Shown here: positions 1 through 26,611 of the stretch, in pieces
Layout: the number at the start of each line of letters is the position of its first letter
Numbering within the stretch: the first letter of the stretch is position 1
Source of the DNA: a virus
Virus record (IMG/VR): IMGVR_UViG_3300020401_000076
Coordinates: 1-26,611 of that record
Direction: 5' to 3' (one strand)
Length of the DNA stretch: 26,611 bases
Notes under the pieces: model-generated
Told to the model about the DNA's origin: nothing
Databases searched by the model: none
Seen by the model: only the letters and a program-made list of their open reading frames with translations
Made by a program: the position numbers and the translations under genes

Positions 1-77
1 TGGTTGCTAAGTATGCTTTAGGTCATGGAATCCTAAGACCTGAGTGTGCAGCTACAATCAAGTTATCTGCTTCTTAA
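1..77 (+). CDS. Major capsid protein, C-terminal end (partial)
   Basis: Only the last 24 codons lie in the window (reading frame starting at base 3, TAA stop at 75-77). The tail reads ...KYALGHGILRPECAATIKL..., which resembles the C-terminus of T7-like (gp10-type) major capsid proteins with their 'GHG-LRPE' ending. The assignment is supported by position: in T7 the capsid gene is followed by a terminator and then tail tubular protein A, and the same order follows here. The capsid builds the icosahedral head. I see no slippery heptamer near this end that would give a gp10B-like frameshift form. Confidence 0.75.
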   Translation, partial: VAKYALGHGILRPECAATIKLSAS

Positions 78-86
78 CTTACACAA

Positions 87-112
87 AAGAGTACTCAGCA
101 ATGGGTACTCTT
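87..112 (+). terminator. Rho-independent terminator after the capsid gene
   Basis: A perfect 8-bp stem (AAGAGTAC at 87-94 with GTACTCTT at 105-112) can be extended by a T-G and a C-G pair, leaving a six-base loop. It is followed by a pyrimidine-rich stretch (ctcttactattt). It sits immediately after the capsid gene, the same place as T-phi in T7, where partial termination keeps capsid mRNA in excess over downstream tail mRNA. The T tract is imperfect, so partial read-through is expected. Confidence 0.6.
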
Positions 113-134
113 CTCTTACTATTTGGAGATTACT

Positions 135-203
135 ATGGCTTACGGAAAAAAGAAAAAGAAAAAAATGGGTGGTAGGGAATCACTTAAAATAAAAAAGTAC
201 TAA
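135..203 (+). CDS. Very short lysine-rich peptide (22 aa)
   Basis: A 22-codon ORF starts at ATG 135 with a Shine-Dalgarno-like GGAG at 125-128 and ends in TAA three bases before the next gene. The product begins MAYGKKKKKKMGG and is about 45% Lys/Arg (10 of 22), with a run of six lysines. Function is not recognised. A short, very basic peptide made next to the capsid and tail-tube genes could bind DNA or acidic virion surfaces, but that is inference. Good ribosome-binding site, tight spacing and biased composition argue that it is translated; its size means it could also be a chance ORF. Confidence 0.55.
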   Translation: MAYGKKKKKKMGGRESLKIKKY

Positions 204-206
204 ACC

Positions 207-815
207 ATGACTGTAGCTGCAACCACTGAATTAGAAAGCATCAACATTATGTTGGCTGCTATAGGAGAAGCTCCTATTAACAGTCTTACAGGTACACTTC
301 CTGTTGATGCTCGTCTAGCACAACAAACTCTTACAGAGATTAATAAAAAAGTCCAGATGGAAGGCTGGTCTTTTAATACTGAAATAGATGTAACTCTTAC
401 AAGAGATGGATCTAATGAGATAGCCTTATCTATTGATACTTTAAGAATTGATTCTAATATTCATCAACACCCTACGATTGATCCGATACAACGTGGTCTT
501 AAGTTATATGACAGGTTAAATAATAAATATCAATTTGATGAAGATCTTATCTGTACTGTTGTTTATTTTAGAGCCTTTAATGAAATACCAGAACCTGCTA
601 GATATTACATAACTATAAAAGCTGCAAGAGTTTTTGTTGATAGATTAGTAGGAGATCAAGGCTTAAGAACCTATACAGAACAAGACGAAACAAGAGCCAG
701 AGCTATATTAATGGAAACAGATCTAGCAAATGGTGATCATAATCTTCTTAGAGGTGACCCATCATTAACAAGTGTCTTTGATACTTACTCACCTGCAAAC
801 GTATTAATAAGGTAA
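207..815 (+). CDS. Tail tubular protein A (T7 gp11-like)
   Basis: 202 residues, close to T7 gp11 (196). The N-terminus (ELESINIMLAAIGEAPI) and the following 'LTEINKKVQMEGWSFNTE' segment are typical of the tail-tube/adaptor family, in which T7 gp11 forms a twelve-subunit ring joining the portal to the nozzle. The C-terminal half contains the usual helical block with a YYITIKAARVF-type motif. It follows the 22-aa peptide by three bases and precedes tail tubular protein B by two, as in T7. The start ATG 207 has no clear Shine-Dalgarno sequence. Confidence rests on family pattern plus synteny. Confidence 0.93.
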   Translation: MTVAATTELESINIMLAAIGEAPINSLTGTLPVDARLAQQTLTEINKKVQMEGWSFNTEIDVTLTRDGSNEIALSIDTLRIDSNIHQHPTIDPIQRGLKLYDRLNNKYQFDEDLICTVVYFRAFNEIPEPARYYITIKAARVFVDRLVGDQGLRTYTEQDETRARAILMETDLANGDHNLLRGDPSLTSVFDTYSPANVLIR

Positions 816-817
816 CT

Positions 818-3526
818 ATGGCTGTAGTATCAAAAGCAATACCTACATTGCTAAGAGGAATATCACAGGCTGCTGATAACACCAAACAGGCTGATCATGC
901 TGACATTCAAGACAATGCTGATAGCAACCCTGTCATAGGTCTTACAAAGCGTTCTGGTTTGCAATATATAACCAACCTCAGTTCTTCTACTTTAGGTAAT
1001 GTTCATATACAAACTATTAATAGAGATGTTAATGAGAGGTATGTAGCAATATTTAGTAATGGCAATGTAAAAGTTTATGATATTGATGGCACAGAAAAAA
1101 ATGTAAACAAACCAGATGGAACAACATACCTAAATACTTCTGACCCTAGAAATGCAATAAAGACTGTAACTATAGCTGACTATACTTTTGTGATTAATAC
1201 TAATGTTACTACTGCAATGGATGAAAGCGTTTCAAGTTTATCATCTTCAAATATTACGCAAGCTATTGCTTTTATTAACCAAGTTTCAGACAAAACTACA
1301 TATACAATAACAGTTGACAGTACTACGGCCACACACGATACAACAAATGACACTGCATTAGATACATCTTTTGTTGCTGGCACTTTAGCCAACAAATTAC
1401 TTGGTATAAATGGTCAATCACCAACTAGCGGATCACCTTTAACAGGGTTTACAGTTGTACAAAATGGAAGTGTTTTACATGTTAAAAAGAATGATGGCAG
1501 CAATTTTTCTATAAGCGGTACTGATACTCAAGGAGAAACTCATTTAACAATAGTTAAAAATTCAGTGCAAAGATTTACTGATCTTCCAATAGTGTCACCT
1601 AATGGTTATGTTGTAGAAGTAAAAGGTGATGAAAATACAAACTTTGATAATTATTACGTTAAGTTTGTTACTAATAATGGAGGGACATTTGAACAAGGAC
1701 AGTGGGAAGAATGTGTAGAGCCAGGAATTGAATTTAAATTTAATTATGATTCAATGCCTCATGTTTTAATAAGACAGGCAGATGGTGATTTCAGATTTGC
1801 AAGAGTAGATGGTGATAGTTATACAGCTTTTACAGGGTCAGGTACATATGATCAACAAAATTCTACTACTGTAACTGTTACTTCAACTGCTCATGGTTTA
1901 TCAACTGGTAACTCAATAACTTTCGATCACACTTCTGGGACTGCTGTTGATGGCTCTTTCACTATTACAGTAGTAGATGCGAATACATTTACATATACAG
2001 CAGCAGGTACATTAACAACAAGTGGAAATGTTAGCTTTGGAATTACTAATAACTATACATTACCTAAATGGGGGGAAAGAACTGTAGGCGATTTAGACTC
2101 AGCACCTAACCCTTCTTTTATTGGTAATAAAATAAATAATGTTTTTTTCTTTAGAAACAGGCTTGGGTTTTTAGCTGATGATAATGTTATTTTATCAAGA
2201 GCAGCAGAATTTTTTAACTTTTTCCCAGAAACAGTTTTGTCTGTAATTGATAGTGAACCTATAGATGTAGCAGCTTCACATACTAAAGTAGCTATTTTAA
2301 GAAGTGCTGTAACAGTAGAGCAAGAATTAATATTATTTTCCGATCAAACACAGTTTGTCCTTACGTCTTCCACTGACAACCTTACACCTAAATCTGCCAA
2401 TGTGGTGGTAGTTACTGAATTTGAATCTGATGATGATGCACAACCTGTAGGTGCTGGTAGCAGTATTTATTATTTATCCAAAAGAGGATCTTTTGCAAAC
2501 ATTAGAGAGTATGTATATCAAAGAGATCTTGTTATAAAAGAATCTAGTAATATCACTGTTCATGTACCGAAACTAATACCAAGTAATATATTTAAATTTG
2601 CAGTCTCTACAAGTGCGGATGTTTTGGTTTGTTTAGGTACAGATAATCCTAATAAACTATACATCAATAGATGGTTGTATGGTCAGCAGTATCAAAAGAT
2701 ATTGAACAGTTGGTCTACTTTTACTATTAATGAAAATAGATCTATTAAGAATGTTGATTTTATTGGTAGTGATTTGTTTCTCGTAATAGAAGAAGCAAAC
2801 GGTACAACATTAGAAAAGATACCTTTTGAGAATGAATTTACAGAAGCTAATGCTACCTTTGAATATCGTTTAGACCATAAGGTTACAGAGGCTACTACTG
2901 GTGTATCGGTTGCTTATGACTCTACTACTGATATTTCTACATTTACTGTCCCTTATAAATTAAGAGCTAATATGAATATTGTTGGCAGGTATTTAGGTAG
3001 TGGAGAAACAAGTACTTTTGTAAGCCCACAAAACATAACAACAAATTTAAAACCAGGACAACTTATAGCAACAACAAATGCTATTGACGGTTCAACGTCT
3101 ACAATTACAGCATCAGGTGATTACAGAAATAGTAAATTTATTATTGGTGAACCTTATGAAATGCACTATAGATTTAGTGAACAAAGAATAAGAGATGGAC
3201 AAGGAGGTTCAAATTCTGGAGAAATACTTGGTGGTCGTTTGCAACTACATCATTTCTATATCAAATTTGAAGATACAGGTTTTTTTAAAGTAGAAGTTAC
3301 ACCAGAACATAGAGATACATCTACTCATAAATTTACTGGTAAACTTTTAGGTGCAGCTAGTAGTACTATTGGATCAATTAATTTAGAGTCAGGGTCATTT
3401 AAAGTTCCTGTGATGAGCAGAGCAGATAGAGTTAATATTGATGTAAAGAACAATACATTTCTACCTACAACATTGGCTAGTGCAGAATATGAGGCTATGT
3501 TCCATATGAGGAGTAGACGTATTTAA
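818..3526 (+). CDS. Tail tubular protein B (T7 gp12-like nozzle)
   Basis: 902 residues, about 100 longer than T7 gp12 (794). In T7 the protein forms the hexameric nozzle at the tail tip. The N-terminus (MAVVSKAIPTLLRGISQAAD, then a segment with NPVIGLTKRSGLQYI) and the 'FRNRLGFLADDNVILSRAAEFFNFF' block near residue 445 are characteristic of this family. Residues about 340-410 form an apparent insertion with a repeat-like 'TAHGLSTG...FTITVVDANTFTYTAAGT' pattern, resembling the small FCCH-type beta domains inserted in many phage tail proteins. An AAGG sequence five bases before the ATG can serve as ribosome-binding site. The stop overlaps the next start (TAATG). Confidence 0.93.
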   Translation: MAVVSKAIPTLLRGISQAADNTKQADHADIQDNADSNPVIGLTKRSGLQYITNLSSSTLGNVHIQTINRDVNERYVAIFSNGNVKVYDIDGTEKNVNKPDGTTYLNTSDPRNAIKTVTIADYTFVINTNVTTAMDESVSSLSSSNITQAIAFINQVSDKTTYTITVDSTTATHDTTNDTALDTSFVAGTLANKLLGINGQSPTSGSPLTGFTVVQNGSVLHVKKNDGSNFSISGTDTQGETHLTIVKNSVQRFTDLPIVSPNGYVVEVKGDENTNFDNYYVKFVTNNGGTFEQGQWEECVEPGIEFKFNYDSMPHVLIRQADGDFRFARVDGDSYTAFTGSGTYDQQNSTTVTVTSTAHGLSTGNSITFDHTSGTAVDGSFTITVVDANTFTYTAAGTLTTSGNVSFGITNNYTLPKWGERTVGDLDSAPNPSFIGNKINNVFFFRNRLGFLADDNVILSRAAEFFNFFPETVLSVIDSEPIDVAASHTKVAILRSAVTVEQELILFSDQTQFVLTSSTDNLTPKSANVVVVTEFESDDDAQPVGAGSSIYYLSKRGSFANIREYVYQRDLVIKESSNITVHVPKLIPSNIFKFAVSTSADVLVCLGTDNPNKLYINRWLYGQQYQKILNSWSTFTINENRSIKNVDFIGSDLFLVIEEANGTTLEKIPFENEFTEANATFEYRLDHKVTEATTGVSVAYDSTTDISTFTVPYKLRANMNIVGRYLGSGETSTFVSPQNITTNLKPGQLIATTNAIDGSTSTITASGDYRNSKFIIGEPYEMHYRFSEQRIRDGQGGSNSGEILGGRLQLHHFYIKFEDTGFFKVEVTPEHRDTSTHKFTGKLLGAASSTIGSINLESGSFKVPVMSRADRVNIDVKNNTFLPTTLASAEYEAMFHMRSRRI

Positions 3527-3978
3527 TGGGTCATTTACGAAAAGCAAATTTAGAAGACTTAAAACATGTTGCTAAAAACATGAGGGAGATGGATAAATTA
3601 GAAGCCTTCTATCAATCAGGACAAGAACCACAACAGGCTCTTCAATTGTCTTATATATGCAGCAGTATAAACATGGCAATAGCTGATGATAATGATGCTC
3701 CTATAGGTCTTTGTGGAGTTGTACAGGGTGGTGTTATATGGATGGTTGCTACTGATGAACTGTTTAGTAATAAAAAATATAAAATACAACTAATAAGAAA
3801 AGGTCGAGAATGGGTCGATAGCCTGTTGAAAAATTACAAAATCCTATATAATTTTGTATATGCAGAGAATGATTCTGCTATCAAATGGTTAAAGTCTCTT
3901 GGGTTTACTTTTATCCAATATCACGAACATTACGGTATGCAAGGTAAACCATTTTACGAATTTCTGAGGATCGCATAG
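3526..3978 (+). CDS. gp13-like protein with acetyltransferase-type fold
   Basis: 150 residues against 138 for T7 gp13, in the gp13 position between gp12 and gp14. The sequence 'GGVIWMVATDELF' followed by 'NFVYAENDSAIKWLKSLGFTFI' matches the gp13/DUF2833 pattern, which looks like a degenerate GNAT acetyltransferase core (the 'N..A..W....GF' ending of GNAT domains). In T7, gp13 is needed for particle assembly and is not a stable part of the mature virion. Acetyltransferase activity cannot be claimed: I do not see a clear acetyl-CoA pyrophosphate loop. Translation is coupled to gp12 through TAATG and to gp14, which begins right after the stop. Confidence 0.8.
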   Translation: MGHLRKANLEDLKHVAKNMREMDKLEAFYQSGQEPQQALQLSYICSSINMAIADDNDAPIGLCGVVQGGVIWMVATDELFSNKKYKIQLIRKGREWVDSLLKNYKILYNFVYAENDSAIKWLKSLGFTFIQYHEHYGMQGKPFYEFLRIA

Positions 3979-4551
3979 ATGTGTGTTGCAGCATTTCCAG
4001 CTATAGGAGGACTAGCAGCAGGTGCGCAATCTGCTTTGTTTGCAGCAGGTTTAGGTCTTAACTTAGTAAGTGGTCTTGCACAGAGATCAGCAGCAAAAGC
4101 AGCAGCAGAGCAGACATATAGAAGCACTTTAATATCAAATGAATCTTTAGAGAGATCATCTGCATTACAACAAGAAGCTTTAGCTGCTGAATTAAAAGAA
4201 ACTAGAGCATCAAAAGCACAAGAAAAATTAGCAAAAACAATTCAAGGATTAGAAGCTAAAGGTCGTATAAGAGCAGGTGAGCAAACTGGCATTACAACAC
4301 AACTTCTTTTACAGAATGAAGAAAGGCAAACAGCAAATGAAAGAGAAGCTATTAATCAAACATTAGAATCTGTAGGCAGACAATATGTAAGAAATCGTGA
4401 AGGTCTTATTGCTCAAAGAGATAATAGACGTAATCAATTACAAAGTAATATAAATCAAGCTTACAATCAGATTCCTTCACTTGGATCAGTTCTACTTAAT
4501 GTAGCTTCACAAGGTTTATCCACCTATGGTCAATTAACAGCTTTAAGTTAA
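3979..4551 (+). CDS. Internal virion protein B (T7 gp14-like)
   Basis: 190 residues, near T7 gp14 (196), and in the same gene position. The N-terminus is a hydrophobic, small-residue stretch (about residues 4-32, rich in Ala and Gly) followed by long alanine-, glutamate- and glutamine-rich helices, and a second apolar segment near the C-terminus. In T7, gp14 leaves the capsid first and inserts in the outer membrane as part of the DNA-ejection channel, consistent with the apolar N-terminal segment. ATG 3979 follows the gp13 stop directly and has GAGGAT eight bases upstream. There are no cysteines beyond residue 2. Confidence 0.85.
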   Translation: MCVAAFPAIGGLAAGAQSALFAAGLGLNLVSGLAQRSAAKAAAEQTYRSTLISNESLERSSALQQEALAAELKETRASKAQEKLAKTIQGLEAKGRIRAGEQTGITTQLLLQNEERQTANEREAINQTLESVGRQYVRNREGLIAQRDNRRNQLQSNINQAYNQIPSLGSVLLNVASQGLSTYGQLTALS

Positions 4552-7095
4552 ATGTCATCTAGTTTTCAAAGCACAGCATTTCAATCAGCAGCAAGACCTG
4601 TTGATACTTTTGTAGCAGAACCCTCTGTTTTACCAAAAACAGATGCAGAAGAATTAGCAACAGTTTTACAGACTGTTAACCCTAACTTACAAAAATACAT
4701 TGGAACTCGCCTTGAAAAAACTGTAGAAGAAGAAAAAGATAAAGCTTTTAAAATGGCTCTCGATACTGTTTTAGCTGATGGAACTATAGGAAAAGTTGCA
4801 GATGCGACTAGAAAACAAGATGGAGATGAAGCTGCTAGGCAATTAATAGGTGGTAATATTTTTATTGATAGATTTTATAAACAATATATAGGTGAGTTAT
4901 ATGGTTCTCAATTAGACAGTAATGCTAAAGAAGCTTATCGTGACGCTGAAATAGATACATTTAATGCGCAAGGAGAACCTATAAAAAGATCAATTAGATC
5001 ATTTGCTCCAACTGATCCTGAGTTTATAGATTGGAGACAAAATTATTTTAAAGATCAAACGCAGAAAATACTTGATTTAGGTGGTGAAATTGATTCAGCT
5101 AATTTTATTACTAATCTACAAACTTCAGTTGTTAACTTAAACAAACTTGCAAGAAAAGAAAACAATGAATATAAAGTAGAAAAAGTAAAAGATTTAAGTA
5201 ATGATTATTTTAATAAAACAGCGAAAGATTGGCTAAGTGGCAATAGAGAAGATGCACGACTTCACATTACAAATTTTATAAATGACACAAGAAAGCTTGG
5301 TTTGACAGGTGGTGATGCCAGAGAAGTTTATACAGGACTTGTTGAAAACATTGCTAATATTGGTCAATATTATGTAACTACTGCTGATGTAAATGATTTA
5401 GATGAAGTCGATGATCTTATCATAGGCATTGGTCTATCTATACCTTATGGCAATAATGGTGGTAATTTAACACAACACCCAGAGTGGCAAGAAAAGATAG
5501 AACCAATATTAGAAAATTTAGAAGATGAACTTAATGAAGAGCTTACACAAGGACCAAAGATAGATAAAGCTAGAAGAAGAATTAAATTAGAAAACAAGTT
5601 AGTTGAAGTAAATAAATTACCTATTGATACAGAAGAACAACGAGCTATATATAAACAAAAAATAATTGAATTAAAAAATGACAGACAATTTAGTGATCTT
5701 AATGAGGTTTTTAAAACTAATAATTATCCATATATAGAAGATTTTTCTGCTGAAATTTTTAATATAAGAACAAATATGAGACTTAGAAATTATGAAGATA
5801 ATGAAAGCCCTTTAGATCAGTTAGGACTAATAAAAAATAAGATTGTTGATCTAGGTATAACTGATGACGGAATATTAACAGATTTAAATCAAGCAGTACA
5901 AATAGCGGAACAATATAAATCAATTTATCAGATTTTTGATGTAAAATCAAAACCACTATTTGATGATATAGATGCTTTTTATAGATCACAAGCTGGCTCG
6001 AAAGGTGTTTTTGGAAACATAAATCTTACTGGTGGAGTAAGCGTAAATCTTGGTGGTCTTGATAATGATTTGTATATAGAAAAATATAAGAACGAACAAC
6101 AAATTGATAATAATTTTGAAACTTGGATTAAAGAAAATTACTATCAAATGAAAGATGGGAAAAAGGTTGGAGGACCATCAGAAGCAGATATAAAAAAATG
6201 GCTAACTGATGAAAGAGAAAGAGTAGAAAAAGAAGTATTTAAATTTAAAACAGAAAGTCAGAAAATCATTGATGAGATTAGTAACAGGCCAGTAAATCAA
6301 AGAAGAGGGTTTGGTTTTGGAAATGAAGATGATGATTTTAGGGAGAGTGTTCTACAACTAGAAACACCAGCTTTTGGTAATAAAAAGTTTGAGGTTGAAC
6401 CTGGTGCGTTCAGTGAGGGTGGGGTGACAACAGTTGATGTAAGTTCTGGTGATACGTTATCTGGTTTTGCAAATGATTTAGATACCTCTGTAGAAGCTAT
6501 AAAAAAAGCAAATGGAATGACAAGTGATGCAATTCAAATAGGAGATGTCTTAGTTATTCCAGAAGGTATTACTGACCCTAATAAGGTCGATGCTCCTAAG
6601 TTTGACATGAATAAACTGATTACAAGTAAAGACCACCCATTTAATCCTGTCAGAGAAAAACATAACTTCCAGGTTATTTATAATATTGCTAAAGAAATAG
6701 GTATAAAATATCCCGAACTTGTAGCTGCACAAGCTATGGAAGAAACAGGTTTTGGTAAAAATCAATCAGCAAAAAATAATTTCTTAGGTCTTCAAGCTAC
6801 ACCTTCAGAAGTTGCAAGAGGTGAATCTGAAAGAAAAATGACTACTGAATTTAGAGGTCAAGGTAGACAACCAGAAGAAGCAGACTTTAAAACATTTGAG
6901 AATATTAAAGCAATGATGATGCAATACAAAAAACAATGGAATGATAATTTCTTGAGTAGAAAAGGTATCGTAAATGCAAACAGTATTCAAGAAGCAATAA
7001 AAATGCTACAAGCTGAAGATTATGCAACTAATCCAGATTATGATAAAAATGTATTAAGAATTATTGATCGTGCTATTAAAGAAGGTTGGTTTTAA
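4552..7095 (+). CDS. Internal virion protein (T7 gp15-like) with LysM and glucosaminidase domains
   Basis: 847 residues, 100 longer than T7 gp15 (747). Residues 1 to about 600 are helical and charged like gp15, the ejected core protein that forms the periplasmic conduit. The C-terminus adds two domains: a LysM peptidoglycan-binding motif at about 627-673 (VSSGDTLSGFANDLDTSVEA, ending in IGDVLVIPE) and a glucosaminidase (GH73/FlgJ-like) domain at about 701-815. In it, 'ELVAAQAMEETGFG' matches the family's 'QAALESGWG' signature with E731 as likely catalytic acid, and 'KNNFLGLQ' matches 'NNLFGIK'. The protein therefore probably both spans and opens the cell wall during infection. In T7 the wall-cutting domain is at the N-terminus of gp16 instead. 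It starts directly after the gp14 stop and has no obvious ribosome-binding site. Confidence 0.85.
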   Translation: MSSSFQSTAFQSAARPVDTFVAEPSVLPKTDAEELATVLQTVNPNLQKYIGTRLEKTVEEEKDKAFKMALDTVLADGTIGKVADATRKQDGDEAARQLIGGNIFIDRFYKQYIGELYGSQLDSNAKEAYRDAEIDTFNAQGEPIKRSIRSFAPTDPEFIDWRQNYFKDQTQKILDLGGEIDSANFITNLQTSVVNLNKLARKENNEYKVEKVKDLSNDYFNKTAKDWLSGNREDARLHITNFINDTRKLGLTGGDAREVYTGLVENIANIGQYYVTTADVNDLDEVDDLIIGIGLSIPYGNNGGNLTQHPEWQEKIEPILENLEDELNEELTQGPKIDKARRRIKLENKLVEVNKLPIDTEEQRAIYKQKIIELKNDRQFSDLNEVFKTNNYPYIEDFSAEIFNIRTNMRLRNYEDNESPLDQLGLIKNKIVDLGITDDGILTDLNQAVQIAEQYKSIYQIFDVKSKPLFDDIDAFYRSQAGSKGVFGNINLTGGVSVNLGGLDNDLYIEKYKNEQQIDNNFETWIKENYYQMKDGKKVGGPSEADIKKWLTDERERVEKEVFKFKTESQKIIDEISNRPVNQRRGFGFGNEDDDFRESVLQLETPAFGNKKFEVEPGAFSEGGVTTVDVSSGDTLSGFANDLDTSVEAIKKANGMTSDAIQIGDVLVIPEGITDPNKVDAPKFDMNKLITSKDHPFNPVREKHNFQVIYNIAKEIGIKYPELVAAQAMEETGFGKNQSAKNNFLGLQATPSEVARGESERKMTTEFRGQGRQPEEADFKTFENIKAMMMQYKKQWNDNFLSRKGIVNANSIQEAIKMLQAEDYATNPDYDKNVLRIIDRAIKEGWF

Positions 7096-7098
7096 ACT

Positions 7099-10000
7099 AT
7101 GACAGACTCTAATCTACAAAACACAGTGCCAGAAGGAGCTTTTGGTATAGGATCTAAAAAAACTGATGACTTTACAAAAAACGAAGAGTTAAGAAATACA
7201 GGCATACAAGACATACCAAATATGCTGATTAATGCTCTTACAAAACAATCAGGCGGTATTGTTATGCCAAGTCAAATCACAGAGCAAGCAGTTACTAACT
7301 TTCAAGAAGGTGTAGAAAATGTACCACTTCTTGGAAAAAAAGACGAACAAACTGTAAGGGCTGGTTTAGCTGCTGGTTTTGATTTAACTGAAAATGCTAT
7401 CAACTTTGCTGGTCGTGCAATCGGTGGTTTAAGTGGTAACAAATATACAGCTAAAGACTTTTTTGATAATGAAAAGTTAGGTGTCTATATACCTGAAGAA
7501 GATGAAAATAGTCTTAGTTACAACTTGACAAAACTAGGAGTGCAATATGGAATACCATATACAGCAGCCTTTAAATTTTTAGGTTCTATAGGTTTATCAA
7601 ATTTTGTTTGGAAAGATGTATTAGCAGGTGGTACTACTGCATCAGTTTTCTTTGACACATTTGATAAAAATCTTTCTAATTATTTAGTTGATACTCCTTT
7701 AATCGGACCAGTAGCAAAATTACTTGCAGCAGAATCAGAAGAAGAATCTAACGTAGCAAAAGAAACTATCAAGAAATTTATTGAAGGTGGTGTAACTGCA
7801 AAGATAGTAAATAAAACTTTTGACGCAGCTTTAAATCCTAAAAAAGTTGCAGATGCTTTTATAAATGTTGTTGACTTTTTTAAAAAATCACCACAAACTA
7901 CAAAAAGATTAATTTTTAATTTACAACAATCAAAATTTAATAAGTTTTCTAATGTAAGAAAATACAACTCAATGGATGAAGTCCTTAGAAATGGCGATGA
8001 CTTAGTAGATGTAGCACCAGTAACAGATGATGCAGTAACAAAAACCTCAACACGATTAGAGTTACCTGATACCAGAGGACAAAACGAGTTTTATCATGGT
8101 GCTGCTAGTGAAATAAACCTTGTAGAAGGTGGTGAATTTGGCAAAGCTGTAGAAAATTTATATGGAGATGGTTTTTATGTGACAGAGGATTTAGTAACTG
8201 CTGCTAAATACCAAAAGAAAAACAGAGTAAAAGGTAAAAAGCCTACTGGTGTTGTTTACAAAGTTACTGAAAAACAACCTGTAAAGTTTTTTGATTTAGA
8301 CGCACCTGCGACACCAGAGAAAATAGATCAACTCCGTAACATTTTTGATGTTGATGCTTATGACGAAGTTGATATTATTGATAGAGCTTTAGATAATGTT
8401 GGTTCAAATGCTAGTATTGCTCAAATTTATGATGAAATAAAATTAATTTCAAATGCTAATGATCTTAGTGCTAATACTACAGCAGACTTATTTTCTTCTT
8501 TTACTGAAGAATTACAAAGAGAAGGTTTTGGTGGTTTAACACATCAAGGAGGAAAGAAAGCAGGTAAGAATAAAAGACTACATCAAGTAAGAATATATTT
8601 TGATCCAGCTAATTCATTAGAAATAAACAAAGTTGACTTAGATCAATTAGGAACAGTTGCTAGTGATAGTGAATTAGTTACCAGAAAAAAAATAAGAAGT
8701 CAAAAAGGCAAGCAAAAGTTTCAAACAACTGATACACCTGTAGGTTTTGAAGGCAGAAATATGAATCTCTTTAGTGATGATCCTAAAGAAGTTGCAAAAA
8801 TAAAAGCTGCCTACGAACAAGAATTAAATGAATATTATCCAAAATATAAAAATATAGTTACTGATGATATGTTGATTGAAGATGCAGATGATTTTTTAGA
8901 ACAAGAGGTAATACAAGAATTAAAACAATTTTCAGATAAGTATGGATTTAAATTACCTGTTTTGATGGCTGCTTCTGTTAGACGTATTTCTGGTCTTGCT
9001 GAAAATTTAAGTGATGGTGCTAAATTATTGAAAACGCTACCCACTGGATCAGAAGAAGCAAAGATTTTAAAAAGTAAACTTGCAATACAAACAGTTAACT
9101 TTTATAGATTAATAACTGGTGATAGTAGGGCTGGAACTGTTGTAGGTAGAGCTTTAAGAGCAAGACAAACAGCAAAAGCACCTAACCCAGTAACAGGTAA
9201 AACACCAGGTCAAATAACAGAAAGCAACATACAGGTAAAAAGAGCCGAAGAAGTAAAAGGTGGTGGATCAGAAGTTATACGAGATATAGCTAAAGATATT
9301 GATGATACCTTTCAGAATTTAGGTTTTACTCAAGACGATTTACTAAAAGCTTTAGAAGAAGATAATTTTGAAGGATTTGCTGATTTTGCAAGTAAACTAG
9401 CTGCTGCACATGGAGATCCGTTTGTTTTACAAAAATTTGTTAAAGAAAGTTTTGCAGGTAAATTATTAAAAATAAGTAACGAACAGTTTATAAATGGTAT
9501 TCTTTCTAACCCTGCTACTCATGTTAGAAATACTATTGGTACTATGATTAATGTAATTAAAGGGCCAGCAGATTTATTAGCAGGTTCAATATCAAGAGAA
9601 GGTTTAGACCCTATTTTATTTAGAAGAGCAATGGCTGAGTTCGCCATGTTTAAACAAGCTCAAAGTGATGCCTTGAAATTAGCAGGTCAAGCTTTTAAAG
9701 ATGAAAGAAATATTTTAGATAAATCAAGAATGATCGTTGACTCTGGTAACGACCCTACACAAAGATTTGCTATAGCAACTATTAAAAAAGGTCTTGTACC
9801 AGATTTGTATAATGCTTTTGGAACTGCTACAAGAAGTCCTACAAGAGCTTTATTGGCAGAAGATGAATATAACAAACAGCTATCTTTTAGAATGTTTTTA
9901 AAGGGATCATTAGTTGAAGATGGTTTAAGAAGAGGTTTAGATGGTAAAGCTTTAGATGATTATGTTGATACAAGTTTTGAACTTGGTACAAGTTGGATTG

Positions 10001-11739
10001 CTAAAAAAGGAGAAGAACTAGACCTTGCTCTTAAAGGTATTTCTGAGTCTAAAGCTTTTATCGGATCAGAAGGAGAAGCAGTTGCAATAGGAGAAGATTT
10101 GTTTTTAAAAATAAGAGATGCTCTTGATTATGCTGCTGATCGTACATTTACTACCAGAATTGATAATAAATTTGTTAACGCATTTAAACATCCTGGATGG
10201 AAACCTTTAATACCTTTTATAAATACACCTTTGAATTTACAACAAACTTTGTTGAAAAATACCCCAATGGCAACCAAGCTAACAAACAATCCTTTATTGA
10301 AGGGAATGTTAGATACTCATAGAAAACAACTACAAAGTGCTGATCCATCTGTTGCTGCAAGAGCTAGAGGTACGACTAGAGTAGGTGGTGGTATATGGGC
10401 TACTGCTATTGGTTTAAGTTTGCTTGCTGGTGATAAATTTGCAAAGATTGCTTTAGTTGATGGTAATGATCCTGATTGGAAAGAAGATAAATTAAGAAAG
10501 TATGCTGGCGATATTGGATATGCTTTAAGATTTTTAATAACTAATCCACTAACAAAAGAGCCAGAACTTGGTCCAGATGGTCAACCTAAATACTATTTTT
10601 TTGATGTCGGTAGAATTGGTCTTGATCCAGTAAGTTCTATATTTAGGGCAGCAGGTTGGTGGGGTACTTATAGTAAATATTTAAGTGATGATGATCAAAA
10701 AAATGCAGCTTTAATAATGACAACTGCTTTGGCAAGAGATATTTTAAATATTCCGATGCTTGAAAACATACAAACACTTTTTGACATTATTGAAAATAGA
10801 CCTGATGCTTTACCAAACTTTATAGCAAACTATGGTAATTCTGCTCTTATACCTTTTGTATCTGCAAGAAGAGGTCTTTCAAAAAGAGAATATACAATTA
10901 TTGATCCAAGATCAGGTAAAAAGTTAAAAGGATTTTTTAAACATGATAAATCAATTCAAAAAGGTGATTATATAAAAGAAGAAGTTAGAACAACTTTTGA
11001 TGATGGAACTCCAATACCAGAGGATCACCCTGCGTATGGAACTTTAAAAAGACAAAAAGAAAAATTTCCTTTTGAATTTTTTACAAAGAAAGTAGTATTA
11101 AAAATGTTTAAAGAAATTGAAGCAAGTAATCCATTTAAAACAGATATACAACCAGAAAGACATTGGTTAACACATCAGTTTTTAGAATACCCAAAAAATC
11201 TTGGTCCTAACAGTGGTTTAAATCCTACTTATCATGGCACTTCTATGAATGATCCTGTTATAAGTTTAATGAGAAGAAGCAGATCAAAGATAAGTAAACC
11301 TTTAGCACATTTATTTAGAAAATCACCAGAAGGAGGTATTTTATTAAATTCAACTCAATATAGAACTTTTACAGATTTGATTGGATCAATTAAATTAAAT
11401 GAAAATGGTATTGAAAGTGAAAAAGGTAAAACTGTTTATCAGAGATTATATCCGTTAGCAACAAATAAAAACATTTTAAAATTACTTGATTTTATTGATG
11501 AAGGAGAAGTTGATGAAGATTTTACTATTGACACAACAGCTTTACTAACAGATAGAATAAACACATCAAAAGATTTAAGAAGTGTGTTAAACAAGGTAAT
11601 CAAACCATATATAGGTGCAGCAAAATTAAAACTGTTTCAGCTTGAAGATAATCAAGGAGGAGCTAAATCTTTACTACCTGCATACCTTAAAGAAAAAAGA
11701 AGACAAGGGTTGCAGATACAAAATCGTAATTTAAGGTAA
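7099..11739 (+). CDS. Internal virion protein (T7 gp16-like) with ADP-ribosyltransferase-like domain
   Basis: 1546 residues, the largest gene in the window, in the gp16 position; T7 gp16 has 1318. Residues about 328-515 resemble the ART-type domains found in phage polyvalent proteins: FYHGA with H333, 'YGDGFYVTEDLVTAAKYQ' with Y360, a GVVYKV strand, 'EGFGGLTHQGG' (475-485) and a closing IYFDPANSLEI. The third catalytic residue (Glu or Gln) is not evident, so activity is uncertain. Residues about 797-825 hold the 'LSNPATHVRNTIGT' segment that recurs in large phage ejection proteins. A glycine-rich apolar segment lies near 1090-1115. No N-terminal lytic transglycosylase is visible. The protein is likely ejected into the host with DNA. 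Confidence 0.82.
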   Translation: MTDSNLQNTVPEGAFGIGSKKTDDFTKNEELRNTGIQDIPNMLINALTKQSGGIVMPSQITEQAVTNFQEGVENVPLLGKKDEQTVRAGLAAGFDLTENAINFAGRAIGGLSGNKYTAKDFFDNEKLGVYIPEEDENSLSYNLTKLGVQYGIPYTAAFKFLGSIGLSNFVWKDVLAGGTTASVFFDTFDKNLSNYLVDTPLIGPVAKLLAAESEEESNVAKETIKKFIEGGVTAKIVNKTFDAALNPKKVADAFINVVDFFKKSPQTTKRLIFNLQQSKFNKFSNVRKYNSMDEVLRNGDDLVDVAPVTDDAVTKTSTRLELPDTRGQNEFYHGAASEINLVEGGEFGKAVENLYGDGFYVTEDLVTAAKYQKKNRVKGKKPTGVVYKVTEKQPVKFFDLDAPATPEKIDQLRNIFDVDAYDEVDIIDRALDNVGSNASIAQIYDEIKLISNANDLSANTTADLFSSFTEELQREGFGGLTHQGGKKAGKNKRLHQVRIYFDPANSLEINKVDLDQLGTVASDSELVTRKKIRSQKGKQKFQTTDTPVGFEGRNMNLFSDDPKEVAKIKAAYEQELNEYYPKYKNIVTDDMLIEDADDFLEQEVIQELKQFSDKYGFKLPVLMAASVRRISGLAENLSDGAKLLKTLPTGSEEAKILKSKLAIQTVNFYRLITGDSRAGTVVGRALRARQTAKAPNPVTGKTPGQITESNIQVKRAEEVKGGGSEVIRDIAKDIDDTFQNLGFTQDDLLKALEEDNFEGFADFASKLAAAHGDPFVLQKFVKESFAGKLLKISNEQFINGILSNPATHVRNTIGTMINVIKGPADLLAGSISREGLDPILFRRAMAEFAMFKQAQSDALKLAGQAFKDERNILDKSRMIVDSGNDPTQRFAIATIKKGLVPDLYNAFGTATRSPTRALLAEDEYNKQLSFRMFLKGSLVEDGLRRGLDGKALDDYVDTSFELGTSWIAKKGEELDLALKGISESKAFIGSEGEAVAIGEDLFLKIRDALDYAADRTFTTRIDNKFVNAFKHPGWKPLIPFINTPLNLQQTLLKNTPMATKLTNNPLLKGMLDTHRKQLQSADPSVAARARGTTRVGGGIWATAIGLSLLAGDKFAKIALVDGNDPDWKEDKLRKYAGDIGYALRFLITNPLTKEPELGPDGQPKYYFFDVGRIGLDPVSSIFRAAGWWGTYSKYLSDDDQKNAALIMTTALARDILNIPMLENIQTLFDIIENRPDALPNFIANYGNSALIPFVSARRGLSKREYTIIDPRSGKKLKGFFKHDKSIQKGDYIKEEVRTTFDDGTPIPEDHPAYGTLKRQKEKFPFEFFTKKVVLKMFKEIEASNPFKTDIQPERHWLTHQFLEYPKNLGPNSGLNPTYHGTSMNDPVISLMRRSRSKISKPLAHLFRKSPEGGILLNSTQYRTFTDLIGSIKLNENGIESEKGKTVYQRLYPLATNKNILKLLDFIDEGEVDEDFTIDTTALLTDRINTSKDLRSVLNKVIKPYIGAAKLKLFQLEDNQGGAKSLLPAYLKEKRRQGLQIQNRNLR

Positions 11740-11762
11740 ACTTACAATAACAAGGTAAAATC

Positions 11763-14033
11763 ATGGCTACTAACACTGCTGCAACTTTTACAAATTTATC
11801 TGGTAATAACACTGCTGGACCATTCAACATTTCTTTTCCCTATCTATCAGAAGCTGAAGTAGATGTTACTGTCGGTGGTTTTTTAAAAACTCTTGGCACT
11901 CATTATACTTTCACCAGTGCTTCACAAATAACATTTACCAGTGGTAATGAACCTGCTAATGGTGTTGCTATTAAGTTTCAAAGAAATACAAACATTAGTT
12001 CAAGGAAAGTAGATTTTGAAGATGGCAGTGTTTTAACAGAAATAGATTTAGATACTAATTCAAATCAATTAATACATGCACTACAGGAAATTACTGATGG
12101 GGTAATTAGCCAACCTACTGTGGCAACAAGCGATACATCTACTAGCGTTATTAATCCACCTGCAAATCCTTCTAATGGTGATCTTTGGTGGAATAACGAA
12201 GATGGTGACTTACATATTTATTACGATGATGGAAATTCTCAACAATGGGTTAGTGTTACGGGTGCTGGTTCTGGCTCTGGTTCAAGTACTGGTACTCAAT
12301 ATTATACCCCTAGTTTTACAAACGCTGTTAATAGACTTATAAATACAAGATTAGAAGATACTGTTAATGCCAATGATTTTGGTGCAAAAGGAGATGGAAC
12401 AACAGATGATACTGCTGCTTTACAAAATGCAATTAGTTATTGTATTGCAAGTGGTGGAAGAGAGCTTGTTATAAATGCTGGTGTTTATTTAATTACTACC
12501 GAAATTACAGCTACAATAGATGCACAATTAGAACAGTTACATATTAGGGGTGCTGGAAATGTAATATTAAAATGCGTACCAGCAGCAACTTTAACTGCTT
12601 TTCTAAATATTAGTATTACATCAAATCATTATGCTTCTGGCTACTCAACAGGCGCACCAAGATGTTCTATAAAAAATATTGAATTTGCTTATGCAAATGA
12701 AACAACAACAGCCTTAAGTTCTGCTTTAACTATTTCTGGCAGTAATATAACAGGTCTTCATACACAGATGTTTGTAATTGAAGACTGTCAATTTGTTCCT
12801 TGGACAAATACTTCTAACAGCACCTTATTTGATACGTTTTTTAGTATTGCCGTAGTAATAGATCAATTGCATGAAGTGTCATTTAGAAATTGTACTTTCT
12901 ATGGAGAACACGATCAAAATGCAGTAGGAACACTTGGTCAACAAGGTTATTTAGTATCCATAGTCAATGGAACACCAGATGCAAGCCATCATGTAACCGA
13001 TTACTATTTTGACTCTTGTACTTTTTTATATGGCATGATAGGGCTTTTTGCTGGCCCTTATGTACAGGGAATTAATGTAAATAATTGCACATTTATGCAA
13101 AGTCATTACGGTATTTATATAGAAGGTCAAATGGCAGGTGAAGATCCTACAGATTACCTATCAGGTGGATTGCGAGTTACAAATTCTGTATTTGATAACG
13201 AGATCAAACAATTAGAACCTAGTACCGCTACTGATACAATGAACTCTGATTATAATATATTTGTAAATGGTTATTTAGATATTAAATTAAGTAATAATTA
13301 TTTTTCATCTGGTAGAGATTTAGCGTCTAATCCTCCTGGAGCAAGAGTTAGGGGATGTATATACATTAACAACGGTGGAAGGTTTAATATAAATGGCAAT
13401 AATTTTGCTTCAAAAGGAAAAGGTGCTAACAATTCAGATATTTATCAATATTCAAATTATTATAATACAGCTATCACTATTGAAAACACTAATCTCTCTA
13501 GTACAAATGTAGATAGTCAAATACAAGCTAACAACTTTTATGATTTTGCAGGTAGTCGAGGTGCTGTTTATTTAGCTGCAAGCAGTAAAGAAATACAATG
13601 TTATCAGGAATTAAATGTTTTTCAAAAAAGTTCTGGCAGTGTAAATATTTTAAATCAAGGAACTAATAATATTACAACTTTAATAGGTGTAAGTGGTATA
13701 AATTCTGACTACAGAATTAAAAAAGATATAACAACTCAAACAGAATCAGGTATTAGTAAGGTTAAACAATTAAGACCAGTAAATTATAAATTTAAAGATA
13801 ATGTTGAATTAAATTTTATTGGGAAAGAAGACAACACTAATAGAGAAGGTTTTATAGCCCATGAAATTGCTGAAGTTATTCCTAGTGGAGTACAAGGAAA
13901 TAAAGATGCTTTAAATAAAATACAAACAATTAATGTTGACGCTGTACTATCAGTTTTAACAAAAGCATTGCAAGAAGCTATAAGTAAAATTGAAATATTA
14001 GAATCAGAGATAGCGTCTTTAAAGGATTCATAA
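11763..14033 (+). CDS. Tail fibre/tailspike: gp17 N-terminus, pectate-lyase helix, S74 chaperone
   Basis: 756 residues in modular order. Residues 1 to about 130 match the T7 gp17 N-terminal tail-attachment domain (FNISFPYLSEAEVDVTVGG, 'YTFTSASQITFTSG'). A low-complexity GAGSGSGSSTG hinge follows at about 167-178. 'VNANDFGAKGDGTTDDTAAL' at 201 marks the start of a pectate-lyase-3 type right-handed beta helix to about 610, a common fold of phage polysaccharide depolymerases. From S648 (SDYRIKKDI) to the end is a peptidase S74 intramolecular chaperone, which trimerises the spike and cuts itself off near that serine; it ends in a coiled coil. AAGGT at seven bases before the ATG is the ribosome-binding site. 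Likely binds or degrades host surface polysaccharide. Confidence 0.9.
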   Translation: MATNTAATFTNLSGNNTAGPFNISFPYLSEAEVDVTVGGFLKTLGTHYTFTSASQITFTSGNEPANGVAIKFQRNTNISSRKVDFEDGSVLTEIDLDTNSNQLIHALQEITDGVISQPTVATSDTSTSVINPPANPSNGDLWWNNEDGDLHIYYDDGNSQQWVSVTGAGSGSGSSTGTQYYTPSFTNAVNRLINTRLEDTVNANDFGAKGDGTTDDTAALQNAISYCIASGGRELVINAGVYLITTEITATIDAQLEQLHIRGAGNVILKCVPAATLTAFLNISITSNHYASGYSTGAPRCSIKNIEFAYANETTTALSSALTISGSNITGLHTQMFVIEDCQFVPWTNTSNSTLFDTFFSIAVVIDQLHEVSFRNCTFYGEHDQNAVGTLGQQGYLVSIVNGTPDASHHVTDYYFDSCTFLYGMIGLFAGPYVQGINVNNCTFMQSHYGIYIEGQMAGEDPTDYLSGGLRVTNSVFDNEIKQLEPSTATDTMNSDYNIFVNGYLDIKLSNNYFSSGRDLASNPPGARVRGCIYINNGGRFNINGNNFASKGKGANNSDIYQYSNYYNTAITIENTNLSSTNVDSQIQANNFYDFAGSRGAVYLAASSKEIQCYQELNVFQKSSGSVNILNQGTNNITTLIGVSGINSDYRIKKDITTQTESGISKVKQLRPVNYKFKDNVELNFIGKEDNTNREGFIAHEIAEVIPSGVQGNKDALNKIQTINVDAVLSVLTKALQEAISKIEILESEIASLKDS

Positions 14034-14072
14034 TAAGATGGAAGCATTACATAAAATACAGAACTTATAACA

Positions 14073-16727
14073 ATGGCTGCTTTCGATTTTCCAAATAATC
14101 CAAATACTAATGATACTTATAGTGCTAATGGCATTTCATATGTTTACAATGGTAATGTTTGGAAAAGAGTTGGTAGTGGTGATATAGCTACCATTACAAA
14201 TGCAATAATCAATAGTGACCTTGATGGTAAAGGTGAATTATTAGTTGGAGATGGAGTGGGCGATCCTACGGCTTTACCTGTAGGTCAAGATGGTTATATA
14301 TTAAAAGCTAATAGCAGTACTGCAACAGGTCTTGAATGGGTGCTTGCTAGTAGTGCGAATGCTCCTATTAGTGGTACTGAACAAGTTAATTGGGATGTTG
14401 ATCATAACTGGTACGACATAGACGGTGTTGATACTTTAAATGTTCGCCTAATAAAATTTATAGGTGCTTCACAAGCGGGTTCACCTACAGGAACTGGTCC
14501 TCGTCTTACTAATACAAATTCACAAGAGTTAAAATTAGCTTTTCCTTACAATGGGGGAGCAAATTATTCGACAACAATTCTTTTTGCCGGACCTGCTGGT
14601 GAAACTCATTTCTTTAGTCCACTAAGAATTTCAGATACTGTAGATGTAAAATCTATTGCTAATACTTACGTTGGTTCTGGTGGTTATTTAGGATTTTACG
14701 TCCAAGTCGATACTAAAACTCCATACAACAGATATGGAAATACAGGATCAAGTTCTAGTTTTCAATTTAAAGACTATAAATCAAGAGGTTTAAATATACC
14801 AAATGTTCCTACAAAATTAGGAGAGTGGAAAGACGCTCCTGCTTTTCATGCAGTTCCTGGTATTACATATAGATTTGATCAAACTGATACTAGTAACCTT
14901 ACATATACTTTAGGATTTTTTACAGATGAAGCTAGAACTAACCCTTATACGACAGGCGTAACTACTGTTGGAGCTGCTGGTAGTTCTAACGTTGCTTATA
15001 CCGAAATAACTTTTACCGAATCAACTCCACAAATCTTATATTACGGTGCTACGAATACACAAGCGTCATTTGATTATATGGGTAATATAGTCATAACAAA
15101 CACTGGTATTACTGGTGCTAGCAGTGGTGGTGGTGGTGGTGGTGGACTTAATAATGTTGTAGAAGATCTTACACCAGAACTGGGTGGCAACTTAAATGGT
15201 CTACAAAAAGGAATTAATAATATAAGCAGTTTAAGTATTTCAGACGGTAATACTGGTACTTATGGTCAAATAAGCTTTCTCGGTTTTGGTGCTGGTACTG
15301 GACCCAGAATTAGACACACCAATACTGGTGATGTAGCTATTAATAGAGTCTATGGAGGAGGTGGAAGTTATTATGATACTTTTGTCTTTGGACCTCATAG
15401 CGGACCTAATACCAGCACTGTTCCTTTCGTATGTACAGATAGTATTTATAGTAATGGTTTTGTCAATCCTCATACAACACTTAAACAATATTATGTCACT
15501 GTTGCCGTTAGAACCAGTGCGCATAGATATTATCAATCAGGAACAACTGCTGCTGGATATGTAATACAAGATTTTGCTAATAAAGGTTTTAACACAAGTG
15601 GAAACCCTACTCCATTAGGTTCAGCAATCGAAGCACCATTTTTATATTTTGTTCCTGGAACAACGTATAGATTTGATCAGTCTCAGAGTACTAATGCTGG
15701 TCATCAAATAGCTTTTTATTTAGAGGCTAATAAAACCACACAATATACTACAGGTGTAACTACTGTTGGTACAGCAGGGCAAGCAGGTGCATACACTGAA
15801 ATAACAGTAACAGATACAACCCCAATAGTTTTACATTATCAGTGTGTAAATCATAGTTACATGGGGAATTGTGTAACTACTAATTCAAATGTTGTTAATT
15901 ACAATGATCTAACTAATAAACCAACATTATTTGATGGTTCCGCTTTAGACGCTGCAAACTTAAATGCTGGAACAATACCAGACGCTAGATTTCCAGCTAC
16001 TTTACCTGCTATTAGTGGTGCTAACTTAACCAACCTACCTGCTGCAAATCTCAGCAATTTAAATGCTAATAACTTAACAAGTGGAACAGTACCAGATGAT
16101 CGATTCCCTGCAACTTTACCAGCAGCTTCAGCAGCAAACTTAACATCAATTCCAGCAGCTAACCTAACTGGAACTTTACCAGCACTTAACGGAGCAGCAT
16201 TAACTGACTTAAACGGAGATAATATAGGTTCTGGAACAATAGCAGCAGCCAGAGTTGCCACATTGAATCAAGATACAACAGGATCAGCAGCAACACTCAC
16301 TACCCCAAGAGCTATAAATGGTGTTAACTTTGATGGTTCTGCTGATATAACTGTAACTGACTCAACAAAACTACCACTTGCAGGCGGTACATTAACAGGG
16401 ACAATAATTGTTGAAGACGCTATTAATGAAAATGTATATTCAATTACTGATGGTTCTAGCGTAGATTTAGACCCAGATAATGGGATGATACAGACCTGGA
16501 CTTTAGGAGCAGATAGAACAGCGACTAGCAGCTTAACATCGGGTCAATCAATGCTGCTTAAAGTTACAACATCAGGCTCTAATACTTACAGTCTTACATT
16601 TCCAAACGGTACAAAATTTGTAGGTGGTACGACACCAACAATTAGCTCTTCAGAAGAAACAATGCTAGAAATTTTTTATATAGGTTCAACTTTATATGTA
16701 GCAAATGTAGGAGATTTTGAAACATGA
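14073..16727 (+). CDS. Large fibre-like structural protein with two cupredoxin-like domains
   Basis: 884 residues. The N-terminus (FDFPNNPNTNDTYSANGISY) is a small module that recurs at the start of cyanophage fibre proteins. Two related domains at about 206-345 and 472-608 share 'PG-TYRFDQ', 'YTTGVTTVG' and 'YTEIT' motifs. The second ends in YQCVNHSYMG, giving H544, C591, H594 and M597, the four ligands expected for a type 1 copper site; the first lacks them. A seven-glycine linker (about 352) separates them. Residues about 625-735 carry tandem repeats (GTIPDARFPATLPA..., GTVPDDRFPATLPA...) of the kind that form fibre shafts, followed by a beta-rich tip. Its stop overlaps the next start (ATGA). 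No chaperone domain is seen. Confidence 0.75.
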   Translation: MAAFDFPNNPNTNDTYSANGISYVYNGNVWKRVGSGDIATITNAIINSDLDGKGELLVGDGVGDPTALPVGQDGYILKANSSTATGLEWVLASSANAPISGTEQVNWDVDHNWYDIDGVDTLNVRLIKFIGASQAGSPTGTGPRLTNTNSQELKLAFPYNGGANYSTTILFAGPAGETHFFSPLRISDTVDVKSIANTYVGSGGYLGFYVQVDTKTPYNRYGNTGSSSSFQFKDYKSRGLNIPNVPTKLGEWKDAPAFHAVPGITYRFDQTDTSNLTYTLGFFTDEARTNPYTTGVTTVGAAGSSNVAYTEITFTESTPQILYYGATNTQASFDYMGNIVITNTGITGASSGGGGGGGLNNVVEDLTPELGGNLNGLQKGINNISSLSISDGNTGTYGQISFLGFGAGTGPRIRHTNTGDVAINRVYGGGGSYYDTFVFGPHSGPNTSTVPFVCTDSIYSNGFVNPHTTLKQYYVTVAVRTSAHRYYQSGTTAAGYVIQDFANKGFNTSGNPTPLGSAIEAPFLYFVPGTTYRFDQSQSTNAGHQIAFYLEANKTTQYTTGVTTVGTAGQAGAYTEITVTDTTPIVLHYQCVNHSYMGNCVTTNSNVVNYNDLTNKPTLFDGSALDAANLNAGTIPDARFPATLPAISGANLTNLPAANLSNLNANNLTSGTVPDDRFPATLPAASAANLTSIPAANLTGTLPALNGAALTDLNGDNIGSGTIAAARVATLNQDTTGSAATLTTPRAINGVNFDGSADITVTDSTKLPLAGGTLTGTIIVEDAINENVYSITDGSSVDLDPDNGMIQTWTLGADRTATSSLTSGQSMLLKVTTSGSNTYSLTFPNGTKFVGGTTPTISSSEETMLEIFYIGSTLYVANVGDFET

Positions 16728-17593
16728 GGGCGCACCGTCTTCGTGCTGCCGCTGGCAATGCTTCGAGTGGAGGTGGTGGCAGTATTGTTACTACTAATTT
16801 ACGCCGACATTATGATTTCGGTGATACAAATTGTTACAACACTTCAGTAAGTAATACGGCTGTAACTGATTTATCTGGCAACAGTAGAGATGCTGCGTGG
16901 TCTGCTGGACCTATATTTAATTCAGCCAATGGTGGTTATATACAAATGGGATCTGGATCAGCTTCACAATTAAAATCAAATTCAAAGGTAGGTGCTTTGT
17001 CAAGAGTTGTAGGTACTGGAGCTTACACTATAGAATTTTGGCTTAATGCTTATACTCCAAATAATACTAGTCATGTTGGTAATTGGTATAATGATATGCC
17101 AACAAATATAGTATTTAGCCCGCAATTTGTTTTTACATATTATGGATTTAGAGCACTACGGCAAAATGCATATAATTGGAGTGGTTGGGGTCATTATGGT
17201 TCGCAGAACTATTATTCCTATAATTTTACTACGGGTACTGTAACACCATCATATGGTGCTCAAGTTTATGATGGTAGTAATTCTAGCTATCCCCAACCTA
17301 CTTTTGTTTCAGGGGCTTATAGTACAAACGGTTATCAAGGTTGGGAGCATATTGTACTAACTAGATCTGGCACGAGTACTAACGGATTGAAGTTTTATAG
17401 AAACAATACTCTTGAGTTTACTGGCACTAGCACAATAAATTATGCAGCACCAGCTTCAGCAGCGGGTGATCTTGATTATGGCAACGCACCCTCAAGCAGA
17501 TTTGCAGTATTAAGAGAATATACATATGGATTTACCGCAACAGATGTGGCACAAAATTATAATGCACAAAAAGCTCGTTTCGGGCTTTCGTAG
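16724..17593 (+). CDS. LamG/concanavalin-like lectin protein, probable fibre accessory
   Basis: 289 residues, translationally coupled to the preceding fibre gene by an ATGA overlap. After a short basic and Gly/Ser-rich head (MRAHRLRAAAGNASSGGGG), residues about 25-289 look like one LamG-type jelly-roll domain: 'RHYDFGD' at the start, 'DLSGNSRDA', 'YTIEFWLNAYTP', 'WEHIVLTRSG...LKFYRNNTLEFTG' and the ending 'FAVLREYTYGFTATDVAQNYNAQKARFG'. Such domains bind sugars in many phage tail proteins. The composition is rich in Asn, Tyr, Ser and Gly, as in surface-exposed adhesins. Probably a second receptor-binding component; its attachment site cannot be seen from sequence. Confidence 0.72.
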   Translation: MRAHRLRAAAGNASSGGGGSIVTTNLRRHYDFGDTNCYNTSVSNTAVTDLSGNSRDAAWSAGPIFNSANGGYIQMGSGSASQLKSNSKVGALSRVVGTGAYTIEFWLNAYTPNNTSHVGNWYNDMPTNIVFSPQFVFTYYGFRALRQNAYNWSGWGHYGSQNYYSYNFTTGTVTPSYGAQVYDGSNSSYPQPTFVSGAYSTNGYQGWEHIVLTRSGTSTNGLKFYRNNTLEFTGTSTINYAAPASAAGDLDYGNAPSSRFAVLREYTYGFTATDVAQNYNAQKARFGLS

Positions 17594-17606
17594 CTAAACT
17601 ATTATT

Positions 17607-18041
17607 ATGAACTATGCAATCATTAATGGTACTACTGTAACAAGCACTGGTACTATTCAAAAATTATTTCCTTCTACTATCTTCCCTGCTACTGGTCCTA
17701 ATGCAGATTTCTTAACAGCAAATAGTGTTGTTGAATTAGTAGAAACTCTTAGCTATACGACACCAACACAAAAGCTTACTTCAGTTGATCCATATGTGCA
17801 AAGTGGTAAGGCATATAATGTGAAGGTGGAATCTACTACAACAGAAGAACAAGCTGCATTAACTTCTCAAAAATGGGAAGAAGTTAGAAACCAAAGAAAT
17901 ACAATACTACAAGCAACAGATTGGATGGCCTCTAGCGATCTTACCTTGTCAGATGCTTGGAAAAATTATAGACAAGCCTTAAGAGATGTACCGACACAAT
18001 CTGATCCATTTAATATTACTTGGCCTACTTCACCTAGTTAA
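17607..18041 (+). CDS. Phage tail assembly chaperone-like protein
   Basis: 144 residues. The C-terminal third contains the recognisable pattern RNTILQATDWMAS...WKNYRQALRDVPTQ...FNITWPTSP, which matches the C-terminal domain of tail-fibre assembly chaperone families (Phage_tail_APC type, 'R..LL..TDW....L....W..YRQALRD.P.Q....N..WP..P'). The N-terminal part is beta-rich and has no recognised domain. It follows the lectin gene by 13 bases; the leader (aaactattatt) has no Shine-Dalgarno sequence. Position after three fibre genes fits a role in folding or attaching fibres. Confidence 0.7.
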   Translation: MNYAIINGTTVTSTGTIQKLFPSTIFPATGPNADFLTANSVVELVETLSYTTPTQKLTSVDPYVQSGKAYNVKVESTTTEEQAALTSQKWEEVRNQRNTILQATDWMASSDLTLSDAWKNYRQALRDVPTQSDPFNITWPTSPS

Positions 18042-18057
18042 AATTTAAATAAAACTT

Positions 18058-18228
18058 ATGGCACGAAAAACTAACGAAGAGCTAAGTCAAGAACTCTTAG
18101 CAATCGAAAAAAGATACAATGAAAATGTGCAAGAGCAAAGACAATTACAAGATAGAGCTATTGCTATAAATGCAACTTTACAAGACAGAGCGGAGGCAGA
18201 AACCGAAAAAAAGTCTATTGCGAAATAA
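18058..18228 (+). CDS. Short coiled-coil protein, zero-frame product of a likely frameshift pair
   Basis: 56 residues, starting MARKTNEELSQELLAIEKRY and continuing with many Glu, Gln and Leu, so one long amphipathic or coiled-coil helix. It follows the chaperone-like gene by 16 bases with an AT-rich leader lacking a Shine-Dalgarno sequence. Three codons before the end the reading frame contains GAA AAA AAG, a perfect A_AAA_AAG slippery heptamer in the correct phase, with GGAGG exactly ten bases upstream. A -1 slip would fuse the helix to the zinc finger encoded next. Function of the short form is unknown; it may oligomerise with the long form. Confidence 0.65.
   Translation: MARKTNEELSQELLAIEKRYNENVQEQRQLQDRAIAINATLQDRAEAETEKKSIAK
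18192..18213 (+). promoter_or_regulatory. Putative programmed -1 ribosomal frameshift site (dnaX type)
   Basis: GGAGG at 18192-18196 lies ten bases before A_AAA_AAG at 18207-18213. The heptamer is in the right phase with respect to the upstream ORF (codons GAA AAA AAG). This is the arrangement of the E. coli dnaX signal, where an internal Shine-Dalgarno sequence about ten bases upstream stimulates slipping at the same heptamer. The zero-frame stop comes 12 bases after the heptamer. Only a weak downstream hairpin is visible (GCAG 18236-18239 with CTGC 18248-18251). A homopolymer sequencing error is the main alternative. Confidence 0.6.
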
Positions 18229-18344
18229 TAGAAAAGCAGTGTAAATGCTGCGGTAAAATGTTTTCTACTACCGAACAACGTAGAAAATATTGTTCTAATG
18301 CTTGCAAAACAAAGTTTTATCGCAGAAAAAAAGCTACTTTATAG
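18213..18344 (+). CDS. Zinc-finger extension read in the -1 frame (no start codon of its own)
   Basis: In the -1 frame the sequence reads VYCEIIEKQCKCCGKMFSTT followed by EQRRKYCSNACKTKFYRRKK, 43 residues to the TAG at 18342-18344. The C-x2-C-G-K-x-F ... YCS-x2-C-K-x3-YRR pattern is a common small zinc finger in phage and bacterial proteins. The -1 frame is open only from 18156, and it has no ATG, GTG or TTG before the first CxxC; the only ATG (18258) would delete half of the zinc site. Production by frameshifting from the upstream ORF, giving about 95 residues, explains this best. A pseudogene or a missing base in the A7 run is possible. Confidence 0.55.
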   Translation, partial: VYCEIIEKQCKCCGKMFSTTEQRRKYCSNACKTKFYRRKKATL

Positions 18345-18373
18345 CTGTCATTTGTCTCACTAGTACTCCAAAT

Positions 18374-18402
18374 GTGACGTATGGAATAGTGATAGCTATA
18401 AT
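18374..18402 (+). promoter_or_regulatory. Candidate sigma70-type promoter
   Basis: GTGACG at 18374-18379 (four of six to TTGACA) and a perfect TATAAT at 18397-18402 are separated by 17 bases. The -10 box lies 28 bases before the ATG of the small membrane protein gene. It would transcribe the three-gene membrane block 18431-19869. In a T7-like late region most transcription is expected from a phage polymerase, so a host-type promoter here would be notable. Confidence 0.4.
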
Positions 18403-18430
18403 TAAAAGTAACATTAGGATTTTTAAAGAA

Positions 18431-18661
18431 ATGCTAAACCGCATATGTCAGATTTTAAGTATCGTTTCATTTGTAATGGTAGCTTCCATGAGTGGTGGAG
18501 CGTACTTCGGTTACAAGTATTTAACATCTGAAAACTTTAAGAGCCGAGTCATGAAAGAAATCATGGGTAACGTATCTGGAATGATGCCAAAAGTATTAGA
18601 TCAAGGTTTACCTGACGTAACAGGACCATCTATACCTACTAAATCTCTCCCTAAACTCTAA
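18431..18661 (+). CDS. Small single-span membrane protein, function unknown
   Basis: I prefer ATG 18431 (76 residues) to the longer open frame from 18302, because the longer N-terminus overlaps the zinc finger in another frame and looks non-coding. The chosen start has AGGA about ten bases upstream and gives a conventional product: MLNRICQILSIVSFVMVASM plus a Gly-rich stretch make one transmembrane helix (about 6-29), followed by a basic amphipathic segment and a Pro-rich tail ending in PTKSLPKL. Similar small proteins occur in cyanophages as far as I recall, without a known function. A lysis or envelope role is possible. It precedes two other membrane-associated proteins in the same direction. 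Confidence 0.6.
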   Translation: MLNRICQILSIVSFVMVASMSGGAYFGYKYLTSENFKSRVMKEIMGNVSGMMPKVLDQGLPDVTGPSIPTKSLPKL

Positions 18662-18667
18662 GCCTAT

Positions 18668-19213
18668 ATGAATAATAATATTATTTTTAAAGGAGTAGCA
18701 GTAGGACTTGGAACAGCTTTTGTATCTTCTCAATTTTATGCGATTAATTTATTAGCTACAAAACCTAACTTACCTATGTTTGATTTGCCTGTTAGTAAAT
18801 ATTCTACTTATGAGATTGAAGCTGATAAAGATAGTTATAAGATAAGACATAGAATGCACGATCCAAGAATTATTGCTTCCATTGAAAGTAGTAAAAAGCC
18901 AGCAGGTTTTTTAGGTGCTAGTAAGGCTTATGTCACAAAAGAGAGTCAAAGGATAGCTGGTGAAAAGGATGTAACTATTGTGAATAATGGTGAGCTTACA
19001 GCAAAACAAATAGCTTGCATAAAAGAAAGAGCAAAAGGTGAGTCAACTGGAGAACTTATTGGAACGTCAGTAGCTACAGGAACAGGTTTATCTAGCTCAT
19101 TAGCTAATGTTCCTATTGTCGGCTGGTTCTTATCTGGGTTTGCTACTAACACAGCTAGAAGAGAAGGCGGTAAGATAGGAGGTAATATGGCTGCTGACTT
19201 TAACGATTGTTAA
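18668..19213 (+). CDS. Membrane-associated protein of unknown function
   Basis: 181 residues. The N-terminus (NIIFKGVAVGLGTAFVSSQF) is an apolar signal-anchor-like helix without a clear cleavage site. The middle is hydrophilic, with one Cys (CIKERAKGE). Residues about 125-165 are a Gly/Ser/Ala-rich apolar stretch (GELIGTSVATGTGLSSSLAN, then PIVGWFLSGF), which may be a second membrane or glycine-zipper-like segment. No family is recognised. It begins six bases after the previous stop and ends in TAATG with the next gene, so the three form one transcription unit. A role in the host or virion membrane is inferred only. Confidence 0.6.
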   Translation: MNNNIIFKGVAVGLGTAFVSSQFYAINLLATKPNLPMFDLPVSKYSTYEIEADKDSYKIRHRMHDPRIIASIESSKKPAGFLGASKAYVTKESQRIAGEKDVTIVNNGELTAKQIACIKERAKGESTGELIGTSVATGTGLSSSLANVPIVGWFLSGFATNTARREGGKIGGNMAADFNDC

Positions 19214-19869
19214 TGCCTACGATTAAAGTTCCTGAGATAAAAATACCAAAAATAAATATACCAGAAACGCCATATGTACCTGAAACTGTATTGGTAGGAG
19301 AAAACCCTGCTTGTGATTTAACTAATAGAGATATAGAACTATCAGAAAATCCAACTATAATTTTTCATGGAAGAAAGGCTTATGCTACTTGTCCTAATGG
19401 TCAGGCAATCGCTGGCACACAACCAATTAAAGTACAACCAGAAGCTAAAACAATTAGACCTATTGTTTATGATGCACAAGACACTATAGAAACAGAAGGT
19501 ACATATAAATTTCAACCAAAAGCAAGTGGAGTAAATATTAATTTAGGACAAAAAGAAGAAGAGGAAGAAATCGAATTAGCACCTTGTCCACCTAAAAATG
19601 CACCATACAGACCTGGAGATTGGCGTAATGAGCTTAGATTAGAAAGGCTGGTAAAATATGAGCGTGGGCTATTGGAGGGTTCCTGTGATGCAATCTGGGA
19701 AGAAGTACCATTTGTTGACCAGTACATACCGACAGCTAGTGTTGTTGTATCTACTGCTGTTATTGCTTCTGTTGCTGCCACTACTCCACTACTACTTAAT
19801 ATTGTCAAACCCTTAGTAAAAAATATTATAAAAAAGCTGACAAAGAAGAAAGAAAAAAAGGTAGAATAA
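19213..19869 (+). CDS. Pro-rich protein with C-terminal membrane segment, function unknown
   Basis: 218 residues from ATG 19213, which overlaps the preceding TAA; a TTG two codons earlier is in frame but less likely. The N-terminus has a periodic pattern of proline every three to five residues (IKVPEIKIPKINIPETP), suggesting an extended polyproline-like rod. There are cysteine pairs in 'NPACDL' and 'YATCPNGQ', and later 'APCPPK' and 'GSCDAI', then an acidic run (EEEEE). The C-terminus carries one apolar helix (about 170-200) and a strongly basic tail (KKLTKKKEKK), so it is probably anchored with the tail facing the cytoplasm. Recalled as a type of unannotated cyanophage protein; not verified. 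Confidence 0.6.
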   Translation: MPTIKVPEIKIPKINIPETPYVPETVLVGENPACDLTNRDIELSENPTIIFHGRKAYATCPNGQAIAGTQPIKVQPEAKTIRPIVYDAQDTIETEGTYKFQPKASGVNINLGQKEEEEEIELAPCPPKNAPYRPGDWRNELRLERLVKYERGLLEGSCDAIWEEVPFVDQYIPTASVVVSTAVIASVAATTPLLLNIVKPLVKNIIKKLTKKKEKKVE

Positions 19870-19907
19870 AATAACCTTATCTAACATGGCGACAGATAGG
19901 GTGTCTA

Positions 19908-19937
19908 GGTGGGCAAGTTTAACCGTGCTTGCCTACT
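19908..19937. terminator. Shared terminator between convergent operons
   Basis: GGTGGGCAAG (19908-19917) pairs with CTTGCCTACT (19928-19937) in a 10-bp stem with two G-T pairs and a ten-base loop. The right side is followed by ctttaattt on the plus strand. It lies at the junction of the plus-strand membrane block and the minus-strand secreted cassette and overlaps the last codons of the latter, so it could stop transcription from both sides. Confidence 0.55.
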
Positions 19938-20703
19938 GCTTTAATTTATGAGTATGTGGAATAACTTGATTAGGTACAGTTGTCAAAACCACGTTACGGC
20001 AGCTAACAGCATCATCTCCTACAAACTTAACACCTAGTTTTAATTGCTCGGCACATATTTTTAAACGATTAAGATTTACCTCTAGCTTTTTAGCATCAAG
20101 CATAAACTCCTGATACTTTCTATAAGTTTGGGCTGCCTTCAAGCACTCATCATCAAATCTTTTTCCTAATGGTACTTGGATACTAATAGTCGCTCCATAT
20201 GAAAAGTTATGATTTATCTGATCTAATCTTTCCTGTTCTGCTATGTAGAGAATCTCACCGGGATTTGTTAGCTGACCAGTTTCACTATCTTTTGCTTGGT
20301 TATATATATTTGTTCTTTGTATGGTACTTCTTGGAGTATTGTAATATTCTCCTTTTGTTATGAAGGGATTAAAACTAAGAGTAGGTGTTTGGCATTGAAT
20401 ACCGTTGCTATACCTATGCGTAGGGAAAGATCCGCTTATACTTTGAAAGCCTTGGTTAACTATTGTCGATTGAGTACTCGATTGGGGGTTACTTATAGTT
20501 GTTTCGGCATAAACAGGACTAGCAAATAAAAGTCCTATTGAAATAAGGTTGTAGAAGTTTGTGTTGTTTCTATTGTTTGTGTTCGATTTATTATGCTTAC
20601 TGCGTCTAAACCAGGAGCCATAAAGTTTTCCGTTAGAGAAAAGGCATCTCCTTCGCTCACGATTTCCCACTGTGGTTTGCTTGTTAAGTTTGGTGTTATC
20701 CAT
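19933..20703 (-). CDS. Exported protein of unknown function (last gene of minus cassette), start uncertain
   Basis: The reading frame is open from an ATG at 20703 (256 codons), but residues 1 to about 50 overlap the upstream gene in another frame and look like a shadow translation. The credible protein begins with the apolar signal-like segment LISIGLLFASPVYA and cleavage before ETTIS. No ATG, GTG or TTG lies between; only ATT (20544-20542) or ATA codons could start there. The mature part has a Ser/Gln/Asn-rich region, 'YSNGIQCQTPTLSFNPF', 'NYSYG'-like beta segments and a C-terminal helical block with three Cys. I recall this family, with 'NG--CQ-PTL--NP', next to the two proteins upstream in cyanophages. 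Function unknown; export to the periplasm or envelope is likely. Confidence 0.6.
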   Translation of the reverse strand: MDNTKLNKQTTVGNRERRRCLFSNGKLYGSWFRRSKHNKSNTNNRNNTNFYNLISIGLLFASPVYAETTISNPQSSTQSTIVNQGFQSISGSFPTHRYSNGIQCQTPTLSFNPFITKGEYYNTPRSTIQRTNIYNQAKDSETGQLTNPGEILYIAEQERLDQINHNFSYGATISIQVPLGKRFDDECLKAAQTYRKYQEFMLDAKKLEVNLNRLKICAEQLKLGVKFVGDDAVSCRNVVLTTVPNQVIPHTHKLKQ

Positions 20704-20966
20704 TCAAAATTAACTGCACCTGCATTACCTGTATTCTGACTTGTTGTGTAAGTGGCTTCAGGAGAGATAACAGTACCATCTTTAATCTTGATATTAGATC
20801 CTGTAACTGAGTACGCATAACCTGAGTTATAGTTTTCAGTAATAATAACTTCATCTATTTTTGAAATACTCCTTGAGTTGCTTTGAATCTGGTTCGCACC
20901 AAATCTAGGAGTCTCAGCGAAAGCATTAGGAATAAAAACAACAAGTAGACATAGCCACCATTTCAT
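20535..20966 (-). CDS. Secreted protein with GDAFS motif, paralogue of its upstream neighbour
   Basis: 143 residues. A clear Sec signal peptide MKWWLCLLVVFIPNAFA is followed by cleavage before ETPRF. The mature protein is Thr/Ser/Asn-rich and beta-like. Two short blocks match the upstream 173-residue protein: SVTGSNIKIK (53-62) with its SVAGTNVTPK, and GDAFSLTENF (106-115) with its GDAFSASETF. This suggests ancient duplication. The start overlaps the stop of the upstream gene (TAATG) and the C-terminal coding part overlaps the beginning of the next open frame. No known domain. Probably periplasmic or outer-surface in the infected cell, or part of the virion. Confidence 0.65.
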   Translation of the reverse strand: MKWWLCLLVVFIPNAFAETPRFGANQIQSNSRSISKIDEVIITENYNSGYAYSVTGSNIKIKDGTVISPEATYTTSQNTGNAGAVNFEWITPNLTSKPQWEIVSEGDAFSLTENFMAPGLDAVSIINRTQTIETTQTSTTLFQ

Positions 20967-21487
20967 TAATCGAGGCCAAGAGTAATAGTTGATTGGAGCG
21001 TTGCAGTTGTACCAGCACCCATATCCGCTAGGTTTACTGTCAATGCTTGTCCACTATCCATTGTGATTGCTACAGAACCAGGATCGCCACCAGATACTAC
21101 AGTGTACTTTCCTAAAAGTGGTAATGCAGCTACACCATTTGAGACTGTCGCTGCGGTTGTACTCGTACTGTCTCCTTGTAAAAATGTCTCGCTCGCCGAA
21201 AACGCATCTCCTGTGTTGACTACATTGAAGCTAGTATCGTAATCAATAGTAGGAACACCATTAGTAATACCAGCATCAGCTAGATCAAGAGAACCTATCT
21301 GACCAGCTACTGTGTTTGCTTTTGGTGTGACGTTTGTACCAGCAACACTGATAGATGATCCAATACGCTCTGATGTAGCACTAGCACCTAGAGTAGATAC
21401 TGAAGCTACTGATTGAATTGAATGAGTGATGTCTGCAAAACTAGCCGTTGGAAATGCTAGTAAAAGCAAAGGAAGAAATTTTTTCAT
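20966..21487 (-). CDS. Secreted Ser/Thr/Gly-rich protein with GDAFS motif
   Basis: 173 residues. Textbook signal peptide: MKK, then FLPLLLLAFPTASFA with cleavage before DITHS. The mature part is rich in Thr, Ser, Ala, Gly and Val with almost no basic residues and no cysteine, typical of beta-sheet surface or fibre-like proteins. It shares the SV-G-(T/S)-N-(V/I)-x-x-K and GDAFS-x-x-E-x-F blocks with the downstream gene product. ATGA overlap with the holin-like gene upstream shows coupled translation. Similar proteins are, to my recollection, recurrent and unannotated in marine cyanophages. GC content of this gene is visibly higher than in the internal virion genes. Function unknown. Confidence 0.68.
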   Translation of the reverse strand: MKKFLPLLLLAFPTASFADITHSIQSVASVSTLGASATSERIGSSISVAGTNVTPKANTVAGQIGSLDLADAGITNGVPTIDYDTSFNVVNTGDAFSASETFLQGDSTSTTAATVSNGVAALPLLGKYTVVSGGDPGSVAITMDSGQALTVNLADMGAGTTATLQSTITLGLD

Positions 21488-21888
21488 TTTTTGGGTGATG
21501 GGGGATCTACAATTTCTGCACCAATAATTTTTATCGGTGTTTCTATTCTAACTGTCTGATAACCACCAGACTGTGACGCTAGTAACGCTTCTACTTCTTT
21601 TTTGTTTAGAGGTTTATCCTCTGGCTTAAATGTACCATCTCCACGCTTCTTTGCAGTAGCGATGCCATAGGTAGACAAAGTTCCCGTAAAAACGCTTGCG
21701 ATGAAAGTCGGGTCAATTTTGTTTTGAACCCAACCTGGGATAGTTATGTAGTTTAGAGTAAGAATAAATCCACTCCAAACTAAAACACCTAATCGAACAA
21801 AATTACTAATGATAGCAAGCTGTTCTTCTTTATCGTCTATACCTTCTTTTAATTTCTGAAAAGGATTCTTTTTCTCTTGTTCTGCCAT
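21484..21888 (-). CDS. Holin-like small membrane protein
   Basis: 134 residues and first gene of the minus-strand cassette. A charged N-terminus (MAEQEKKNPFQKLKEGIDDK) leads to two apolar helices: about 25-49 (IISNFVRLGVLVWSGFILTL) and about 60-78 (PTFIASVFTGTLSTYGIATA), followed by a hydrophilic, charged tail with SPKK at the end. Two helices, small size and charged ends fit class II holins, which in T7 lie just before the small terminase gene (gp17.5), roughly the same place as here. The opposite orientation and the coupling to secreted proteins leave room for another envelope role. No endolysin gene is visible beside it. Confidence 0.5.
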   Translation of the reverse strand: MAEQEKKNPFQKLKEGIDDKEEQLAIISNFVRLGVLVWSGFILTLNYITIPGWVQNKIDPTFIASVFTGTLSTYGIATAKKRGDGTFKPEDKPLNKKEVEALLASQSGGYQTVRIETPIKIIGAEIVDPPSPKK

Positions 21889-21950
21889 AGAAGCGTAGTA
21901 TCTTGTCTAATACTAGCATTTTCGTTATGTTTGGAAAGTAAGACATTACT

Positions 21951-22271
21951 ATGAACCACAAAGAATTTTTCAACATTCTTATAGGCAAACCACCTCTTGA
22001 AGTTGAGTTGGAGATAGAAATGAAGTGTAGAGAAGTGGATCAATTATCTGAAAGCTATTTAAAAGCGTATTCTTCTGCTTTGATAAAAGAAAACCGATTA
22101 CAAGATTTACTTATCATGGCAGCCATGCAACGCATACAAGATACTGAAATTAAATTGATGCGATATGAAATGGCAGAACATCATCGAAAGAAAAATCTTA
22201 AAGTAAAGAAAAAATATAAAAAGAAAACTCTACTCGACAGGATCAAGGCTATGTTGGGCATGTTCAGATGA
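21951..22271 (+). CDS. Small helical basic protein, function unknown
   Basis: 106 residues. The first 80 are predicted helical and mixed-charge (MNHKEFFNILIGKPPLEVEL, then long Glu/Gln/Leu-rich helices), and the last 27 are extremely basic (KKNLKVKKKYKKKTLLDRIK) and end in an amphipathic segment. GGAAAG about twelve bases upstream is a weak ribosome-binding site. The gene is divergent from the holin-like operon and converges with the next gene, overlapping it by 42 bases tail to tail. No family recognised. The basic tail suggests nucleic-acid or membrane contact. It lies just before the terminase genes. Confidence 0.6.
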   Translation: MNHKEFFNILIGKPPLEVELEIEMKCREVDQLSESYLKAYSSALIKENRLQDLLIMAAMQRIQDTEIKLMRYEMAEHHRKKNLKVKKKYKKKTLLDRIKAMLGMFR

Positions 22272-22451
22272 TCTTTTGTCTTCCCATAACACTTTGTAGT
22301 AGTACATCTTAGTACCAACAGAATTTTTTCTTTCTATCATTTCAGTAATATTTCCATATTTCTTTGTATATGTATTAGCTATAGCAGAATAATTTTTTCT
22401 AGATACACGATCATTGATCTGGAATCTTTGTCCGATTAGCTTATTAGGCAT
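22230..22451 (-). CDS. Small chromo/SH3-like protein, function unknown
   Basis: 73 residues. 'FQINDRVSRKNYSAIANTYT' followed by 'YGNITEMIERKNSVGTKMYYYKVLWEDKRSSEHAQHSL' reads as a five-strand SH3- or chromo-like barrel: alternating apolar strands, a turn, then 'YYYKVLWEDKR-SEHAQHSL'. Small proteins with this pattern occur, as I recall, in many cyanophages without known role. It is one of two minus-strand units in an otherwise plus-strand late region. The gene overlaps the 3' end of the convergent gene by 42 bases and is divergent from the small terminase gene. Family guess is from pattern only. Confidence 0.6.
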   Translation of the reverse strand: MPNKLIGQRFQINDRVSRKNYSAIANTYTKKYGNITEMIERKNSVGTKMYYYKVLWEDKRSSEHAQHSLDPVE

Positions 22452-22496
22452 AATTTTCTAAAACAAGGTATATTAGTTTCAAAACCAATTCTAATT

Positions 22497-22724
22497 ATGG
22501 GAAAAGAAAAAAAGTTAGAATTATTAGAAAATCTTCAAACTGTTCTCATACAAGAATTATTAGGAAGAATAAAATGTGGCGAAGCAAAACCAGGAGATCT
22601 TAACGTAGCTAGACAATTATTAAAAGATAACGGCATAGAGTGCATACCAACAGAGAAGAATCCTATGGAAGATCTCATGTCAAACTTACCAGACCTTGAT
22701 GTCATACCTGCACTTGAAAGATAA
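22497..22724 (+). CDS. Terminase small subunit (T7 gp18-like)
   Basis: 75 residues, slightly shorter than T7 gp18 (89). 'LLGRIKCGEAKPGDLNVARQLLKDNGIEC' matches the conserved core of this family ('...G..TP.DLNVARQFLKDNGI'), and the acidic C-terminus fits. It immediately precedes the large subunit, with the stop adjoining the next start. The small subunit recognises concatemeric phage DNA and regulates the packaging motor. The leader (ccaattctaatt) has no Shine-Dalgarno sequence. Confidence 0.9.
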   Translation: MGKEKKLELLENLQTVLIQELLGRIKCGEAKPGDLNVARQLLKDNGIECIPTEKNPMEDLMSNLPDLDVIPALER

Positions 22725-24446
22725 TTGCAACCTTTACCAGAAAAACTACAAGATTTTAGATACTTTCTAATAATAACTTGGCGTCATTTAAACCTACCTG
22801 ACCCCACACCAGTTCAATTAGACATAGCTGAGTATTTACAGTACGGACCTCGTAGAAAGATCATACAAGCCTTTAGAGGGGTGGGTAAAAGTTGGATTAC
22901 ATCTACCTACGTTGTATGGAAACTAAGGATGAATCCACAATTAAAGTTCCTTGTTGTATCTGCTAGTAAAGATAGAGCAGATAACTTCTCTACTTTTACT
23001 ATGAGATTGATCAATGAGATGCCTGTACTTGCTCCATTACGACCAGATGACTCACAAAGAAACAGTAAGATAAGTTTTGATGTTGGCCCTGCACACGCTG
23101 ACCACGCCCCTTCAGTAAAGTCACAAGGGGTTTTAGGACAAATGGCTGGTAGTCGTGCAGATGAGGTCATAGCTGATGACGTAGAAGTACCAAACAACAG
23201 CTTTACCCAACCGATGAGAGACAAGTTAAGTGAAGCTGTAAAAGAATTTGATGCAATCTTAAAACCAAACGGTAAAATAACCTTTCTTGGTACACCACAA
23301 ACAGAACAATCTTTATATTTAACACTTGAAGAACGTGGATATACAACACGCATCTGGACTGCACGTTATCCAGAACTAAAAAATAACTATGGAGACAGAT
23401 TAGCTCCTAAGTTAGCTGAGAAGCTTGCACAAGAGCTTGTAAAGCCTAAAGATCCTGTTGACCCTGATAGATTCTCATCAATAGATCTGATGGAACGTGA
23501 AGCTTCCTATGGACGTTCTGGGTTTTCTTTGCAGTTTATGCTAGACACTAGCTTATCTGACCAGGATAGATACCCCCTCAAACTATCAGACCTAATAATA
23601 TCTTCAGTTAACCCTGATCATGCACCAGAAAAGGTCATATGGTCTTCTTCTCCAGAGTATGTAATCAAAGAATTACCTTGTGTAGGGTTTAATGGTGATC
23701 ATTTCTATAGACCTGCACAACAATTTGGTGATTGGATTGAATATACAGGCTCTGTTATGTTCGTAGACCCCTCTGGTAAGGGCCGAGATGCCACTGGTTA
23801 CGCTGTTGTGAAGATGCTTAATGGAAACCTATACGTTCCCGATGCAGGGGGTCTTAACGGTGGTTACAGTGACGCAGTATTAACAACTCTATCTAAAATA
23901 GCCAAGACCAATAAGGTAAATACCATCCTCGTAGAATCTAATATGGGTGGTGGTATGTTTGCAGAACTAATGAAACCTTTTCTTATGAGGTATCATCCCT
24001 GCGAAGTAAAAGACGTACGCAACACAAAGACTAAAGAACTACGTATAATAGACACCCTAGAACCTGTAATGAACTCTCACAGGCTCATAATAGACCGTAA
24101 GGTAGTAGAAAAAGATTATAGATCCAACCCTAATGAAGCTCCAGAAAGAAAATTAAAGCTTCAACTCTTCTATCAAATGTCTCGTATTACAAGACATAGA
24201 GGTTCCCTAGTACACGATGACATCTTAGATGCTCTATCAGGAGCAGTAGCCTATTGGACTGAGTACATGGCTCAAGATGAAGACCGTAATATTAGATCTC
24301 GTAAAGAAGAATTACTAAGAGTACACCTAGATAACTGGGGTTCCTATATGAATAACTCTATAACTCAAACAGCTATGGGTATGTCTCCTAACCAGATAAG
24401 TAATTCTAATACCCCTAACGATGGTTTTATAAGTAATTCTTATTAA
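22725..24446 (+). CDS. terL: Terminase large subunit (T7 gp19-like), TTG start
   Basis: 573 residues, near T7 gp19 (586). The packaging ATPase/nuclease is readily recognised: Walker A-like FRGVGKSW (50-57), Walker B region DEVIADDVE (146-154), a coupling motif around 'ITFLGTPQTEQ', and an RNase H-like nuclease with D348 (MFVDPSGKGRDATGYA), E404 (LVESNMGGGMF) and the closing acidic VHDDILDAL (496-504). The start is TTG 22725, directly after the TAA of the small subunit with GAAAG upstream; the first in-frame ATG lies after the Walker A motif, so it cannot be the start. Sampled lines of this gene have about 38-43% GC, against about 25% in a sampled line of the gp16-like gene. Confidence 0.96.
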   Translation: MQPLPEKLQDFRYFLIITWRHLNLPDPTPVQLDIAEYLQYGPRRKIIQAFRGVGKSWITSTYVVWKLRMNPQLKFLVVSASKDRADNFSTFTMRLINEMPVLAPLRPDDSQRNSKISFDVGPAHADHAPSVKSQGVLGQMAGSRADEVIADDVEVPNNSFTQPMRDKLSEAVKEFDAILKPNGKITFLGTPQTEQSLYLTLEERGYTTRIWTARYPELKNNYGDRLAPKLAEKLAQELVKPKDPVDPDRFSSIDLMEREASYGRSGFSLQFMLDTSLSDQDRYPLKLSDLIISSVNPDHAPEKVIWSSSPEYVIKELPCVGFNGDHFYRPAQQFGDWIEYTGSVMFVDPSGKGRDATGYAVVKMLNGNLYVPDAGGLNGGYSDAVLTTLSKIAKTNKVNTILVESNMGGGMFAELMKPFLMRYHPCEVKDVRNTKTKELRIIDTLEPVMNSHRLIIDRKVVEKDYRSNPNEAPERKLKLQLFYQMSRITRHRGSLVHDDILDALSGAVAYWTEYMAQDEDRNIRSRKEELLRVHLDNWGSYMNNSITQTAMGMSPNQISNSNTPNDGFISNSY

Positions 24447-24468
24447 CATGCACTTGTAGATAAATCAT

Positions 24469-24488
24469 GGGGGGGACTATAGGGGGGG
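24469..24488 (+). repeat. Twin G7 runs around ACTATA
   Basis: Two runs of seven G flank ACTATA (G7 at 24469-24475 and 24482-24488). In this AT-rich genome such runs are exceptional. The core ACTATAGGG is identical to positions -7 to +3 of the T7 RNA polymerase promoter consensus, but the upstream recognition half does not match. A related element occurs at 24857-24872. Confidence 0.5.
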
Positions 24489-24532
24489 TCGTTAAGTTCC
24501 ATCCATAGTTAGACTATAAACCCTCCATGGAT

Positions 24533-24560
24533 TTGACTTCATCAGCATCTTCTTTATAAT
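24533..24560 (+). promoter_or_regulatory. Strong sigma70-type promoter
   Basis: TTGACT (24533-24538) and a perfect TATAAT (24555-24560) are separated by 16 bases. This is the best host-type promoter in the window and points toward the early genes. It would give a leader of roughly 420 bases before the first gene at 24987, unless the short frame at 24597 is translated. In T7-like phages strong host promoters drive the early genes right after genome entry. Confidence 0.7.
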
Positions 24561-24754
24561 TATCTCATAGGTTCTTTCACTTCACACTAGACCTATATGA
24601 CCCTTTTAGTTTCCTTCTGGGTGGTTCTATTAGGGTCTTACAAAAGATTTTTAACACAAAAATTTGAAGGGTTTACGCATATATACAAATTTAAAATTTA
24701 CCCCATATATAGTAACTTTTATAGATATTTAAGCTATAACTACAGTCTTTTATA

Positions 24755-24783
24755 TGTAGTACTGTCATAGAGACAGCACTGCA
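24755..24783 (+). repeat. Twelve-base-pair imperfect hairpin
   Basis: TGTAGTACTGTC (24755-24766) pairs with GACAGCACTGCA (24772-24783), with one A-C mismatch, one G-T pair and a five-base loop (ATAGA). No T tract follows, so it is unlikely to be a terminator. It may be an RNA processing site or a protein-binding site in the early leader. Confidence 0.45.
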
Positions 24784-24825
24784 AGTTAATCTATGGCTAG
24801 GGTCTTAAGGTTTTTATAGTGTTTT

Positions 24826-24852
24826 GGACAGTAAAAGGACAATAATTGGACA
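24826..24852 (+). repeat. Three GGACA direct repeats with exact 11-bp period
   Basis: GGACA occurs at 24826-24830, 24837-24841 and 24848-24852, each separated by six AT-rich bases. The 11-bp period is about one helical turn, so three protein monomers would line up on one DNA face. The first and third copies are extended to TTGGACA. They lie directly before a G-run/TATAGGG element. Confidence 0.5.
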
Positions 24853-24856
24853 GGGT

Positions 24857-24872
24857 GGGGGGATATATAGGG
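24857..24872 (+). promoter_or_regulatory. G6-ATATATAGGG element, possible phage promoter core
   Basis: GGGGGG (24857-24862) is followed by ATATATAGGG, then TC. Aligned with 24469-24490 the shared pattern is TGGGGGG, A, two or so bases, TATAGGG and later TC. Two such elements in one 540-bp control region and none noticed between late genes suggest a specific role, perhaps recognition by a phage-encoded RNA polymerase or packaging protein. Not a proven promoter. Confidence 0.3.
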
Positions 24873-24878
24873 TCTATT

Positions 24879-24893
24879 GTTACAAAGTGTAAC
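24879..24893. promoter_or_regulatory. Inverted repeat GTTACA-AAG-TGTAAC, operator-like
   Basis: A perfect 6-bp inverted repeat with a three-base spacer. The geometry fits a dimeric helix-turn-helix repressor site. It sits about 95 bases upstream of the first early gene. Confidence 0.35.
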
Positions 24894-24945
24894 GATTTAT
24901 CTGTTTTTATTTTATCGATAACCAACCTATAGTAATAATTCAATC

Positions 24946-24963
24946 AGTACTAGATCTAGTACT
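24946..24963. promoter_or_regulatory. Perfect 18-bp palindrome before the first early gene
   Basis: AGTACTAGATCTAGTACT is fully self-complementary over 18 bases and ends 23 bases before ATG 24987. In RNA it would form a stem only with a very tight turn, so a DNA site for a symmetric protein dimer is more likely than a hairpin. Confidence 0.5.
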
Positions 24964-24986
24964 ATTCCCAGAAACTTATTAATCAA

Positions 24987-25481
24987 ATGCAAACGATTAC
25001 AACACCTTATAGTCCAACAACTTTTAAAAAATTGTTTGACTTTGGAAAAATTGACTACTACGGCAACGGCAGAAAAACCTGCTTAGTTGAGATAGAAGTT
25101 GAACTAAAAGACGGCTGTTTTACTGCTAGTGGTTCAGTATGGAACAACTTGAAAACAGATATTGTCATGGGTGGTCAATGCTTAGATAGTCTTAAAGAGT
25201 ATTTAGCCTTTAATAAAGCTTTTAAAACTATTTACAGAATATGGAAGCTCTACCACTTAAACGATATGCAACCTGGAAGCCCTCAACAGATGGCTTATCT
25301 TAATACATTAACTAGGCCAGAAGATGCAGAATTTTACACTTGGGAATGTTCAAAACTAGCAGAGGTTGATCTTTATGAAGATGAATCTTATTTAGTAGAT
25401 GGCAAACCTTACAAGTACGGTTCAAGATGGCTTAAAGCTGAATTACCACAGTCAGTAATTAAAGAGATAAGAGATCTTTAG
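24987..25481 (+). CDS. Conserved phage protein of unknown function (first early gene)
   Basis: 164 residues. The pattern 'LVEIEVELKDGCFTASGSVW', 'DIVMGGQCLDSLKEYL', 'KAFKTIYRIWKLYHLNDMQP' and a closing 'VDGKPYKYGSRWLKAELPQSVI' matches a small protein family that I recall from many phages and prophages ('IY..WK.YHLNDM..G', 'YGHGWL...IP'), with no established function. The start ATG 24987 has no Shine-Dalgarno sequence and lies 23 bases after an 18-bp palindrome. A strong terminator follows the stop. Early position suggests action on the host at the beginning of infection. Confidence 0.72.
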   Translation: MQTITTPYSPTTFKKLFDFGKIDYYGNGRKTCLVEIEVELKDGCFTASGSVWNNLKTDIVMGGQCLDSLKEYLAFNKAFKTIYRIWKLYHLNDMQPGSPQQMAYLNTLTRPEDAEFYTWECSKLAEVDLYEDESYLVDGKPYKYGSRWLKAELPQSVIKEIRDL

Positions 25482-25486
25482 AAAAT

Positions 25487-25517
25487 CCCTTAAAGCCTCT
25501 TCGGAGGTTTTAAAGGG
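25487..25517 (+). terminator. Terminator hairpin with UUCG tetraloop
   Basis: CCCTTAAAGCCTC (25487-25499) pairs with GAGGTTTTAAAGGG (25504-25517) across a cUUCGg tetraloop, one of the most stable RNA loops, with one bulged T and one G-T pair. It follows the first early gene by five bases. The downstream sequence is ttctctt rather than a pure T run. An alternative hairpin (GGTTCT 25516-25521 with AGAACC 25530-25535) shares its last two G, so the two structures compete. Confidence 0.65.
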
Positions 25518-25562
25518 TTCTCTTAACAAAGAACCTTAACCGCCCAGTTATTTATTTTTATT

Positions 25563-25709
25563 ATGTCTAACGACAAATACGACTACGAAAAGGAGCTTAA
25601 AGCTGCTAAACGTGCAGAAATAGAGCGTATATGGTTCGCCCAGGAAGCAACTAATAAGGAGCTACTGGAAGCCTACAAAGCTCTAAATATTAAGGAGGAA
25701 TTAGAATGA
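25563..25709 (+). CDS. Small charged helical protein, function unknown
   Basis: 48 residues: MSNDKYDYEKELKAAKRAEI followed by ERIWFAQEAT and a second charged helix ending LNIKEELE. Almost entirely helical, Glu/Lys/Ala-rich, no recognised family. The leader (tttatttttatt) has no Shine-Dalgarno sequence. The stop overlaps the ATG of the next gene, and the next gene's AAGGAGG lies inside its last codons, which supports coding and coupling. Likely one of the small early host-interaction genes typical of lytic phages. Confidence 0.55.
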   Translation: MSNDKYDYEKELKAAKRAEIERIWFAQEATNKELLEAYKALNIKEELE

Positions 25710-25840
25710 ACCGATCAAAATTATACGAGTGGTTACTCGATAATGATTGTCCTTTTGAATGGGAAACTTACGATTATGCAGATGAAACAGGAGGCACTTG
25801 TACTCTTGTATTCACTGATAAAGAGGAGAATGATTCATGA
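25706..25840 (+). CDS. Small acidic protein, function unknown
   Basis: 44 residues: MNRSKLYEWLLDNDCPFEWE, then YDYADETGGTCTLVFTDKEE. Net acidic. A near-perfect AAGGAGG at 25692-25698, seven bases before ATG 25706, strongly supports translation, as does the ATGA-type overlap with both neighbours. No family recognised. Confidence 0.6.
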   Translation: MNRSKLYEWLLDNDCPFEWETYDYADETGGTCTLVFTDKEENDS

Positions 25841-25914
25841 CTATTTTAATTGTTTGGATTTGCTTAGTAATTCTTATGTATATCCTTATCAAAAACTTTA
25901 AAAACAACGCCTAG
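25837..25914 (+). CDS. 25-residue single-span membrane peptide
   Basis: MTILIVWICLVILMYILIKN plus FKNNA: one transmembrane helix of about 17 residues with a short basic cytoplasmic end. ATG 25837 overlaps the preceding stop (ATGA) and has AGAGGAG about ten bases upstream. The stop lies within the stem of the following terminator. It could be a small early peptide acting on the host membrane or on a membrane protein; that is inference. Confidence 0.5.
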   Translation: MTILIVWICLVILMYILIKNFKNNA

Positions 25915-25941
25915 TTTTTACTAGGCTTTTATATTTTTTTT
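25909..25941 (+). terminator. Rho-independent terminator
   Basis: GCCTAGT pairs with ACTAGGC (25909-25926) in a perfect 7-bp stem with a TTTT loop, followed by TTTTATATTTTTTTT. This is a textbook intrinsic terminator. It ends the small three-gene unit 25563-25914. Confidence 0.85.
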
Positions 25942-25944
25942 ATT

Positions 25945-26151
25945 ATGAAACTATGTACAAATCAGAGTATCCCTTCCGAATTTTTAAAGGGAGCTTGTAT
26001 CTTTTTATCTGATGAAGATGAGGGGAGGTATATCAAAGATGTATGTGTAGATCTTGAAAAGCATCTTATCATCTTGATTGATGATGATGGGTGTGGGTAC
26101 GATTGGGAGTCTTTACGCAATGCGTCTATTCAATTCCAGGGGGGTAGATAA
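25945..26151 (+). CDS. Small acidic protein, function unknown
   Basis: 68 residues with an acidic cluster (FLSDEDEGRYIKDVCVDLEK) and a beta-like core 'HLIILIDDDGCGYDWESLRNASIQF'. The start follows the terminator T tract with no Shine-Dalgarno sequence. The stop overlaps the next ATG (TAATG). No family recognised; the acidic composition is compatible with a protein that mimics DNA, but nothing proves it. Confidence 0.6.
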   Translation: MKLCTNQSIPSEFLKGACIFLSDEDEGRYIKDVCVDLEKHLIILIDDDGCGYDWESLRNASIQFQGGR

Positions 26152-26318
26152 TGAGTGATTATCCATACAACCTTACAGCAATAGCTACTCATTTAAGAGA
26201 GCTTGCACAGTCTATTGCTAAGAAGCTAGACATTAGTGAACAGGATGCATGGGATCTTTGTATAGAAAAACTTGAATACAAGTATTCATACATGACAAGG
26301 GAGGACAATAATGATTGA
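26151..26318 (+). CDS. Small helical protein, function unknown
   Basis: 55 residues: MSDYPYNLTAIATHLRELAQ followed by SIAKKLDISEQDAWDLCIEK and a Tyr-rich C-terminus. The first 30 residues could form two helices resembling a small DNA-binding or dimerising motif, but no family is recognised. Six G (26139-26144) six bases before the ATG act as ribosome-binding site. It overlaps the next gene by eight bases, whose own GGGAGG lies inside it. Confidence 0.55.
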   Translation: MSDYPYNLTAIATHLRELAQSIAKKLDISEQDAWDLCIEKLEYKYSYMTREDNND

Positions 26319-26574
26319 ATGTCCTAACTGCAAAAGCACTAATACTATTGTCTTACATACAAGAGAAAGGGAAGCTGCATATCTTTGGAGGTCTAGAACT
26401 TGCAAAGAATGTGGTAAGAAGTTTAGTACAAGAGAGTACAGTTTAGAAGAACTTGCTAAATTGATTGATGAAGGCAAAGAATCTCTTGATAATATGCGTG
26501 GTCACTGCGATGAATTACTAGCTGATTTAAAAGAACTTATCTCTCAATATTCAAATACAAAGGAGGTTAAATAA
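26311..26574 (+). CDS. NrdR-type zinc-ribbon protein without ATP-cone
   Basis: 87 residues. The N-terminus has C4-P-N-C7 and C31-K-E-C34 followed by GKKFSTRE, with 'VLHTRERE' and 'RSRTC' between. This is the zinc ribbon of NrdR, the bacterial repressor of ribonucleotide reductase genes ('CP.C....T.V..SR......RRRR.C..C..RFTT.E'). The remaining 47 residues are a charged helix, not the ATP-cone that senses nucleotides in NrdR. A DNA-binding regulator or a competitor of host NrdR is plausible. GGGAGG lies just upstream, and the gene is coupled to the next by TAATG with AAGGAGG. Confidence 0.7.
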   Translation: MIECPNCKSTNTIVLHTREREAAYLWRSRTCKECGKKFSTREYSLEELAKLIDEGKESLDNMRGHCDELLADLKELISQYSNTKEVK

Positions 26575-26611
26575 TGGAAGTAACAATAGAATTTATGGAA
26601 GCAGGTTTCTT
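26574..26611 (+). CDS. Start of a further early gene (partial)
   Basis: Twelve codons, MEVTIEFMEAGF, before the window ends. The ATG overlaps the preceding TAA and has a strong AAGGAGG eight bases upstream, so it is very likely translated. Too short to identify. Confidence 0.6.
   Translation, partial: MEVTIEFMEAGF

Follow-up and report, generated by a model that had tools for sequence, protein, structure and literature searches.

A putative programmed -1 ribosomal frameshift signal linking a coiled-coil gene to a zinc finger in uncultured ocean phages

The best-known cases of programmed frameshifting in phages are capsid and tail-chaperone genes. In T7 (gene 10A/10B) and T3 (gene 10), a -1 frameshift in a late podovirus gene extends a fraction of the protein molecules at the C-terminus (PMC5009743). 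The tail assembly chaperones G/GT of siphophages and myophages, the dnaX gene of E. coli and the A_AAA_AAG frameshifts of IS3/IS911-type elements are the other described systems with which the locus reported here can be compared. The dnaX frameshift yields a shorter product. A_AAA_AAG is among the most shift-prone heptamers in E. coli (PMC4066793; PMC5009743), and Shine-Dalgarno (SD) stimulators of -1 shifting work at distances of 9-14 nt (PMC5009743).

The locus lies in a 26.6-kb fragment of a T7-like phage, the whole of which is referred to as the window. With their counterparts in Prochlorococcus phage P-SCSP2, the large terminase of this phage (22725-24446) shares 78% and the tail tubular protein B 64% identity. 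Therefore, the photosynthetic Prochlorococcus is the likely host, which is not shown. Tail tubular protein B (818-3526) has 902 aa and exceeds the 793-position PHROG profile, which it matched end to end, by about 100 aa, so that it apparently carries an insertion. At the end of the window, an 87-aa ORF (26311-26574) with CPNCKS...RTCKECGKKFSTRE resembles the zinc ribbon of NrdR-type regulators. The coil ORF is located behind tail-fibre genes, between a Phage_tail_APC gene and a phrog_568 gene, and a similar Phage_tail_APC gene terminates 5' of the coil in many relatives. No phage-encoded tRNA that could aid a shift was found in the window. The features are as follows.

17607-18041, + strand: gene of the Phage_tail_APC (tail-fibre assembly) family, upstream context (PF16778, E=1.7e-15)
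18058-18228, + strand: coil ORF in the zero frame, 56 aa, MARKTNEELSQELLAIEKRYNENVQEQRQLQDRAIAINATLQDRAEAETEKKSIAK, heptad-like helix of the PHROG 20003 family (phrog_20003, E=1.7e-8)
18192-18196, + strand: GGAGG, internal SD-like stimulator with a 10-nt spacer to the heptamer (from the sequence; 60/77 loci)
18207-18213, + strand: slippery heptamer A_AAA_AAG, in phase (in-phase A_AAA_AA(G/A) in 77/77 loci)
18213-18344, + strand: -1 extension, consisting of the linker VYCEIIEKQ and a C-x2-C-x13-C-x3-C zinc finger with a basic C-terminus (invariant Cys; codon-position bias)
18226-18231, + strand: tandem zero-frame stops TAA TAG, end of the short product (from the sequence)
18240-18341, + strand: zinc finger proper, CKCCGKMFSTTEQRRKYCSNACKTKFYRRKKATL (profile E=7.4e-22 in the window)
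18431-18661, + strand: small phrog_568 gene, downstream context (E=2.9e-14)

Like the dnaX signal, the locus combines A_AAA_AAG with an SD-like element 10 nt upstream, a spacer that falls inside the range for SD-stimulated -1 shifting. Unlike for dnaX, no conserved downstream stem-loop was found for this marine phage locus; the encoded protein is unrelated, and the shift would lengthen the product by adding a new domain. The addition of a C-terminal extension by a -1 shift is shared with gene 10 of T7 and T3, but those are major capsid genes and the slip site of T7 is of the G_GU type, whereas here a 56-aa coil gene in the tail-fibre region would receive a zinc finger at A_AAA_AAG. As for G/GT, a small protein and a C-terminally extended version would come from one gene, but the locus is not positioned between the tail tube/major tail protein and tape measure genes, and no Pfam or PHROG match relates the coil-finger to these chaperones. 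The heptamer of IS3/IS911-type elements belongs to the same class and is often preceded by an SD; unlike them, the locus has no transposase and lies in a phage structural neighbourhood.

For the analysis of conservation, 77 distinct coil-finger loci were collected from the window and its IMG/VR relatives in four scans of viral contigs, re-read by script and freed of duplicates; five ATG-started fingers behind tail genes were excluded from this set. In all 77 loci the finger is in the -1 frame, and the frame overlap contains an in-phase heptamer, which is A_AAA_AAG in 74 and A_AAA_AAA in three (L093, L095, L217). The zero-frame codons of the window heptamer are AAA at 18208 and AAG at 18211. 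Most loci have a run of seven A. Nine loci (L019, L020, L021, L023, L081, L086, L222, L231, L233) have six A only, yet A_AAA_AAG is kept exactly in phase, and therefore it is the heptamer that is conserved and not the A run. The distance from the heptamer to the first Cys is variable, mostly 30, 33, 36 or 45 bases, and always amounts to whole codons.

Codon choice within the coil was strongly skewed at the signal. The second slippery Lys is encoded by AAG in 66/69 loci with a MARKT-type coil, compared to 50/283 at the other Lys codons of the same coils. The GAG codon of Glu46, which together with the next codon forms the SD-like GAGG, is used in 59/68 MARKT-type coils, compared to 59 of the 540 other Glu codons in these coils; in coil-only homologues it is found in 5/14. 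Across 45 gap-free loci, the synonymous difference fraction was 0 at K51 and K52 and 0.04 at E46, and was 0.1-0.7 at most other coil codons. The signal is thus conserved beyond the amino-acid need. The codon counts were not corrected for sequence kinship, so the tests are not independent; the biases are seen throughout 17 coil clusters defined at 80% identity and also in a second family of coils. No other in-phase A_AAA_AAG was found in 13 larger window genes (6841 codons). A wider scan of 24 window genes (8247 codons) gave three, of which one lies at codon 3 of 22497-22724 and the other two lie where gene 19207-19869 ends in a Lys-rich stretch.

The two heptamers in gene 19207-19869 are in-phase AAAAAAG at codons 207 and 215, near the Lys-rich C-terminus. 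The -1 frame of this gene closes shortly past them; therefore they are probably incidental, and the gene was rejected as a further frameshift gene.

An SD-like element, GAGG or GGGG at positions -14 to -11 before the heptamer, is present in 60/77 loci and missing in 17. Runs of eight to ten A occur in eight loci (L093, L095, L100, L217, L219, L220, L221, L232), all of them without the SD-like element, which corresponds to 8/17 loci without the element versus 0/60 with it (Fisher p ~1e-6, uncorrected for kinship). It is inferred as a possibility that a longer A run compensates for a lost SD-like element, the one stimulator being traded for the other. When 20 loci were folded, no common structure that would represent a conserved downstream hairpin could be observed; the folds were mostly weak (z -3.8 to +0.6), with z=-0.68 for the window and stronger local hairpins in L019 and L226. 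As a conserved downstream hairpin is lacking, the efficiency of the shift may be modest.

The PHROG 20003 profile matches residues 1-52 of the coil; the function of this family is unknown. Hydrophobic residues were identified at positions 9, 13, 16, (20), 24, 34/35, 37 and 41 in 60 distinct coils, and from this heptad-like pattern it is inferred that the helix, which both products would share, oligomerises. Of the 77 loci, 59 end the zero frame with TAA and 18 with TAG. This stop follows immediately after AAG in 11 of them, and elsewhere the zero-frame tail past the slip site is variable (SSAK, QEE or QQLQES).

In the -1 frame, post-slip reading begins with GTC (18213) and continues as VYCEIIEKQ-CKCCGKMFSTTEQRRKYCSNACKTKFYRRKKATL to the stop TAG at 18342-18344, which gives a coil-finger fusion of 95 aa with AEAETEKKVYCEIIEK and AEAETEKKVFCEIIEK as predicted junction peptides. 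No ATG, GTG or TTG is present in the open stretch of the window before the first Cys (SYCYKCNFTRQSGGRNRKKVYCEIIEKQ), and none is found ahead of the finger in any of the 77 coil-finger loci. When the 45 gap-free loci were compared pairwise in the -1 frame, the differences at the three codon positions were 0.076/0.083/0.304. Most differences therefore fall on the third position, which shows that purifying selection acts on the finger protein. Even very different versions of the finger share the four Cys, TxEQR, YC and a late Arg without exception.

The finger resembles in sequence the small CxxC...CxxxC fingers of phage HNH endonucleases (phrog_15471, E=9e-6; phrog_1271, E=1.2e-4), but the coil-finger lacks an HNH nuclease domain. 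An HNH endonuclease was rejected as identity of the product, as the finger part alone matches and the HNH segment is absent from the 95 aa. The gyrase inhibitor YacG was rejected as well (NCBIfam 12.0 bits versus a cut-off of 79, E=0.13). Searches for a known domain gave nothing above the cut-off in Pfam and only sub-threshold matches in NCBIfam, and no meaningful sequence or fold relative of the finger was found in the PDB. In cellular genomes a single distant match was obtained, in a Bacteroidia MAG. An AF2 model of a natural coil-finger fusion (L026) showed a helix and a small helical finger with a mean pLDDT of 81.5 and a pTM of 0.37, and no informative structural relative of this model was identified.

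A first-pass annotation had described the locus from the window alone. Its coordinates, the phase of the heptamer, the GGAGG ten bases upstream and the -1 finger without a start were all correct to the base. The alignment of homologues that it proposed as a test was run and supported it: the split frame and heptamer were found in 77/77 loci, the SD-like spacing in 60/77 and third-position changes elsewhere. Its statement that the layout equals the dnaX signal held in part, for the heptamer and the SD-like element and not for the downstream stem-loop. The products of 56 and about 95 residues that it proposed are matched by the ORFs, their production being inferred; the fixed ratio between them and the oligomerisation that it suggested remain inferences, as does any function.

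The coil and finger occur in three states, namely as a coil with a slippery finger, as a coil alone, and as a finger alone with its own ATG. Coil-only homologues, which have neither finger nor slippery site, include the ..KESQFETCTPKLEKALESTSI group (L015-L018, L117 and others) and proteins of two cultured phages, podovirus P-RSP2 (PRRG_00020) and Prochlorococcus phage MED4-184 (CPAG_00005). These PHROG 20003 proteins have the same coil type and a similar place in the genome; in MED4-184, a phrog_568-type gene (CPAG_00006), a neighbour shared with the window, follows the coil. Unlike the window locus, they consist of the coil only and have no slippery site, and the finger was not found in the complete genomes of either phage. 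ATG-started finger-only genes were identified at eight loci (L094, L097, L099, L101, L102, L210, L215, L216), where they sit behind tail-fibre or Phage_tail_APC genes without a slippery overlap with the upstream ORF. Neither a separate coil in the finger-only contigs nor a separate finger in the coil-only contigs was found, most of these contigs being fragments.

Seven loci (L222, L223, L226, L230, L231, L233, L234) carry a different coil of the EKQIL type (MKALIEKQILEWQQEII...), for which no homology to the MARKT type was detectable. All seven have A_AAA_AAG, and four also have the SD-like element with its spacing unchanged. In L085, a third, divergent coil with a weak match to the MARKT type has also kept the slippery signal. 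Replacement of the coil by one with no detectable relationship to it has left the slippery-finger cassette in place. The cassette was found in contigs with a T7-like terminase (L075, L086, L034) and in the L052 contig (L237, L238), a lambda-like siphovirus with terminase, tape measure and central fibre J, and it therefore crosses tail types. The first-pass annotation, which had treated the system as one of a T7-like phage, was in this respect only partly right. It had also stated that homologues in which the finger has its own start, or in which the slippery site is absent, would refute the frameshift. The former exist, but without coil or slippery overlap, and do not refute it; the slippery site is missing in the coil-only homologues and present in all 77 coil-finger loci.

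The L052 contig also contains 180-aa and 217-aa neighbours that are like the window genes 18668-19213 and 19207-19869. These shared neighbours suggest that T7-like and lambda-like phages may have exchanged the whole block behind the tail-fibre genes. In L026 (1771-1998), which is related to L062, coil and finger are fused in frame via a deletion inside the coil. L026 may be a genuine long-only variant or an assembly error or chimera; if genuine, it would indicate that the short form is maybe dispensable in some phages.

Programmed -1 ribosomal frameshifting very likely yields two products from the locus, which would be a single gene. What the sequences show is the signal, that it is conserved, and that selection acts on the finger as read in the -1 frame; the occurrence and the rate of the shift are inferred from the sequence, as no product or rate was measured. 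Transcriptional slippage, in which RNA polymerase would add an A in the A run and ordinary translation of mixed mRNAs would give the fusion, is unlikely. In its favour, the same protein would result, and the runs of eight to ten A are all found in loci without the SD-like element, so that slippage may contribute in these few loci. However, most loci have just seven A and nine only six, the G past the run is kept in 74/77 although an A would lengthen the run, the SD-like element, which keeps a constant spacing (60/77), can have an effect on ribosomes only, and slippage has no need for a triplet phase, yet the exact AAA AAG phase is kept. A sequencing error, with a true ORF of eight A, or a recent frameshift mutation in a decaying pseudogene is all but excluded. 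Homopolymers are error-prone and one extra A would join the frames, but the same split frame is found in 77 distinct sequences from many samples, nine of them with six A only, and the finger is under strong purifying selection in its own frame.

That the finger is a separate gene, translated from a non-standard start or by coupled re-initiation at the AUA overlapping the coil stop (ATAA), is considered very unlikely. Between the heptamer and the first Cys, 73/77 loci contain ATA, ATT or ATC in the frame of the finger, and ATG-started finger genes exist elsewhere. Against this, four loci (L219, L220, L221, L232) have no ATN or CTG at all in the interval, ATA is mostly explained by its overlap with the zero-frame TAA, ATG, GTG and TTG never occur in the 77 loci, and the invariant in-phase heptamer would be left unexplained. 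A different purpose of the same frameshift remains possible, in which it serves merely to keep the dose of finger protein low, with the short coil as a functionless by-product. The finger-only genes without a coil, the in-frame fusion in L026 and the lack of conservation of the zero-frame tail past the slip site are in line with this. However, coil-only genes are conserved in many phages, including the cultured P-RSP2 and MED4-184, which indicates that the coil alone is useful.

In the preferred reading, that of a programmed frameshift with two functional products, ribosomes translating the coil would pair with GGAGG and pause, and in some of them the two lysine tRNAs on A_AAA_AAG would slip back by one base and pair anew. 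For slippage on AAG the lysine tRNA set of the host is of importance, and a single UUU tRNA would favour it. Non-slipping ribosomes would halt at TAA TAG and release the 56-aa coiled-coil protein, and slipping ribosomes would make the 95-aa coil-finger. Oligomerisation through the shared helix would then give complexes bearing a sub-stoichiometric minority of fingers, and the basic finger may, at a late stage of infection, bind to nucleic acid or to a partner. Nucleic-acid binding is hinted at by the basic character of the finger and its resemblance to HNH endonuclease fingers, and a late function or a role in tail-fibre assembly by the position of the gene among tail-fibre and assembly genes. 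This role of an oligomer with a minority of basic fingers is inferred from sequence and is proposed tentatively, the case for it being weaker than the case against. A bolder reading, which may equally well prove right or wrong, is that slippery site and zinc finger form a self-contained cassette that has been attached to different oligomerising coils and carried across tail types, and that the ratio of finger-bearing to bare coil is itself selected, with SD-like element and A-run length traded to hold it.

All coil-finger loci come from uncultured viral contigs and none was found in a cultured phage; no record of the cassette was present among the 50,697 phage genomes searched. No prior account of a coil-finger frameshift was found in the open-licence literature searched, which is weak evidence of absence. 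The mechanism has been described before; what appears undescribed is the gene family, its finger extension, how widely it occurs in ocean phages, and that the signal is retained when the coil is replaced. Annotation would miss the finger because it has no start codon. The finding points to a gene family, widespread in ocean phages, in which a very small gene would encode a coil and coil-finger pair. With its natural variants (A6, A7 and A8-10 runs, presence or absence of the SD-like element, immediate or delayed stop, coil-only and finger-only forms and one in-frame fusion), this family offers a direct way to test what determines bacterial -1 frameshifting in AT-rich genomes.
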